Source of the DNA: Prolixibacteraceae bacterium
Lineage (GTDB): Bacteria > Bacteroidota > Bacteroidia > Bacteroidales > Prolixibacteraceae
Direction of reading: 5' to 3'
DNA length: 64,000 nt
Assembly (NCBI GenBank): GCA_021740385.1
Contig: JAIOZY010000005.1
Location: forward strand, 62,001 to 126,000
Shown here one piece after another: positions 1-64,000 of this stretch (its first letter is position 1; each line of letters starts with the position of its first letter). Under the pieces are notes generated by a model that had not been told where the DNA came from, searched no databases, and saw only the letters and a list, made by a program, of their open reading frames with translations. The translations under genes and the position numbers were made by a program.

Positions 1-192
1 TGCACCCACGAGGTAAGCACCGATTGCATTGTGGAACCGGAAGGAAACTCGTTTTACGGTATATGCCCCTGTTGCAGTACCCGCTACGAATTTAGCACGG
101 GCTACCCTACCGATGAAAATGCCGCGGCTACTTACCCGTTAAAAGAATACAACGTTTCGGTTATCAACAACCGCTTATACATTAGCAATTAA
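1..192 (+). CDS. Rieske-like [2Fe-2S] protein, C-terminal part (5' end outside window)
   Basis: Frame 1 is open from the first base to a TAA at 190-192, giving 63 residues of a protein that starts left of the window. It opens with CTH, followed about 20 residues later by CPCCSTRYEF and then a Tyr/Leu-rich tail ending NNRLYISN. This matches the C-terminal half of a Rieske domain (C-x-H, then C-P-C-H-G-S-x-F/Y, then two short strands). The second ligand pair reads Cys-Pro-Cys-Cys rather than Cys-Pro-Cys-His, so the likely ligand set is three Cys and one His, or the final ligand lies elsewhere. The partner enzyme or redox role cannot be judged from this fragment. Confidence 0.7.
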   Translation, partial: CTHEVSTDCIVEPEGNSFYGICPCCSTRYEFSTGYPTDENAAATYPLKEYNVSVINNRLYISN

Positions 193-222
193 AAGGGAGG
201 AAACTTCCCGTCCCCTCCCTTT
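192..222. terminator. Bidirectional hairpin terminator
   Basis: AAAGGGAGG (192-200) pairs perfectly with CCTCCCTTT (214-222). The A tract on one side and T tract on the other allow it to act on both strands. It overlaps the stop codon of the Rieske-like gene and sits between that gene and the converging HMA gene. Confidence 0.7.
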
Positions 223-265
223 AATAAGAACAATCTGTTTTCTACCTTACGAAAAAATCAGTGTC

Positions 266-625
266 CTATTGGTGGATGTGTCCATTATGGCTTGTGTCCG
301 GCTTTACTACCGGATGTTCATTTTCACTTTTTTTCACCTCGGCACTATAACCGATTTTTTTAAACGCTTTTATCAATGCCCCGGGCGATGTTTTATCAAC
401 CCGGTATGTAACCTCGCATGTTTTATTTTCAAGCGAAACGTTCAAATCTTTAACGCCCTTTTCATAGGGAATATTGCCTTCAATTTTTTCAACACATGCA
501 TGGCAATCCATATTCACGCTCAAAACTACTTTTTTTTCATTTTTTCGTTCTTTAGCTATTGCATTGTCAGACAAAAACGTAAGTGTAAAAAATGCAAAAA
601 GTCCGATGATTGTTATTTGTTTCAT
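266..625 (-). CDS. Periplasmic heavy-metal-associated (HMA) domain protein
   Basis: A 119-residue exported protein: Lys-rich start, hydrophobic stretch (residues 6-18, signal peptide), then one HMA fold with the metal-binding MDCHACVEKIE motif (Cys41 and Cys44), and a His-containing tail ending HNGHIHQ. HMA domains bind soft metals such as Cu(I), Zn or Hg through CxxC. The signal peptide suggests a periplasmic metal carrier rather than a cytoplasmic chaperone. The ATG at 625 is preferred; an in-frame TTG at 634 would add three residues. It lies 35 bp downstream of the TonB receptor gene on the same strand, so it may receive metal taken up by that receptor. The metal is not known. Confidence 0.8.
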   Translation of the reverse strand: MKQITIIGLFAFFTLTFLSDNAIAKERKNEKKVVLSVNMDCHACVEKIEGNIPYEKGVKDLNVSLENKTCEVTYRVDKTSPGALIKAFKKIGYSAEVKKSENEHPVVKPDTSHNGHIHQ

Positions 626-660
626 GATGTTCAATTTTTATGGTTTTTAAACTTTTCCTA

Positions 661-2871
661 TTATTCATATACATTGAGGGTATACCTGATTCCGGCATAA
701 ATTTTACGGCCGTGCACCGGTCCCCACACCATCGATCCGTCAAAATCGGGACCACGGGGATTGCCTGCATCAATTACCGGGTTCTGCATGGTAAAGTTGA
801 ACAGGTTCTCTACTCCGGCATAAAGGCTCCAGCGCCTGAACCGTTTTGTTATTTGCGCATTCACAACCGTAAAAGGGCTGTATGTTTTCTTCCAAAGCGG
901 GTTTACAGGATCGGGATCGGGCATGCGGCCTCCGCCGTTAAATTGCCCGGTAAGGTCGAATTGCCATTTTTCGAGCCGGGTGGCATACGATAAGCTCACC
1001 ATTCCTTTGTACCTGCTCGTTAGTGGCATTTCCCTGAGTTCCCCATTAAGGGTCTGCTTCACGTCCATCAAACGCCATGCTGCATTAACACTGAAACCAC
1101 TGAATATTTCATGCATCAATTCAAGCTGCAGGGTATTCGAGTACGACTCCCTGTTAAGGTTCATAAAATGCACCTTGTGAGCGTCGCTGTCCATATCGCG
1201 CACTACCTGGTTTAAAAAACGGGTGTGGTAATAATCGGCCATAAAAGTCAACACCTTTTCTTCCAGCGGTATGTCCAGGTTAAGGCTTGCACCCATGTTT
1301 ACAGCTTCTTCCTGCTCCAGCTCATCATCAACAATTATTTCACGCGAACTGGCAAGCAGGTAGTTATTTTCGGCCAGTGGCAATGTTTTGCGGTAACCCT
1401 TTCCACCCGATCCCCGTATGGTAAGCCATTCGGCGGGGCTCCATTTCACATGAAGCCTTGGTGTAACAAAAACACCGTACTGCGTGCTGTAATCGGCCCT
1501 GATGCCCGCCAACACATTCAAATAAACATTGAGTGTATAATTGTATTCGAAAAAAGTACCCGGCACGGTTTCATTACGAATGAACGAATTTCCGTTCAGG
1601 CTTTCGGATACCCAGTCGCCTAAAAAGGAAGCTCCGGTTTTAAACCGGTGCAAATCGGATCCAAAATTGCCCATGTAAATTACATTCAGGTAACCGCTGT
1701 ACTGTGTTCCCTGGTAAGAATCGTCGCCATAGGCCGATTGTTGATTGTGGTAACTGCCCGAAAATTGCACACCCAAACTGGTCCCGGGTTTATTAAAAAG
1801 AATGCCGTTTTTGGCAAAAAGCTCGTAACGGCTTGTGGCTGTTTCAATCCCGTACAAATCGGAACCGTTCTTTTCGAAAGCCCCCACTTGCCCCGAACGT
1901 CGTAACTCATCGAGCATTTTTACACCAATTTCACGGTGCCCGCCATTTTTAGGTGAAATGTTCCAACGGTTCATCAGGTTAATTTGCCGCACATTGGGCA
2001 TATCGAGAAAACGATCACCGTTCAGGTCGATCTCTTTGCCCTGGTTCTCACCATGAACAAACAAGGTTGTTGCCAGCCTGTCGTTAAATTTGTGGGTATA
2101 ATTCATGTTGGCCTCCGACTTCATCGCTTCATTGCCATACAGGTTAAAATGGAACACTTCGGTTCCCTGTGGCTTTTTATATTCCACGTTTATTTGTCCG
2201 GTAATGGCTTCGTAACCGTTTACCACCGATGAAGTTCCTTTTGAAATCTGGATCGATTCCATCCAGGGCCCGGGCACATAACCCAGACCATAGGGTGCAG
2301 CCATTCCCCTTACCAAGGGCATATTTTCCGAAAGTGTTTGCACATAAATGCCCGACAAGCCCAGCATTTTAATCTGCTTTGCCCCGGTAACGGCATCGGA
2401 ATAAGCCACATCGACCGAAGCATTGGTTTCAAAACTTTCGGAAAGGTTACAACAGGCAGCTTTCTGTAGTTCAGTCGTTGTTACTTTATGAGACTGAACC
2501 GGATCCATTGCCGATATGTAAACCCCTTTGCGGCGTTCTTTAACAACCACTTCGTCAAGTTCGATGTTTTTTTCAAGCATGACTAAAACATTGTCAGTTG
2601 CTTTGTCGATGAAAAGAGTGTCGGGTTTAAAGCCAACAAAAGAGACCACCAGTTGCCCTGCTGTTAAATGCCCATTTGGCGGGAGAATGAATTTCCCCTC
2701 TGCATTGGTTGTGGTGCCGTGTGTGGTACCGGCCCAGTAAATATTTGCCCCCGCAACGGGCAATTCCGGGTTCGCTTTTTCGAGCACCAAACCCGAAACG
2801 GGGTGGCTCCCTGCATATATATTTATTGTAAATAGCGTAAACAATAAAACAGTTATCCTACGCTGCTTCAT
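661..2871 (-). CDS. TonB-dependent outer-membrane receptor, probable metal uptake
   Basis: 736 residues, typical for the family. After a signal peptide comes a carboxypeptidase-regulatory-like beta domain (about residues 24-100, with the GTTTNAEGKFILP strand pattern), then a plug domain (GIYVQTLSENMPLVRGMAAP, followed by ISKGTSSVVNGYEAITGQIN) and a long beta-barrel ending in RKIYAGIRYTLNVYE. An unusual Cys pair (KAACCNLSES) lies at the start of the plug. Such receptors bind a ligand outside the cell and import it using TonB/ExbBD energy, none of which is encoded here. The neighbours (HMA protein, Cys-rich membrane protein) point to a metal or metal chelate as ligand; this is inference from context. 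Confidence 0.85.
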   Translation of the reverse strand: MKQRRITVLLFTLFTINIYAGSHPVSGLVLEKANPELPVAGANIYWAGTTHGTTTNAEGKFILPPNGHLTAGQLVVSFVGFKPDTLFIDKATDNVLVMLEKNIELDEVVVKERRKGVYISAMDPVQSHKVTTTELQKAACCNLSESFETNASVDVAYSDAVTGAKQIKMLGLSGIYVQTLSENMPLVRGMAAPYGLGYVPGPWMESIQISKGTSSVVNGYEAITGQINVEYKKPQGTEVFHFNLYGNEAMKSEANMNYTHKFNDRLATTLFVHGENQGKEIDLNGDRFLDMPNVRQINLMNRWNISPKNGGHREIGVKMLDELRRSGQVGAFEKNGSDLYGIETATSRYELFAKNGILFNKPGTSLGVQFSGSYHNQQSAYGDDSYQGTQYSGYLNVIYMGNFGSDLHRFKTGASFLGDWVSESLNGNSFIRNETVPGTFFEYNYTLNVYLNVLAGIRADYSTQYGVFVTPRLHVKWSPAEWLTIRGSGGKGYRKTLPLAENNYLLASSREIIVDDELEQEEAVNMGASLNLDIPLEEKVLTFMADYYHTRFLNQVVRDMDSDAHKVHFMNLNRESYSNTLQLELMHEIFSGFSVNAAWRLMDVKQTLNGELREMPLTSRYKGMVSLSYATRLEKWQFDLTGQFNGGGRMPDPDPVNPLWKKTYSPFTVVNAQITKRFRRWSLYAGVENLFNFTMQNPVIDAGNPRGPDFDGSMVWGPVHGRKIYAGIRYTLNVYE

Positions 2872-2928
2872 ATTAATTGGAATTTGAATGGTTCTACATT
2901 TCAGAAATTAACACAGAAATGCAGGTAT

Positions 2929-3369
2929 TCAATTTCGAAGGATACAATTAAGGGAAAGTAAAACACGCCCGGTTTTTAATGGCAGGCACATATTGGTATC
3001 CCTGCTAAACAAAGCGGGAAATACCGGCTCATCAAGTAAGACGATGTAATAATTTAACAAAAGGTTGAAAGGTACATTAAAATTGTAAGCCTGACTTTTT
3101 GCTGCGGGGGAATCATATACAAGCCGTACCAGCTTCGATGTAGTTGAATGGTGTTCTTCCTGATGTTCGTTATCGACTATACAACAAACGGTTCCATCGC
3201 CCAATTCACAACACGGACATGAAGAATCAATTTCAGTGGCAAGTGCAACTTTTGTATGTTCTTCTTCACAACCGGCACAAATGATGGAAATGATGTTAAA
3301 ACCCACTGTTGAGAAAAACATCAGCAGGATGATAAAAAAAGACAATATGTAACGAAAAATTTTTTTCAT
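2929..3369 (-). CDS. Small Cys-rich membrane-anchored protein (HYC_CC_PP-like)
   Basis: 146 residues with an N-terminal hydrophobic segment (about 8-33) and two Cys clusters: IICAGCEEEH, then SCPCCELGDGTVCCIV, followed by a His-rich EHQEEHHS stretch. It resembles small Bacteroidota proteins of the HYC_CC_PP type that often precede metal-linked TonB receptors, although the classical HYC signature is not exact here. The Cys/His clusters suggest metal binding or sensing at the membrane. It is the first gene of the minus-strand module, 57 bp upstream of the receptor. Function is inferred from composition and position. Confidence 0.6.
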   Translation of the reverse strand: MKKIFRYILSFFIILLMFFSTVGFNIISIICAGCEEEHTKVALATEIDSSCPCCELGDGTVCCIVDNEHQEEHHSTTSKLVRLVYDSPAAKSQAYNFNVPFNLLLNYYIVLLDEPVFPALFSRDTNMCLPLKTGRVLLSLNCILRN

Positions 3370-3457
3370 CCTTGAAAAATTCTATCCATATACCTGATTC
3401 AACCTGCCCTATTCACAGGTAAGTTGTTTCAAATCAATACAACTTTTTAATAAAAGA

Positions 3458-3488
3458 CAAATATGTATTAAAATTATCAAATCTCAAA
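3458..3488 (-). promoter_or_regulatory. Candidate promoter of the metal module
   Basis: On the minus strand TTTG (3485-3488) is followed after exactly 19 nt by CATATTTG (3458-3465), one mismatch from the Bacteroidota -7 consensus TAnnTTTG. Predicted transcription would begin near 3451, about 80 nt before the Cys-rich protein start. Confidence 0.4.
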
Positions 3489-3787
3489 AATTTAAATCTT
3501 AAATTTTTTTAAAATGATACCGGCCCCATCCATGAGCAAACGAATGCGAAAAGTAAAAATTCCAAGAACCATAGGGCCAATACTCCAAAGCGAACACAAC
3601 GTTTAAAAAAACATTGCCATACAAACTTTTTTCAGGCAACATGTAACTTTCTTTCGGCTGCGGATACTAATCAGTAAAAAAAGTCAGTTACCGATAAAAA
3701 AGAGCCATTCATCTATTGAAGCTTATTTTTTTTGAAAATAAGTAGAATTTTTGAACAGATTTTAAAACAATGATTTTTTAAATAGCC
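3489..3787. other. AT-rich divergent intergenic region, no gene seen
   Basis: The space between the metal module and the efflux operon contains no credible ORF. A poly-T/TTTG-rich stretch at 3725-3755 may hold the efflux promoter, but no clean -33/-7 pair could be assigned. Confidence 0.5.
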
Positions 3788-4513
3788 ATGATAACACTTA
3801 AAAATCTTCACAAATCGTATTTTACTGCATCGAACAGCCTTCATGTACTAAAGGGCATTTCCCTTGATATCCACCAAGGGGAATTTGTTTCTGTTATGGG
3901 CTCATCGGGTTCGGGAAAATCAACCCTCCTGAACATATTGGGCATTCTCGACTCGTATGACAAGGGAAGCTATCACCTTGACGGAAAACTGATTCAGAAC
4001 ATGAGCGAAAAAAATGCAGCAAAATACCGCAACGAAACACTGGGTTTCATTTTTCAGTCGTTTAACCTTATCTCGTTTAAAAACGCCATGGAAAATGTAG
4101 CGCTGCCACTTTACTACCAGGGAGTATCGCGTAAAAAACGCAACGTTACAGCACTTGAATACCTCGACAAGCTGGGGCTGCTGGAATGGGCCGAACACAT
4201 GCCCAACGAATTATCGGGCGGGCAAAAACAGCGTGTAGCCATTGCCCGTGCATTAATCTCGAAACCGAAAGTAATACTGGCCGATGAGCCTACGGGAGCA
4301 CTCGACACTCAAACATCGTATGAAGTAATGGAAATACTGAAAGAAATTAACCAGGAAGGTATAACCATTATTATCGTTACCCACGAACATGATATTGCAG
4401 CCATGACTGACAAAATCATCAAACTGCGCGACGGGGTAATTGGCGACTTAATCATAAACGGTGATTTGGCCTCGTTCAAAAAAAGTTATGCTAAAAACGT
4501 TGCAACACTTTAA
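3788..4513 (+). CDS. MacB/LolD-type ABC transporter ATP-binding protein
   Basis: A 241-residue ATPase with all nucleotide-binding motifs: Walker A GSSGSGKST (about residues 38-46), Q-loop FQSFNLI, signature LSGGQKQR, Walker B VILADEPTG and the switch His in VTHEHD. Motif spacing and length match the MacB/LolD group, which couples ATP hydrolysis to mechanotransmission across the inner membrane rather than classical translocation. It begins a five-gene plus-strand operon; its stop is 3 bp before the first permease. The natural partners are the two permeases, the adaptor and the TolC-like channel downstream. The substrate (drug, peptide or lipid) cannot be deduced. Confidence 0.93.
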   Translation: MITLKNLHKSYFTASNSLHVLKGISLDIHQGEFVSVMGSSGSGKSTLLNILGILDSYDKGSYHLDGKLIQNMSEKNAAKYRNETLGFIFQSFNLISFKNAMENVALPLYYQGVSRKKRNVTALEYLDKLGLLEWAEHMPNELSGGQKQRVAIARALISKPKVILADEPTGALDTQTSYEVMEILKEINQEGITIIIVTHEHDIAAMTDKIIKLRDGVIGDLIINGDLASFKKSYAKNVATL

Positions 4514-4516
4514 GCT

Positions 4517-5785
4517 ATGTTCGATATTGATAAATGGCAAGAGATACTGGGTACGATAAAAAAGAACAAACTTCGTACTTTCCTGACCGGGTTTGCCGTG
4601 GCATGGGGCATTTTCATGCTCATGATATTACTTGGGGCCGGCAATGGCTTAAGCAATGGCGTGGGATCCAACTTTGAAGGGAATGCCCTTAATGCCATGT
4701 GGATATGGAGCCGTGAAACAACCCTGCCCTACGAAGGCTTTCAGCCCGGAAGGCGCATTCAGCTCACGATGGATGACCTTGAGGAAATTGCAAAAATCGA
4801 CAAAATTGACCTCATTTCGGCACGCTACTGGATTGGCGACCGCACATACTCCTATCAAAACGAATACGGAAATTACAACACCCAGTCGTGCCACCCCGAT
4901 TATCAGCACATTGAAAAATTGATTATTACCAAAGGGCGCTTCCTGAACGAAATTGACATGGAATACGACCGGAAAGTAATGGTAATTGGACATGATATTG
5001 AGGAAGCACTTTTTAAAGATAAAGACCCTATAGGTGAATTTATCCGCGTTGGCACTGTTCCCTTTAAGGTAATTGGTGTATACAACGAAATGGACCCGCG
5101 CGAAGGAACCCGGCAGGGATTAATACCCATTGCAACAGCCCAAAGGCTTTTCAACGCCGGAAACCGGATACACAACATGGCCTTAACCACCGTTGATGTT
5201 ACCAAAAAAGAGAGCCAACGGGTTGAAGAAGAAATAAGGCTTTTACTGGCCAAACGGCATAAATTCGACCCCGAAGACCAACGGGCAATTGGCATATACA
5301 ATTCACTGGAAAATTACATTGAAACCATGAATATTTTCAGCGCCATAAAAATGTTTGTTTGGTTAATTGGTATCGGAACCCTCATTGCAGGCATTGTGGG
5401 CGTTAGCAACATTATGCTCATTGTGGTTAAAGAACGCACCAAGGAAATTGGCATACGCAAAGCACTTGGCGCCACACCCGGGTCAATTATCGGGCTGGTG
5501 TTACTTGAATCGATTCTGATTACCGCCCTTGCAGGCTACATTGGCATGGTGCTGGGCATTAGCCTGATGGAAGGCGTAAACTTTATGATGGAACAACAGG
5601 CACAGGCACAGGTAGGCACCAGCGGCGACCAGGGTGAATTCAGGATGTTTATGAACCCAACCGTAGACCTGCGCATTGCCGTAAGCGCCATGTTGCTATT
5701 GGTTTCGGCAGGTGCCCTTGCCGGTTACATCCCGGCAAAAAGGGCTGCCTCTATTAAACCCATTGATGCATTGCACGACGAATAA
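4517..5785 (+). CDS. MacB-type ABC transporter permease (first copy)
   Basis: 422 residues in MacB/FtsX topology: one N-terminal membrane helix (about 20-42), a large periplasmic domain (about 45-275), and three C-terminal helices beginning near FVWLIGIGTLIAGIVGVSN. The cytoplasmic loop KERTKEIGIRKALGATP is the typical coupling helix that contacts the ATPase. It ends IKPIDALHDE, nearly identical to the end of the next gene. The N-terminus MFDIDKWQEI matches MFDIDRWKEI in the second permease, so the two are tandem paralogues and may form a heterodimer. Confidence 0.93.
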   Translation: MFDIDKWQEILGTIKKNKLRTFLTGFAVAWGIFMLMILLGAGNGLSNGVGSNFEGNALNAMWIWSRETTLPYEGFQPGRRIQLTMDDLEEIAKIDKIDLISARYWIGDRTYSYQNEYGNYNTQSCHPDYQHIEKLIITKGRFLNEIDMEYDRKVMVIGHDIEEALFKDKDPIGEFIRVGTVPFKVIGVYNEMDPREGTRQGLIPIATAQRLFNAGNRIHNMALTTVDVTKKESQRVEEEIRLLLAKRHKFDPEDQRAIGIYNSLENYIETMNIFSAIKMFVWLIGIGTLIAGIVGVSNIMLIVVKERTKEIGIRKALGATPGSIIGLVLLESILITALAGYIGMVLGISLMEGVNFMMEQQAQAQVGTSGDQGEFRMFMNPTVDLRIAVSAMLLLVSAGALAGYIPAKRAASIKPIDALHDE

Positions 5786-5867
5786 AAGCCCGACTCAACC
5801 CGCTCAAGGGGAATAACAAAAAAAAATTAGACGAATGGAAATAATTAATAACATAAACAATAACCTT

Positions 5868-5893
5868 CCCTCCTTTGGAGGTGCAGGGGGAGG
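5868..5893 (+). repeat. GGAGG-rich intergenic repeat that supplies a Shine-Dalgarno
   Basis: This stretch reads CCCTCC, TTTGGAGG, TGCA, then GGGGGAGG, with self-complementary C- and G-rich arms. Related segments occur at 15405-15432 and, inverted, at 52139-52195. The terminal GGGGGAGG stands five bases before the ATG at 5899, so the repeat provides an unusually strong SD sequence for the second permease. Confidence 0.55.
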
Positions 5894-5898
5894 CTACC

Positions 5899-7170
5899 AT
5901 GTTTGATATAGATCGTTGGAAAGAAATAATAAGCGCACTCAAGAAAAACAAACTGCGAAGTTTCCTGACCGCTTTTGGTGTATTCTGGGGAATATTCATG
6001 CTCATTATTATGGCAGGTGCAGGCAAAGGCCTCGAAAACGGAATAACCGACGGTGTAGGCCAGATTGCCACCAACTCATTCTTTCTTTGGACACAACGCA
6101 CAAGCGAACCGTATAAAGGATTACGCCGAGGCCGCTGGTGGAGCTACGAGAATGAAGATGTCGACTTCATAAGAAAAAATGTACCCGAGGCCGATATCGT
6201 AACCCCACGCCTGTTTTCCGGAGGGGGCGGCGGTACTTCCAATACAGTCAGGGGCGAACGCACCGGTTCGTATTACATAAAAGGCGACTACCCCGAATGG
6301 GCAAAAATCGATCCCGTTGAAGTAACAAATGGCCGGTGGTTAAACAACGTCGATGTAATGCAGCGAAGAAAAGTATGCATTATTGGTGAAACAATATTTA
6401 AAGAACTCTTTGATGCCGACGAAGAACCAATTGGCGAATACCTCAGGATTAACGGGGTATATTACCAGATAGTTGGCGTTATTAAACCCATATCGAACAT
6501 CAACATTAACGGGCGTACCGAAGAGAGCATCTTCCTACCCTTCTCAACCATGCAAATTGCTTACAATTACGGTAACCAGGTACATATATTTGGCATAACG
6601 GCAAAACCAGGCCACAGCGCCAGCACGGTTGAAGAAAAAGTGATGGCAGCCCTGAAAGAACGGCACAAAATAGCACCCAACGATGTACAGGCCATTGGCC
6701 ACATAAACCTCGAAAAACAATTCAAGCAATTCAGCTCACTATTTACGGGCATTCAAATACTTACATGGATTGTCGGAATTGGAACACTGCTGGCCGGTGT
6801 AATTGGGGTAAGCAACATTATGCTGGTAATTATTAAAGAACGCACACAGGAAATTGGGGTTATGCGGGCCATAGGCGCTACACCCCGCAAAGTAATCGGG
6901 CAAATCATACTTGAAAGTGTGTTTCTAACAACGGTAGCCGGCTACCTGGGGCTCTTTTTGGGGGTATTACTGCTCGAAGGTTTTAATAAAATTCTCGAAA
7001 TGGCTGCGGCAAGTGGAAGTCAGGACATTTTCATTAAGCAACCCGAGGTAAACTTTACGGTTGCCGTAGCCTGCCTTACTATCCTCATCGTTTCGGGGGC
7101 AATAGCCGGTTACATCCCGGCGAGGCGGGCCGTGCAAATTAAACCCATTGACGCTTTGCGCGATGAATAA
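5899..7170 (+). CDS. MacB-type ABC transporter permease (second copy)
   Basis: 423 residues from the ATG at 5899. That start is chosen because it aligns with the paralogue's MFDIDKW start and follows GGGGGAGG by 5 nt; an in-frame ATG at 5875 would add eight residues from repeat DNA. Topology is as in the first copy: helix 1 near residues 20-42, a periplasmic core, then three helices starting at LTWIVGIGTLLAGVIGVSN. It carries the coupling loop KERTQEIGVMRAIGATP and ends IKPIDALRDE. The periplasmic domain has an extra Gly-rich patch (GGGGG) missing from the first copy. Two distinct permeases with one ATPase suggest a heteromeric pump. Confidence 0.93.
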   Translation: MFDIDRWKEIISALKKNKLRSFLTAFGVFWGIFMLIIMAGAGKGLENGITDGVGQIATNSFFLWTQRTSEPYKGLRRGRWWSYENEDVDFIRKNVPEADIVTPRLFSGGGGGTSNTVRGERTGSYYIKGDYPEWAKIDPVEVTNGRWLNNVDVMQRRKVCIIGETIFKELFDADEEPIGEYLRINGVYYQIVGVIKPISNININGRTEESIFLPFSTMQIAYNYGNQVHIFGITAKPGHSASTVEEKVMAALKERHKIAPNDVQAIGHINLEKQFKQFSSLFTGIQILTWIVGIGTLLAGVIGVSNIMLVIIKERTQEIGVMRAIGATPRKVIGQIILESVFLTTVAGYLGLFLGVLLLEGFNKILEMAAASGSQDIFIKQPEVNFTVAVACLTILIVSGAIAGYIPARRAVQIKPIDALRDE

Positions 7171-7227
7171 TAAAAACAAGTAATTGAATAATAATCAGAA
7201 ATAAAATAAAATATTAAATCTATAGTC

Positions 7228-8358
7228 ATGAAAAAGTTTTTTAAAATTTTTGGTATCGTACTCCTGGTTGCACTTTTCCTGGGTACATTTTATTTTCTTT
7301 ATTCAAAATCGCGGAACAAACCCGTCGTTTACAAAACAGAATTGCCTAAGTTTGACAACATAACAAAGAAAACCGTGGCAACGGGCTCTGTTGTTCCCCG
7401 TAAGGAAATCGAGATCAAACCACAGGTTTCAGGCATTGTTGAAGAAGTATATCTCGAAGCCGGGCAAATGGTAAAAACCGGCGATATTATTGCCAAGGTT
7501 CAAATTATCCCCGATATGGTTACACTCAACAATGCCGAATCGAGGGTAAACCGCGCTCAACTTAATTATGAAGACGCGAAAATTGATTACGACAGGCAGC
7601 ACGAACTTTACGAAAAAAAGGTGATTCCTTTTGAAGAATACCAAAAGGCACAACTGGCATTCAAAACTGCCCGCGAAGAGCTTACCGCTGCCCAAAACAA
7701 CCTCGATTTAATTAAAAAGGGCGTCACAAAAAGTTCGGAAAAAACCACCAATACGCTTATCCGCTCAACCATTAATGGCATGATCCTCGATGTGCCTGTC
7801 GAAGTGGGGAACTCGGTTATACAGGCCAACACGTTCAATGCAGGTACAACCATTGCCGTTGTTGCCGATATGACCGACATGATTTTTGAAGGCAAAGTTG
7901 ACGAAACCGAAGTGGGCAAAATAAAAGAAGGAATGAACATAATCCTTACCATCGGTGCCATAGAAGAAGAAAAATTCGATGCAGTACTAACCTACCTTTC
8001 GCCCAAGGGAGTTGAAGAAAACGGAGCCATCCAGTTCGAAATAAAAGCCAACGTTAATTTAAAAGAAGGCCAGTTTATCAGGGCCGGTTACAGTGCCAAT
8101 GCAAGCATTGTTCTCGAAAAACGCGACAGTGTTATGGTTATTCCCGAGGGGCTGCTCAAGTTTGAAAACGATTCGGCTTACGTTGAAATTGAAACCGATT
8201 CGCAGGTGTTTGAAAAACGGTTTATCGAAATTGGCCTGTCCGATGGTATTAACATCGAAGTTATTGAAGGCCTTTCGAAAGACGACCATATAAAAGGGGA
8301 AAAAATTGACCCGAAAGAGCTAAAGAAAATGAATAGCGAAGAAGAAACAGAAGCTTAA
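7228..8358 (+). CDS. Periplasmic adaptor (HlyD/MFP family) of the efflux pump
   Basis: 376 residues: one N-terminal membrane anchor (about 7-25), a split lipoyl/biotinyl-like half-motif (KPQVSGIVEEVYLEAGQMV), an alpha-helical hairpin (about 95-165, rich in Ala/Lys/Glu heptads), and a beta-barrel and membrane-proximal domain. This is the membrane-fusion protein architecture linking inner-membrane MacB-type permeases to a TolC-like exit duct. It sits between the second permease and the outer-membrane gene, as expected of a tripartite pump. The very C-terminus (KKMNSEEETEA) is charged and probably disordered. Confidence 0.9.
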   Translation: MKKFFKIFGIVLLVALFLGTFYFLYSKSRNKPVVYKTELPKFDNITKKTVATGSVVPRKEIEIKPQVSGIVEEVYLEAGQMVKTGDIIAKVQIIPDMVTLNNAESRVNRAQLNYEDAKIDYDRQHELYEKKVIPFEEYQKAQLAFKTAREELTAAQNNLDLIKKGVTKSSEKTTNTLIRSTINGMILDVPVEVGNSVIQANTFNAGTTIAVVADMTDMIFEGKVDETEVGKIKEGMNIILTIGAIEEEKFDAVLTYLSPKGVEENGAIQFEIKANVNLKEGQFIRAGYSANASIVLEKRDSVMVIPEGLLKFENDSAYVEIETDSQVFEKRFIEIGLSDGINIEVIEGLSKDDHIKGEKIDPKELKKMNSEEETEA

Positions 8359-8372
8359 AAAAAACCGTAAAA

Positions 8373-9701
8373 ATGCACGTTATGAAAAAAATACTACTGA
8401 TTGTTTTTGCCGGCTTACTGTTTGTACAAGCCCAAGCCCAGGAAAAATGGACCTTGCAAAAATGTATCGATTATGCCTTAACCAACAACATTGTAATAAA
8501 ACAGCAGCAAATCAATACCGACTATCGTGAAAACCTGTTGGGCCAGTCGAAAAACAACCGTCTGCCCGATTTGAGCGCCAACGTGTCGCAGGATTTCAAT
8601 TTTGGACGTTCGTTAACCATTGATAACACCTATGAAAATTACACATCGTCCAACACGGGTTTGTATGCCAGCACATCGGTGCTTTTGTGGCGGGGCAACA
8701 CACTGAACAACACCATTAAACAACGTGAATTTGAGCTAAAATCGAGCCTTGAAGCCCTTGAAAAAGCAAAAGACGACGTAACCCTTAACATTGCATCGGG
8801 CTACCTCGAGATACTTTTCTCGAAAGAATTGTTAAAAGTGGCCGAAGCACAGGTTGAACAAACCAAAAAACAAATTGAACGGACACGTAGTTTAATCGAA
8901 GCGGGAAAACTGGCCGAAGGTGCCCTGCTTGAGATCGAATCGCAGAAAGCACGCGAAGAACTCGAAGTGGTTAACCGGCAAAACAACTTGCAAATTGCTT
9001 ACTTAAACCTGGCACAAATTCTCGAACTTGACGATTACAGCAACTTTGAAATTGCAGTGCCCGAAATGCCTGAAATAAAGGCACAAGCAACAGTTGCTAC
9101 CTCATCAAACGTGTACAAAAACGCGGTTGAAACAAGGCCTGAAATAAAAAGTGCCGAATACCAACTGAAAAGTTTTGAGTCGCAACTAAAAATTGCCGAG
9201 GGCAGCAGGCTCCCTACCCTTTCTGCCTCTGCAAGTGTTTACGATCAATACCTGAATACGTCACAGGGCGATGCCCCCGGGCTTTTCGACCAGTTAACCG
9301 ACAACCACCGCGAGTCGGTTGGACTGAACCTGAGCATTCCCATTTTCAGCCGTTTTGAAAACCGTACAAACATTTCGAATGCAAAACTGCAGCTTAAAAA
9401 CCAGAAGCTTGAACTTGAAGGGGCTAAAAAAGACCTGCGCCGCCAAATAGAACAAGCATATACCAACGCGTTAGCAGCCCTCAAACGCTACAATGCCAAT
9501 GCCGCAGCCGTTAAATCAATGCAGGAATCGTTCCGGTACATCGAAGAAAAATTCAACGTTGGGCGGGTAACATCGGTAGAATACAACGATGCCAAAACCA
9601 AACTGGCCGTTGCCGAATCAAACCTTATACAGGCCAAATTCGATTTTATTTTCCGCTCGAAAATTCTTGATTTTTACAACGGTGTTCCAATAACATTATG
9701 A
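8373..9701 (+). CDS. TolC-family outer-membrane efflux protein
   Basis: 442 residues: signal peptide ending near AQAQEK, then two internally similar alpha-helical barrel repeats containing the typical Ala/Asn/Glu-rich coiled-coil segments (for example SGYLEILFSKELLKVAEAQV and GRVTSVEYNDAKTKLAVAES). Trimers of such proteins form the outer-membrane channel and periplasmic tunnel of tripartite pumps. It is the last gene of the operon, 14 bp after the adaptor. The start is either ATG at 8373 (A-rich upstream) or ATG at 8382 (MKK), both ahead of the signal peptide. Confidence 0.92.
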   Translation: MHVMKKILLIVFAGLLFVQAQAQEKWTLQKCIDYALTNNIVIKQQQINTDYRENLLGQSKNNRLPDLSANVSQDFNFGRSLTIDNTYENYTSSNTGLYASTSVLLWRGNTLNNTIKQREFELKSSLEALEKAKDDVTLNIASGYLEILFSKELLKVAEAQVEQTKKQIERTRSLIEAGKLAEGALLEIESQKAREELEVVNRQNNLQIAYLNLAQILELDDYSNFEIAVPEMPEIKAQATVATSSNVYKNAVETRPEIKSAEYQLKSFESQLKIAEGSRLPTLSASASVYDQYLNTSQGDAPGLFDQLTDNHRESVGLNLSIPIFSRFENRTNISNAKLQLKNQKLELEGAKKDLRRQIEQAYTNALAALKRYNANAAAVKSMQESFRYIEEKFNVGRVTSVEYNDAKTKLAVAESNLIQAKFDFIFRSKILDFYNGVPITL

Positions 9702-9730
9702 ATAGCAGGACACGTTAATTTATTCAACAA

Positions 9731-9768
9731 AAATAAACGGGGTTGCTTTTCGCATACCCCGTTTATTT
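9731..9768. terminator. Strong hairpin terminator of the efflux operon
   Basis: AAATAAACGGGGT (9731-9743) pairs without mismatch with ACCCCGTTTATTT (9756-9768), leaving a 12-nt loop. T-rich sequence follows on the plus strand. It lies 30 bp after the TolC-like stop codon. Confidence 0.85.
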
Positions 9769-10053
9769 ATTTCCAAAAAAACACATATAAATCAATAATA
9801 TAGAATTATTTCAAAAAAATGAGTACATTGCGCAAAATTTAAGATTTGAAAATTTGAGCACAAATTACTATTGCTCTAAACATTAGTTTCTGAATGCCCA
9901 CCTTTTTGAATCCCGATTTTTACAACATACGGCCTAAATTAAAGATTATTTAAAAATGCACAGGCCCTTTTTTATTGGCTTGCTTTGCATGATTGAGTAC
10001 TTTAATTTTTAAACATGTGTTGTGTTTAATAATAAGTAATAAATTGAATTAAG
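9769..10053 (+). promoter_or_regulatory. AT-rich leader of the RRM gene with a weak promoter candidate
   Basis: No ORF is seen. TTGG (9975-9978), 19 nt, then TACTTTAA (9998-10005) is an imperfect -33/-7 pair; it would leave a leader of about 40 nt before the RNA-binding protein gene. The assignment is tentative. Confidence 0.3.
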
Positions 10054-10317
10054 ATGAACATTTATGTTGGAAACCTTGATTTCAAGGTTAATGAAGACGA
10101 TTTAAAAGAAGTCTTCGAAGAATACGGAGCGGTAACCGAAGTAAAAATTATTACCGACAAATATTCCGGAAGAAGCAAAGGATTTGGCTTTGTTACAATG
10201 GAAGAAAAAGCAGACGCCTTAAAAGCGATTGAAGAATTGAACGGTGCAACGTACGAAAATCGTCAAATTGTTGTAAACGAGGCAAGACCTCAACGCTCAT
10301 TCGAAAACAGAAGATAA
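10054..10317 (+). CDS. Small RNA-binding protein with one RRM domain
   Basis: 87 residues made almost entirely of one RNA recognition motif. RNP2 is NIYVGNL (residues 2-8) and RNP1 is KGFGFVTM (about 46-53), with the usual beta-alpha-beta-beta-alpha-beta spacing. The tail is short and basic (PQRSFENRR). Such stand-alone RRM proteins are frequent in Bacteroidota and cyanobacteria and bind single-stranded RNA through the aromatic residues of RNP1 and RNP2; many respond to cold or stress, which is not shown here. It is a single-gene unit with its own long AT-rich leader. Confidence 0.92.
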   Translation: MNIYVGNLDFKVNEDDLKEVFEEYGAVTEVKIITDKYSGRSKGFGFVTMEEKADALKAIEELNGATYENRQIVVNEARPQRSFENRR

Positions 10318-10343
10318 GCAGAAAAAACTGTAATAAATCTGGG

Positions 10344-10364
10344 AAAAAAAGCAGTTCCCCTGCT
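10344..10364 (-). terminator. Terminator of the lon / substrate-binding unit
   Basis: On the minus strand AGCAG, GGGAA loop, CTGCT (10350-10364) is followed directly by a run of seven T. It lies 9 bp after the stop codon of the substrate-binding lipoprotein. Confidence 0.6.
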
Positions 10365-10372
10365 AATAATGC

Positions 10373-11317
10373 TTATAAAATACACGAGGCTTTGTCGACA
10401 ATACCCTGGGGCAATACTAACCCCTGTTGTTCGCAGGCCTCGGTATTAATTATTAATTCGAGCCCCTCAACCGGTTCAATTTTATTTGGTACCGTACGCC
10501 CTTTTAACAAATTTACAGCTTTCGTGCCACTTAGCTGCCCCCATCTTTCATAATTGATTCCAAAACCAACAGCAGCCCCTTTTTTCGACTGCAGGGGATC
10601 GGTTACAAACAACGGGATTTTTGACTCACCTGCAATTTTACTCAACAAGTTTAAACCCTTGTACACGGTATTGTCGCCCGTTACCAGCATTGCATCAATA
10701 TTTTTCCCGGCCAGGTATTGCCCAACCATGGAAATATCGTTTGAGCTGTTAACCGTTGCGGTTACCACTTCAATACCCCTTTTTTCAAATTCAGCAATAA
10801 ATGTTTTTGCCGCAAATTCGGCATTGGGCTCTGCGTTATTATAAGGTAACCCAACCCGCTTTATATGCGGCACACATTCCTCGATTAGGCCAATAATTTC
10901 TTCACAATGCAACGGGTCGTAATAGCCATATAGGTTTAACGGGGCATTTTTCATTCCAATTTGCCGGGGGCCAAATGCAACCGTGAATACAACCGGGGCA
11001 TCCCTGACCATTTGTGCAGCCCCGGCCATACATGGGGTACTGTTGGTAATTACCATATCAACCCCCCGGGCATTAAACGACTGCAAAATGGTTGTAACCA
11101 TCGATAAATCGCCCTGCGCATTGTTGTCGACCAGTTTTATGTTTTCACCATCAACATAACCCGAATCGGCAAGTATTTTAATTAAAGCCTCTTTGGCAAC
11201 ATTGAGTACTTCGTCTTCGTTAATCTGCACATACCCAATTTTGATTTCTTTTTCGGTTTGTGTGCATGAAAAAAACAATAACCCGGAAAATAATGCGATC
11301 AGAAAAATGTGTTTCAT
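10373..11317 (-). CDS. Orphan ABC-type substrate-binding lipoprotein (ABC_sub_bind family)
   Basis: 314 residues from the ATG at 11317; an in-frame ATG at 11332 would add five. It begins with a lipoprotein signal (LLFFSC, lipidated Cys), so it is membrane-anchored in the periplasm or at the outer membrane. The rest is a two-lobed periplasmic-binding fold of the PF04392/TrpX type: IGYVQINEDEV at the start, TNSTPCMAGAA and FTVAFGPRQIGM in the first lobe, GYYDPLHCEEIIGLIEEC at the hinge and FVTDPLQSKKGAAVGFGI in the second. Relatives bind aromatic amino acids or related small molecules. No permease or ATPase gene is adjacent; it follows lon by 25 bp on the same strand. Confidence 0.8.
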   Translation of the reverse strand: MKHIFLIALFSGLLFFSCTQTEKEIKIGYVQINEDEVLNVAKEALIKILADSGYVDGENIKLVDNNAQGDLSMVTTILQSFNARGVDMVITNSTPCMAGAAQMVRDAPVVFTVAFGPRQIGMKNAPLNLYGYYDPLHCEEIIGLIEECVPHIKRVGLPYNNAEPNAEFAAKTFIAEFEKRGIEVVTATVNSSNDISMVGQYLAGKNIDAMLVTGDNTVYKGLNLLSKIAGESKIPLFVTDPLQSKKGAAVGFGINYERWGQLSGTKAVNLLKGRTVPNKIEPVEGLELIINTEACEQQGLVLPQGIVDKASCIL

Positions 11318-11342
11318 TTTAATTTTCAACATTAAAACACTG

Positions 11343-13799
11343 TTAATTAAGGCTAAGGGGCTTACTCACTTTTGCCTTCAACAAGGCATTATCAAGCACC
11401 TGTGAAATTGTATTTACATATATAAAATTCAATCCTTTAAGGTAAACTTCTTTAATTTCTTCAATATCTTTCCGGTTTTCTTCCGAAATAATAACATCGG
11501 TTATACCTGCACGTTTGGCTGCCAGTATTTTTTCCTTAATACCGCCAACGGGCATAACCTTGCCCCTTAACGTAATTTCACCGGTCATGGCCAGGTTTCG
11601 TTTCACTTTGCGCTGCGTAAAAGCCGATGCAAGCGATGTAACCATTGTTATACCGGCCGAGGGGCCGTCTTTTGGGATTGCCCCTTCGGGAACGTGTACA
11701 TGCACATTCCAGTTGCCAAAAACCTCGGGGTTTAAATTGAGTTCGTACGAGTGGGCTTTCAGGTATTCAAGCGCCAACATGGCCGATTCTTTCATCACTT
11801 CGCCAAGGTTCCCGGTAAGGGTAAGTTGCCCTTTTCCTTTGCTCAGGCTCGATTCAACATAAAGGATTTCGCCACCTACTGCTGTCCAGGCCAGGCCGGT
11901 AACGACCCCTGCAAATTCGTTGCCCTGGTATTTTTCTTTGTTGTATTTTGGCACACCCAGGTATTCACGTACATCCTTCACACTTATGTTGCTGTTGAAT
12001 TTTTCGTTAAAAGCAATTTTCCGGGCTATCCTCCGCACGAGTTTGGCCAGTTGTTTGTTGAGTTCACGAACCCCGCTTTCGCGTGTATACTTCTCAATAA
12101 TAAACTCGTAAACCTCTCTATTGAGTTTCAGTTCGCGGTCTTTCAACCCGTGGTTTTCGAGTTGTTTCGGGAACAGGTGCCTGCGTGCAATTTCAATTTT
12201 TTCCTCAACAAGGTAGCCACTTACTTCAATCAGCTCCATGCGGTCGCGCAGTGGTGGACTAATGGTGCTGAGCGTATTGGCCGTTGCCACAAACATCACC
12301 TTCGAAAGGTCGAATTCAAGCTCGATGTAATTATCGTGAAATTCTGAATTTTGCTCCGGGTCAAGCACCTCAAGCAGGGCCGAAGCCGGGTCTCCGTGAA
12401 AATCGCTGGAAACTTTGTCAATTTCATCGAGAATAAAAACCGGGTTCGACGTTTTGGCCTTCTTAATGTTTTGAATAATGCGCCCCGGCATTGCTCCGAT
12501 GTATGTTTTACGGTGCCCCCTTATTTCCGATTCATCGTGCAGCCCGCCCAGGCTCATGCGGGCAAAATTTCGCCCAAGGGCACGCGCTATTGATTTGCCA
12601 AGCGAAGTTTTCCCAACTCCCGGTGGGCCATAGAGGCAGATAATAGGCGATTTCATATCGTTTTTTAGTTTCAGAACGGCTAAATGTTCCAGTATCCGTT
12701 CTTTCACAAGCTCCAGCCCGTAATGGTCTTCGTCCAGTACCTTTTGGGCATTTTTCATGTCGAAATTATCGTCGGAATATTCATTCCACGGAAGGTCAAG
12801 CAAGGTCTGAACATAGGTGAGTTGAATGGAGTATTCACCGGCAGCCGGGTTCATTCTTAAAAGCTTATCGGCTTCTTTTTCAAAAAAAGCGGCTACTTCT
12901 TTGCCCCACTTTTTCTTCGAACCTTTTTCTTTTAACTCCAGAACCTCCTTTTCGAGCGGATTACCACCCAGTTCGTTCTGTATGGTTTTCATCTGCTGGT
13001 GCAACAAATATTCACGTTGCTGCTGGTCCATATCGGTTTTCACCTTCGACTGGATATCTTTTTTCAGCTCAACCAGTTGAAGTTCCCTAACCAGGTAGGA
13101 AATGGCCTGGATGCCCCTGTCGCGCAAATTATCAATTTCAAGCAGCGATTGCTTCTCTTCCACTTTAATGTCGGCATTCGAGCAAATAAAGTTGATAAGG
13201 AATGCCGGATTTTCAATATTCCGAACGGCAAATGTAGCCTCGGGCGGCATATTGCTTGAACTTTTGGCAATTTTTATGGCAATATCTTTTAACGACTCAA
13301 CAATGGCCTCGAACTCGGGTTTATTTTCAACCTGCTTCGAATCGGAAAGTTTTTTTATACGTGCAAGGTGGTAAGGTTCGTCCTTAATAAATTCGGTTAT
13401 TCGGTAGCGCATTTTACCCTGAATGATTACGGTTGTACTTCCATCGGGCATTTCAAGTATTTTCAGTATCCGGGCCACGGTACCAGCCATATATAACTCC
13501 TCGGGTACGGGTTCGTCAATTTCCGGATCGCGTTGCGATATTGTTCCCAATAAACCATCTTTTTTATACACTTCACGAACAAGCTTCAACGAACGGTGCC
13601 TCCCAACCTGTATGGGCAAAATAACTCCCGGGAATAAAACAGTGTTCCGCAAGGGCAAAATTGGCAGTAATTCTGGCAGGTTTTGTACCGTCAAATCATC
13701 CTCTTCGCCATCGGAAATAATCGGGATAAAATCTTGTTCATCACCCGCCATACCAGAAAATATAAAGTTTGTATTGTTTCTCAAATTTTTCAACGACAT
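11343..13799 (-). CDS. lon: ATP-dependent protease Lon
   Basis: 818 residues from the ATG at 13799; a longer frame to 13901 exists but its first 34 residues are not Lon-like. The N-terminal substrate domain ([20 protein letters not shown]) is followed by a helical region, the AAA+ module with Walker [10 protein letters not shown] (about 391-399) and Walker [11 protein letters not shown], and the protease domain with catalytic Ser in PKDGPSAGI (about 714) and Lys in GGIKEK (about 755). Lon degrades misfolded and regulatory proteins in the cytoplasm. All catalytic residues are present. Confidence 0.97.
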
Positions 13800-13837
13800 A
13801 TAAATTTTTATGATTTCAATGTGACAATGTGTCTTTG

Positions 13838-13845
13838 CAAAGTTA
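13838..13845 (-). promoter_or_regulatory. Candidate -7 box upstream of lon
   Basis: Minus strand reads TAACTTTG, a full match to TAnnTTTG, placing a start near 13831, about 32 nt before the Lon ATG. No matching TTTG was found 18-21 nt upstream, so support is limited. Confidence 0.3.
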
Positions 13846-13973
13846 AACAAATAAGTAGCCTCAGTGTTTTTCAATAGCCGTGCCAAAATCCATTTTTGCA
13901 AGTATTTTCGTAGTGGGGGTTGGATTATGACAGGATCAACCCGAAATATTTCAAACTTTTGTATTGAGAAAAA

Positions 13974-14471
13974 TCATTTTCGCACTAAGTTGATGTACGA
14001 ATATTCAAAACCGTTTTTTTCGTCGTAATGATCCTCCCTGTTGGTTTCAATCCATTCCGAAAAATCGATTTCGGGAAAAAAAACATCGGCATCGAACGAT
14101 TTGTGTACCCATGTAAGGTACAATTTACCGGCAAGGGGGTAAAACTGACGGTACACCATTCCGCCGCCAATTACAAAGGCCTCTTCATCATTTTTCACTT
14201 TTTCAACGGCTTCTTCAATCGACGAAACCACCTCGCAGCCTTTGAAACAATCGGAAAGATTGTCGGATATTACAACATGCCTCCTGTTGGGCAAAGGCCA
14301 CTTAGGCAAGGAAAGCAGGGTATTGCGGCCCATGATGATTGTTTTTCCGGTAGTTATTTGCTTAAAGCGTTTCAGGTCGTTTGGAAGGTGAAACAGCAAA
14401 TCGTTGTTTTTGCCTATGGCAAAGTTTTCGGCAATTGCTACAATTATTGATATATTGTTGTAAATAGTCAT
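13974..14471 (-). CDS. folA: Dihydrofolate reductase
   Basis: 165 residues, normal DHFR length. It contains IIVAIAENFAIGKNNDLLFH, the folate-site Asp in LPNDLKRFK, the NADPH-binding IIMGRNTLLSLP and the GGGMVYRQFYPLAGKLYLTW segment. The enzyme reduces dihydrofolate to tetrahydrofolate with NADPH, regenerating the cofactor oxidised by thymidylate synthase, whose gene is 78 bp upstream on the same strand. A Phe stands where many bacterial DHFRs have Trp (LLFHLP rather than LPWHLP), a position lining the cofactor pocket. No SD is visible. Confidence 0.95.
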   Translation of the reverse strand: MTIYNNISIIVAIAENFAIGKNNDLLFHLPNDLKRFKQITTGKTIIMGRNTLLSLPKWPLPNRRHVVISDNLSDCFKGCEVVSSIEEAVEKVKNDEEAFVIGGGMVYRQFYPLAGKLYLTWVHKSFDADVFFPEIDFSEWIETNREDHYDEKNGFEYSYINLVRK

Positions 14472-14549
14472 TGGTCATTAAAATTAGTCATTTGTCATTA
14501 GCCATTAAGCCCACTGCTTTTTAAATATAACCTAATGACTATGAAAATA

Positions 14550-15344
14550 TTATACCGATACTTTTCCTTTTATATGCGGGTGTGCCTGGTAATTGATTAG
14601 TTCAAAATCGTCGTATTTAAAATCGAAAATGCTTTTTACATCGGGATTAATTTTCATTTGTGGTAATGGATATGGCTTACGGGTCAGTTGCAGTTTCACC
14701 TGTTCGACATGGTTTTTGTAAATGTGTAAATCGCCAAAGGTGTGGATGAATTCGCCGGGCTTAAGGCCGGTTACCTGTGCCATCATTAACGTGAGCAGTG
14801 CATACGAGGCAATATTGAAGGGAACGCCCAAAAAGGAGTCGGCGCTGCGCTGGTACAACTGGCACGAAAGTTTTTCTTCGGCAACATAGAATTGGAAAAA
14901 CGCATGACAGGGTGGCAGGTTCATGTTGGGCAGGTCGCCCACGTTCCAGGCACTAACAATCATCCTTCGTGAATCGGGCTTTTCGGTAATGGTTTTAACC
15001 ACTTCGGAAATCTGATCGACATGGCCGCCACTGTAATCGGGCCACGAACGCCACTGGTAGCCATAAATATGACCAAGATCGCCATTTTCATCGGCCCATT
15101 CGTTCCATATACGCACACCGTTATCCTGAAGGTATTTCACATTTGTGTCGCCATTCAGGAACCATAACAATTCATGAATGATTGACCGCAGGTGAAGTTT
15201 TTTGGTGGTTACCAACGGAAAACCCTCCCCGAGGTTAAACCGCATCTGGTATCCAAAAGTTGAAATGGTACCCGTACCGGTACGATCCTTTTTGGGTGTA
15301 CCGTTATCGAGAATATGCTGCAACAAGTTTAGATACTGTTTCAT
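14550..15344 (-). CDS. thyA: Thymidylate synthase
   Basis: 264 residues, same length as the E. coli enzyme. The nucleophile is Cys146 in [11 protein letters not shown]; the dUMP phosphate-binding Arg pair is in [11 protein letters not shown], and [12 protein letters not shown] and PHIKGKVSV complete the signature. It methylates dUMP to dTMP using methylene-tetrahydrofolate and yields dihydrofolate, recycled by FolA encoded next door. Upstream lies a small GC-rich repeat and then the nucleoside transporter gene. Confidence 0.97.
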
Positions 15345-15404
15345 TTTAGCAAGATAAAAATAAATTAAGGTTCATCTTTCAACTGATAACCTATTATTTA
15401 GAAA

Positions 15405-15432
15405 AAGCTCCCCCGTTAGGGGGTTGGGGGTG
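15405..15432. repeat. Small C/G palindromic intergenic repeat
   Basis: CTCCCCC, GTTA, GGGGG then TTGGGGG forms a tight hairpin between the transporter and thyA. It is related to the elements at 5868-5893 and 52139-52195. Confidence 0.5.
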
Positions 15433-15434
15433 AT

Positions 15435-16901
15435 TTATCCCAAAATCATCCCAATAATTGTTGCCGAAAGCAACGATGCCAATGTACCTGCCCACAATGC
15501 TTTTAAGCCATAGCGCGATAAAAGTGTCCGCTTGTTGGGGGCAAGCGAACCAATTCCCCCAATTTGGATACCAATGGATGCAAAATTAGCAAAACCACAT
15601 AAAATATATGTAGCCATAATGATCGACTTTGGGCTTGCAAAAGCGCCTATGGTTTTCAATTCAGCCAGGCTGATGTACCCGATAAATTCAGTCATAATCA
15701 GTTTTTCGCCAAGCAGCCGACCAACAAGTGTAATGTCCTGCAAAGGTACGCCAATGAGCCACATAAGCGGTGCAAACAAGTAACCCAGTAAAAACTGTAA
15801 CGACAATTCGTCGTACCTGCCGTTAGTGAGTTGGGCAATGCTTTCGTTTATGGTACCTATTGTTCCAATCTTCCGCATCAGGAAGTTGAACAGGGCAATA
15901 AGCGCGATAAAAGTAAGCAACATGCCTGCCACGTTCACAGCAAGCTTGATACCCTCTGTTGTGCCTGTTGTAAGCGCCTCAAGCGGATTATCGCCAAATT
16001 TGCTTTTCGATATTTTCACTTCTTTATCGACCGGCCCCGTTGGCGGGACAATGATTTTTGAAAAAATAATGGCACCGGGTGCAGCCATTACCGAAGCCGT
16101 TAAAAGGTGCTTGGCAAATTCGAGCCGAAGCAGGTGGTCGTCTCCACCAAGCATGGCAATGTATGCAGCCAGCACCCCACCGGCAAGTGTTGCCATGCCA
16201 CCGGTCATAACCAACAGCATTTCAGAATTCGACATTTTTGAAAGGTAGGCTTTGATCATTAGTGGCGATTCGGTTTGCCCCAGGAAAATATTCCCGGCTA
16301 CCGATAATGATTCGGCTCCCGAAAGTCCCATGAAACGGGAAAAAACATACGCAAGTCCTTTCACAATAATTTGTATAACCCCGAAATAAAACAAAATGCT
16401 GGTTAATGCCGAAAAGAAAATGATGGTGGGTAAAACCTGGAAGGCAAAAACATAACCAAACTTTTCAACATCGAGGAACCCTTCGAATAGAAAGTTCGTT
16501 CCGGCTTTTGTGAAATCGAGGATAACGACAAATATTTTTCCAAAGAAATTAAAAATTTCCCTCACGAAAGGGACATTTAAAATGCAAACGGCCAGCAAAA
16601 CCTGCAATGAAAGTCCCACCAAAACCGTTTTCCACGGAAAACTCCTTTTACGCTCGCTAAAAACCCAGCCAAGCAATATCAAAACAACAATTCCCAACAA
16701 TCCCCTTAAAAACGACAAAAAGCTGAATCCTTCGGAAGAAGCCCTGTCGATGAGGATTGCCGACTTATCAACTTGTGTTAATGTATCAACGTGGTTTAAC
16801 GTATCGGCAGTGCTTACCGGTAAAGAATTACCGGCAAAAACAAACCCGGATGCACAACAAATAACAATAAAAAAGAATACCGGTAATAAAATACGTTTCA
16901 T
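15435..16901 (-). CDS. Concentrative nucleoside transporter (CNT/NupC family)
   Basis: 488 residues, longer than the about 400 usual for bacterial CNTs because of an N-terminal extension: a cleavable-looking signal sequence (residues 1-23) followed by a Thr/Asp-rich segment to about residue 60. The core has the family landmarks: FVREIFNFFGKIFVVILDFT, GVIQIIVKGLAYVFSRFMG, the nucleoside-site GQTESPLMIKAYL and VMAAPGAIIFSKII. CNTs import nucleosides with Na+ or H+. Its position between the DUF151 gene and thyA-folA suggests nucleoside salvage feeding thymidylate metabolism. Inner-membrane location. Confidence 0.92.
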   Translation of the reverse strand: MKRILLPVFFFIVICCASGFVFAGNSLPVSTADTLNHVDTLTQVDKSAILIDRASSEGFSFLSFLRGLLGIVVLILLGWVFSERKRSFPWKTVLVGLSLQVLLAVCILNVPFVREIFNFFGKIFVVILDFTKAGTNFLFEGFLDVEKFGYVFAFQVLPTIIFFSALTSILFYFGVIQIIVKGLAYVFSRFMGLSGAESLSVAGNIFLGQTESPLMIKAYLSKMSNSEMLLVMTGGMATLAGGVLAAYIAMLGGDDHLLRLEFAKHLLTASVMAAPGAIIFSKIIVPPTGPVDKEVKISKSKFGDNPLEALTTGTTEGIKLAVNVAGMLLTFIALIALFNFLMRKIGTIGTINESIAQLTNGRYDELSLQFLLGYLFAPLMWLIGVPLQDITLVGRLLGEKLIMTEFIGYISLAELKTIGAFASPKSIIMATYILCGFANFASIGIQIGGIGSLAPNKRTLLSRYGLKALWAGTLASLLSATIIGMILG

Positions 16902-16924
16902 TTGCTATTATTTATAAAACGGGA

Positions 16925-17518
16925 TCAATTGCCTTCTTTCCTTCTTGAAATTTCGTCCCTTATTTCAGAGGCAATTTCATATTTTTCATCCTGTACCGCT
17001 TCATGAAGCATTTGTTGCAGTTCGTCAACTGAATACAATTCATACTTGTTTTTCCGTGAATCGGATTCCGGAGGTTCCTGCCGGGCATTCTCTTCATATC
17101 CATCGGAAACTTCGATAACAATGCCCGCTTTCGATAAAATTTCTTCGGTTGTATAAATGGGGCACTTAAACCTAAGGGCAAGGGCAACAGCATCGGAAGT
17201 GCGGGAATCAATTGCAATGTGTGTACCGCCTTGTTCGCAAATAAGTTCGGAAAAGAAAATCCCTTCTTCGAGTTTATATATAATCACCTCAATAAGTTCG
17301 ATTTGAAAAGCATGGGCGATGTTTTTGAAAAGATCGTGGGTAAGCGGACGGGGCGGGTGCAATCCTTCAAGCTGTATTGCAATCGACTGTGCTTCAACCG
17401 GCCCAATGATAATGGGTATCCTTCTATCGCCGTTTTCTTCAGCCAAAACCAAGGCATAAGCACCTGTTTGAGTCTGGCTCACAGAAAGTCCCAATACGTT
17501 TAATTTAATTTTGTGCAT
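16925..17518 (-). CDS. DUF151 bifunctional-nuclease-family protein with C-terminal UVR motif
   Basis: 197 residues from the ATG at 17518 (MHKIKLNVLG); the frame extends to 17554 but those residues lack family similarity. Residues 1-130 form a DUF151 domain (RRIPIIIGPVEAQSIAIQLE, RPLTHDLFKNI, AIDSRTSDAVALALRF). The last 35 residues (VDELQQMLHEAVQDEKYEIA, SEIRDEIS) resemble the UvrB/UvrC interaction motif. Plant and bacterial relatives have been reported to act as nucleases; catalytic activity here is not proven. It is first in the operon leading to the transporter, 23 bp apart. Confidence 0.85.
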   Translation of the reverse strand: MHKIKLNVLGLSVSQTQTGAYALVLAEENGDRRIPIIIGPVEAQSIAIQLEGLHPPRPLTHDLFKNIAHAFQIELIEVIIYKLEEGIFFSELICEQGGTHIAIDSRTSDAVALALRFKCPIYTTEEILSKAGIVIEVSDGYEENARQEPPESDSRKNKYELYSVDELQQMLHEAVQDEKYEIASEIRDEISRRKEGN

Positions 17519-17551
17519 AATGGTGGTTTCAAAAATCTCAAGCAACGAAAA

Positions 17552-17580
17552 CAAAGATAAAAATTGTTTTTGCTTTCAAA
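17552..17580 (-). promoter_or_regulatory. Candidate promoter of the DUF151-transporter unit
   Basis: Minus strand TATCTTTG (17552-17559) matches the -7 consensus fully; TTTG (17577-17580) lies 17 nt upstream, two short of the ideal spacing. Expected start near 17545, 27 nt before the ATG at 17518. Confidence 0.45.
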
Positions 17581-17655
17581 ACTATTCTTCAATCATATTC
17601 AAAAAACATCAAATTGAACGCCGTTTAAAAAAGTGACAATAAATGGCGATAATTG

Positions 17656-17686
17656 TTTGGCAATCATCCAAAATTGTATATTTTTG
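17656..17686 (+). promoter_or_regulatory. rplU-rpmA promoter (perfect Bacteroidota consensus)
   Basis: TTTG (17656-17659), exactly 19 nt, then TATTTTTG (17679-17686) is a full match to the Bacteroidota housekeeping promoter TTTG-N19-TAnnTTTG. It leaves a leader of about 75 nt to the rplU ATG at 17770. GCAGGC and GCCTGC inside that leader can pair into a hairpin. Confidence 0.8.
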
Positions 17687-17769
17687 CAGTCCGAAAGTTT
17701 CGCGCAGGCCTTAAAAGCAAAGCATTCAGACGCTTTCGCCTGCCGGAAAAAACGTTTAACTCATTTAAG

Positions 17770-18081
17770 ATGTTTGCAATTATTGATTTTGGAGGCACAC
17801 AGTACAAAGTTGAAAAAGACACCAAACTGTACGTTAACCGCCTCGAGACAGAAGAAGGAGAAAGCTTCGACATTGAAAAAGTTTTGTTGGTTGACAACGA
17901 CGGGAAGGTTAAAGTAGGAACCCCTGTTGTTAAAGGCGCTAAAGTTACAGCAAAAGTACTTGAGCACCTGAAAGGCGATAAAGTTATTGTATTTAAGAAA
18001 AAACGCAGAAAAGGATACCGGGTTAAAAACGGCCACCGCCAGTTTCTTACCCAAATCCAAATCGAAGAAATTGTTGGATAA
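17770..18081 (+). CDS. rplU: 50S ribosomal protein bL21
   Basis: 103 residues from the ATG at 17770 (MFAIIDFGGTQYKVE), the universal bL21 start; an upstream in-frame ATG at 17653 lies before the promoter and is rejected. The C-terminal KKKRRKGYRVKNGHRQFLTQ is the conserved 23S rRNA-binding motif. bL21 is a structural protein of the large subunit. It is followed 18 bp later by rpmA, the almost invariant bacterial gene pair. Confidence 0.97.
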   Translation: MFAIIDFGGTQYKVEKDTKLYVNRLETEEGESFDIEKVLLVDNDGKVKVGTPVVKGAKVTAKVLEHLKGDKVIVFKKKRRKGYRVKNGHRQFLTQIQIEEIVG

Positions 18082-18099
18082 TAAAAAAATTCAGATACC

Positions 18100-18366
18100 A
18101 TGGCTCATAAGAAAGGTGTAGGTAGTTCAAAGAACGGACGCGAATCGGAAAGTAAACGGTTAGGCGTAAAAATTTGGGGCGGACAGTCGGCCAAAGCCGG
18201 TAACATTATTGTACGCCAACGTGGTACACAACATCATCCGGGTGAAAACGTGGGCATAGGTAAAGACCATACCTTGTTTGCACTTGCCGATGGAAAAGTG
18301 ATCTTCAAAAAAAGGCAGAAAAATAAATCATTCGTATCGGTTGAAACCATTCAGGCTGAAAATTAA
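18100..18366 (+). CDS. rpmA: 50S ribosomal protein bL27
   Basis: 88 residues starting [20 protein letters not shown], the Gly/Lys-rich N-terminal arm of bL27 that reaches the peptidyl-transferase centre, followed by [20 protein letters not shown]. No N-terminal cleavage extension as found in Firmicutes is present. Co-transcribed with rplU. Its stop codon overlaps the stop of the converging SDR remnant by two bases. Confidence 0.97.
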
Positions 18367-18677
18367 ATCTCTTTTGAAGTAATTCTATAGCCCAGGTTCA
18401 ATTGTAACGGGATAGGCACTGCACGCATCACAATCCAATTGAATTTATTCATTAGTCCGGGGACAATGAAACGTTTTCCTTTTTCCAGCTTTTGCAGGAT
18501 ATTGGAAGCAATTTGCTCGGCCGGAAGCAACCCGCACAGCGAGGCAAACCATCCCTGGCGTTCAATGTTTTGCGTTACAGCCGGGTTTGTTTTCATTGGC
18601 CCGGGGTGTACAACACTTACACAAACATTTGTTTCCCTTAACTCTTCGGCAAGGGCTCGCGAAAAATAATTTACATT
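18363..18677 (-). pseudogene. 5'-truncated short-chain dehydrogenase remnant
   Basis: The minus frame encodes only the C-terminal third of an SDR: NYFSRALAEELRETN, then VSVVHPGPMKTNPAVTQNI and a tail ending GYRITSKEI. It aligns well with the intact SDR at 24668-25486, which has VYFFSRS, HPGPMKTNPDVSRNI and GDRITQREI at the same places. The TGxxxGxG cofactor motif and the catalytic Tyr-x-x-x-Lys are absent. Similarity stops at about 18677, directly against the stop codon of the DUF2279 gene, which marks a deletion or rearrangement point. The ATG at 18596 could start a 77-residue peptide, but it would be non-catalytic. Confidence 0.8.
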
Positions 18678-18678
18678 T

Positions 18679-19593
18679 TTAAAAATAGAGCCAATATGCG
18701 TTGAATTTTCCCTGACTGTTAATTTCGAGGGCCGGAAAAGGCACTTTTACAAAGTTTAGCACTTCGAAAAATCCTTTCAGGAATTTTGAATTGGTTGGTA
18801 TTTTTTGCCAGTCGATATCGAGCGACAACAAAAACTGGCGTGTCCGTTGTACCTCGGGCAGGCGATACCCCCGGTAATAAGCCCGGTTTTCAAATTCGCC
18901 CAACATGCCGTCGGCACTATAACCAACTGCAATATTAACCCAGGGAGGCAGCACATCTTTCAGAAAAAGCCGGTTGGCATTGAACGAAAACCAGTGGCTG
19001 TGGCTGTTGTAATCGTAAAAAAAATTTTCAAATGCATTTTCGCCCAGGTAACCATAAGCATTCTTCGACAATTCAGACGGATAAAAGCTTATTTTATGCC
19101 TGATAACCTGTTCGTCGAAAAGAGCCTCCTGCCCAATAAGGAAAAGGCTGCCAGCAGCATTGGCGGCTATATCGCCCCACGAGAATCCCCATCCCTCGTA
19201 CAACCCGTCGAAGACCTCAATGGGGGCCTGCATTAAAAACCCCATTGTTCCACCGTATATTAAAGCCTTTGTTTTATCAACCCCCGCTTTCCGAAGCCAT
19301 TTGTAGGCAACATAACTTTCACCGTATGATGCAAACATGTGCCCCATTTTATCCATTTGCAAATACCCGCTGTTATCGTTATAAAAGTGAAAGGGTACCC
19401 GGTCGTGATCGGCATACCAGATAAAGGATAAAAACGACAAGCCCCCGGCATAAACAGCGCTTTCGGTAATAATTGCCGATGCCAGCATTTTTCTGTTTAC
19501 AACCGGCTTTAAATGAAGGCTGTCTGGCATGTTTTGGGTAAATGCAACCTTTAAACAAAGTAAGAGAATGCTAATGAATGCTATTCGTTTCAT
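18679..19593 (-). CDS. DUF2279-family exported protein (second tandem copy)
   Basis: 304 residues from the ATG at 19593, with a signal peptide (MKRIAFISILLLCLKVAFTQ). The conserved body contains ESAVYAGGLSFLSFIWYAD, RVPFHFYNDNSGYLQMDKMG, GFLMQAPIEVFDGLYEGWGF and a C-terminal RTRQFLLSLDIDWQKIPTN. Family members are predicted periplasmic or outer-membrane proteins of unknown function common in Bacteroidota; the alternating polar/hydrophobic segments and terminal WLYF suit a membrane-associated protein. It starts 4 bp after the stop of its close paralogue, so the two are surely co-transcribed. Confidence 0.82.
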   Translation of the reverse strand: MKRIAFISILLLCLKVAFTQNMPDSLHLKPVVNRKMLASAIITESAVYAGGLSFLSFIWYADHDRVPFHFYNDNSGYLQMDKMGHMFASYGESYVAYKWLRKAGVDKTKALIYGGTMGFLMQAPIEVFDGLYEGWGFSWGDIAANAAGSLFLIGQEALFDEQVIRHKISFYPSELSKNAYGYLGENAFENFFYDYNSHSHWFSFNANRLFLKDVLPPWVNIAVGYSADGMLGEFENRAYYRGYRLPEVQRTRQFLLSLDIDWQKIPTNSKFLKGFFEVLNFVKVPFPALEINSQGKFNAYWLYF

Positions 19594-19597
19594 GGTA

Positions 19598-20509
19598 TTA
19601 AAAGTATAACCAATAAGCGCCAAATTCACCTTTCGAGTTGATTTCAATCGCCGGAAAGGGGATTTTTATAATGTTCAACCCCTCGAACAACACTTTTAAA
19701 AAACCGGAGTTCGTTGGAATTTTTGTCCAGTCGATATCGAGCGAGACCAAAAACTGGCGTGTACGGTCGAATTGAGGGATGGGCAAATTGTTGTATTCCA
19801 ATTTGTTTTCAAATTCGCCAATCATGCCATTGGCGCTATATCCTACTGCAATATTCAGCCATGGCGGCAAATTCGATTTGGGGAACATACTTGAAAGGTT
19901 TCCCGAAAGCCAGTAGGTATGGCCGTTGTAGTCTTTCGACATGCTTTCTAAAAAGTTGCTGCCGAGGTAGCCATGAGCCAGATCGGCATAGGGAGAACGC
20001 CAAAAACTGAATTTCATTTTTACAATTTGCTCGTCGAAAAGAAGTTCCTGCCCCGCCATCAGTGCAATGCCGGCTGTATTGGCCACCATGTCGCCCCACG
20101 AGAAGCCCCAACCCTCGTTAAACCCGTCGGCAATTTCGATGGGAGCCTGCATGGCAAAGCCCACGGCACTGCCGATAATCAGCGAAGTGCTTTTCGACAA
20201 ACCCGTCGACCGAAACCACTTGTAGGTTATCCAGCTTTCGACATAAGCCGTTGTGGCATGACCGCATTTGTCAATTTGAAGGTACCCGCTGTTGTCGTTG
20301 TAAAAATGGAAAGGTACGGGGGCACGGTCTTCGTACCAAATACTGGTAAGGTAGTACATGCCTGCACCGTACACTACCGATTCAGTTACAATAGCCGTTG
20401 CAAGGCGTTTTTTGTTAACTCCTGTTGATGTCTTTGTAGAGTCAGGTGTTTCAGCTTTTGCACAGCATAAAAGAGCTGAAAGAATAGCAAACAAAATAAT
20501 CTTTTTCAT
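19598..20509 (-). CDS. DUF2279-family exported protein (first tandem copy)
   Basis: 303 residues from the ATG at 20509 (MKKIILFAILSALLCCAKAE, signal peptide). Landmarks shared with the next gene: VPFHFYNDNSGYLQIDKCGH, GFAMQAPIEIADGFNEGWGF, LNIAVGYSANGMIGEFENK, RTRQFLVSLDIDWTKIPTNS and the same ending AYWLYF. The reading frame stays open to an ATG at 20575, whose first two bases overlap the stop of a 15-codon leader ORF in a repeat, so a 22-residue N-terminal extension cannot be excluded, but the signal peptide favours 20509. Function unknown. Confidence 0.82.
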   Translation of the reverse strand: MKKIILFAILSALLCCAKAETPDSTKTSTGVNKKRLATAIVTESVVYGAGMYYLTSIWYEDRAPVPFHFYNDNSGYLQIDKCGHATTAYVESWITYKWFRSTGLSKSTSLIIGSAVGFAMQAPIEIADGFNEGWGFSWGDMVANTAGIALMAGQELLFDEQIVKMKFSFWRSPYADLAHGYLGSNFLESMSKDYNGHTYWLSGNLSSMFPKSNLPPWLNIAVGYSANGMIGEFENKLEYNNLPIPQFDRTRQFLVSLDIDWTKIPTNSGFLKVLFEGLNIIKIPFPAIEINSKGEFGAYWLYF

Positions 20510-20622
20510 TCGTCTTATACTTTCATTTTCAATGATGACTCTTAGCTTACCCCGATTTTTCGGGGTAATTCGCATTAGTCATTGGCGTTTGTGATCCCCA
20601 GCCTGCGGATCATACGTTTCAT
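20510..20622 (-). repeat. Modular palindromic leader repeat, copy A
   Basis: 113 bp ending at the DUF2279 start codon. Read on the minus strand it begins ATGAAACG, contains ATCACA and AATGACTAATGCGA, and ends AGACGA before ATGAAA. Its second slot holds a perfect hairpin, TTACCCCGA/TCGGGGTAA (20547-20568, 4-nt loop). A 15-codon ORF, MKRMIRRLGITNAND (20575-20622), lies at its 5' end. It aligns with copies at 21732-21824, 21825-21919 and 50714-50844. Confidence 0.75.
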
Positions 20623-20696
20623 CCGTTCAAATTAGCAATTTATTTTGAATCCGGTAATTGAAAATGCAATAATTATTTCATATGATTAAAGTGTTA

Positions 20697-20757
20697 AATT
20701 TATAAGGTCCGCCAGCTGGCGGATGGAACTTCTCCCGCTAAAGCGGGATCGTTTCAC
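20697..20757 (-). repeat. Modular palindromic leader repeat, degenerate copy E
   Basis: On the minus strand it reads GTGAAACGA, then the hairpin TCCCGCT-TTAGCGGGA (20733-20748), GAAGTTCCA, the palindrome TCCGCCAGCTGGCGGA (20708-20723) and CCTTATAAA. Order and spacing match the other copies but the central ATCACA block is missing. It starts at the stop codon of the epimerase gene. Confidence 0.6.
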
Positions 20758-21731
20758 ATAAGCATTTTTTGTTCCTTCATCCAGATTATTGCATCACTCA
20801 CCGCTTTGTCTATTTGTGTTTCCGGCATTTTCAATTCAGCCACGGCTTTCTTGTTTGTATAATAATCGAGGCTTGACAAGATACGTGCATTATTTACCGA
20901 CAATTCGGAATGCACACCCATTTTCCGCAACATTGAACCAAAAGCGCCCATGCCAACCAATAACCATTGGGGAATAATAACCGGGCAGGTTTTCATGCCC
21001 CTTCGCACAATTTTTAAAAACTGCCGGTATGTGAGGTTTACGCCGGCTAAAAGGTAGCGCTCGCCAGGTGTGCCGAGTTCAATGGCATTGCAAATAGCTG
21101 CAGCCGCTGCCCTTACATCAACAAAGTTTTTACCTCCTTTAGGAATGAAAATCACTTTACGCGGGTACATCATTTTAAGTATGCGGCCCGAACTGGGTTT
21201 AGCATCGTAGGGCCCGATCATGAAAGTAGGATTCACAATTACAGCATCCAGTCCCCTGGTTTTCACCATACCGGCAATCATTTTTTCTGCCTCGAGCTTG
21301 CTGAGGGCATACCCCGAATTACGAAAAAGTTTTCCCAACGGGTTCCCTTCATGCCCCGGGTTTTCCAGCGTCCCAAAATCGATGGTATTTCCGGTGCTGA
21401 CAAATATAAACCGCTTAACAGAATGCTTTATACAAGCTTCGGCTAAATAGCGGGTTGCCTCAACATTTACTTTACGGAGCGGGCCTGCTGTGTCGAAACG
21501 TTGCGAAGTGTCAGCTGCTGCATGAATAACAACATCGCAACCTTTTACGGCCTTGTCAACATCGCCCGGATCGGTAATGTTCCCCTTAAAAAAATCGGCA
21601 GAGACACCATCAAGTGATCTCAGGTCGGCGTTTTTCCGTACCAATCCCCTCACGTTGTTTCCCCGTTTGATGAGTTCCCTCACTACATTTGCGGCTAAAA
21701 AGCCGTTGGCACCGGTAACCAATACTTTCAT
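20754..21731 (-). CDS. NAD(P)-dependent epimerase/dehydratase (extended SDR)
   Basis: 325 residues. The N-terminus MKVLVTGANGFLAANVVREL carries the extended-SDR nucleotide motif TGxxGFLA. CDVVIHAAADTS follows, then the Tyr-x-x-x-Lys catalytic pair in SGYALSKLEAEKM and NPTFMIGPYD. These features place it with NAD-dependent epimerases, dihydroflavonol reductase-like and 3-beta-hydroxysteroid-dehydrogenase-like enzymes; the sequence alone does not decide the substrate. It sits among three classical SDR genes and two DUF2279 genes on one strand. Two tandem repeat units lie directly upstream, the last ending at its start codon. Confidence 0.88.
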   Translation of the reverse strand: MKVLVTGANGFLAANVVRELIKRGNNVRGLVRKNADLRSLDGVSADFFKGNITDPGDVDKAVKGCDVVIHAAADTSQRFDTAGPLRKVNVEATRYLAEACIKHSVKRFIFVSTGNTIDFGTLENPGHEGNPLGKLFRNSGYALSKLEAEKMIAGMVKTRGLDAVIVNPTFMIGPYDAKPSSGRILKMMYPRKVIFIPKGGKNFVDVRAAAAAICNAIELGTPGERYLLAGVNLTYRQFLKIVRRGMKTCPVIIPQWLLVGMGAFGSMLRKMGVHSELSVNNARILSSLDYYTNKKAVAELKMPETQIDKAVSDAIIWMKEQKMLM

Positions 21732-21824
21732 TCGTCTAAATTTATTATTTTCAAAGGTGACTCATGGAACTCGCATTTAGTCATTCACGGTTGTGATTAA
21801 AGCCGCTAACCATGCTCGTTTCAT
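21732..21824 (-). repeat. Modular palindromic leader repeat, copy B
   Basis: 93 bp ending at the epimerase ATG. Minus strand: ATGAAACGAGCATG, slot 1 without palindrome, ATCACAACCG, AATGACTAAATGCGAG, slot 2 without palindrome, CACCTTTGAAAAT and TTTAGACGA before the gene's ATGAAA. It encodes a 15-codon ORF, MKRAWLAALITTVND. It is the simplest copy and probably closest to the empty unit. Confidence 0.75.
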
Positions 21825-21919
21825 TCGTTCAAATTGTATATTTATTAAGGTAACACATGTAACTCGCTTTTTTCAAGGGCGGGTGTGATCCGCCAGCTGG
21901 CGGACCATGCTCGTTTCAT
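21825..21919 (-). repeat. Modular palindromic leader repeat, copy C (tandem with B)
   Basis: 95 bp head-to-tail with copy B. Minus strand: ATGAAACGAGCATGG, slot 1 filled by the perfect palindrome TCCGCCAGCTGGCGGA (21889-21904), ATCACACCCG, AGCGAGTTAC, and TTTGAACGA at the junction with the next ATGAAACG. Its ORF runs 24 codons. It begins 3 bp after the stop of the SDR gene. Confidence 0.75.
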
Positions 21920-21922
21920 CTC

Positions 21923-22705
21923 TTAGTTAAATTCTTTTTTAAAAACCTTTGAAACAACAAACAAAACGATCGAAAGCGGGACAATTTTCATCAACAACCA
22001 GTTAAGTTTATTAAATATTCCGGGGATGTAAACCGGCCTGTTCCGTTTGTTTTTCCTAATGGTAACATGTGCAACTTTTTCAACCGGCACTAAACCCATG
22101 CGCCCGAGGGGACCTAATTTGCTCATTCTGACCCGTACGTCCTTATTCGTATTCATTGGCCCGGGGTGCACAACCGTAACGTTTATGTTTTTCAACCTCA
22201 GTTCTTCGTGTAGACTTCTTGATATTGAATAAACGAATGTTTTAGATGCCGGGTAAACAAGTTTAAAAGTCATTGGGCTGAATGCAGCAAGGCTTGATAC
22301 ATTAATTATATAGCCCTTTTTGTTGTTCAATAAAAGAGGAAGAACTAAACGGGTTAGCATGGCCACGGATCTTACATTAAGCATAATCATACTATCCATA
22401 AAGCCTGGATCAACTTTATCGAAAAAGCCAGCACCGCCCAGCCCGGCGTTGTTTACAAGGGTATCGACCGGATAATTTGCAGCCCATTTTGCAACTTCGT
22501 ACACCGAATTATTTTGCGTTAAATCGGTTTCGAGATACAATGCCTTTACGATATACTCTTCCGATAACCCGGCACAAATATCTTCTAACCCTTCACCGGG
22601 CAACGCAACCAAAAGGAGGTTTCTCCCCAACCGGGCATATTCGCAGGCAAATTCAAGGCCTAAGCCCTTGCTGGCACCTGTTATCAGCACAAAGTTTTTT
22701 AACAT
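21923..22705 (-). CDS. Short-chain dehydrogenase/reductase
   Basis: 260 residues, classical SDR length. The cofactor motif is VLITGASKGLGLEFA (TGxxxGxG); NNAGLGG follows, the catalytic Ser lies in INVSSLAAFSP and the Tyr-x-x-x-Lys pair in LVYPASKTFVYSISR. The C-terminal part (VVHPGPMNTNKDVRVRM, then RPVYIPGIFNKLNWLLMKIV) resembles the remnant at 18363-18677 and the intact enzyme at 24668-25486, so these three form one paralogous family. The hydrophobic tail suggests membrane association. Substrate unknown. It follows the response-regulator gene by 45 bp. Confidence 0.9.
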   Translation of the reverse strand: MLKNFVLITGASKGLGLEFACEYARLGRNLLLVALPGEGLEDICAGLSEEYIVKALYLETDLTQNNSVYEVAKWAANYPVDTLVNNAGLGGAGFFDKVDPGFMDSMIMLNVRSVAMLTRLVLPLLLNNKKGYIINVSSLAAFSPMTFKLVYPASKTFVYSISRSLHEELRLKNINVTVVHPGPMNTNKDVRVRMSKLGPLGRMGLVPVEKVAHVTIRKNKRNRPVYIPGIFNKLNWLLMKIVPLSIVLFVVSKVFKKEFN

Positions 22706-22750
22706 GTGACAAACTTCTATTGGAATTTTTTATAAAATTACAGAATTAAC

Positions 22751-23506
22751 TCAATGATTCAACCATAGCTTAAAATCATTTACCCTTTCGCGGCTTACAA
22801 TAACCTGTAAATCGCCCGGATTAAGATGTACGGCTAACCTTCGGTTAAAATATGTGTGAATGCTGCCAATGGCCCCTACTGAAGAGATAAATTTCCTGTT
22901 CAGCCGAAAAAAAGCTTCCGGATCAAGTAATACAGACAACTCATCGAGCGTTTCAGAAACCATCACTTTTTTGTTTTTGAATAAACAGGCAAAAATTACC
23001 CCTTCTTCGAACATAAAATATGCAATTTCGGATGCCTGCACAAAGTTGTACCTCTCACCGGTTTTTACAAGAAAACGTTTTTTATGGGCTGTGTCCCCAC
23101 CCTTAACCAAATCTTTTAAAAATTCATTATCAATGTTTTGATATGTATCCTTCAATTGATGGTACTTCAAAAAGGCCTTTTTAATATCCTGGTAATTTAC
23201 CGGTTTCAAAAGGTAATCTATACTGTTTACTTTGAATGCATTAATGGCAAACTCATTATAAGCAGTAATAAAAATAATTGGGGTGTTCACCCTGACCTTT
23301 TCGAAGATATCAAAAGATGACCCATCGGTTAGCTGAATATCCAACAATACAAGATCGGCCTGGCCTGGTTTTTCTAAAAACCAATTTACCGACTCCTCAA
23401 TGGTTGATAAAATTGCGATAATTGTATATTCAGGGTTGTACCGCAATACCAGGCGGGAAATTAAATCGGCTGTATATTTTTCATCTTCAATAATTAATAT
23501 ATTCAT
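22751..23506 (-). CDS. LytTR-family response regulator
   Basis: 251 residues. Receiver domain at 1-125 with acidic residues in IIEDEKYTAD, phosphoacceptor Asp56 in ADLVLLDIQLTDGSSF and the conserved Lys in YLLKPVNYQDI. The C-terminal LytTR DNA-binding domain (about 145-250) contains RFLVKTGERYNFVQASEIAY and FFRLNRKFISSVGAI. LytTR regulators bind direct repeats upstream of target genes. It is encoded 32 bp downstream of its likely cognate histidine kinase. The SDR genes on both sides are plausible targets, which is inference from position. Confidence 0.93.
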   Translation of the reverse strand: MNILIIEDEKYTADLISRLVLRYNPEYTIIAILSTIEESVNWFLEKPGQADLVLLDIQLTDGSSFDIFEKVRVNTPIIFITAYNEFAINAFKVNSIDYLLKPVNYQDIKKAFLKYHQLKDTYQNIDNEFLKDLVKGGDTAHKKRFLVKTGERYNFVQASEIAYFMFEEGVIFACLFKNKKVMVSETLDELSVLLDPEAFFRLNRKFISSVGAIGSIHTYFNRRLAVHLNPGDLQVIVSRERVNDFKLWLNH

Positions 23507-23538
23507 ATTTGTAATTACCTAATTTAACCGTAGTTGTT

Positions 23539-24588
23539 TTATTTCTTTTTAATCTTGGGGATTTTCACAACAAACTTTCCATCAACTTCTACAAGTTCAA
23601 CATTTTTATTATCATGAAGCAAATACCTTTTTTTAATATTTTCCAAACCTACTTTTGTAGTAGGGTATAGTAAATTTTTTCTCCTTAAAGTATTTGAAAC
23701 ACAAATAAACTCCTTCTCTTCATAAATATCAACAATCAGTGGTTTATCCTTTTTGAAAGAATTGTGCTTTATTGCATTCTCAACTAAAAGTTGCAGTGAA
23801 ATGGGATGAATACCTGTTTTTTGTTTTGTGGTTTCATTAATATTAACCGAAAATTTGATGGCATCTTTGTGCCGTATCTTCATCAGAAAGATATATGAAT
23901 CAAGGAAATCCAGTTCCTGATACAAAAATACCAGGTTGCTTTTTTTACTATCGAGTATATAACGGTATAACTTCGATAAGTTGTAAATGTATTTTGATGC
24001 AATTTCGGGTTGGGTTTCTACTATTGACGAAAGTACACTCAAGCTATTAAAAAAGAAATGAGGATCGACCTGGTTTTTTAAAGCCTCATATTTTGTTTGG
24101 ATATTTTCTTGTTTCAATTTAGTTGAAATAAGTTCGGCCCTGTTAACCAAAACCATAAAACGATTAAACCGGTCGGCCACAAAAATTAAAAACGAAATAA
24201 TAAACAATGGATAAACCATATCGGGGTGAGGAAAAGGAACACTCTCCCAGGTTTCTTCCATCGAAAAAAGTGAAATATCCCATAAGCGAAACAGTACATC
24301 ATAGAGCAGGTTTGTTATTGCTAAATAAACGATGATGTAACCGGAAAGAATGAAAATCACATTTCGGGTTTTATACTTTTTATCGTAATGCTTTTCGAGA
24401 TAATTCATGCTTTTTGAAGCCCCTTCCCAAACAAGCATCCAGTAAACAGTAAAAGCAGAAAAGAAAAATATCCATCGAAACGAGAAATCAAATACCCCGT
24501 TAAAAGACTGATCAAATGCCTTCATAATTATCTGAAGAACAAATATCAGCATGAAGCGAAATACGTATTTCTTTCCCGTTTTCATCAC
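23539..24588 (-). CDS. LytS-type sensor histidine kinase
   Basis: 349 residues. Four hydrophobic segments in the first 140 residues form a membrane domain without an obvious extracellular sensor. The His_kinase (PF06580) core has the phospho-acceptor His177 in KNQVDPHFFFNSL, the N box QLLVENAIKHNS and a G-box-like VGLENIKKRYLL. This family pairs with LytTR regulators, and the next gene encodes one. The stimulus cannot be deduced. The membrane-embedded sensing region may detect membrane state or a small ligand. Confidence 0.92.
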   Translation of the reverse strand: MMKTGKKYVFRFMLIFVLQIIMKAFDQSFNGVFDFSFRWIFFFSAFTVYWMLVWEGASKSMNYLEKHYDKKYKTRNVIFILSGYIIVYLAITNLLYDVLFRLWDISLFSMEETWESVPFPHPDMVYPLFIISFLIFVADRFNRFMVLVNRAELISTKLKQENIQTKYEALKNQVDPHFFFNSLSVLSSIVETQPEIASKYIYNLSKLYRYILDSKKSNLVFLYQELDFLDSYIFLMKIRHKDAIKFSVNINETTKQKTGIHPISLQLLVENAIKHNSFKKDKPLIVDIYEEKEFICVSNTLRRKNLLYPTTKVGLENIKKRYLLHDNKNVELVEVDGKFVVKIPKIKKK

Positions 24589-24667
24589 GTAACTGTGTTT
24601 TGCCGTATAAAGGTAATGGAATACAATTACAATTTAATCACCTGCTTTCGACAAAACCGTATATTAA

Positions 24668-25486
24668 TTATGCAGAAATTCCAAGTGTTTTTTCCCACTT
24701 AATTTCGCGTTGGGTTATTCTATCGCCCAAATAAAGCTGCAACTTTACCGGAAGCACTTTCATCAATAACCAGGTTATTTTATTCAAAAATCCCGGGACA
24801 ATGACAGCTTGTTTATAATACAAAGCAGTTATTGCAATTCTTGCAAGCTTGCTGGTTGGCAGCAATCCCATTTTACCAATGATGCCCTGAAAGTCAATAT
24901 TCCGTGAAACATCGGGATTCGTTTTCATGGGCCCGGGGTGCAAAACACTCACATGTATATTTTTTCTCTTCAGTTCATAATATATGCTCCGTGAAAAAAA
25001 GTAAACAAATACTTTCGATGCCGGGTACACGGTTTTCAAAGGGATCGGGCAAAAGGAAGCCATGCTTGCCACATTAAGAATATAGGCACCCGATTGCCTT
25101 GAAAGATTTGGCACCATCAGTTTGACCAATTGTGAAACAGCCCTGATATTTAGTTGAATAATGGTGTCGATATGTTCGTAGGAAGTTTCGAAAAAATCGC
25201 CGGTACCCCCAATACCAGCATTATTAATTAAAAGATCAACCTCGTATTTCGAGTTCACCCACTCAGCCAATTGAAATACTTCGTTATGTTTTGCCAGATT
25301 GGCTTCATAACAAATTACATTAATCCCGTATTTCTTTTCCAGTTTGGCACCATACGTTTGTAAACCCTCATTCTCAAGAGAAACGATGATGAGGTTCTTC
25401 CCCCTTGATGCAAGTTCTTCGGCAAACGATTTTCCCAATCCCATACTTGCCCCGGTAACAAGGGCATATTTAATTTCCTTTTCCAT
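24668..25486 (-). CDS. Short-chain dehydrogenase/reductase (possible N-terminal membrane anchor)
   Basis: 272 residues from the ATG at 25486 (MEKEIKYALVTGASMGLGKS), aligned with the SDR at 21923-22705. Motifs: TGASMGLG, NNAGIGG, catalytic Ser in LNVASMASFCP, Tyr-x-x-x-Lys in TVYPASKVFVYFFSR, then HPGPMKTNP and a hydrophobic end. The frame stays open upstream to an ATG at 25642, adding 52 residues that include a clear membrane helix (SLVGGLIIGVPFSIVVYCIV); either the protein is membrane-anchored or this is a separate or decayed small membrane ORF fused in frame. It lies upstream of the two-component genes on the same strand. Confidence 0.88.
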   Translation of the reverse strand: MEKEIKYALVTGASMGLGKSFAEELASRGKNLIIVSLENEGLQTYGAKLEKKYGINVICYEANLAKHNEVFQLAEWVNSKYEVDLLINNAGIGGTGDFFETSYEHIDTIIQLNIRAVSQLVKLMVPNLSRQSGAYILNVASMASFCPIPLKTVYPASKVFVYFFSRSIYYELKRKNIHVSVLHPGPMKTNPDVSRNIDFQGIIGKMGLLPTSKLARIAITALYYKQAVIVPGFLNKITWLLMKVLPVKLQLYLGDRITQREIKWEKTLGISA

Positions 25487-25642
25487 TATATAGAATTTAA
25501 TTTTCTTGTTAAATACAAATAAAACAATGCAATAGACTACAATGCTAAACGGAACCCCAATAATAAGCCCACCAACCAATGAGTTTGTGATGGAAATATC
25601 AACGCTATTTTCGCCAAATTCCTTAAAAATTTTGCCCTGCAC

Positions 25643-26034
25643 CCGGATAAAAACTTATACCCTGATTTTTGCCTTATATCTTCAATATCTTTTATAGACA
25701 AAACAATATCTCTATTAGTTGCAGTTTCCTGATAAATACCTTACAATTATCTTTTCTTTTAAGGCCTATGGCAAATTGTAACAGGAGTAATGCTGTTTTA
25801 CAAATTTGTGTTTTCATAAAATATTTATTGGCCATTAAATACGATTCAAAAAAAAGAAGTAAGCGGGATATATTCAGTACAAAAATTCTGGATTGTCTTA
25901 TTAGTTTTTGAATTGTACAGATAGCAAGGTGAACTGATTTCAACAGGAACAATCCCTTTGCAGATGAAATTATCAGATACGGGATTGCAATCAGGAGATA
26001 GTTATCGTAGCAAAAAAAGGCTGCAAACAACAAA
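25643..26034. other. AT-rich intergenic region without a supported gene
   Basis: About 390 bp between the SDR and the decarboxylase operon. A hydrophobic minus-strand frame of 117 codons (25692-26045) exists, but it overlaps the decarboxylase terminator and resembles no family I know. I see nothing else here. Confidence 0.6.
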
Positions 26035-26056
26035 GCCCCGCTCAAATGAGCGAGGC
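26035..26056 (-). terminator. Terminator of the Na+-decarboxylase operon
   Basis: Minus strand GCCTCGCTC, loop ATTT, GAGCGGGGC, followed by TTTGTTGTTTG. It lies 27 bp after the OadB stop codon. Confidence 0.75.
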
Positions 26057-26082
26057 CCTGCCGTAATCATAAACAAATCTTT

Positions 26083-27351
26083 TTATCCACCGAGGAATGA
26101 TATTAAAACCCCTGCAGCAACAGCCGAGCCTATTACACCCGAAATGTTGCTGGCCATGCAATACTGAAGCACGTGGTTTTTGGGATCGTATTTTACGGCG
26201 ACTTCGTTAGCAACACGCGAAGCCATGGGTACGGCGCTTAAACCGGTAGCCCCAATGAGCGGATTGATTTTCTTTTTTGCTAACAGGTTGTAAATTTTTA
26301 CGGCAGCAATTCCGCCAAAAACTGAAATTGCAAAAGCAAAAAAGCCACCAACAATAATCCCAATGGTCTTTACATCAAGAAAAACTTCCGAAGTCATGGT
26401 TGCCCCAACGGTTAACCCGAGAAAGATTGTTGCCGCATTCATAATGGGACCGCTGGCTGCTTCGCTTAACCTAAGGGTTGTTGAACCCACTTCTTTCACC
26501 AGGTTGCCAAACAGGAGCATTCCGAGAAGCGGAACAGCAGTTGGGACAAAGAAAGCAATTACAATTCCCAATACAATTGGGAAAGCAATTTTCACTGCCC
26601 GCAGGTTTTTGATCTTATGTTTTGGCGGATAGAGCTTGTCCATCTCCTTCATGTTAATTTTCAGTTCCTTTTTCGAACACGTCAATTTCACAACTAAAGG
26701 AATAATAACAGGCACCAGCGCCATGTACGAATAGGCTGCTATAGCAATAGGCCCTAACAGGTGGGGCGCCAGTTTAATGGTTGTGTAAATTGCCGTTGGC
26801 CCGTCGGCACCACCAATAATGGCGAGTGATCCGGCCTCTTGCGGTGTGAAATTGAAAGCAATGGCCACCAGCAACACGGTAAAAATACCGAGTTGTGCTG
26901 CTGCGCCAAACAGCGAGAGCCTCAAATTACGCAACATGGGGCCAAAATCGGTTAAAGCGCCTACCCCCATAAAGATGATGGGCGGCAGTAAACCGGTTTT
27001 AATCAGCATGTAATAAAGAAAGTTCATGATCCCGTACTCGTGTGCAATTTCAAACAGGTTCAAGTACCGGTGTTCCATATCGATGAGCACCTCTTTCCCC
27101 TCGGGTGTCACGTTAAGGTGTTTCAACCCGTCGAGCTGTATAAATTCCCCGGGGTTTACACTCATTTGACCACCGGGCAAATTAGCCAGGATAACACCAA
27201 AAGCAATGGGTATGAGCAAAAGCGGCTCGTACTGCTTTTTTATCCCCAGGTACAATAAAATTGCGGCAATTACCAACATTAATAACGGACCGGGATTGGC
27301 AATCAAGCTGCCAAAGGCCGTCATTTCGTATAGTTTCCTAAGTATTTCCAT
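26083..27351 (-). CDS. oadB: Na+-transporting decarboxylase beta subunit (OadB-like)
   Basis: 422 residues from the ATG at 27351 (MEILRKLYEMTAFG); another in-frame ATG at 27375 is less likely. A multi-helix membrane protein with family hallmarks: LYLGIKKQYEPLLLIPIAFG, the Asp-containing IIGGADGPTAIYTT and LPPIIFMGVGALTDFGPML. The beta subunit decarboxylates carboxybiotin and couples this to export of Na+ across the inner membrane. It is the last gene of the G-A-B set, completing a membrane-bound oxaloacetate or methylmalonyl-CoA decarboxylase; substrate identity rests on the alpha subunit. Confidence 0.94.
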   Translation of the reverse strand: MEILRKLYEMTAFGSLIANPGPLLMLVIAAILLYLGIKKQYEPLLLIPIAFGVILANLPGGQMSVNPGEFIQLDGLKHLNVTPEGKEVLIDMEHRYLNLFEIAHEYGIMNFLYYMLIKTGLLPPIIFMGVGALTDFGPMLRNLRLSLFGAAAQLGIFTVLLVAIAFNFTPQEAGSLAIIGGADGPTAIYTTIKLAPHLLGPIAIAAYSYMALVPVIIPLVVKLTCSKKELKINMKEMDKLYPPKHKIKNLRAVKIAFPIVLGIVIAFFVPTAVPLLGMLLFGNLVKEVGSTTLRLSEAASGPIMNAATIFLGLTVGATMTSEVFLDVKTIGIIVGGFFAFAISVFGGIAAVKIYNLLAKKKINPLIGATGLSAVPMASRVANEVAVKYDPKNHVLQYCMASNISGVIGSAVAAGVLISFLGG

Positions 27352-27401
27352 AAAAAATGAAATTTCAAATTCCAAAATCCAAATTCCAAAATCCTGTTTG
27401 A

Positions 27402-29294
27402 TTAGCCTACCAGTACAAGCAAATCGTCCTCTTCAACGTCTTCGCCACTTGCTTTGGCAATTTGAATTACTTTACCCGATTTATCGGCTTTGATGGCATT
27501 AAACGTTTTCATGGCTTCGATGTAGCCAATTAAGTCGCCTTCCTTAATTTCATCGCCAACCTGAACGGGTTTTTCCGAGCTGCTTTTGGTCTGGTAGAAT
27601 TTCCCCTCGAGGGGTGCCAGTATTTCTTTAGCCTCCGTTGGTGCAGCAGCAGGCTGTGCAGCCAATGGCGCAGGAGCTGCAACGTTTTCTGCCTGGTCGC
27701 CATACGAAACGGTAACGTTGTATGATTCGCCGTTTACATTAATCTTCATTGAAGTTGGCTGACCGTTAAATACAGGGGCTTCCTGTCCTGCAGTTTCGGC
27801 TTTAGCCGGTTTCGGGAATAGCCCGCCCCCTTCGGCTTTTCGTTTTGTCAAATCTTCTTCGAATGCCTTTTTCGCCTCGCCCGATTTGTAAGTCCTGTAC
27901 TGCTCGGGGTGCATGGCCAACTCGAACAATTCTTCGTTATCGGGGCCGAAATCCCATCCGTTTTCTTCCATTTCTTTACGGAAATTGTCAAGCGCATCGG
28001 GATAAACCGATTGCGGGTTTTCGGTGAAGGGTTCTTTGCCATTCTCCCTGGCCAGTTCCAAAATTTCGGGGGCCAGTTTGCCCGGAAGTTTTCCGCCTTT
28101 GCCCATGAGCATGTCCCAGATGTTATCGGCAATCATGCTCCAGCGTTCTTTACCTTTTTCGAACTGCATAACATTCATTAATGCCAGGTTTTTCACGTAT
28201 TGGCTGTATGGTGTCACCAGGGGTGGATAACCTACCATGGGCCAGATGTATTCAACTTCTTTAAACAATTTCATCAACAGGTCGTCCTGTGTAAGTTCCG
28301 GCTGGTTGTTTTTAACCTTCCATTTGTTAATACTTTCCAGGTTAGCTTCCAGGTCGGCCATTAACGAACCCATCATGCCACCGGGCAAACCGGGGCCTAT
28401 CAATAATGAGTTCATATAACGGTTTTTGGAATTGATGTAGTAGCCCAGGAAGTCGTCGATAAAACTTTGTGTTAAGCTGCGAACTTTCATGTAGGCATCC
28501 ATGTTGATTTCGGGAACATCAAAACCTGCATCTTTCAGCATAGCCTGCACAGCGAGCACATCGACATGCCCGGTTCCCCACGAGAGTGGTTCCATGGCAA
28601 CATCGACATATTCAACACCTGCGCGGCAAACTTCCAATATCGATGCCATTGCAAAGCCGGGACCCGAGTGCGAATGGTACTGAAGTGGGGTATCGGGGTG
28701 CATTTTTTTGATTCCTTCAACAATTTTCCCCAACCATGCAGGCCGTCCGATTCCAGCCATATCTTTTAAACAAATTTCATCAGCGCCGCCGTTAATCAGG
28801 GTATCGGCAAGATTCACGTAATATTCAACAGTATGTACCTTCGAATAGGTAATGCTTAAAGCAGCCTGTGCAATCATCCCTGCTTCTTTGGCATATTTTA
28901 TCGAATCGAGAATGTTACGTGCATCATTTAATCCGCAAAACGGACGGGTAATGTCGGTTCCCTGTGCTTTCTTTACTTTATACATCAATTTACGCACATC
29001 GGCAGGTACCGGGTTCATTCTCAGGCCATTTAAGCTTCGGTCGAGCATGTGTGTCTGGATACCGGCATCGTTAAAAGGTTGTGTCCATTTCCGAACAGCG
29101 TTATTTGGGTTTTCACCAAAAAGGAGGTTGATTTGTTCAAAACCACCTCCGTTGGTTTCAACACGTGCAAAACAACCCATGTCGATAATATGAGGGGCAA
29201 CTTTTACCAATTGATCAACCCGTGGCAGGTATTTTCCCGATGATTGCCACATGTCCCTGTAGACTAATGAAAATTTTATTTTTCGCTTCTCCAT
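27402..29294 (-). CDS. oadA: Biotin-dependent carboxyltransferase alpha subunit (oxaloacetate decarboxylase / PycB-like)
   Basis: 630 residues. N-terminal carboxyltransferase TIM barrel begins FSLVYRDMWQSSGKYLPRVD and includes LKDMAGIGRPAW and YHSHSGPGFAMASILE. A central conserved domain (about 300-500) follows, then an Ala/Pro-rich flexible linker (APAPLAAQPAAAPTEAK) and a C-terminal biotinyl domain with the biotin attachment Lys596 in EAMKTF. The enzyme transfers CO2 from its substrate to biotin for decarboxylation by OadB. The homologous pyruvate carboxylase B subunit shares this layout, but the adjacent OadB and OadG point to the Na+ pump. Confidence 0.93.
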   Translation of the reverse strand: MEKRKIKFSLVYRDMWQSSGKYLPRVDQLVKVAPHIIDMGCFARVETNGGGFEQINLLFGENPNNAVRKWTQPFNDAGIQTHMLDRSLNGLRMNPVPADVRKLMYKVKKAQGTDITRPFCGLNDARNILDSIKYAKEAGMIAQAALSITYSKVHTVEYYVNLADTLINGGADEICLKDMAGIGRPAWLGKIVEGIKKMHPDTPLQYHSHSGPGFAMASILEVCRAGVEYVDVAMEPLSWGTGHVDVLAVQAMLKDAGFDVPEINMDAYMKVRSLTQSFIDDFLGYYINSKNRYMNSLLIGPGLPGGMMGSLMADLEANLESINKWKVKNNQPELTQDDLLMKLFKEVEYIWPMVGYPPLVTPYSQYVKNLALMNVMQFEKGKERWSMIADNIWDMLMGKGGKLPGKLAPEILELARENGKEPFTENPQSVYPDALDNFRKEMEENGWDFGPDNEELFELAMHPEQYRTYKSGEAKKAFEEDLTKRKAEGGGLFPKPAKAETAGQEAPVFNGQPTSMKINVNGESYNVTVSYGDQAENVAAPAPLAAQPAAAPTEAKEILAPLEGKFYQTKSSSEKPVQVGDEIKEGDLIGYIEAMKTFNAIKADKSGKVIQIAKASGEDVEEDDLLVLVG

Positions 29295-29322
29295 AATTTG
29301 TTTAGAAATTTATCTTTCTCAA

Positions 29323-29592
29323 TTATTTACTTTCTTTCTCAATTTTTACAACATTCCCTTTACCGCCCGTTACGGTTTTTACGGCACTTACAATGGCTGC
29401 CATTATTTTCGGGTCGATGGTTGTTGAAACCTTCTTAACTGATGAAGTTACAACCACACTGGCTTCGGGAATAAAACGGTTAACAAACCGGATGATCACA
29501 TTGCCCAAAATGATGATAAAGAACAATATGAAAAACACGGTTATCATGCCCACTCCCATGAGCTGTAAAGCAAGATTAAAATTTTGATCCAT
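29323..29592 (-). CDS. oadG: Decarboxylase gamma subunit (OadG family)
   Basis: 89 residues with a single N-terminal membrane helix (GVGMITVFFILFFIIILGNV) and a basic, Lys/Val-rich cytoplasmic tail. This is the build of OadG, which assembles the alpha and beta subunits at the inner membrane. It lies 28 bp before the alpha-subunit gene. No clear promoter was found upstream (29593-29877 is AT-rich and empty). Confidence 0.85.
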   Translation of the reverse strand: MDQNFNLALQLMGVGMITVFFILFFIIILGNVIIRFVNRFIPEASVVVTSSVKKVSTTIDPKIMAAIVSAVKTVTGGKGNVVKIEKESK

Positions 29593-29877
29593 AGTTTATA
29601 TGACTTTGTAATTATCAAAAACAGTGTAAATCTGATCTATTTCCTGAAAAAATTAAAGCCCGTTTTTAATAAAAAATGACCTCCATTTTACTAAAAAGAG
29701 GCGCAATTTTATTAAATATTATCCGGTAATACTTAATAAAAGAAGTAGAAAAATGACAATTATGATTTTTTTAACATTCGAAAAAGCAACGTGCTTCAAG
29801 CTATAGTCTATGCGACTAATATGCTGTCACTTATACGACAATTCAAAAGCTAATAAAAGAATTAAATATCTGGGTGT

Positions 29878-31542
29878 TTAGAAATTTATTGTGACCGTTT
29901 CACTGTCGGCATAACCAATACGGTTGCTCCTGGCATAAACAAATTTTCCATAAGGAACAGGCATTGAACCAGTATATATTGACCAGGGGCTATCAAGTGT
30001 TGGTTGCAGTTGTTCATCCGAAATAATATAACCAATTGAAGCCCCGGGTGTAGCACAGGTAATTGTTACTGTCCCTTCCTTGACTTTAATTTCGGGAGCC
30101 ATTGTTACCGGCTGAATACCTTCGGGCCACATTTGTAAAAAGAGTTGCTTTTCGGGAATAAAACCCTTATCACCAACCTGTTCCTGCCATTGAATCAATT
30201 CTTTCCTCATGCGTTCTATTTCGTCAGCATATTTTGGGTCATCAACTAAATTATGAAGCTGATACGGATCGGTTTCACAATCGTAAAATTCCTCTTCCTG
30301 CTTTTCCTGTCTGAAATAATAGGCTTGCAAACTGTTTAGCTGCCCCGATTCGTTTAACTTCAACAGCTCGTTCATCATGTCCATCTGCTTGCGGTAACTA
30401 ACATCTTTGTATGAAGGCAACTCAGGGTGAAAGTTTTTCACATACAAAAACCGTTTATCGCGAACTGTACGGCACATGTCGCTGAATTCGTCGAAACGGT
30501 CGCCCGAGCCAAATATGTATTCGCGCGGATTTTGGGCTTTGTATTTTCCCAGAAAAGCCTTTCCCTGCATGTATCCTGGAGGCCTTATTCCGGCCAGCGA
30601 TAGTACGGTAGGTGCAAGGTCGACAAACGAAATCATTTCGCTTGTAGGGTTACCCCTTTCTTTGCCCGGCATATGAACAATGAACGGAACCCTTAATCCG
30701 GAATCGTAATGTTCGCGTTTACCCCGTGGCAGGGGGCCACCGTGATCGCTGAAAAAGAAAACAATTGTGTTTTCAAGCAAACCGTCTGCTTTAAGCTCAT
30801 CCAACCGATCAGCTATTTGCTTGTCGAGTAATTCGATATTGGAATAGTTCCGGGCAACATCCTGCCTGACGATGGGGTTATCGGGGAAATAAGGTGGCAG
30901 AGGTACTTCATTGGGTGATACCGTTTGTTGCAGGTGTTTATTCATCCACATGCGGGATTCGTGGGTTACCTCATAATTAAAAACCGAGAAAAAGGGTTGC
31001 CCCGGTTCGCGATGCCGCCAGTGTGCTTTTGGGCCATTCTCGTCCCATGCCGTAAAAGGAGCTGCAAACTGATAATCGGTTTTTTGATTGTTCGTACAAA
31101 AGTAACCTGCTTCCCTCAGGTACTGGGTGAAGCACTTTACCCTGGCAGGGATCACTGCTGAATAAAGCGGAACATTTTCACCATTTATATCGGTTGCGTT
31201 TGACGGTGATGAATAATCGCGTGTTCCCCACCCCGCGTAATCGCGGCCGGTGCGCATGTTATGGGTACCTATCGATACCGGGTACATGCCCGTAATAATA
31301 CTTGAGCGGCTTGGGGCACAAACCCCGACGGTTGTATAAGCATAATCGAAAACCATGCCTGACCGGGCAAGCTTGTCGAGGGTTGGGGTTTGAGCCGTGG
31401 AATCGCCATAAAACGACAAAGTCGGGCTGATATCTTCACAGGTAAGCCACAAAATATTGGGTTGTTCCTGTACTTTAGTCTCGTTACACCCACAAAAAAA
31501 CAAGGACAAAAGCACAGCCGTTATCAGTAAAAATATTTTCAT
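29878..31542 (-). CDS. Sulfatase lipoprotein (N-sulfoglucosamine sulfohydrolase-like)
   Basis: 554 residues with a lipoprotein-type signal (LLSLFFCGC). The sulfatase signature CAPSRSSIITG has Cys75 as the residue to be converted to formylglycine; metal ligands are in NILWLTCEDISP and FFSDHGGPLPRGK. The long GTHNMRT and HESRMW inserts are reminiscent of heparan N-sulfatases. After the catalytic part there is a separate C-terminal beta domain of about 75 residues (TITCATPGASIGYIISDEQL) resembling the chitobiase/hexosaminidase C-terminal fold. It probably removes sulfate from an algal or animal polysaccharide at the cell surface. No maturase gene is in the window. Confidence 0.9.
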   Translation of the reverse strand: MKIFLLITAVLLSLFFCGCNETKVQEQPNILWLTCEDISPTLSFYGDSTAQTPTLDKLARSGMVFDYAYTTVGVCAPSRSSIITGMYPVSIGTHNMRTGRDYAGWGTRDYSSPSNATDINGENVPLYSAVIPARVKCFTQYLREAGYFCTNNQKTDYQFAAPFTAWDENGPKAHWRHREPGQPFFSVFNYEVTHESRMWMNKHLQQTVSPNEVPLPPYFPDNPIVRQDVARNYSNIELLDKQIADRLDELKADGLLENTIVFFFSDHGGPLPRGKREHYDSGLRVPFIVHMPGKERGNPTSEMISFVDLAPTVLSLAGIRPPGYMQGKAFLGKYKAQNPREYIFGSGDRFDEFSDMCRTVRDKRFLYVKNFHPELPSYKDVSYRKQMDMMNELLKLNESGQLNSLQAYYFRQEKQEEEFYDCETDPYQLHNLVDDPKYADEIERMRKELIQWQEQVGDKGFIPEKQLFLQMWPEGIQPVTMAPEIKVKEGTVTITCATPGASIGYIISDEQLQPTLDSPWSIYTGSMPVPYGKFVYARSNRIGYADSETVTINF

Positions 31543-31598
31543 CCTTCCTTTTTTTAAATTACCACTTCACGGTTTTTTACGTGCAATAACACTAAATA

Positions 31599-33155
31599 TC
31601 AATTCAATGCCCCAAAATTAGTTGTTGTAATGGAATCCATTTCTGCAATGGTCATGCTATTTCCTGCTTCAGCCATTAAGGTTTTCAATCTCGATTTCAA
31701 ATCTTCAATTATATCATTGTATTTGGGGTTGTCTATGGCATTGTTCAATTCTTCCGGATCGGCTTTCAAATCATAAAATTCCCAAATGTCCTGGTTATGA
31801 TAGAAGTGTATTAGTTTATAGCGCTTTGTCCGAATACCGTAATGCGGATGAACATGATGCCAGAAAGGAAATTCGTAGTAATGGTAATACATGGCATCGG
31901 GCCAGTCGGCCGGCTTGTTCCCGGTCAGATTTGGCAGGAAGCTCCTGCCCTGCACATTTTCCGGCACCTCAACTCCGGCAATATCGAGCAATGTGGGAGC
32001 AAAATCGATATTTGTAATCATATCTTCGTTTTGCGTATTTTCAGCCACTTTTCCGGGATATTTCATAAGGAAAGGCATTCTCAACGATTCTTCGTACATA
32101 AAGCGTTTATCAAAAAAACCATGATCGCCAAGGTAAAACCCCTGATCTGATGTATATATTGCAACAGTATTATCGGCCAACCCGTTTTCGTCAAGGTAAT
32201 CGAGCACCCGGCCAATGTTGTCGTCAACCGACCGGACACAAGCGAGATAATCTTTTATGTATTTTTGGTATTTCCATTCACGGGCCTCCCGTTGGGTCAT
32301 TCCCGGCTCGGGAAGCCAGGCTTCTCCCCGGTTGTTGCCATAATTTTCCCATCTCCTGAGCTCTTCGCCTTCGAGGCCTTCAGGCGGGGTGCGTTTCATA
32401 TCTTTCCGATTCAGAAAATCCATGGTCATATCGGTATCACCTGCCGTATTTTCGCGACCTGTATAATCATCGTTGAAAGTATCGGGGTATAGAAAGTCTG
32501 TATTTTCCCATATATCAACATACTGCGAATCGGGGAACCAGTTCCGGTGAGGCGCTTTGTATTGTAACAACATGCAAAAGGGCTTTTCCTTATTCCTGAT
32601 TGAATTGAGCCAATTTATGGCAAAATTGGTTGTGAGATTTGTACAATAACCTTTTTCAACCACTTGTTTGCCATTTTCGTTGTAAACTGGATTCCAGTAT
32701 GTACCTTGCTGCCCTTTGTTGTTGTGATATTTAAAAAAATTAAAACCAACGGGTTCCGAGCCAAGGTGCCATTTCCCAAACATGCTTGTTTCATATCCGT
32801 TTTTTTGAAGCTCTTCGGGGAAAGTCCACTGGGATGAATCAAATTTACCACCTCCTTCGTTTTTGTAATAGCCGTTAACGTGGCTGTATTTGCCTGTTAA
32901 AATGCATGCCCTGCTTGGCCCGCAAATGGCATTTGTGCAAAAAACGTTGTTAAACGTTATCCCTCCGGCGGCCAACCTGTCGATATTTGGTGTAGGGGCC
33001 AGCTCATCATAAATGCCACCATAAGCGCTAATGGCGTGGGAAGCATGGTCGTCACTCATTATAAAAATGATGTTTGGCTTTTTATCTTCTTTTGTTTGCA
33101 GCGAAGAACACGATGAAATCAACAATACCAGGACTGAAAGGAGCAGAAGTCGCAT
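31599..33155 (-). CDS. Sulfatase lipoprotein (arylsulfatase/GlcNAc-6-sulfatase-like)
   Basis: 518 residues. The signal peptide ends in a lipobox (LLISSC). The active-site motif CGPSRACILTG has Cys78 for formylglycine conversion; metal-site residues are in IIFIMSDDHASH and YTSDQGFYLGDHG, the latter typical of N-acetylglucosamine-6-sulfatase relatives. The C-terminal YRTKRYKLIHFY-type segment is conserved in this subgroup (here IRTKRYKLIHFYHNQ). It precedes the other sulfatase by 56 bp on the same strand, and the two are only distantly similar, so they likely remove different sulfate groups from one glycan. Confidence 0.9.
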   Translation of the reverse strand: MRLLLLSVLVLLISSCSSLQTKEDKKPNIIFIMSDDHASHAISAYGGIYDELAPTPNIDRLAAGGITFNNVFCTNAICGPSRACILTGKYSHVNGYYKNEGGGKFDSSQWTFPEELQKNGYETSMFGKWHLGSEPVGFNFFKYHNNKGQQGTYWNPVYNENGKQVVEKGYCTNLTTNFAINWLNSIRNKEKPFCMLLQYKAPHRNWFPDSQYVDIWENTDFLYPDTFNDDYTGRENTAGDTDMTMDFLNRKDMKRTPPEGLEGEELRRWENYGNNRGEAWLPEPGMTQREAREWKYQKYIKDYLACVRSVDDNIGRVLDYLDENGLADNTVAIYTSDQGFYLGDHGFFDKRFMYEESLRMPFLMKYPGKVAENTQNEDMITNIDFAPTLLDIAGVEVPENVQGRSFLPNLTGNKPADWPDAMYYHYYEFPFWHHVHPHYGIRTKRYKLIHFYHNQDIWEFYDLKADPEELNNAIDNPKYNDIIEDLKSRLKTLMAEAGNSMTIAEMDSITTTNFGALN

Positions 33156-33238
33156 ATTACTTTTTTAAAAAACCGTTTTTCTAAAATAGTAAAAAAACAT
33201 GCATCATGTCTCGAAATTCAACAAAAATGAAGCAAAAA

Positions 33239-33262
33239 AAAAGCTGCACGAAGGCAGCTTTT
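33239..33262 (-). terminator. Terminator of the rpoBC-DUF3467 operon
   Basis: AAAAGCTGC (33239-33247) pairs perfectly with GCAGCTTTT (33254-33262) around a six-base loop. On the minus strand a run of nine T follows. It sits 6 bp after the DUF3467 stop. Confidence 0.85.
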
Positions 33263-33268
33263 AATCTT

Positions 33269-33598
33269 TTAAGCTTGTGGTATATTACCTCCACCGAAAT
33301 TAATGGGAGGTAAATTCGGATCGCGCCCATGTTTTACATTAATGGGCCCGTGTTGCTTTTCAAACTTGGTTACATTGTCCTGCAGTGCCACAAGCAACCT
33401 TTTGGCATGTTCGGGGGTAAGTATTATCCTCGACTTCACGCCTGCCTTCGGTAATCCGGGCATTATACGGACAAAATCAACCACAAATTCAGATGTTGAA
33501 TGGGTAATGATGGCCAGGTTTGAGTATACTCCCTGACCTACTTCTTCTTTCAATTCAATATTTAACTGATTTGGGTTTTTCTTTGAATTATCTTCCAT
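33269..33598 (-). CDS. DUF3467 family protein
   Basis: 109 residues. The family core is NLAIITHSTSEFVVDFVRIM, then RIILTPEHAKRLLVALQDN and a Gly/Pro-rich tail (LPPINFGGGNIP). Function unknown; the protein is small, soluble and conserved across Bacteroidota, where it commonly follows rpoC. Only 5 bp separate it from the rpoC stop here, so it is co-transcribed with the RNA polymerase genes. Confidence 0.9.
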   Translation of the reverse strand: MEDNSKKNPNQLNIELKEEVGQGVYSNLAIITHSTSEFVVDFVRIMPGLPKAGVKSRIILTPEHAKRLLVALQDNVTKFEKQHGPINVKHGRDPNLPPINFGGGNIPQA

Positions 33599-33603
33599 AA
33601 TTA

Positions 33604-36600
33604 TTATTCTTGATCGGTTTCATCGTCATAATCGATGTTACGTTGATCGACCAGCCTGTCGTACTCTTCTTTCGAGCCAACAACCAGGTTCTTGTATTCC
33701 TTGAGACCGGTGCCTGCGGGAATAAGGTGTCCGCAAATTACGTTCTCCTTCAACCCGTTTAGTTCATCAATTTTTCCATTGATAGCCGCTTCGTTCAACA
33801 CTTTTGTTGTTTCCTGGAATGAAGCAGCCGACATCCAGCTCTTGGTTTGCAGTGCGGCTTTGGTGATTCCCTGCAATTCCTGGCTTGAAGTAGCCGGAAC
33901 GGCATCACGCGATTCTACCAGTTTCTTGTCTTTCCTCCTCAACTGAGAGTTCTCATCACGCATTCGGCGTGCCGTAATGATTTGTCCTTCACGGAAAGTC
34001 TCACTGTCGCCACGTTCGACAACCACTTTTTTACCAAAAATCCAATCGTTTTCGCGCAAAAATTCAATTTTATCGACCACTTGTTTTTCGAGGAAACGCG
34101 TATCACCCGGGTCTTCAATTGCAACTTTACGCATCATTTGGCGTACAATCACTTCAAAGTGTTTATCGTTAATACGTACACCCTGCATGCGGTATACATC
34201 CTGTACTTCGTCAACAATGTATTCCTGAACGGCTGTGGGCCCTTTAATAGAGAGGATATCACCGGGTGTAATTGCCCCATCGGAAAGCGGTGTACCGGCA
34301 CGGATGTAGTCGTTTTCCTGTACAAGGATTTGACGCGAAAGCGGCACAAGGTATTTTTTCACATCGTCCGTACGCGAAGTAACAATGATTTCGCGGTTAC
34401 CACGTTTTATTTTCCCAAGCGATACCTCACCGTCAATTTCAGAAACAACAGCGGGGTTCGATGGGTTACGTGCTTCGAACAATTCGGTAACCCGTGGCAA
34501 ACCACCGGTAATATCACCGGCCTTGCCTGAAGCACGTGGTATTTTCACCAAAATGGCACCCGAACGTACTTTCTGGCCGTTATTAACCGAAATGTGCCCA
34601 CCTACCGGCAAGTTGTACGAACGGATCATTTCTCCTTTTTCGTCCAAAATTTTCAGTGTCGGGTTCTTGGTCTTATCACGGGTTTCAATAATAACTTTTT
34701 CCTTGTAACCGGTTTGTTCGTCCGATTCTTCACGGTAGGTAACCCCGTCGATTAAGTTTTCGAAAGCCACTTTACCGTCGTATTCAGTAATGATTACGCC
34801 ATTATAGGGGTCCCATTCGCAAATGAGTTTATCCTTTTTAATTTCCTCCCCGTTTTTAATGTACAATTTCGAACCGTAAGGTATGTTATGCGTTGAAACG
34901 GTAATACCGGTATTTTTATCAATAATGCGCAATTCGGCCAAACGGCTTACTACCACATCGATTTTTGTACCGTCTTCTGCTTCCTGCTCTACAACGCGAA
35001 GTTCTTCAATTTCAACAATTCCGTCGTAACGCGAAACAAGTGTTGATTGCGAAGAAATGTTACCGGCAATACCCCCTACGTGGAAAGTACGAAGGGTAAG
35101 CTGTGTTCCGGGTTCACCAATCGACTGTGCAGCAATAACACCAACGGCTTCTCCTTTTTGCACCATGCGGCCTGTTGCCAGGTTTCGTCCGTAACATTTT
35201 GCACAAACACCGACGCTCGATTCACACGTTAATACCGAACGGATTTCAACACGTTCAATGGGTGAATCTTCGATTTTATGTGCAACTTCCTCAGAAATTT
35301 CTTCGCCGGCACGTATCAACAGTTCGCCGGTAAGCGGGTGGAAAATATCGTGTACCGAACAGCGTCCAAGAATACGGTCGTATAAAGAAGCTACAACTTC
35401 TTCGTTCTTTTTAACCGAAGTTGCAACCAAACCGCGCAATGTTCCGCAATCAGGTTCCGAAATGATTACATCCTGTGCCACATCAACAAGGCGACGGGTA
35501 AGATACCCGGCATCGGCTGTTTTTAACGCGGTATCGGCCAATCCCTTACGGGCACCGTGCGTTGAAATAAAGTATTCCAAAACCGACAGTCCTTCTTTAA
35601 AATTTGAAAGAATGGGGTTTTCGATAATCTGAGCTGTTGTAGCTCCCGATTTTTGTGGTTTGGCCATCAGCCCACGCATACCGCAAAGCTGACGGATCTG
35701 TTCTTTTGAACCACGGGCGCCGGAGTCAAGCATCATGTATACCGGGTTGAATCCCTGCTGGTCGGTACTCAGGGTTTTCATAACCGATTGTGTCAGCTTG
35801 GCATTCACGTGGGTCCATGTATCAATAACCTGGTTGTAACGTTCGTTGTTGGTAATGAAACCCATGTTGTAATTCATCAGGATTTCATCCACCTCGCTGT
35901 AACCTTCATCAACCATTTCTGACTTATCATCAGGAATAATCACATCGTACAGGTTAAACGACAGGCCACCACGGTAAGCCATTTTGTAACCAAGGTTCTT
36001 AATATCATCGAGGAAGCGCGCGGTTATCGCGTTATCGGATTTGCTCAAAATGAACGAAATGATTTCACGGAGCGCTTTTTTCGTCAACAGTTGATTAATG
36101 TAGCCTGCTTCTTTGGGTACTGATTGGTTAAACAGTATACGGCCAATGGTTGTTTCCACAATGTGGTTTATTGGCTTCCCGCTTTTGTCCAAATCATCAA
36201 CCTTGCACTTAACAATGGAATGCATGGCAACTATGCCTTCGTTATAAGCAATCACTGCTTCTTCGGGCGAATAAAACCTGAGGCCTTCGCCTTTTGCACC
36301 TTCGCGGTGTTTGGTCATGTAATACAAGCCAAGTACCATGTCTTGCGAAGGTACGGTAATGGGCGCACCGTTCGATGGGTTAAGCAGGTTATGCGATGAT
36401 AACATCAGCAATTGTGCCTCAAGGATTGCTGCATTTCCGAGTGGAAGGTGAACAGCCATTTGGTCGCCATCGAAGTCGGCGTTAAAACCGGTACAAACCA
36501 ACGGGTGTAACTGTATCGCCTTACCCTCAATCAGTTTTGGCTGGAAAGCCTGAATTGACAAGCGGTGCAAAGTAGGTGCCCGGTTTAATAACACGGGATG

Positions 36601-37887
36601 CCCTTTCATCACGTTTTCAAGAATATCCCAAACAACAGGGTCTTTCCGGTCGACAATCTTTTTGGCCGATTTTACTGTTTTAACAATACCCCTTTCAATT
36701 AACTTTCGAATAATGAAAGGTTTGTACAATTCGGCTGCCATTCCTTTAGGAATACCACACTCATGAAGTTGCAGGCTGGGGCCAACAACAATAACCGAAC
36801 GTGCAGAATAGTCGACACGTTTACCCAACAGGTTCTGACGGAACCGGCCTTGTTTTCCTTTCAGTGAATCGGAAAGCGATTTGAGCGCGCGGTTATTTTC
36901 TGTTTTTACCGCGTTCGACTTACGGGAGTTGTCGAAAAGTGAATCGACAGCTTCCTGCAACATTCGTTTTTCGTTACGCAGAATTACTTCAGGTGCCTTA
37001 ATCTCGATCAACCTTTTCAAACGGTTGTTGCGGATAATCACACGGCGGTACAGATCGTTCAAATCGGAAGTTGCAAAACGTCCGCCATCGAGCGGTACCA
37101 GAGGTCGCAAATCGGGCGGGATTACGGGCACTACCTGAACAATCATCCACTCGGGACGATTGAGCTGGGTACTGGCCCTGAAAGCTTCAACAACCTGTAA
37201 CCTTTTTAAGGCTTCGTTTTTACGCTGCTGAGATGTTTCGGTATTCGCTGCATGGCGTAAATTAAACGAAAGCTCATCGAGTTCGATCCGCTCAAGCAAT
37301 TTATACAGCGCCTCTGCCCCCATGCCGGCAATAAATTTATCGGGATGATCATCTTCGAGCAATTGATTTTCCTTAGGAAGTGTATCCAAAATATCAAGGT
37401 ACTCTTCTTCGGTAAGGAAATCGAGTTGTTTTACATCGGGGGCTTTAATACCCGGGTTAATAACCACATATCGTTCGTAATAGATAATCGAATCGAGTTT
37501 TTTAGTTGGCAACCCCAATAAATATCCAATTTTATTGGGCAACGATTTAAAATACCAGATGTGTGCAACCGGCACAACAAGTGAAATGTGCCCCATACGT
37601 TCGCGACGAACTTTTTTCTCGGTCACTTCAACACCGCAACGGTCGCAAACAATTCCCCTGTAACGGATACGTTTGTATTTTCCACAATGACATTCATAGT
37701 CCTTAACAGGGCCAAAAATGCGTTCGCAGAATAATCCGTCCCTTTCGGGCTTGTAAGTCCGGTAATTTATTGTTTCAGGCTTTAGGACTTCACCGTGTGA
37801 TCTTTCAAGAATCTCCTCGGGCGAAGCCAAGCTGATAGAGATTTTGCTAAAGCTACTCTTTACTTTATTTTCTCTTCTGAAAGCCAT
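33604..37887 (-). CDS. rpoC: RNA polymerase beta' subunit
   Basis: 1427 residues, normal for Bacteroidota beta'. The N-terminal zinc site is [20 protein letters not shown], the catalytic Mg-binding motif is [12 protein letters not shown] and the second zinc ribbon is [13 protein letters not shown]. The trigger-loop region lies near [20 protein letters not shown] (read here as [11 protein letters not shown]). It forms the catalytic core with RpoB, encoded 50 bp upstream on the same strand. Confidence 0.98.
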
Positions 37888-37937
37888 TTATTTATTATTA
37901 AGTAATTAACAAAAAATTTCATCCGGATAACCGGAAT

Positions 37938-40900
37938 TTAATCCATATTGACGCTTAAACCTAAGCCTCGTAACTCATGCAATAACACATTCAATGATTC
38001 GGGGATACCGGGTTGCGGCATCGGGTCGCCTTTAACAATAGCCTCGTAGGCTTTTGCGCGGCCAATTACATCGTCCGACTTAACGGTCAGTATTTCCTGT
38101 AAAACATGTGAAGCGCCAAATGCTTCAAGGGCCCAAACTTCCATTTCACCAAAACGCTGTCCGCCAAACTGTGCTTTACCGCCCAGGGGTTGTTGCGTAA
38201 TTAATGAATAAGGGCCTATTGAGCGGGCATGCATTTTATCTTCGACCATGTGCCCGAGTTTAAGCATGTAAATGATACCCACCGTTGCAGGCTGATCGAA
38301 TGGTTGGCCGGTTTCACCGTCGTATATTGCAGTACGGCCATATGCAGGTACTTTTGCTTTTTCGGTATATTCGGTAATTTCCTCGAGTGTTGCGCCGTCG
38401 AAAATTGGGGTTGAAAACATTAATCCCAATTCCTTACCGGCCCAGCCAAGTACGGTTTCGTAAATTTGCCCGAGGTTCATACGCGAAGGTACGCCCAGCG
38501 GGTTCAACACAATATCAACCGGTGTTCCGTCTTCAAGAAACGGCATGTCTTCATCGCGTACAATTCGTGATACAATGCCCTTATTACCGTGGCGGCCGGC
38601 CATTTTATCGCCAATTTGCAGTTTCCGTTTTTTGGCAATATATACTTTGGCCAATTGAATAATGCCTGCTGGCAATTCATCGCCAATGGTTACATTGTAA
38701 CGTTCGCGGCGCGAAACGGCTTCATATTCCTTGTATCTTCTAATATAATTGTTTATCAGGTCGCAAATCATCTCATTCTTCTCCTTATCGGTAGTCCATT
38801 TATTTGGATTAACAACAAGGAAATCGATTTCCTGAATTTGCTTTAGGGTGAATTTTGATCCTTTAGCAATGATATCGCCCCCGTAATAATCGCGTACTCC
38901 CTGACAGGTTTTGCCGTTTACGAGTTGGAAAAGGCGTTCTTCGAGATCGGCACGCAAAACTGCCACCTGTCTTTCGAACGTTTCATCGATTTGCTCAAGC
39001 AATGGTTTGGTTGATGTACGGACTTTTTTATCCTTCATCACCCTCGAAAACATCTTCTTGTCAATTACAATACCGCTTAACGAAGGAGATGCTTTAAGCG
39101 AAGCATCTTTAACATCGCCGGCCTTATCACCAAAAATAGCCCTCAGCAGTTTTTCTTCAGGCGAGGGATCCGATTCCCCTTTTGGAGTAATTTTCCCGAT
39201 AAGGATATCTCCGGGTTTAACATCGGCCCCAATCCGTATTAAACCTCTTTCGTCGAGGTTACGGGTGGCATCTTCGCTAACGTTAGGTATATCGGATGTA
39301 AATTCTTCGAGCCCGCGTTTTGTTTCCCGAACCTCAAGTGAATATTCATCGATATGAACCGAGGTAAAGATGTCTTCCCTGACAATTTTTTCAGATACTA
39401 CAATGGCATCCTCGTAATTATAACCCTGCCAAGGCATGAAGGCCACTTTCAGGTTCCGGCCAAGCGCCAGGTCTCCGGCCTGGGTGGCATAGCCTTCTGT
39501 AAGGATTTGTTTGGGTTCTACCCTATCGCCTTTACGCACAATTGGGCATAAAGTTATGCTTGTTCCCTGGTTTGTTTTTACATATTTTGGCAGCCTGTAT
39601 GATTTTAAATCAGGCTCAAAGCTTACAAACCGGTCTTTGTCGGTGCGGTCGTAACGAATTACAATTTCATCGGCATCGACGTATTCAACAATACCGTGCC
39701 CTTCGGCCCTGATGTGAACACGCGAATCGGTAACCACGCGGGTTTCGAGACCGGTTCCCACAATTGGTGCTTCAGGCTTAACCAAAGGAACGGCCTGGCG
39801 CATCATGTTCGATCCCATTAACGCACGGTTGGCATCATCGTGTTCAAGGAAGGTTATTAATGATGCGGCAATCGATGCAATCTGGTTTGGGCCAACATCC
39901 ATCAGCTGTACTGTTTCGGCTTCGGCCAATGGGTAATCGCCATCTAAACGTGCTTTTACTTTTGGGTTGACAAACTTACCTTCGTCATCAATCGGGGCAT
40001 TGGCCTGTGCAATAATCTGCCCTTCTTCTTCTTCGGCTGTCAGGTAAATAACCCCCTCGTCTGTCAGGTCAACTTTTGAATCGGTAACTTTCCGGTAGGG
40101 TGTTGCAATAAACCCAAGGTCGGTGACTTTTGCAAAAACGCACAACGAAGAAATCAGTCCGATATTTGGCCCTTCGGGTGTTTCAATTGGGCAAAGCCGT
40201 CCATAGTGGGTAAAGTGAACATCACGTACCTCGAAACCTGCCCGTTCACGTGAAAGCCCTCCCGGCCCGAGTGCCGACATACGGCGCTTATGGGTCATTT
40301 CGGCCAATGGGTTTGTTTGGTCCATGAACTGTGAAAGTGCATTGGTACCAAAGAATGAATTTATGACCGATGAAAGTGTTTTTGAATTGATCAGGTCTAT
40401 GGGTGTAAACACCTCATTATCTCGCACATTCATGCGTTCGCGTATGGTTCTGGCCATACGTGCCAACCCAACTCCAAACTGGCTGTACATTTGTTCGCCC
40501 ACGGTACGTACCCTCCGGTTTGAAAGGTGGTCGATATCGTCGACATCGGTTTTGGAGTTAACAAGCTGGATTAAATATTTGATAATCTCAATAATATCTT
40601 CGTTCGTAAGTATACGTGTATCGATATCTACATTGAGATTCAATTTCTTGTTAATTCTGTATCGCCCTACGTTACCCAGGTCGTAACGTTTGTCAGAGAA
40701 AAAGAGGTTTTCGATTACCTCCCTTGCGGTTGACTCATCAGGTGGTTCGGAGTTCCGCAACTGACGGTAAATGTGTAATACGGCTTCTTTCTCCGAATTA
40801 CAAGGGTCTTTCTGCAAGGTATTATAAATGATTGCATAATCCTGCAGGTTTGCTTCTTCTTTATGAAGCAGAATATTTTTTGCCCCTGAATCGAGTATCA

Positions 40901-41750
40901 GGTCGATGTGTTCGTTTTCAATAACGGTTTCACGGTCGATAACCACTTCGTTACGTTCAATTGAAACCACTTCTCCGGTATCTTCATCAACAAAATCTTC
41001 AACCCAGGTTTTTAAAACACGGGCGGCCAATTTCCGGCCAACCAGTTTTTTGAGACCGGTTTTTGAGACTTTGACCTCATCGGCCAGTCCAAAAATCTCA
41101 AGGATGTCTTTATCGCCCTCATAGCCAATGGCCCTTAGCAGCGTTGTTACCGGTAATTTCTTTTTACGGTCGATGTATGCATACATCACGTTGTTAATGT
41201 CGGTAGCAAATTCGATCCACGAACCTTTAAACGGGATAATCCGGGCCGAGTAAAGTTTGGTTCCGTTTGCATGAAGGCTTTGCCCGAAAAATACACCGGG
41301 CGACCTGTGCAACTGTGAAACAATAACACGTTCGGCGCCATTAATCACAAAGGTGCCTCTTTCGGTCATATAAGGAATTGTTCCCAGGTACACATCCTGA
41401 ACTACTGTATCGAAGTCCTCGTGTTCAGGATCGGTACAATAGAGTTTCATTTTTGCTTTAAGCGGTACGCTAAAAGTAAGTCCCCGTTCGATACACTCTT
41501 CGATGGAATAACGTGGCGGATCGATGTAATAATCGATAAATTCGAGCACGAAATTATTCCGGGTATCGGTTATCGGGAAATTCTCGGTAAATACCTGGTT
41601 TAAACCTTCGTTTTTTCTAATTTCAGGGGTAGATCCTAACTGGAAAAAATCGATAAAAGATTTGATCTGGATCTCAAGAAAATCGGGATAATCGAATGTG
41701 TTTTTCGATGACGAAAAACTAATTCTTTGATTTACAGTGTTCAAAGACAT
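37938..41750 (-). CDS. rpoB: RNA polymerase beta subunit
   Basis: 1270 residues. The rifampicin-region sequence is [20 protein letters not shown] followed by [20 protein letters not shown], with the Gln, Asp, His and Ser positions linked to rifampicin binding in their usual forms, so target-based resistance is not predicted. [12 protein letters not shown] and [20 protein letters not shown] are conserved C-terminal landmarks. Upstream of its start are two hairpins separating it from rplL. Confidence 0.98.
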
Positions 41751-41796
41751 TGAAATGTTTTATTAATTGAACTTAAAATATAAAACACAAAAAGGC

Positions 41797-41844
41797 TTAA
41801 TCCCGATGCATATCGGGATTAAACCATTGCAACCCTTAGGGTTG
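41797..41844 (-). promoter_or_regulatory. Double hairpin between rplL and rpoB (possible attenuator)
   Basis: Hairpin 1: CAACCC, loop, GGGTTG (41830-41844). Hairpin 2: TTAATCCCGAT (41797-41807) pairs with ATCGGGATTAA (41812-41822), 11 bp without mismatch and a four-base loop; on the minus strand it is followed by GCCTTTTTGTGTTTT. Position between ribosomal-stalk and polymerase genes matches the place where E. coli has a partial attenuator. Confidence 0.6.
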
Positions 41845-41852
41845 ATAGACCT

Positions 41853-42233
41853 TTATTTAAGTTCAACTTCGGCTCCAGCTTCGGTAAGCTGTTGTTTTAG
41901 AGCTTCAGCTTCTTCCTTCGAAACTTTTTCTTTAATAGCCTTTGGAGCGCTATCAACGACTTCTTTAGCTTCTTTCAGGCCAAGGCCAGTAAGTTCTTTA
42001 ACTAATTTAACGATAGCGAGTTTTGAAGCGCCAGGTGCTTTCAGCACAACGTCAAATTCGGTTTGGACAGCTTCTTCGGCGCCACCTTCACCACCAGCGG
42101 CTGGTCCGGCAACTGCTACAGCAGCAGCTGCAGGTTCAATACCGTATTCTTCTTTTAAGATGTCCGCTAATTCGTTTACTTCTTTAACAGTAAGGTTTAC
42201 TAATTCTTCTGCAAGTTTTTTTAAATCTGCCAT
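41853..42233 (-). CDS. rplL: 50S ribosomal protein bL12 (L7/L12)
   Basis: 126 residues. N-terminal dimerisation helix ([20 protein letters not shown]), an Ala/Gly-rich hinge (about residues 35-55), then the C-terminal factor-binding domain with [20 protein letters not shown] and [20 protein letters not shown]. It forms the ribosomal stalk that recruits EF-G and EF-Tu. The gene follows rplJ by 34 bp. Confidence 0.98.
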
Positions 42234-42267
42234 TTTAACAAAGATTTAAAATGTTATAAATAATATA

Positions 42268-42798
42268 TTACTCTTTCTCGGATAAAGTTTTAATAATCCC
42301 GGCAATTTTTTGTCCTCCGGCACCCTGAAGTGCAGAGATAACATTTTTGGCCGGTGATTGTAACAGTGCAATAACATCGCCTATTAATTCTTCTTTCGAC
42401 TTAATGTTAACGAGTGTTTCGAGCTGGTTTTCACCAACATAAACCGACTCTTCAACATAAGCTGCTTTCAAAACGGGACGTTCAAGTTTTTTATTCTTTT
42501 TGCGAAATTCTTTTATCAATTTCGCAGGAACGTTTCCCGTTTGGCTAAACATTAGCGATGTATTGCCTTTCAGAGCATCGAAAAGCTCATCGGCATTCTT
42601 TTCGGAAGCCTCAATTGCTCTTCGCAGGAGTGTATTTTTAACTACAATCAGTTTTACTTCTTTCTGAAAGCAGAAACGTCGTAATTCGCTCGTTTTATCT
42701 GCATTCAGCTCAGAGATATCTGCCAGGTAAAAATGATTGTATGAATTGATCTCCTTAGTCAGGTTATCGATAATAGCTTGCTTTTCTGATCGTTTCAT
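42268..42798 (-). CDS. rplJ: 50S ribosomal protein uL10
   Basis: 176 residues. N-terminal rRNA-binding domain with YNHFYLADISELNADKTSEL and KEVKLIVVKNTLLRRAIEA; a C-terminal helix for bL12 dimers. In many bacteria uL10-bL12 represses its own messenger by binding the rplJ leader; no such structure was identified in the 10-bp gap to rplA. Confidence 0.97.
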   Translation of the reverse strand: MKRSEKQAIIDNLTKEINSYNHFYLADISELNADKTSELRRFCFQKEVKLIVVKNTLLRRAIEASEKNADELFDALKGNTSLMFSQTGNVPAKLIKEFRKKNKKLERPVLKAAYVEESVYVGENQLETLVNIKSKEELIGDVIALLQSPAKNVISALQGAGGQKIAGIIKTLSEKE

Positions 42799-42808
42799 AA
42801 TTCACTTT

Positions 42809-43504
42809 TTATTCCTGTGCAGATTTTGGTTCGATTTGAATTCCCTGGCTCATTGTGCTTGAAAGGTATATACTACGTATGTATGTACCTTTGGCAGAGG
42901 CAGGTTTCAATTTCACAATGGTATTGATAAATTCTTTTGCATTTTCGGCAATCTTTTCGGGTGTAAACGATACTTTCCCGATTGATGTATGTACAATGCC
43001 ATATTTATCAACCTTAAAATCGATCTTTCCTTGCTTTATTTCCGTAATGGCCTTTCCTATTTCCATGGTTACAGTACCACTTTTAGGATTTGGCATTAAC
43101 CCGCGCGGGCCTAAGAAACGGCCAAGGGGCCCTAACTTACCCATAACGGGAGGCATGGTAATAATTACATCGACATCGGCCCATCCCCCTTTAATTTTTT
43201 CGAGGTATTCGTCGAGTCCAACGTAATCGGCTCCTGCTTCGGTGGCTTCCTGTTCTTTATCAGGAGTAACCAAAGCCAAAACCTTTACTTCTTTGCCTGT
43301 ACCATGTGGCAGTGTTACCACGCCACGTACCATTTGATTCGCTTTCCGGGGGTCGACACCCAAACGGATATCGATATCAACCGATGCATCGAACTTGGTA
43401 GTTGTTATTTCTTTAACCAGTTTTGATGCTTCGCCGATCGGGTATGTTTTCCCCTTTTCGAGTTTTTCTAAAGCAAGTTTTTTATTCTTAGTAATTCTGG
43501 CCAT
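42809..43504 (-). CDS. rplA: 50S ribosomal protein uL1
   Basis: 231 residues from the ATG at 43504 ([18 protein letters not shown]); an ATG three codons upstream is less likely. Contains [19 protein letters not shown] and [16 protein letters not shown], the classic uL1 motif. uL1 forms the mobile L1 stalk and can repress rplK-rplA translation. Gap to rplK is 19 bp. Confidence 0.97.
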
Positions 43505-43523
43505 TTTAATCATTTATTAAATG

Positions 43524-43964
43524 TTAATTAAAAGGAGAATCACCTGTAATAGTAATCCCCATACTACGGGCAGTACCAGCAACCATTCTCATAGCAGACT
43601 CGGTTGTAAAACAGTTTAAATCAACCATTTTCGATTCAGCGATGGCTTTAACCTGATTCCAGTTTAAGCTGGCCACTTTTTTTACGTGTGGTTCAGGTGA
43701 GCCACTTTTCACCTTTGCTGCTTCGAGAATTTGCACGGCCACAGGGGGTTGTTTCACGATAAAATCAAACGATTTATCGGCAAAAACGGTAATAATTACA
43801 GGAAGCACTTTCCCTGCCTGCTCTTGCGTGCGGGCATTAAACTGCTTACAAAACTGCATTATATTCACCCCTTTGGCACCTAATGCTGGCCCAACCGGTG
43901 GTGACGGGTTTGCCGCGCCACCTTTGATTTGGAGTTTGATAATTCCAGCAACTTCTTTAGCCAT
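43524..43964 (-). CDS. rplK: 50S ribosomal protein uL11
   Basis: 146 residues. N-terminal [20 protein letters not shown] with the flexible Pro-rich segment near the thiostrepton site, and C-terminal rRNA-binding sequence [14 protein letters not shown]. It belongs to the GTPase-associated centre. Located 22 bp after nusG. Confidence 0.97.
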
Positions 43965-43986
43965 AACAAAAATTTAAATTTTGTTT

Positions 43987-44535
43987 TTACTCCTTTTCAA
44001 CTTGCATAAATCCAAGTTCCAAGGGTGTTTTACGACCGAAAATCTTGACCATTACCTTCAACTTCTTCTTTTCTTCATTAACTTCTTCGATAATTCCGTT
44101 GAATCCGTTGAAAGGTCCATCGATCACCTTAATTGTTTCACCAACAACAAAAGGAATGGTCAGTTCTTCATCGCTTTCAGAGAGTTCATCCACTTTCCCA
44201 AGGATGCGGTTTACTTCGGACTGGCGCATGGGAACAGGTTCCCCGCCTTTGGTATCGCCTAAGAAACCGATCACGTTCGTAACATTTCTGAGAATATGGA
44301 TCACCTCTCCAACCAATGTCGCCTCAACCAAGATGTAACCGGGGAAAAAGTTACGCTCTTTGCTGATTTTTTTGCCATTTCTGATTTGGTATACTTTTTC
44401 GGTCGGAATAAGTACTTGTGAAACATAATCCTGGAGACCAGCTGATGCAATTTCGCCTTCGATATATTCTTTGGCCTTTTTTTCTTTTCCCCCTATGGTT
44501 CTAAGAACATACCATTTTTTTTGCATTTCGCTCAT
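43987..44535 (-). CDS. nusG: Transcription termination/antitermination protein NusG
   Basis: 182 residues: NGN domain (KKWYVLRTIGGKEKKAKEYI, FPGYILVEATL, FLGDTKGGEPVPM) and C-terminal KOW domain (TIKVIDGPFNGFNGIIEEVN). NusG binds the RNA polymerase clamp and links it to ribosomes or Rho. Its start is preceded by GGGAGG six bases upstream, a strong SD that is exceptional in this window. Gap to secE is 21 bp. Confidence 0.96.
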   Translation of the reverse strand: MSEMQKKWYVLRTIGGKEKKAKEYIEGEIASAGLQDYVSQVLIPTEKVYQIRNGKKISKERNFFPGYILVEATLVGEVIHILRNVTNVIGFLGDTKGGEPVPMRQSEVNRILGKVDELSESDEELTIPFVVGETIKVIDGPFNGFNGIIEEVNEEKKKLKVMVKIFGRKTPLELGFMQVEKE

Positions 44536-44541
44536 TTCAGT

Positions 44542-44547
44542 CCTCCC
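44542..44547 (-). promoter_or_regulatory. Strong Shine-Dalgarno of nusG
   Basis: Minus strand GGGAGG, spacer ACTGAA, then ATG. Most other starts in the window have only A-rich upstream sequence. Confidence 0.75.
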
Positions 44548-44556
44548 GGATTTTTT

Positions 44557-44748
44557 TTAATAAAATAGACTGTAAATAAAATCCATCAGGTTCTCAAAAA
44601 ACAGATCCATGACGAATATTACCAGTGCGATTATGATGGAAGCAACCATAACAATTACTGCGCTATTCTGAAGCTCTTTCCAGGTTGGCCACGTAACCTT
44701 GTGAACCAACTCGTTGTAAGATTCCTTAATATAAGTTTTTATTTTCAT
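44557..44748 (-). CDS. secE: Preprotein translocase subunit SecE
   Basis: 63 residues, the short single-helix form of SecE found in most bacteria. The amphipathic N-terminal part has ESYNELVHKVTWPTWKELQN, the conserved SecE signature, followed by one membrane helix (AVIVMVASIIIALVIFVMDL). SecE clamps SecY in the inner membrane. The secE-nusG order is nearly universal. Confidence 0.95.
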   Translation of the reverse strand: MKIKTYIKESYNELVHKVTWPTWKELQNSAVIVMVASIIIALVIFVMDLFFENLMDFIYSLFY

Positions 44749-44765
44749 TACTTACTGGTTTGCTG

Positions 44766-44817
44766 TGCGGTTGGTAAGAGTCGAACTTACAGTTACTCCC
44801 GACTTGAGCTCAACCGC
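44766..44817 (-). pseudogene. tRNA-like relic lacking the anticodon arm
   Basis: On the minus strand GCGGTTG (44811-44817) and CAACCGC (44767-44773) form a perfect 7-bp acceptor stem with A as discriminator. A T arm GTAAG-TTCGACT-CTTAC (44774-44790) has a canonical TTCRANY loop and abuts the acceptor correctly. A D-arm-like CTC-AAGTCGG-GAG (44796-44808) and a five-base variable loop TAACT (44791-44795) are also present, but no anticodon arm lies between them. Bacteroidota often encode tRNA-Trp at this tuf-secE junction, so this may be a deleted tRNA-Trp gene or an assembly deletion within one. Confidence 0.6.
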
Positions 44818-44823
44818 AAAATA

Positions 44824-44852
44824 CAGTCCCTTGCCAAAAAAGACAGGGACTG
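44824..44852 (-). terminator. Hairpin after tuf
   Basis: CAGTCCCT (44824-44831) pairs with AGGGACTG (44845-44852), an 8-bp stem without mismatch, followed on the minus strand by TATTTTG. It lies between tuf and the tRNA-like relic and may be a partial terminator or a processing site. Confidence 0.6.
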
Positions 44853-44877
44853 CAAATTCCATATTTTAAAAAACGGA

Positions 44878-46065
<1,188 letters not shown>

Positions 46066-46121
46066 AACTCTAAAATATTAGATAACGTTAACTAATTTTA
46101 TTTTTATATTCTTTTGCTTCG

Positions 46122-46193
46122 AGCCGATGACGAGAATTGAACTCGTGACCTCTTCCTTACCAAGGAAGCGCTCTACCCCTGAGCTACATCGGC
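46122..46193 (-). tRNA. tRNA-Thr (anticodon GGT)
   Basis: 72 nt on the minus strand. Acceptor GCCGATG/CATCGGC with discriminator T, D arm GCTCAGGGGTAGAGC, anticodon arm CTTCC-TTGGTAA-GGAAG, T arm ACGAG-TTCAATT-CTCGT. All stems pair fully. CCA is not encoded. Confidence 0.95.
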
Positions 46194-46227
46194 AACCCTC
46201 GTTGCAATGTTGCCGGGTTAAACCGTG

Positions 46228-46300
46228 AGCGGGAGACGGGATTCAAACCCGCGACCCTTAGCTTGGAAGGCTAATGCTCTATCGACTGAGCTACTCCCGC
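46228..46300 (-). tRNA. tRNA-Gly (anticodon TCC)
   Basis: 73 nt on the minus strand. Acceptor GCGGGAG/CTCCCGC, D arm GCTCAGTCGATAGAGC, anticodon arm TTAGC-CTTCCAA-GCTAA, T arm GCGGG-TTTGAAT-CCCGT (one G-T pair). CCA is not encoded. Confidence 0.95.
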
Positions 46301-46305
46301 ATTGT

Positions 46306-46413
46306 CCGCCATAGCTTTAGCGAAGGCGGGCATGCGCTATCGCTACAGCTATTATGAGCGGTACCCTCCTCAGCAAAAGCTTCGTCGGGTTCTGGCCACC
46401 TTCGCTAAAGCTA
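46306..46413. repeat. Inverted repeat between tRNA-Gly and tRNA-Tyr
   Basis: TAGCTTTAGCGAAGG (46312-46326) and its exact complement CCTTCGCTAAAGCTA (46399-46413) flank about 70 bp. The first arm is itself embedded in CCGCC/GGCGG (46306-46310 and 46325-46329). The insert enlarges the spacer of an otherwise compact tRNA cluster and lies in its transcribed region. Confidence 0.7.
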
Positions 46414-46425
46414 CGGTGACCGCTG

Positions 46426-46507
46426 TGGGGAGAGCAGGATTCGAACCTACGAAGGCGTTGCCAATAGATTTACAGTCTACCCCATTTGGCCACTCTGGAA
46501 TCTCCCC
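46426..46507 (-). tRNA. tRNA-Tyr (anticodon GTA)
   Basis: 82 nt, class II with a long variable arm (TTGGCAACGCCTTC region). Acceptor GGGGAGA/TCTCCCC with discriminator A, anticodon stem GTAGA/TCTAT with loop CTGTAAA, T arm TAGG-TTCGAAT-CCTG. It is the first gene of the tRNA-tuf unit. Confidence 0.93.
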
Positions 46508-46617
46508 AAATTTATTGTACAAAAACTATTAGAACGTGCTTTTTTACATTAATTGGACGATCTTGACTTTCCAAAATCGTCCTGTTTTTTTTGCGATCTT
46601 TGTCCGTATTTAAAACA

Positions 46618-46657
46618 CAAACCCTTGTCAGTCAAAAAACTTTCCGAAAAGGGTTTG
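46618..46657 (-). terminator. Hairpin between raiA and the tRNA-tuf unit
   Basis: CAAACCCTT (46618-46626) pairs with AAGGGTTTG (46649-46657) around a 22-base loop. On the minus strand TGTGTTTT follows. It could end the recombinase-raiA transcript. Confidence 0.5.
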
Positions 46658-46690
46658 CAAATGTATAAATATTTTTAATCAATACACAAA
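46658..46690 (-). promoter_or_regulatory. Candidate promoter of the tRNA-tuf unit
   Basis: Minus strand TACATTTG (46658-46665) fully matches the -7 consensus; TTTG (46687-46690) is 21 nt upstream, two more than ideal. A start here would fall inside the adjacent hairpin, which weakens the call. Confidence 0.35.
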
Positions 46691-46711
46691 AAACATTCTT
46701 TTTTTTCGTTA

Positions 46712-47014
46712 TTATTTTTCCTTCAGTTTTTCTTTAAATTTCCTGAGCTGTTTTCTTATTGCTTCAACAGCCATATCCGTCGCTTCTTCAAACGTATCGG
46801 CCTGCTTTTTTGCAAATAAATAATCCGTTGTGGGAATTGACAGTTTTATTTCAACTTCTTTATTTTTGGAGGTTTCGGGCTTGACAATTTTCAAAATAAC
46901 TTCGGCACTGATAATGTTGTCGAAATAGGTGTCAAGTTTACTTACCTTCTTGTTTACAAATGCGACCAGTTTCTGGTCTGCATTAAAATGAACGTCATTA
47001 ATTTTGATATTCAT
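46712..47014 (-). CDS. raiA: Ribosome hibernation factor (HPF/YfiA/RaiA short form)
   Basis: 100 residues. N-terminal INDVHFNADQKLVAFVNKKV and DTYFDNIISAEVILKIV match the S30AE fold; the basic C-terminus RKQLRKFKEKLKEK is typical of short HPF. It binds the 30S decoding site of idle ribosomes. It follows the recombinase gene by 15 bp, and the gap is filled by AAAAGGAGGA, a strong SD seven bases before the ATG. Confidence 0.9.
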   Translation of the reverse strand: MNIKINDVHFNADQKLVAFVNKKVSKLDTYFDNIISAEVILKIVKPETSKNKEVEIKLSIPTTDYLFAKKQADTFEEATDMAVEAIRKQLRKFKEKLKEK

Positions 47015-47020
47015 AGCAAT

Positions 47021-47030
47021 TCCTCCTTTT
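47021..47030 (-). promoter_or_regulatory. Strong Shine-Dalgarno of raiA
   Basis: Minus strand AAAAGGAGGA, then ATTGCT before the ATG (GGAGG core seven bases from the start). It abuts the stop codon of the recombinase gene. Confidence 0.75.
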
Positions 47031-47911
47031 TAATCCCTGGGATGGGCTTGTTTGTAAATCTCTTTTAATTTTTGAAAAGTTGTATGTGTATATATTTGAG
47101 TAGCGGACAAATTGGAATGTCCCAGTAGTTCTTTAACCGCGTTAAGGTCTGCCCCATGATTAAGCAAATGGGTGGCAAAACTATGCCGCAATACATGCGG
47201 GCTTTTTTTCGATACAGTTGTCACCATTTCAAGATGTTTTTTTACTACACGGTATATTAATTTATCGTATACCTGATTTCCTTTAGAAGTTAGTAAAAGA
47301 AATCCGTTTTTTCCATTAATTTCTTCCCGAAGTTGCAAATATTCTTTAATAGGCAGCTCTATACTTCTGGGATAAGGAATTATGCGCTCTTTATTTCGTT
47401 TACCAAATACCCTAATTGTATGCTCGGGAAAATTTATATTCGATAAAGTAAGCCCCTTTAGTTCAGCCAGCCTGATACCCGTTCCGTACAATAACGATAT
47501 GATGGTTTTATCGCGTAACCCTTCGAAAGTGTCGGGGAAAAGGCCCAAATCGAGCAACTCGTTCAGGTTTTCTTCCTGCACAAAAGTTGGCAATTTCTTG
47601 GCAATTTTGGGTGCTGTCACCAAATGGGCAGGGCTCGATTCAGCATGCCCCTGTCTCATAAGGTATTTGTAAAACGATTTAACCGTGGCCAACTTCCGGT
47701 TTATGCTTTTGGGGTTAATACCTTCGTTCATTAATGATACAACCCATGACCGTACCTGCTTTGTTGTCACCTTATTAAATTCAAAATCCCCGATCTCTTT
47801 ATCCATAAACCGGATAAACTGATCGAGGTCTGATTTATAGGCCACCAGCGTGTGTGCCGAGTAACGCTTTTCGTATTGAAGATATTTAATGAATTCTAAC
47901 TGAAGAGACAT
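47030..47911 (-). CDS. Tyrosine recombinase (XerC/XerD family)
   Basis: 293 residues. N-terminal SAM-like DNA-binding domain (YLQYEKRYSAHTLVAYKSDL) and catalytic domain with the full set of residues: Arg in YGTGIRLAELKGL, Lys in VFGKRNKERI, His-x-x-Arg in PHVLRHSFATHLL, His in LLGHSNLSATQIYTHTT and the nucleophile Tyr within that last motif. Such proteins resolve chromosome dimers at dif. Neighbours are housekeeping genes, not a mobile element, so a Xer role is more likely than an integrase role. Confidence 0.92.
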   Translation of the reverse strand: MSLQLEFIKYLQYEKRYSAHTLVAYKSDLDQFIRFMDKEIGDFEFNKVTTKQVRSWVVSLMNEGINPKSINRKLATVKSFYKYLMRQGHAESSPAHLVTAPKIAKKLPTFVQEENLNELLDLGLFPDTFEGLRDKTIISLLYGTGIRLAELKGLTLSNINFPEHTIRVFGKRNKERIIPYPRSIELPIKEYLQLREEINGKNGFLLLTSKGNQVYDKLIYRVVKKHLEMVTTVSKKSPHVLRHSFATHLLNHGADLNAVKELLGHSNLSATQIYTHTTFQKLKEIYKQAHPRD

Positions 47912-47970
47912 TGAAAAGGTTTTTTAATAAAACAGAACAAACTGAAAAAAGTTCTGATTGCTGCCTCCCC

Positions 47971-48162
47971 TTAATCTTCCTCTTGCTGCATTTTTTGAAT
48001 GTAGATCGCTTTCTTTATTTCAGCCCTGCGTTTTACCGATGGCTTTTCAAAAGCCTGACGACCGCGTAATTCCTTAATTACACCGGTTTTTTCAAATTTA
48101 CGTTTAAACCTTTTTAAAGCGCGTTCTACGTTTTCGCCTTCTTTAACAGGAATAATAATCAT
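47971..48162 (-). CDS. rpsU: 30S ribosomal protein bS21
   Basis: 63 residues: MIIIPVKEGENVERALKRFK and RGRQAFEKPSVKRRAEIKKA are the bS21 signature. In Bacteroidota ribosomes bS21 takes part in sequestering the 16S anti-SD, which explains rare SD use. No SD precedes its own start here (AAATAACCAGT before the ATG). It has a perfect promoter 37 bp upstream and its own short transcript. Confidence 0.93.
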   Translation of the reverse strand: MIIIPVKEGENVERALKRFKRKFEKTGVIKELRGRQAFEKPSVKRRAEIKKAIYIQKMQQEED

Positions 48163-48198
48163 ACTGGTTATTTAATGTTATTATTAAAAAATGGAGCG

Positions 48199-48229
48199 CA
48201 AATTTAGCAATCATTCGATTATATTCAAA
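48199..48229 (-). promoter_or_regulatory. rpsU promoter (perfect Bacteroidota consensus)
   Basis: Minus strand TTTG (48226-48229), 19 nt, TAAATTTG (48199-48206). Both boxes and spacing match the housekeeping consensus exactly; a start near 48192 gives a 30-nt leader. Confidence 0.8.
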
Positions 48230-48281
48230 CAGAATTAAAAAAAATATTTAAAATGTGTATTCCGCAGAATCGTTTCATGTC

Positions 48282-49214
48282 CTAATCGGGCTTTAGATAA
48301 GGTTTTATCTTTACATAGGTTTCGGGAGTTATAACCGAATCGGCAAGCAACACACCGGTCCCTGAAAAGCTCCCGTTTTTCGAACGGTATGCTACTATTC
48401 TGCGTGCCATCTCTTTGTTGCAATAGGGGTGCAATGCCAACTCGTATGCACTTGAAAAATTAAGATCTATTTTACGTACCAGGCCCGTATCGACATACAG
48501 GCTGCCCTTTATCCGTTCAAACGTTTCGGCCGGGAAGTTATACACTTCGAGTAATTGCTGTACCGAAACATAGCCTCCCAGCAATTTGCGGTAACTGCAT
48601 ATTCTGCGGGCAAATACCGAACCTATACCGTTAATTTCCATCCAGTCTGTTGTATCGGCAGCGTTCATTTCAAGCCTGTGCACTACTTTTTTTTCATTCG
48701 TATTTGCAATAACGATAAACGGAAAAATGACTTTATAAAAAGCTGAATCGAGGCCGTATATTTTCATTAAATCGGAAGGCTGATAAAAACGTCCTCCTTT
48801 TTCACGATAATTTATTATCGTATTTGCCACTTTTGATGAAAATCCCATCGAAACCAAATCGGTATAATTTGCATTGTTTGGATCAAACATTTCGGGCTTC
48901 GGTTTCGATACCATAGGCTTTTCAACGTTTTTGCGAATGGATTTTGGTTCCCTCTTCACCTTATCATCGGTAACGGTTATCTCTTTTTCTTCATAGTCCG
49001 AAAAGTCCAACCCTTTTTCAATCGAATCTATTTCTTGTTCCATTTGGGCAATCAATTCCATGTATTCTTCGGAATAGCGCGAGTAATCGGGCTTAAAAAG
49101 ACGGGGTATAAAAAAACGAAAAACCATTAAAGCTAAAACCAGCAACAACAAAACAACTGCCCCGTTTCTCTGGGATTTAGTCATGGTAAATATGGCTGAA
49201 ATAAACCGTTTCAT
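48282..49214 (-). CDS. Membrane-anchored helix-hairpin-helix protein (ComEA-like repeats)
   Basis: 310 residues. One N-terminal membrane helix (GAVVLLLLVLALMVFRFF), a charged linker (about 45-95), then repeated helix-hairpin-helix units: NANYTDLVSMGFSSKVANTI, MNAADTTDWMEINGIGSVFA, and DLNFSSAYELALHPYCNKEM. HhH repeats of this type bind DNA non-specifically, as in ComEA or nuclease accessory domains. Three tandem units in an envelope-anchored protein are common in Bacteroidota, but the role is not established. Confidence 0.8.
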   Translation of the reverse strand: MKRFISAIFTMTKSQRNGAVVLLLLVLALMVFRFFIPRLFKPDYSRYSEEYMELIAQMEQEIDSIEKGLDFSDYEEKEITVTDDKVKREPKSIRKNVEKPMVSKPKPEMFDPNNANYTDLVSMGFSSKVANTIINYREKGGRFYQPSDLMKIYGLDSAFYKVIFPFIVIANTNEKKVVHRLEMNAADTTDWMEINGIGSVFARRICSYRKLLGGYVSVQQLLEVYNFPAETFERIKGSLYVDTGLVRKIDLNFSSAYELALHPYCNKEMARRIVAYRSKNGSFSGTGVLLADSVITPETYVKIKPYLKPD

Positions 49215-49330
49215 TGGTTTAGGGCTTTAAAGCCACAATATAATAAAAACAATAACGGGAAAAAACAGGTATGGCAAATATCCATAACTTTTTCAATGGG
49301 TAATTTATACCGAACAAGGTTTTTGTATTT

Positions 49331-50713
49331 TTAAAAAGTCAGTATTCCAAGGCCGTTCAAAAACACCAGCGCGATGGCCAGCGGTGCCAGAAATTTAATA
49401 ATGAAACGGTAAATGGCGTAATAACCGATTTTGTATTTACCGTTTGATGATAATTCGTTTTTTAACTTGTCCTTACCAAACAACCAGGCAACAAAAAAAA
49501 CAATGAGCAACCCGCCCAATGGCAATAAAATATTCGATGAAACATACTCAAGCACCCCAAAAAGGTTGGTATTTCCTATTGAAATTTCGGGCACCTTGTA
49601 TAACGACAAGCTGCAAAGTATCCCCAACAGGGCAATTCCGGCCGAAGCCAGCAAAGTAGCAGCTTTACGGCTCATTTTTAATTCTTCGGAAAAATAAGCC
49701 ACAACCACTTCAAGTATAGAAATTGTTGATGTTAGCGCCGCAACAACCAGCAGAAAGAAAAAAAGCAGGCCAAAAATAAAACCGCCGCCCATGCGGGCAA
49801 AAATATTTGGAAGTGTAAGGAAAACCAAATCGGGGCCTGAAGCAGGACTGATACCGAAAGCAAATACCGCCGGAAAAATAGCCACACCTGCCAGTATGGC
49901 AATGAGTGTATCGGCAAAAACAACCGAAGTAGCTGATGAACCCAGGTTTTCGTTCCTTTTCATGTATGAACCGTATGTAATGAGTGTGCCCATTCCAATG
50001 CTTAACGAAAAAAACGCCTGCCCCAAGGCAATTAAAATGGTTGACGGCCCAATTTTCGAGAAATCGGGGTTAAAAAGGAACTTTAACCCTTCGGCCGAAT
50101 TGGGCAGTGTTACCGAACGCACACACAATATTACAATGAGTACCAGCAAAACAGGCATTAAAATTTTGGTGTACTTTTCAATTCCTTTTTGAACGCCGGC
50201 CAGGACAACACTAGCCGAAACAGCCACAAAAACCAAAAGCCAAAAAACAGGCCTCCAGGCAGAACCCTGAAAATTTGTAAAAAGCGCCGTAATCTCTCCG
50301 GTGTTTTTCCCGCTAAACTGGTTGGTTATTGCATTAACAAGATATTCGAGTGTCCAACCGGCCACAACGCTGTAAAAGGCATTGATCATAAATGCTGCTG
50401 CAATTCCCATTATACCTATAAGGAACCATTTGCTGCCGGGTTTCAGTTTTCTGAAAGCCCCAAAGGGATTACGTTGGGTCGACCGACCGATAACAAGCTC
50501 GGAAAGCATTACGGGCAAACCAATTATCACAATAAAAGCCAGGTATATAAGCAAAAAAGCCCCGCCCCCGTTTTCTCCGGTTATATAGGGAAACCTCCAG
50601 ATATTCCCAAGCCCCACAGCCGAACCGGCTGTGGCAGCGATAAAACCAAATTTACTTCCAAATGAATCCCTGGGCTGACTGCCCTTGTTATTAATTTGCG
50701 ACACTGTTTTCAT
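49331..50713 (-). CDS. Na+-dependent transporter of the SNF family
   Basis: 460 residues from the ATG at 50713 (MKTVSQINNKGSQPRD); the frame opens at 50737 but that part is repeat-flanked leader. Hallmark of neurotransmitter:sodium symporters: FGFIAATAGSAVGLGNIWRF with the unwound helix 1, then GGGAFLLIYL. About 11-12 membrane helices. Bacterial members (LeuT, MhsT types) import amino acids with Na+. Together with the Na+-pumping decarboxylase at 26083-29592 it fits a cell using sodium gradients. Its leader is repeat copy D. Confidence 0.92.
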   Translation of the reverse strand: MKTVSQINNKGSQPRDSFGSKFGFIAATAGSAVGLGNIWRFPYITGENGGGAFLLIYLAFIVIIGLPVMLSELVIGRSTQRNPFGAFRKLKPGSKWFLIGIMGIAAAFMINAFYSVVAGWTLEYLVNAITNQFSGKNTGEITALFTNFQGSAWRPVFWLLVFVAVSASVVLAGVQKGIEKYTKILMPVLLVLIVILCVRSVTLPNSAEGLKFLFNPDFSKIGPSTILIALGQAFFSLSIGMGTLITYGSYMKRNENLGSSATSVVFADTLIAILAGVAIFPAVFAFGISPASGPDLVFLTLPNIFARMGGGFIFGLLFFFLLVVAALTSTISILEVVVAYFSEELKMSRKAATLLASAGIALLGILCSLSLYKVPEISIGNTNLFGVLEYVSSNILLPLGGLLIVFFVAWLFGKDKLKNELSSNGKYKIGYYAIYRFIIKFLAPLAIALVFLNGLGILTF

Positions 50714-50844
50714 ACAATTATAATTGTCTGTTTTCAAAGGTCCGCCAGCTGGCGGATGGAGCCTGCCCGACTATGCTGGTCAGGCGGGCTCGCATTTATT
50801 TTTATCATCCTCCTGGATGTAAATGTCTTACATGCTCGTTTCAT
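50714..50844 (-). repeat. Modular palindromic leader repeat, copy D
   Basis: 131 bp upstream of the SNF transporter start. Minus strand: ATGAAACGAGCATG, an unrelated slot 1, AAATGCGAGC, an imperfect hairpin (GCCCGCCTGAC with GTCGGGCAGGC) plus the perfect palindrome TCCGCCAGCTGGCGGA (50741-50756) in slot 2, then CCTTTGAAAA. An ORF of 36 codons starts at its first ATG. Confidence 0.7.
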
Positions 50845-51041
50845 ATTTTTGAATATCGGGATAAAAATAATAAACAAACAAAACCGAGGAGGTCTCCTGT
50901 TATTTTTTTATTGAAAATATATAAAATTTATTCAGCAATAAGTGTTAAGGTTACTTTAAAACGGCAATTTCATTACAGTAATGTGCATATAAAAGTTGAA
51001 ATATAACTAAAATTGTATGTTGAAAATTGTTAACCCCAAAC
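50845..51041. other. Intergenic region upstream of fbaA
   Basis: AT-rich, with no ORF and no repeat beyond copy D. It contains A/T runs typical of upstream promoter DNA. Confidence 0.5.
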
Positions 51042-51073
51042 GTTGTGTGTAAGTTATTGAATGCATACTTTTG
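51042..51073 (+). promoter_or_regulatory. Candidate promoter of fbaA
   Basis: TACTTTTG (51066-51073) fully matches the -7 box; GTTG (51042-51045) lies 20 nt upstream as a one-mismatch -33 box. The leader would be about 60 nt. Confidence 0.5.
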
Positions 51074-51142
51074 ATATCGGTTAATAATCGTTCCGTTCTT
51101 TTTGGGTAAAAACAAAGTATTAACAAATAAAACAATTTAAAA

Positions 51143-52138
51143 ATGTCAATAAGTTATAAGGATCTTGGTTTAGTAAATTCCAGGGAGTTGTTAAAAAAAG
51201 CAGTAGACGGCGGGTATGCAATTCCTGCCTATAACTTCAATAATCTCGAACAAATACAGGCCATCCTGCAAGCTTGTGTAGAAACAAAATCGCCGGTTAT
51301 TTTGCAGGTTTCATCAGGAGCCCGGAAATATGCCAACTCGACACTTTTACGCAACCTGGCTCGTGGCGCCGTAGAATATGTTAAAGAACTTGGTTACGAA
51401 ATACCCATTGTTCTTCACCTTGACCACGGCGATACGTTCGAGTTATGCAAAGATTGTATCGACAATGGTTTCTCATCGGTTATGATCGACGGATCGCATC
51501 ACTCCTATGAAGACAACATTGCCCTTACAAAAAAAGTTGTGGAATATGCCCATAAACACGACGTTACCGTTGAAGGCGAACTGGGTGTTTTGGCCGGCAT
51601 TGAAGATGACGTTGTTGCTGAACACCATACCTACACAGAACCGGATGAAGTAATCGATTTTGTTTCCCGTACGGGTGTTGACTCATTAGCCATCTCGATA
51701 GGGACATCGCACGGCGCAAACAAATTCACACCCGAACAATGCACACGCGATGAAAATGGCGTTTTAGTCCCACCTCCATTGCGTTTCGACATTTTGGAAG
51801 AAATTGAAAAGAAAATCCCGGGATTCCCAATTGTATTGCACGGTTCTTCTTCTGTTCCTCAAAAATATGTCGAAACCATTAACCAATATGGCGGCGATTT
51901 GAAAGACTCCATTGGTATTCCAGAAGAGCAATTGCGCAAAGCTGCCAAGTCGGCTGTATGTAAAATCAACATCGACTCGGATGGCCGCCTGGCAATGACT
52001 GCTGCCGTACGCGAAGTAATGGCAACAAAACCCGGCGAGTTTGACCCGCGCAAGTACCTGGGACCTGCCCGCGACGAGTTAAAACAGCTTTACATGCACA
52101 AAAACAATAACGTGCTTGGATCGGCAGGAAAAGCATAA
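51143..52138 (+). CDS. fbaA: Class II fructose-bisphosphate aldolase
   Basis: 331 residues. Zn-binding and catalytic motifs: AIPAYNFNNLEQIQAIL, VLHLDHGDTFE (catalytic Asp and first Zn His), EGELGVLAGIEDD, SIGTSHGANKF and PIVLHGSSS. It splits fructose-1,6-bisphosphate into dihydroxyacetone phosphate and glyceraldehyde-3-phosphate in glycolysis and gluconeogenesis. Sequence style (insert DDVVAEHHTYTEPDEV) fits the longer type-A class II group common in Bacteroidota. Single-gene unit. Confidence 0.96.
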   Translation: MSISYKDLGLVNSRELLKKAVDGGYAIPAYNFNNLEQIQAILQACVETKSPVILQVSSGARKYANSTLLRNLARGAVEYVKELGYEIPIVLHLDHGDTFELCKDCIDNGFSSVMIDGSHHSYEDNIALTKKVVEYAHKHDVTVEGELGVLAGIEDDVVAEHHTYTEPDEVIDFVSRTGVDSLAISIGTSHGANKFTPEQCTRDENGVLVPPPLRFDILEEIEKKIPGFPIVLHGSSSVPQKYVETINQYGGDLKDSIGIPEEQLRKAAKSAVCKINIDSDGRLAMTAAVREVMATKPGEFDPRKYLGPARDELKQLYMHKNNNVLGSAGKA

Positions 52139-52195
52139 AGCCTCCCCTAACCTCCCGAATCGGGATAAACTCTCCCAAGGAGGGGAATTGGAAAC
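52139..52195 (-). repeat. GGAGG/CCTCC intergenic repeat (inverted copy)
   Basis: Minus strand: CCCCTCCTTGGGAG, a small palindrome CCCGATTCGGG, then AGGTTAGGGGAGGCT. It is related to 5868-5893, with a palindrome inserted in its middle. Confidence 0.5.
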
Positions 52196-52236
52196 ATTAC
52201 CTTTTTTCAATTTGGAGTAGGGGTATAAAAATATAG

Positions 52237-52270
52237 AAACCGTTGTTCGTGAAGGGGCAACGGTTTTTTT
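52237..52270 (+). terminator. fbaA terminator
   Basis: AAACCGTTG (52237-52245) pairs with CAACGGTTT (52258-52266), followed by TTTT. A good intrinsic terminator about 100 bp after the stop. Confidence 0.85.
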
Positions 52271-52323
52271 GTGGTTGAAAATTGCCGAACTGACTTAGCT
52301 TAATTGAAATGTTTATTTAGTTA

Positions 52324-54651
52324 CTAGAATGGGTAACCAATGGCGATGTTAAAATTAAAATCGGAAGCGTTGTAGGGTCTGGTGCCCGGTATCCAACGCC
52401 GACCTGCCTCTAAGGCGGGGTCACGTAATTTAACACCCAAATCAGTTCTGATAATGAAATAATTCGTTACCAACCGCAAGCCCAAACCTGTTCCCACGGC
52501 AAATTCATTATAAAAGCGGTTAAACCGGAAAACAGCCCCTTCGCGATTATCGTTTTCATTAATTGCCCAAATATTACCGGCATCGATAAAAAAAGCACCT
52601 TCGAAGAGCCAAAACAATTTAAAGCGGTATTCAATGTTGGCCTCAAGTTTAATATCAGCCGACTGGTTTGGATATTCATTCGGGCCTGCGGCATAACGAC
52701 CGGGCCCCAAAGAACGTACCTGCCAGGCTCTTATACCATTAGCCCCACCAGTAAAATAACGTTTTTCGAAAGGAATAACATGAAAATTTCCATACGGCAT
52801 GGCAATCCCGAAAAATGCACGCGTAGCAACCGAGTTGTATTTGTCGAAACGGTAACCGTAACGAAAATCGAAATCGCCTTTCAGGTATTGGGCAAAACGT
52901 GTATTCAAAACCTCGTAATAAGGGGTGTCCTCTCCTGCTTCAACAGCAATTGGCTCATTGCCCAATAGCATGCTTGCAAGGTACAATGTATTCCCGGCCA
53001 TTTCAAGGTTCATTCTGAAATAATGATACGAAGGCCTTTTTTTAAAGTCTTGGTTATTGTATATAAAACTGTAGTTACTCGACGATATGATGTGGTCGGT
53101 ATAACTGCTTTTAATGTACAGGTCTTTTATGGAATTGATAAATGTTGAATCGAACCTGAAAATTTGTACCGCATTTAAATCAAGCAAGTTAATGTTGTGG
53201 TTTATGTATTGATTCGATTTCCACCGGTAACCAAAAGTAGCATTAATGATTGTGCGGGTATAATCGGGCCGCTCCTGATAGTTGTATGCCATAGAAAAAC
53301 GGGTAAAGGGCATGGTATACAGGTTGAGCTTATGTTCATCGATGGGAAACCAAAACCCCGGCACCGATAATTTTGCCTCACCACCCAGTTCGAGCATGTT
53401 AAATTCCACATTACGCCTTACCTGCCTTTCGGTAGCTCCACGGAAAGAAATGTCGAAAATTTCGGCCCCCCGGAACAAATTCCGGTGCTGATAACTAATG
53501 TTTCCGGCTACACCTAAATTTCCCGAGGTGTTTGTCCCTTCAATATCAATGGAATAGCTCTGTTTTACCTGCATGGGCAGATATATTTTACCCGATAACT
53601 TTCCTTTAAGTGAATCAGAATCTTCCCGCTCGTTAAACTGAATGTTTACATATTTAAACTGCCTGATAGAATAAAGGTTGTTAAACATCCGCTCTTCGGC
53701 CTGTTTGCTGTATTGTTCTCCGGGCTTTATTTCAATGGTTTTTAAAAGAATGTTTTCCTTAACGGGCAACTTTTCATTCGAAACAAAAGTTAATCCATCG
53801 GTATGTGTTGTGTCGCGCAACAATGGTGAAAGCAAACCCGATTTTGCGCTGTCTTGCTTATAAACATGAAAAGTATAATCTTCAACTGTATATTTCTTGT
53901 GAGGCACTTCAACCGAAGGGTTTTTAACAAGTCGGGCATTTTCAATGTTCATTTCAATATCGGCCTCGAATGAATTAAGTGAAGAGTCGATGCGGTAGTG
54001 AATGTAATCCTCAACAAACTTATAATACCCGCTATTTTGAAAATGGCGGGTAATGCGTGAACGCTCTGCATCCAAAACATCAACATCGAGTATATCGCCT
54101 TCTTTGAATAACGATGCGGAACTGATTTCTTTATAAAGGGACTGCAATTGCCTGTCCTTAATAAAATGCCTGATGTTCCGTATGGTATAAGGCACCCCTG
54201 TTTCGACATGGTAGGTGATTTTTGCCCGCTTTTTTGTGAATTCAACATTATCGGTTACCTGTGCCTGGTAAAAGCCTTTGTTGTACAAGTACCGGGTAAG
54301 CTGCTGAATCGATTGGTCTTTCAAACCCTGATCGTATACAACGGGTGCTTCGCCTATCCTTCTCAACCAACTGTTTGGTTTATCTTTATTCGAAATATTA
54401 TAAAGCCAAAGGTGAAATTTCAGGAAACCAAATATCTTCAGGTTCTCTTTTTGCCTGATATGTTTTGCCAATTCACCCTTATTGATTTGCGGGTTATCAA
54501 CCTTAACATCAATATTGCTTAACAGGTATTCCCCCTCGGGCACATAGCGGGTTGTTTTGCAGCCACTGGCAAAAATAATTACCACCAGCAAAACGTAAAT
54601 ATGTATTTTTGTCTGTTTTCTCTTCACAATTATACAAAAATAGCAAACCAT
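52324..54651 (-). CDS. Omp85-family outer-membrane assembly lipoprotein (TamA/TamL-like)
   Basis: 775 residues. Signal sequence with lipobox-like FASGC, then POTRA-like domains (EGEYLLSNIDVKVDNPQINK; LTRYLYNKGFYQAQVTDNVE; LFKEGDILDVDVLDAERSRI) and a C-terminal 16-strand barrel containing the Omp85 motif FFTGGANGIRAWQVRSLGPG (here YFTGGANGIRAW). The last strand ends FNFNIAIGYPF. A lipidated TamA-like protein (TamL) is known in Bacteroidota; no TamB gene is adjacent. It likely inserts or assembles outer-membrane proteins or moves lipids. Confidence 0.88.
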   Translation of the reverse strand: MVCYFCIIVKRKQTKIHIYVLLVVIIFASGCKTTRYVPEGEYLLSNIDVKVDNPQINKGELAKHIRQKENLKIFGFLKFHLWLYNISNKDKPNSWLRRIGEAPVVYDQGLKDQSIQQLTRYLYNKGFYQAQVTDNVEFTKKRAKITYHVETGVPYTIRNIRHFIKDRQLQSLYKEISSASLFKEGDILDVDVLDAERSRITRHFQNSGYYKFVEDYIHYRIDSSLNSFEADIEMNIENARLVKNPSVEVPHKKYTVEDYTFHVYKQDSAKSGLLSPLLRDTTHTDGLTFVSNEKLPVKENILLKTIEIKPGEQYSKQAEERMFNNLYSIRQFKYVNIQFNEREDSDSLKGKLSGKIYLPMQVKQSYSIDIEGTNTSGNLGVAGNISYQHRNLFRGAEIFDISFRGATERQVRRNVEFNMLELGGEAKLSVPGFWFPIDEHKLNLYTMPFTRFSMAYNYQERPDYTRTIINATFGYRWKSNQYINHNINLLDLNAVQIFRFDSTFINSIKDLYIKSSYTDHIISSSNYSFIYNNQDFKKRPSYHYFRMNLEMAGNTLYLASMLLGNEPIAVEAGEDTPYYEVLNTRFAQYLKGDFDFRYGYRFDKYNSVATRAFFGIAMPYGNFHVIPFEKRYFTGGANGIRAWQVRSLGPGRYAAGPNEYPNQSADIKLEANIEYRFKLFWLFEGAFFIDAGNIWAINENDNREGAVFRFNRFYNEFAVGTGLGLRLVTNYFIIRTDLGVKLRDPALEAGRRWIPGTRPYNASDFNFNIAIGYPF

Positions 54652-54655
54652 TTGT

Positions 54656-54686
54656 TTTGATTTCTTAACGGACTGCTTTAATTTCG
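54656..54686 (+). promoter_or_regulatory. Candidate promoter of the TrmH-family gene
   Basis: TTTG (54656-54659), 19 nt, TAATTTCG (54679-54686; one mismatch). Predicted start is only about 9 nt before the ATG at 54702. Confidence 0.4.
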
Positions 54687-54701
54687 TTTCAAACTACAGG
54701 A

Positions 54702-55463
54702 ATGCTAAGTAAAAACAAAATTAAACAGATTAAATTGCTCGCGCATAAAAAGTACCGCGATTCAACCGGATTGTTTATTGCCGAGGGTGAAAAAATTATA
54801 AAGGAACTCATTCTTGCCCGTTACCGGTTTAACCTGATAGTGGCGACTAACGACCTCATGTCGTCATACAATTCAGTTGAATGTGAGAAAATCACTGCTA
54901 CGCCTGACGAAATAAAAAAGGTAAGCCAGCTAAAAACCCCGCCTCCTGTATTTGCACTTTGCTATCAAAAGCATGAAAAACTCCTTGTTGAAAACCTGAA
55001 AAATGAACTGACACTTGCCCTTGACCAAATTCAGGATCCTGGAAACCTTGGCACCATTATACGCCTTTCGTCGTGGTTTGGGCTGCACCATTTGGTTTGC
55101 TCACCCAATACTGTCGATTGCTACAACCCGAAAGTTATACAAGCATCGATGGGAGCAATTGCCCATGTAAGCATCCATTATACAAGCCTGGTTGCTTTAA
55201 TTGCCGATGCAAAAAAAGCCGGAATAGCAACCTTCGGTACATTTTTAAGCGGAAGGAACATTTACAGTGAAAATTTACCTGAAAAAGGCATTGTTGTTTT
55301 GGGCAACGAAGGGAAAGGTATCAGCCCCGAAATTGAAAAACTGATTGGGGAAAAGTTGTTCATCCCCGCCCATCCTTTAAACCGGTTATCGGTTGAATCG
55401 CTCAACGTTTCGGTTGCCGCCTCTATTGTATGCTCAGAATTCAGAAGGAATATTTTGTTGTGA
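54702..55463 (+). CDS. SpoU/TrmH-family RNA 2'-O-methyltransferase
   Basis: 253 residues. N-terminal substrate-binding part (HKKYRDSTGLFIAEGEKIIK), C-terminal SPOUT domain with motif 1 DQIQDPGNLGTIIRLSSWFG, motif 2 VVLGNEGKGISPEIE and motif 3 LSVESLNVSVAASIV. These bind S-adenosylmethionine in the trefoil knot and methylate a ribose in rRNA or tRNA; the RNA target is not predictable. Divergent from the Omp85 gene with a 50-bp gap. Confidence 0.92.
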   Translation: MLSKNKIKQIKLLAHKKYRDSTGLFIAEGEKIIKELILARYRFNLIVATNDLMSSYNSVECEKITATPDEIKKVSQLKTPPPVFALCYQKHEKLLVENLKNELTLALDQIQDPGNLGTIIRLSSWFGLHHLVCSPNTVDCYNPKVIQASMGAIAHVSIHYTSLVALIADAKKAGIATFGTFLSGRNIYSENLPEKGIVVLGNEGKGISPEIEKLIGEKLFIPAHPLNRLSVESLNVSVAASIVCSEFRRNILL

Positions 55464-55488
55464 TAAAACCCGTTAGCCTGCACCCATT

Positions 55489-57078
55489 TCAGGATAAATT
55501 GTTTCCCAACATCTCATCTTTACCTGTTAAAGTACGGGCAACTTTCTCGGCACAGCGCTCGCCATCGATAGCCGACGACACGATTCCCCCGGAATAACCG
55601 GCACCCTCGCCACAAGGATACAAACGTTTTACCTGTACATGTTCAAATGAATGGCTGTCGCGGGGAACACGTATTGGCGATGATGTTCGTGATTCAACGC
55701 CCAAAACAACGGCTTCGTTTGTTAAAAAACCCCTTGCTTTTGAATTGATTTGCCTAAAGCCCTTTTGAAGCCGGCTTGTTATAAAACCGGGCATCAATTG
55801 GTGCAACGGTGCAGGGCTAATTCCGGGGTGATAGGATGTTGAAGGAAGCGTGCCCGAAGTTTTACCTGCTACAAAATCGGCCAGTCGCTGTGCCGGTGCA
55901 ACGTGTGAATTTCCTGCCAGTTGAAAACATTTTCTTTCTATCTCCTCCTGAAATTTCATTCCGGCCAGCTCGTTATATTGGGCGTGGCTTTTTAAATCTT
56001 CAACCCGCAGTTCAACAACAATGCCCGAATTGGCAAATTTCCCGTTACGGCCAGATGGCGACATGCCGTTTACAACCATCTCGTTGTTCGAAGTTGAGGC
56101 AGGAACAATAACCCCGCCGGGGCACATGCAAAAAGAATAAACTCCCCTGCCTTCTACCTGCTCGGCAAAACTGTAGGTTGCAGCTGGGAGATATTTGTCG
56201 CGTTTCGGACAGTGATACTGAATTTCATCAATTAATATTTGTGGATGTTCAACCCGGAGCCCTACAGCAAAATTTTTAGCTTCGAGCACCAATCCCAAAT
56301 CATGCAATTGAAAATATATATCGCGGGCCGAATGCCCTGTAGCCAATATAACGGCCTTTGCAAGTACTTGTTCGTTTTGATTAATGCGCAGCCCTTTTAT
56401 GGTATCACTTTCAATAACCAATCCGGTAATACGGCTGTTGAAATGTATCTCACCCCCCGCGTCCAAAATGGCTTGCCGCATGTTTTTTATAACACGGGGC
56501 AATACATTTGTTCCAATGTGGGGATGAGCATCGATTAAAATTTCCGGTTGTGCACCATGCTGATAAAAAATGTTTAGAATGCGTTTTACATCACCCTTTT
56601 TTTTCGAACGGGTATACAATTTACCATCGGAAAAAGTACCGGCGCCCCCTTCTCCAAATCCGTAATTCGAGTCGGGGTTTACCCCTTCGTTACGATGAAT
56701 TGCAGCAATGTCATGTTTCCGGCTGCTTACATCTTTTCCCCGTTCAAAAATTACCGGCTTTAAACCCAGTTCAATTAACCGCAATGCCGCAAACAACCCT
56801 GCCGGGCCTGCTCCCACAATTAATACCTCAGTTTTGTTTCCCACCCAGGGATATTCAAATTTTTGACTCTCATTTTCACTGGGCAATTCACCAATAAAAA
56901 CTTCTAACCCAAGGTTGATTTTTACCTTTTTGCCCCTTGCATCCACCGATCGCCGTATTATGCGTATAAAAGTGATATCGACTGAATGGATTTTCAGCTT
57001 ACTTACCGCTGCATCTCGAATTAAACTTTCATCGGCAGCCTGCCATGGTAGAAGGTTAATGTTAAGTTCTGTTTTCAA
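55489..57078 (-). CDS. FAD-dependent dehydrogenase-like protein (COG2509 type)
   Basis: 529 residues. N-terminal alpha/beta domain (about 1-80), then the dinucleotide-binding motif VLIVGAGPAGLFAALRLIE, FGEGGAGTFSDGKLYTRSKK and ILATGHSARDIYFQLHDLGL. The C-terminus has the second FAD-contact PCGEGAGYSGGIVSSAIDGE. Such proteins are widely conserved and described only as FAD-dependent dehydrogenases; the substrate is unknown. It lies downstream of porT on the same strand with a 47-bp gap. Confidence 0.85.
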   Translation of the reverse strand: MKTELNINLLPWQAADESLIRDAAVSKLKIHSVDITFIRIIRRSVDARGKKVKINLGLEVFIGELPSENESQKFEYPWVGNKTEVLIVGAGPAGLFAALRLIELGLKPVIFERGKDVSSRKHDIAAIHRNEGVNPDSNYGFGEGGAGTFSDGKLYTRSKKKGDVKRILNIFYQHGAQPEILIDAHPHIGTNVLPRVIKNMRQAILDAGGEIHFNSRITGLVIESDTIKGLRINQNEQVLAKAVILATGHSARDIYFQLHDLGLVLEAKNFAVGLRVEHPQILIDEIQYHCPKRDKYLPAATYSFAEQVEGRGVYSFCMCPGGVIVPASTSNNEMVVNGMSPSGRNGKFANSGIVVELRVEDLKSHAQYNELAGMKFQEEIERKCFQLAGNSHVAPAQRLADFVAGKTSGTLPSTSYHPGISPAPLHQLMPGFITSRLQKGFRQINSKARGFLTNEAVVLGVESRTSSPIRVPRDSHSFEHVQVKRLYPCGEGAGYSGGIVSSAIDGERCAEKVARTLTGKDEMLGNNLS

Positions 57079-57125
57079 ATAATCATGTTTTCATACATAA
57101 CACCTAATCCTTCAACATGGTTTAA

Positions 57126-57896
57126 TTATTCGAAATGAAAACTGAGGGTCAGCATATTTTGAAACATATTTTGCAGCGACATTTGATAATATTGTTGCTG
57201 CGGTAATTTTGGCAATTTATCGGATAGGATATTACCTAAACCGATGCTGTACTTAATTTCGGTTGATAAGCGGAAAAATTGCAAATAAAGGTCCCATCCC
57301 ATTCCTACTTCGGCAAAAAAACCCGTTTTGTCTATCAGCAACAGTTCATCGTTAGCCGACTTTGAAATGTCCCACCTAAACGCAACACCACCCATCATGT
57401 AGGGGCGGTGGTTTATTATTCGTTTAGATTTGTATTTTAAATAAATGGGCAAATCGATAAAGGTTGACCGAACAATGAAGGCATCAGCCTGGGCCGGATC
57501 GTTAATATCATGAATGGGTACATTGAAAGCAATTCTACGGTCGCCAAAACTCAAACCGGGTACAAAACGTAAATCGAGGTTCTTTGTTAGCCGCAGGTTT
57601 GACACAATTCCAACGGTAAAACCGGGTATAAGCTGTGGAATATCGGCCCTAATTGCCCTTCCGACCGAATCGATTTCAGGCCGAAACCGTTCTTCAACCT
57701 TATCGTATTCGAAAAGCGGATTGTCATCGAGGGTATTGTAATGCATAAACTTATAATCGAAGGTATTAATACCCAGGGTGAAACCAAAGTGAATGGTACA
57801 GTCGTCGAACGTGGTTAAATTAGGTATGGAAAACCACTGGGCACTAGACCCAAAGGTTATTGTAACAAGACCAATAATAATTATTAATCGTTTCAT
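57126..57896 (-). CDS. porT: PorT-family outer-membrane protein (type IX secretion)
   Basis: 256 residues with a signal peptide (ending GSSAQ) and an eight-strand beta-barrel pattern of alternating residues, ending MLTLSFHFE. GFTVGIVSNLRLTKNLDLRF and LSFGDRRIAF with STFIDLPIYLKYKSKRINH-like strands are typical of PorT/SprT. PorT is needed for T9SS function and gliding in Bacteroidota. The ubiE-porT gene order supports the assignment, and a T9SS cargo protein is encoded at the right edge of the window. Confidence 0.82.
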   Translation of the reverse strand: MKRLIIIIGLVTITFGSSAQWFSIPNLTTFDDCTIHFGFTLGINTFDYKFMHYNTLDDNPLFEYDKVEERFRPEIDSVGRAIRADIPQLIPGFTVGIVSNLRLTKNLDLRFVPGLSFGDRRIAFNVPIHDINDPAQADAFIVRSTFIDLPIYLKYKSKRIINHRPYMMGGVAFRWDISKSANDELLLIDKTGFFAEVGMGWDLYLQFFRLSTEIKYSIGLGNILSDKLPKLPQQQYYQMSLQNMFQNMLTLSFHFE

Positions 57897-57935
57897 TAAA
57901 AACAGCTTTTAAATACAAACAAAATATGTTTTAAT

Positions 57936-58670
57936 TTATTGCCATACCTTTTCGTTCTTATGGGCAACATACAATGTGGCAATCCCAAAGGTAAAAGTTT
58001 TATAGTAACACTGCGAATATCCACACCCCTCGAGTATACCAATCATTTTTTCACCCGATATAAAATCAGTTATCGATTCGGGGAGATATGAGTAAGCCCG
58101 ACGGTGCTTTGAAACAAACCTGCCAATAAAGGGCAGAAAATAATATGAATAAAAACGGTACAATTGCTTTACGGGAAAAGCAGTAGGTTGCGAAAATTCA
58201 AGAATAAACAAGGGGGCACCATTTTTTAGTACCCGGCGAATTTCAGTCAAACCTTTTTCAAGGTTTTCAAAATTACGGATGCCAAAAGCTACCATTCCGG
58301 CATCAAACATATTATCATCATGTTTCAGGTTTTCAGCATCGCCAATTTCGAGCTTAACCTGATTTTCCAATTTTCTTACAACAAGTTTTTTCCTGCCGGC
58401 TGCAATCATCTTTTCCGAAAAATCGACTCCGGTAATTTTCATTGAACTACTTTTTGCGGCCATAATGGCAAGATCGGCTGTTCCGGTAGCAATATCGACC
58501 ACCTGTTTGGGTTTGTGCCTTTTCAAAACAGCAATCAGCCTTTTTCGCCAGTATATGTCAATGCCAAACGACAAAAAATGGTTTAGAAAATCATAATTAC
58601 GGGCAATGCTGTTAAACATTGCCCGGACTTCATTCTTTTTATCTTTTCCTGATTTGTATGGATCAGCCAA
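57936..58670 (-). CDS. ubiE: Menaquinone/ubiquinone methyltransferase UbiE/MenG
   Basis: 244 residues. SAM-binding VVDIATGTADLAIMAAKSSS, family motifs YDFLNHFLSFGIDIYWRKRL and RNFENLEKGLTEIRRVLKNG, then FYSYYFLPFIGRFVSKHRRA near the C-terminus. In Bacteroidota it methylates demethylmenaquinone to menaquinone. It is preceded 11 bp upstream by the AIR-synthase-like gene and followed by porT 39 bp later. Confidence 0.93.
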   Translation of the reverse strand: MADPYKSGKDKKNEVRAMFNSIARNYDFLNHFLSFGIDIYWRKRLIAVLKRHKPKQVVDIATGTADLAIMAAKSSSMKITGVDFSEKMIAAGRKKLVVRKLENQVKLEIGDAENLKHDDNMFDAGMVAFGIRNFENLEKGLTEIRRVLKNGAPLFILEFSQPTAFPVKQLYRFYSYYFLPFIGRFVSKHRRAYSYLPESITDFISGEKMIGILEGCGYSQCYYKTFTFGIATLYVAHKNEKVWQ

Positions 58671-58681
58671 TGCTTTATGGT

Positions 58682-59731
58682 TTATAATGCTTCCGACATT
58701 TTATCGATAAATCCGTACGATTCATCATCAATTCTGATTTCACCTTTTGTAACATGCCCCAGGGTAAAGAAAGGGATTTTTGATTCATACATAAAATCGA
58801 TAAATTCTTCTTCTTTGTCCTGGTCAACACCAACTACAACCCTTCCCATTGATTCACCAAAAAGGAAACAATCGGTACGGACTTCGGCAGCTGTGGTAAT
58901 GTCGAAACCTAAACCGTTAAGCCATCCTGCGCGCAGCAAGCTGAAAAACAGCCCCCCTTTTGCAACAGGCCCGGCACTTTCAATGAGACTGTTTTCAATC
59001 AACTGCGAGACAACTTCTAAAAGCGAGGCTTCAAATTTTAAATCGAAAGCCGGAAGCGGCGAATCGGAAATTTCGTGATAAAATTCGAGGTAATCCGATG
59101 TTCCAAGATCATCGGCTACTTTCCCGAGAAGAAAAATGTTATTTCCTTTATTTTTAAAACCGGGGTTCATTGTTTTTACTTCTGTTTTTTCCTTACAATG
59201 AACAGCCCCAACTAAACTAATTATCACCGTAGGGGCCTGTGACCCGTGTTGGCCAAAATAATCGAAGCGTATTTTTTTGTCAGATATTTTAAGGCCATAA
59301 ACATTTGCAGCATTTTCGAGGCCCTGTTTTATTCCTGAAGCAATAAATTGCCCGTTTGGATCACTAAAATTTATATGGTACAACATGGCCGTAATGGCAA
59401 CAGGCTTTGCTCCCTGGCACACCATTTTGCGTGCGGCACGCGAAACAAGTATTTCAGCTGCCATTTGCGGATCGTTAATAATGTGATGGTGCATGGCATG
59501 GGTTGTCATCGACATCATTTTTGTTCCGCCCTCTAATTCAAAAATTCCGGTTTCCTCAATTCCGCCCGACACTCCTTTTTTTGAATCGAGCCCAGCATCG
59601 GTAAAATCGTTGAAATAATTTAAGGGCGATAAATTTGGATTCACCATTAACTGATCAATTACAACACTGAGATCATCGGGCTCGGGTATTTGGCTTATGT
59701 CAAACTGATTGTTTTTTTGCTCCTGTTCCAT
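58682..59731 (-). CDS. AIR-synthase-related (PurM/PurL-fold) protein of unknown role
   Basis: 349 residues with the two-domain architecture of the PurM superfamily: N-terminal ATP-binding half (TKMMSMTTHAMHHHIINDPQ, AARKMVCQGAKPVAITAMLY) and C-terminal half (ESAGPVAKGGLFFSLLRAGW). It is shorter than PurL and lacks the PurS/glutaminase parts; it also deviates from PurM at the start. It may be a stand-alone kinase-like enzyme or a PurL-derived protein. A -7-like box TATTTTTG (59754-59761, minus) lies 23 bp upstream of the start. Confidence 0.7.
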   Translation of the reverse strand: MEQEQKNNQFDISQIPEPDDLSVVIDQLMVNPNLSPLNYFNDFTDAGLDSKKGVSGGIEETGIFELEGGTKMMSMTTHAMHHHIINDPQMAAEILVSRAARKMVCQGAKPVAITAMLYHINFSDPNGQFIASGIKQGLENAANVYGLKISDKKIRFDYFGQHGSQAPTVIISLVGAVHCKEKTEVKTMNPGFKNKGNNIFLLGKVADDLGTSDYLEFYHEISDSPLPAFDLKFEASLLEVVSQLIENSLIESAGPVAKGGLFFSLLRAGWLNGLGFDITTAAEVRTDCFLFGESMGRVVVGVDQDKEEEFIDFMYESKIPFFTLGHVTKGEIRIDDESYGFIDKMSEAL

Positions 59732-59808
59732 AACATATTTGTTTTATTCACGACAAAAATAACGAATTAAAAAGATATAATTTAACTTCGTGGGCAAATC
59801 GTTTTATT

Positions 59809-60567
59809 ATGGAACAAATTGCATTCATAACCGGGGCTACATCGGGCATTGGCAAGGCTACGGCACTATTGCTCGCAAAAAAAGGTTTTAAAATAATTAT
59901 TAACGGGCGCAGGAAAGGGCTTTTACAAAGACTTGCCCGTGAGCTCTGCACGCTTTCAAATTCTGAACCATTGCAACTTGTTTTTGATGTGCGTGATTCT
60001 GACGCAGTCAATTCAGCCATTAATTCGTTGCCCGAAGCCTGGAAAAACATTACACTTTTAATAAACAATGCGGGACTTGCCGCTGGTTTTGAACCTTTGC
60101 ACGAAGGCGATTATTCCGACTGGAACCGCATGATCGACACCAATATTAAAGGCATCGCCTATGTTACAAAAGCAGTTGTTAAACAAATGATATCAAACCA
60201 AAGAGGTCACATTATCAATGTATCGTCAATTGCCGGTAAAGAGGCTTATCCAAACGGAAATGTTTACTGTGCCTCGAAACATGCTGTTGAAGGTCTGACC
60301 CGTGCCATGCGCCTCGATTTTCTGAAATATAACATTAAAGTGGGCTCCATCGCACCGGGCATGGTAAATACCGAATTTTCCACTGTGCGTTTTCATGGCG
60401 ATAAAAATCGTGCCGATGATGTTTATACAGGGATGCAACCGTTATTGGCCGAAGATGTGGCCGAAGCGATCCTCTTCATGGCCACCCGTCCTCCCCATGT
60501 CAACATCGATGATATGCTCATTATGCCAACGGCACAAGGCTCGGCACGTGATGTATTCCGAAAATGA
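59809..60567 (+). CDS. Classical short-chain dehydrogenase (YdfG-like)
   Basis: 252 residues. TGATSGIGKATALLLAKKG cofactor motif, NNAGLAAGFEPLHEGDYSDW, catalytic Ser in INVSSIAGKEAYPNG, Tyr-x-x-x-Lys in VYCASKHAVEGLTRAM and SIAPGMVNTEFS. The arrangement resembles NADP-dependent 3-hydroxy acid/serine dehydrogenase YdfG. It is a fourth SDR in the window but belongs to a different subgroup from the 18-25 kb paralogues. It stands alone between convergent neighbours. Confidence 0.92.
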   Translation: MEQIAFITGATSGIGKATALLLAKKGFKIIINGRRKGLLQRLARELCTLSNSEPLQLVFDVRDSDAVNSAINSLPEAWKNITLLINNAGLAAGFEPLHEGDYSDWNRMIDTNIKGIAYVTKAVVKQMISNQRGHIINVSSIAGKEAYPNGNVYCASKHAVEGLTRAMRLDFLKYNIKVGSIAPGMVNTEFSTVRFHGDKNRADDVYTGMQPLLAEDVAEAILFMATRPPHVNIDDMLIMPTAQGSARDVFRK

Positions 60568-60597
60568 TACGTTAACCGCTTCTTTTTCGCCAATGTA

Positions 60598-61335
60598 TTA
60601 TAAAAAGCCCTGCTCTTTCAGAACGTTCAAAAATTTTTCTGAGAAGAATTCATTGTCGGCTTTTTTGTACCGTACATCGGTGAAAACCTGTGCCAGGGTT
60701 TTCTTGTTGTTTTCTTTAATAAACTGAATGTTTTCGGCCAAAGACTCCTTTTCCTTGTAAAGTTTATCAATCATTTCGGGCGTATAATCACAATAGGTAT
60801 TGTTGTGAACAACAGCACCAAGAGGCAGCCTGTCGGTCAGGCCGGGGCTTTCATCGGGCCAGCCAACGGTAATTGTGGTAATGGGCACAACGCCTTTGGG
60901 CAGTTTAAGCGTTTCGATTATTTCTTTGGCATTGTAAGTGGTTGTTCCCAGGTAACAAATTCCCAACCCTTCAGATTCAGCAGCAATGGTTACATTTTGA
61001 GCTACCAGTAATGCATCGATTGCCGCTGTAATAAACGACAAAAAGTTATCGTATCCGGGTTCGGCTTTTCTTTGGTTACACCATTTATTAAAGCGGTTAA
61101 AATCGGCACAAAATGTAAGGATATTGGGAGCCTGGGTTACCATCGGCTGGTTAAAGTGTGCCGGTGCAAGGGCCTTTTTTATCTCGGAATCGGTAGTATT
61201 AATAATTGAATATACCTGCATGTTTCCGGTAGTTGATGCCCGGGTTCCTGCTTCAAGTACCCGGTTTATCAACTCTTTGGTTATTGGTTTGTTTTGGTAT
61301 TTCCTGATGCTGCGGTGTTGTAATAATGTGTTCAT
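60598..61335 (-). CDS. Nitroreductase family (NfsA/FRP-type) flavoprotein
   Basis: 245 residues. N-terminal QHRSIRKYQNKPITKELINR is the classical FMN-binding start (RRSIRxF type), with RASTTGNMQVYSIINTTDSE, GLGICYLGTTTYNAKEIIET and VVPITTITVGWPDESPGLTD following. These enzymes reduce nitro compounds, quinones or flavins with NAD(P)H. The C-terminal 50 residues are Lys-rich and less conserved. No link with neighbours is evident. Confidence 0.9.
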   Translation of the reverse strand: MNTLLQHRSIRKYQNKPITKELINRVLEAGTRASTTGNMQVYSIINTTDSEIKKALAPAHFNQPMVTQAPNILTFCADFNRFNKWCNQRKAEPGYDNFLSFITAAIDALLVAQNVTIAAESEGLGICYLGTTTYNAKEIIETLKLPKGVVPITTITVGWPDESPGLTDRLPLGAVVHNNTYCDYTPEMIDKLYKEKESLAENIQFIKENNKKTLAQVFTDVRYKKADNEFFSEKFLNVLKEQGFL

Positions 61336-61536
61336 CTTAAATTTTTTTCAGTAACATTCTTTAAAAATAAGAGATTTCCTGCGACATTGACAATAACAGC
61401 TTCTTCATTTTCAAAAAAAACTTACGCTCTTAGGGGATCTTTTGTATTCTGTATTTTATCATATTCTATGCTTACATTTAATGTTCGTTGGCATTTTATA
61501 CTCTCCCCCCGGGGTGAGTTGGACGGGTCAGGCTTT
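61336..61536. other. Intergenic region, no gene seen
   Basis: T-rich 5' region of the nitroreductase gene, plus a CCCCCCGGGG run at 61505-61514. A plus-strand frame crossing this area into the repeats is not protein-like. Confidence 0.5.
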
Positions 61537-61587
61537 ATTAGTTCTACCAGCAAATTCCAGTTCTCCGCCAACTGGCGGATCCTGGAA
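61537..61587. repeat. 51-bp direct repeat, first copy
   Basis: It begins ATTAGTTCTACCAGCAAATT and ends in the near-palindrome TCCGCCAACTGGCGGA (61564-61579) plus TCCTGGAA. The second copy is at 61648-61698, 111 bp away, with one base change in the first 51. Confidence 0.8.
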
Positions 61588-61627
61588 ACTTTGGCCATTC
61601 TCTTTTTCATTACTGCCTCCGCTTTCT

Positions 61628-61651
61628 TAATCCCGATGTTCATCGGGATTA
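61628..61651. repeat. Perfect palindrome within the direct-repeat block
   Basis: TAATCCCGATG (61628-61638), TT, CATCGGGATTA (61641-61651). The same core AATCCCGAT occurs in the rplL-rpoB hairpin at 41797-41822. Confidence 0.75.
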
Positions 61652-61698
61652 GTTCGACCAGCAAATTCCAGTTCTCCGCCAACTGGCGGATCCTGGAA
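61648..61698. repeat. 51-bp direct repeat, second copy
   Basis: It repeats 61537-61587, including the near-palindrome TCCGCCAACTGGCGGA (61675-61690). Its central palindrome is the AC-variant of TCCGCCAGCTGGCGGA in the leader repeats at 20-22 kb and 50.7 kb. Confidence 0.8.
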
Positions 61699-61714
61699 TT
61701 TGGGTCTCACTAAT

Positions 61715-61746
61715 AAAAAAGGGAGACCAAACGGCCTCCCTTTTTT
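61715..61746 (-). terminator. Terminator of the T9SS cargo gene
   Basis: AAAAAAGGGAG (61715-61725) pairs perfectly with CTCCCTTTTTT (61736-61746), giving a T-tract on the minus strand. It is 17 bp after the gene's stop. Confidence 0.85.
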
Positions 61747-61763
61747 AATCAATCAATTCGGTA

Positions 61764-64000
61764 TTACCTCTTAATAATCCTTTCAGTTTTGGCGATACCA
61801 TCTACAGTGTGCAATGAGATGAAGTAAACGCCTTTACGCAATTCACTAGTCGGGATTGTATTGTTAGGATTAATTACTTCCTTGACAAGTTGTCCGGCAA
61901 TATTGGTAATTACCGCTTTAGTAACTACTACATTACTTGAAACTTCAATTTGAATGTATTCATCGAATGGATTCGGGTATACAGCAACGTTGCTTCCGAA
62001 TTCATCAATACTGTTGATTCTTGACCAGTTCAGTATATCGAACTCATCACGAGGTTCAACTTTGTATTCTGAATTTCCTCCGTAAACAACACCGGTTACC
62101 ATATAATTGTAATCCAGTTCTGCATCGTAGTCACCATCTTCATAAATGTACAGACTGATTATGTGGTCAACACCAGCTTCGCTAGTAATTGTCCAGTCAT
62201 CAGATTGTCCGATGGTTGCACCTACGGTAGAACGTCCAAGTACCTCTACGAGCAGACCTTCGTGTGCTTCAGTAACTTCCTCAACAAACTTAGCTTCAAC
62301 GACAACCATTGGTGCTACATAGTCGAGCGAAGTAACGTCGGTAAGTTCGGTTATGTCATTGTATTCAGCCACAGTTGCCTGAACCTTGACAGCAGAACCT
62401 CTGGTTACACTTTCATTATTAGTCCTGTCGTATACATAGATACCGCTCCATTCTTCGTTAGCATCTTGTATGTAGTATCCGTTTCCGTCAATAGCAGTAA
62501 CCACACCAGATGTAATAACCACTTCATCAACCATTGGCGATGCATCGGTCATTCCTTGTATTTCTGATATCGTTACAATGGGTATTTCAGGAAGATCAAC
62601 AACATATACGGTGTTTTCAGCTTCACCAATATTACCAGCTCCATCAATAGCGTAAGCTTTGTATGTTCCTTCAGCAAGGCCTTCGGCACTTACCTCAACG
62701 GGAACATCGGCAGCTAATGCATTGCCCGAAACTGCCTTACCTTCGGTAATGGCTGCTTCAAGGCCGGCTGCTGTTGGTGCAACATCATCCATGGCGAGGT
62801 ATACAGTACCTACTTCGCTGCTGGTGATTGAAGCTACACCGGTTTCGTTGTTAATCGTATCAGCATCGGCTGTAAGTGTTACCACAGGAGCTGTTTCGTC
62901 ACCTGTAGTGAATATCCACTTGTTAGCATCGGTGATACCGGCAAACTCGTTACCAGCTTCATCGGTAATTGCTCCAGGAGCAATGATGATACTGTAAGTA
63001 GTATTCTCTTTCAGGCCTTCAACTTCAATGGTCAATGTATTACCATCAATCATCGAGTCGGCAACCATATAGTTGAAGAAGTTTTCACCTTCAACCTGTT
63101 CTTCGGCCTGGTCGCCTACGGTTACGAAGCGATCTTCGCGTGTTCCTGGAGCGATCCTTTCATCACAGAAGCTGATCGATATGGTTGTGTTAACCGGCAC
63201 GTTACGTTCTGCCCTTTGCGGGGTAATGATATCGTAGCAGTCAACAAATACCGGATCGACAACAGCAAGTGTCCATTCTTCAGGATCGGTAATTCCGGGA
63301 CATTCTACTCCAACAGGTGCTGCATCGGCATCAACAAATGCGCCTGCATCAATCAGTATGTAGTAGAGTCCGTAACGAACTTCTGTAGGTGTATATACAT
63401 ACAGGCTGTCTCCATTCGATGTGGCTGTAAAGTCGCCAACAGCGATGGTTTCAACTACTGTATCGGTTGCAGCATCGTAAATTACGAGGTTACCTGTAGC
63501 AGGTGCTACCGCGTCGTCGAACTGAACGTTGAGTTCAAGTCCCACATAATCTTCAGCTGTAGTTGGTGAACCACTTGCCAATGGAGGCAGTATGTCAGCA
63601 ACTTCAAACGAATCAACCGTTTCGGCAACCGGATTAGGTGTACAACCCATGTTTACATCAACGAACGCACCTTCGGCGATGGTAACATTGTACCATGTTT
63701 CGCTGGCCAGTTCATCAACTTCAACAGTCCAGATTAAGCCATCGGCTGAAACAAAGTCAGCTGCATCGATGCTGTCGCTACCAACAATTACTACTTCACC
63801 AGCAACCGGTTCAACAACTTCGCTGAACTCAAGAGCCATTTCCACTGTATCGGCTTCAACCAATGCAGGAGTAAGGGCTACTAAGAAAGGAGCGGTGTTT
63901 TCACCTGTTGTAAAGCTCCAGGTAAATGCTTCGTTCGGTAGCGGTGAATGAGGATCACCATCGAACAATATGCTGTCAGGTACATTAACAGTCAATACAG
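61764..64000 (-). CDS. Large secreted multidomain protein with T9SS sorting domain (5' end outside window)
   Basis: At least 745 residues; the frame continues past the right edge (a TTG at 63995 is not a convincing start). The visible part holds several SbsA/Big_5-like Ig repeats, recognised by their shared pattern (FTWSFTTGENTAPFLV; ANKWIFTTGDETAPVVTLTA), then an OB-fold-like region (VVITSGVVTAIDGNGYYIQD) as found in DUF5689/nuclease-associated modules, and a C-terminal type IX secretion domain (VYPNPFDEYIQIEVSS ... GVYFISLHT). The protein is exported and cleaved or anchored by the T9SS. Low codon complexity (Ala/Thr/Asp/Glu rich) suits an extracellular adhesin or polymer-binding protein. 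Confidence 0.88.
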   Translation of the reverse strand, partial: VLTVNVPDSILFDGDPHSPLPNEAFTWSFTTGENTAPFLVALTPALVEADTVEMALEFSEVVEPVAGEVVIVGSDSIDAADFVSADGLIWTVEVDELASETWYNVTIAEGAFVDVNMGCTPNPVAETVDSFEVADILPPLASGSPTTAEDYVGLELNVQFDDAVAPATGNLVIYDAATDTVVETIAVGDFTATSNGDSLYVYTPTEVRYGLYYILIDAGAFVDADAAPVGVECPGITDPEEWTLAVVDPVFVDCYDIITPQRAERNVPVNTTISISFCDERIAPGTREDRFVTVGDQAEEQVEGENFFNYMVADSMIDGNTLTIEVEGLKENTTYSIIIAPGAITDEAGNEFAGITDANKWIFTTGDETAPVVTLTADADTINNETGVASITSSEVGTVYLAMDDVAPTAAGLEAAITEGKAVSGNALAADVPVEVSAEGLAEGTYKAYAIDGAGNIGEAENTVYVVDLPEIPIVTISEIQGMTDASPMVDEVVITSGVVTAIDGNGYYIQDANEEWSGIYVYDRTNNESVTRGSAVKVQATVAEYNDITELTDVTSLDYVAPMVVVEAKFVEEVTEAHEGLLVEVLGRSTVGATIGQSDDWTITSEAGVDHIISLYIYEDGDYDAELDYNYMVTGVVYGGNSEYKVEPRDEFDILNWSRINSIDEFGSNVAVYPNPFDEYIQIEVSSNVVVTKAVITNIAGQLVKEVINPNNTIPTSELRKGVYFISLHTVDGIAKTERIIKR

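Follow-up and report, generated by a model that had tools for sequence, protein, structure and literature searches.

Among mobile elements that act on folded DNA, those of the IS200/IS605 group have folded ends, a fixed short target beside the left end and a pairing between guide and cleavage sequences (PMC6006769). Section 13 of the same source describes a subclass of Y1 transposases, 2.6, found mostly in Bacteroidetes and bordered by "atypical secondary structures" that recur at other places in the genome. CGTC repeats, also from Bacteroidetes, have no known dedicated transposase (PMC3733652), and modular short repeats located near or in genes have been reported under the names BOX and RUP (PMC3049150) and RPE (PMC3733652). 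The TAACTGA repeats of Beggiatoaceae, which occur in five Bacteroidetes too, lie a few nucleotides upstream of the start codons of unrelated genes (PMC4679880). Finally, Bacteroidetes are described as devoid of Shine-Dalgarno signals, structure near the start codon tuning initiation and AUG being under-represented beside it (PMC6847099; PMC3155529).

Here, we describe a repeat family found in a 64,000-nucleotide stretch of DNA from a Prolixibacteraceae bacterium (contig JAIOZY010000005.1, positions 62,001 to 126,000; hereafter, the window). Comparison between copies and between genomes reveals the family, its boundaries, its empty sites and two covarying hairpins. We consider it likely that these repeats are small non-autonomous mobile elements, inserted in one orientation at ATGAA, mostly at gene starts, and that resident copies are retained there as structured 5' leaders acting on translation; the action of the leader on translation is what we infer from modelled structures.

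Anatomy and folding of the element

Copies A, B, C and E, read directly from the sequence, are present on the minus strand as the original prediction had described them, and belong to one repeat family. A covariance model built from 26 aligned copies, these four included, recovers them all and adds a previously unnoticed fifth copy in the window (Table 1). Some details had to be amended: copy E is longer than first thought and, while A and B do end at the ATG of a gene as claimed, C ends at copy B instead. Next to copy A, positions 18679-20509 hold two adjacent paralogous genes (DNA stretches 73-83% identical), and the copy is found only at the start of the upstream one.

Table 1. Features of the repeat family in the window (positions are those of the window)
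Feature	Position	Strand	Remarks
Copy B	21726-21824	-	ends at ATGAAA of gene 20754-21731; best model match in the genome
Copy C	21819-21919	-	tandem, upstream of B, ATGAAA common to both; TCCGCCAGCTGGCGGA in slot 1
Copy A	20504-20622	-	ends at ATGAAA of gene 19598-20509; TTACCCCGA/TCGGGGTAA in slot 2; weak model match (E 0.0098)
Copy E	20676-20757	-	left end GTGAAACGA; palindrome in each slot; past the end of gene 20754-21731; opens no gene
Fifth copy	50708-50844	-	long slots; precedes 460-aa ORF 49331-50713
Left end of B, ATGAAACGAGC	21814-21824	-	contains ATGAAAC, 5' strand of hairpin P1
GTTCCAT of B	21764-21770	-	3' strand of hairpin P1
GAGTC of B	21759-21763	-	5' strand of hairpin P2
GACGA of B	21732-21736	-	3' strand of hairpin P2; abuts the gene's ATG
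325-aa ORF MKVLVTGANGF...	20754-21731	-	starts at right end of B; NAD-dependent epimerase-like by eye
303-aa ORF MKKIILFAILS...	19598-20509	-	starts at right end of A

In the whole draft genome (G000, 4.89 Mb), the model gives 93 matches at E ≤ 1, 92 of which were extracted, and copy B used as a DNA query gives 49 matches at E ≤ 10. Within the window, ATGAAACGAGCATG occurs four times with at most two mismatches against 0.42 expected, a number reached in none of 100 shuffles; the occurrence at 32781 is not retrieved by the covariance model. A chance or local duplication would account for the C-B tandem and for a tandem triplet in genome G082 with two identical units, but it is next to impossible: copies occur genome- and family-wide with fixed common boundaries, and most tandem neighbours differ. 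The original prediction had named in advance what would point to such a duplication (copies absent elsewhere, random positions, no shared boundary), and the opposite was found on all three counts.

Copies of this genome are 66 to 160 bp long, typically about 90 bp net, and follow a constant order: the left end ATGAAACGA, slot 1, a middle block (G)CGAGTTCCAT, either slot 2 or a short stem strand, then an A/T-rich loop of about 20 nt and a triplet nnn abutting ATGAA. The common boundaries are the same left end and nnn-ATGAA on the right. Terminal inverted repeats, the hallmark of MITEs, were not seen in the alignment: the left end ATGAAACGAGC has no inverted counterpart in the right end nnn-ATGAA. 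ATGAA is present on both sides; in C52 and L383, the gene starts with ATGAAT and the left end still reads ATGAAACG (ATGAAAC), so that what is duplicated is ATGAA at most, unless it is a shared core.

The slots may hold REP-like palindromes (TCCGCCAGCTGGCGGA, TCCCGC..GCGGGA, CCCCGA..TCGGGG), detected by pattern in slot 2 of 23 of the 92 copies and in slot 1 of 35. The slot contents first described stand for TCCGCCAGCTGGCGGA in C, for TTACCCCGA/TCGGGGTAA in A and for both palindromes of E, but slot 1 of B is not empty: a weak hairpin, GGTTA..TAATC, can be seen there by eye. Copies with palindromes in both slots recur, and therefore spread as such; no slot swap was seen between orthologues. That the element accepts palindrome insertions into its slots, another part of the original prediction, is thus something that we infer from the copies. 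There are three exact occurrences of TCCGCCAGCTGGCGGA in elements of the window and two with one mismatch outside of them, at 61564 and 61675. Positions 61537-61698 contain a 51-nt sequence twice, 111 nt apart and 98% identical, each with the palindrome TCCGCCAACTGGCGGA; the REP-like palindrome therefore also exists outside the element.

Covariation supports two hairpins, P1 and P2 (all shuffles mentioned below ignore the relatedness of copies). In P1, ATGAAAC and GTTCCAT form a stem in which one A.C mismatch is usual; it is followed by CGAG facing CGAG (tandem G.A) and by a slot stem. Across 105 copies, the outermost pair of the slot stem is G-C in 88 and C-G in 6, and its third pair is A-T in 64 and C-G in 14; four of the six positions covary clearly above all 1000 shuffles, position 4 narrowly so and position 2 not. 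The pair formed by base 7 of the left end is C:G in 240 of 249 copies, T:A in 4, T:G in 3 and another combination in 2.

In P2, the three bases that follow CCAT are paired with the three that precede the ATG of the gene. The two triplets are exact complements in 156 of 232 distinct copies, with 13 different triplets, and Watson-Crick pairs amount to 82% at position 1, 80% at position 2 and 87% at position 3, vs. 33%, 41% and 55% after shuffling. This set brings together 38 copies from the genome studied (those kept by the strict pattern), 29 from the family, 127 from the class and 39 from genomes G081/G082 and relatives, one being shared; 11 copies without ATGAA 24-45 nt after CCAT were dropped. 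Where a P2 strand begins with GA, GA lies opposite in 17 of 20 copies. A second count, with 87 complementary copies out of 129, is not independent because complementarity was used to choose the right end. The first alignment gave 19 double-change cells vs. 7.0 (s.d. 1.9), as high in 0 of 500 shuffles, and two of its five measures were unremarkable: double-change pairs (5 vs. 3.3; 67/500 shuffles as high) and further pair types (14 vs. 12.7; 117/500). At isolated non-Watson-Crick positions, G.U is found 28 times and A.C 11 times (20 to 4 in P1, 8 to 7 in P2), a mild hint that the fold exists in the sense RNA. Folding energies compared with shuffles are better in six of eight copies (z -2.8 to -4.5), B (z 0.02) and C (z -0.86) being the two others.

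As CCAT belongs to both P1 and P2, the left ATGAAAC and the gene's ATG would compete for a single strand. The internal strand GTTCCAT-NNN-AT is also the reverse complement of the two joined ends (AT-nnn-ATG-AAAC), with one usual mismatch. One can imagine from this a start-codon homing element of a new kind, excised as a folded single-stranded circle (DNA or RNA) whose guide would pair with its own junction and with the target ATG, integrating thereby, the same pairing later becoming a translational switch in the leader; we regard this as unlikely.

Empty sites, distribution and Y1 transposases

In order to find empty sites, flanks were joined without the element and searched for in relatives. 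At locus L105 (genome G056, genus g10), the element is absent from the site in all five genomes fetched, with 85 to 98% identity over 300 bp, and the junction of the empty counterpart L201 is base-perfect; L107 lay outside the flank query owing to its TTG left end. Among the groups compared, only L105 and L094 read cleanly, L097, L090 and L082 having diverged upstream flanks or starts. In the sister genomes G081 and G082, 18 copies were without a partner in the lists drawn up initially: nine are empty in the sister, three are filled and six are without a full counterpart. All nine empty sites are clean, eight with no base gained or lost and one with one extra base; one of these loci, L389, lies away from any gene start, its sister site reading ATAAA. 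Ten orthologues were considered in G001, of the same genus as our genome: two are filled in both, five lack the element in G001 (among them C18, a gene start without the element whose upstream flank is unaligned) and three (C89, C75 and C84) are too diverged to be aligned.

Insertions carry no flanking homology along, and the site lies exactly at ATGAA. These filled and empty alleles support an element that moves, gain being told from loss only where several relatives lack it. The mobile element and the leader regulator, proposed at first as alternatives, both fit as two sides of the same object, mobility resting on the empty sites and the probable leader role on position and orientation, on covariation beside the start codon and on the conservation of shared copies. 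In three pairs of loci (L354/L391, L377/L397 and L383/L399), the filled and the empty allele have different bases at one to three positions immediately 5' of the target ATG, the remaining flank being nearly identical. Tandem neighbours are mostly unlike one another, the 18 parsed pairs showing 0.54 to 0.88 identity (understated in a few where the second unit is cut short). Locus L404 (G082:C2:3265714-3266028) is made of three tandem units, two of them identical and the third with 4 differences of 109.

According to our preferred reading, insertion would take place in a single orientation at ATGAA, mostly where this is the start codon of a gene; the element would bring its own ATGAAACGA and end with a triplet abutting the host's ATGAA. 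The gene would keep its start codon, because the element ends directly before that ATGAA. Judging from the folded ends, single-strand (HUH-type) processing could be what moves it, although this is a guess.

The covariance model finds at least one match in 123 of 140 family genomes at E ≤ 0.01 (with at most 28 candidates scored in each genome, so that counts per genome are floors), in 35 of 295 genomes of a class sample at E ≤ 0.001 and in 9 of 296 genomes of a phylum sample at E ≤ 1e-4, the genome studied being included in both samples; three of these nine are outside the class, one of them with nine matches. A wider scan gave at least 119 matching stretches; among the matches listed are Marinilabilia, Anaerophaga, Thermophagus, Draconibacterium, Sunxiuqinia, Maribellus, Labilibacter, a Parabacteroides, Proteiniphilum, Paludibacter and a Prevotella MAG. 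This patchy distribution fits a mobile element. The viral collection gave a single match, L350 (515-582, minus strand, of a putatively viral IMG/VR contig), with a longer second loop. We found no earlier description of the element in CC-licensed PMC papers, nor its exact 14-base left end in the text of those searched.

The empty sites, the patchy distribution and the folded ends would also suit a purely selfish hairpin element of the REP or PATE kind with no host role, moved in trans by a Y1 (HUH) transposase, starts being hit because ATGAAA is common there and intragenic insertions being purged; we hold this to be possible but doubtful. Y1_Tnp genes are present in 128 of the 140 family genomes, as such an element would have it. 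Of the 12 family genomes without them, however, six have element matches, three having five or more; no Y1_Tnp gene was found in G128 (at least 28 element matches), G127 (6) and G067 (5), which are drafts of 70 to 91% completeness, and G022 and G097 are among the genomes with Y1 genes and no element match. The Bacteroidetes-type Y1 protein of contig C105 has no match in G082, though this genome has 58 element matches and five other Y1 matches. Contig C105 itself (L065, L127) holds an intact YIHQNP-type Y1 transposase, several similar gene fragments and an element copy at 3817-3901.

Element ends were also looked for by eye about 100 to 500 bp on each side of the Y1 matches of the genome studied: none were present at the five inspected of the six (the sixth lies on C48), and the one gene of Y1 subclass 2.6 inspected, in L065, is not flanked by the element. 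The Y1 genes of this genome were therefore rejected as autonomous partners, Y1 presence not strictly tracking copies. A scan of the collected loci for split elements with gaps of up to 3.5 kb revealed no larger or gene-bearing copy; its six entries, from five places, are all short copies with a changed left end.

Position at genes, conservation and predicted effect on the start codon

In this genome, 67 of the 92 copies have at their right end the ATG of an ORF that is 100 aa or longer (60 aa or longer if it runs off the stretch), and four more precede a second tandem copy. The window contains 112 ATGAAA sites, 15 at starts, 14 intergenic and 83 inside genes according to crude gene calls; with so many of them inside genes, target sequence and loss of intragenic insertions explain much of the start bias, which is a further point in favour of the selfish element. 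An excess at starts beyond these two effects is only suggested (67 to 21 vs. 15 to 14). The downstream genes are, by eye, unrelated to each other. In L223, the element lies directly 5' of a 38-aa ORF resembling, by eye, ribosomal protein L36, so even a short ORF downstream may be a real gene.

The left ATG opens a short ORF beginning with MKR, originally reported in every full copy: its 15, 15 and 24 codons in A, B and C are as described, but only 2 codons are opened in E. Since this ATG inherits the original upstream region of the host gene and most copies have the M-K-R ORF, a translated leader peptide controlling the gene by attenuation might come to mind. The ORF, however, is 2 to 41 codons long in 85 of the 92 copies and longer in 7, and its sequence follows the filling of the slot, which makes an attenuator very improbable and gives no support to a coding role, in agreement with the doubt already voiced in the original prediction. 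The same ATG is an annotation hazard, as it opens a false MKR ORF.

Copies common to the two sister genomes are probably maintained in place. In 16 copies from 14 loci filled in both sisters, changed sites number 9/512 in paired blocks (taken as the left end, the middle block and the two strands of P2); the slots and loop have 57/993, and the 100 bp upstream 123/1593 (Fisher: blocks vs. slots and loop, P 1.7e-4; blocks vs. flank, P 9e-8; slots and loop vs. flank, P 0.057). The 16 copies were placed by model coordinates, a motif-based placing giving 13 with three loci dropped; 11 of the 14 loci come from the top-20 lists of both genomes and three from flanks, a choice that favours well-kept copies, and the flank search met no decayed copy among 12 resolved loci. 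Gene conversion of the blocks only seems unlikely, because the slots lying between them differ. Conserved paired blocks beside drifting slots and loop are our reason for regarding resident copies as structured 5' leaders that are retained, and they weigh against a purely selfish element.

The copies are thus placed as a cis-regulatory leader would be, in sense orientation before start codons (67/92) and kept in place, as far as a choice favouring well-kept copies can tell. Together with covariation and with the excess of G.U (28) over A.C (11), this would agree with a genuine class of cis-regulatory RNA, a ligand- or protein-binding leader copied between genes by recombination and not by transposition. 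We find this quite improbable, given that insertions sit exactly at ATGAA without flanking homology, that the downstream genes look unrelated, and that Rfam offers no match: none over the element in the window at gathering score and, at E ≤ 1 over five loci, two hits of chance level, both away from the element.

Coming back to the mobile element kept as a leader, P2 (CAT-NNN-AT with AT-nnn-ATG) would bury the gene's ATG, and P1 would use the same CAT for the ATGAAAC of the left end, two ATGs competing for one anti-start strand; a REP-like palindrome replacing the 5' strand of P2 would remove the block on the gene's ATG. Folding predictions were made for eight G081/G082 pairs (L389, which opens no gene, being outside this comparison): the gene's ATG has a mean unpaired probability of 0.14 when the element is present, which becomes 0.57 on removing the element; the value is 0.40 for the empty allele of the sister. 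For the 67 copies before ORFs in the genome studied, predicted accessibility does not change (0.38 with vs. 0.40 without the element). When P2 is intact, the predicted unpaired probability of the ATG falls from 0.35 without the element to 0.14 with it, 17 of 19 copies showing a decrease (Wilcoxon P 0.001); with a REP-like palindrome in slot 2, the predicted values are 0.49 vs. 0.40 (17 copies, P 0.16), and for the other copies 0.47 vs. 0.43 (31 copies, P 0.54). Hence the prediction that only copies with an intact P2 hide the start codon of the gene. P2 is not needed for spread, since 23 of the 92 copies have lost it to a palindrome and yet form a recurrent type. Considering that AUG is under-represented near Bacteroidetes starts, extra AUGs and a hairpin at the start codon make this element an oddity.

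Meaning and comparison with known systems

Most mobile elements damage the gene that they enter, whereas this one appears to enter where the gene survives, leaving its start codon; the inserted element would supply a folded leader, the paired blocks of which stay conserved afterwards. With tens of copies in many genomes, it would repeatedly provide bacteria devoid of Shine-Dalgarno signals with new 5' leaders, and the polymorphisms between sister genomes are ready-made pairs with and without the element.

How does it compare with what has been described? REP/REPIN sequences and their RAYT (TnpA-REP) are alike in being short, hairpin-forming, mobile, partly transcribed and present in high copy number, and the slot palindromes are REP-like; the present element differs by its location at start codons and by aligned copies with no GTAG at the foot of the hairpin, and no inspected Y1 gene is flanked by element ends as for RAYT (five of six in the genome studied). 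The structures flanking the Y1 genes of subclass 2.6 may overlap the present element, on the basis of their text description only. CGTC and GTAG palindromes are also different: they are single stem-loops of 20-40 bp, and CGTC turns up in the present element solely on the strand opposite to the right end in some copies (GACG in TTTAGACGA).

HEARO, or IscB-associated RNA elements, integrate next to ATGA or GTGA, and are larger, with an ORF; the present element is smaller and without an Rfam match, and nothing on point about such a link was found in CC-licensed PMC literature. To our knowledge, none of BOX, RUP, RPE and similar repeats abuts start codons precisely. TAACTGA repeats are heptamer arrays of a different sequence, and the parts of that study consulted contain no empty-site evidence. 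The PATEs derived from IS200/IS605 share with the element folded ends, seen here through covariation, and a fixed target, ATGAA, read at empty sites; they differ in that here the pairing strand is internal, lies beyond the first hairpin on its 3' side and is shared by the two ends, and no tnpA-bearing relative was found among the loci scanned.
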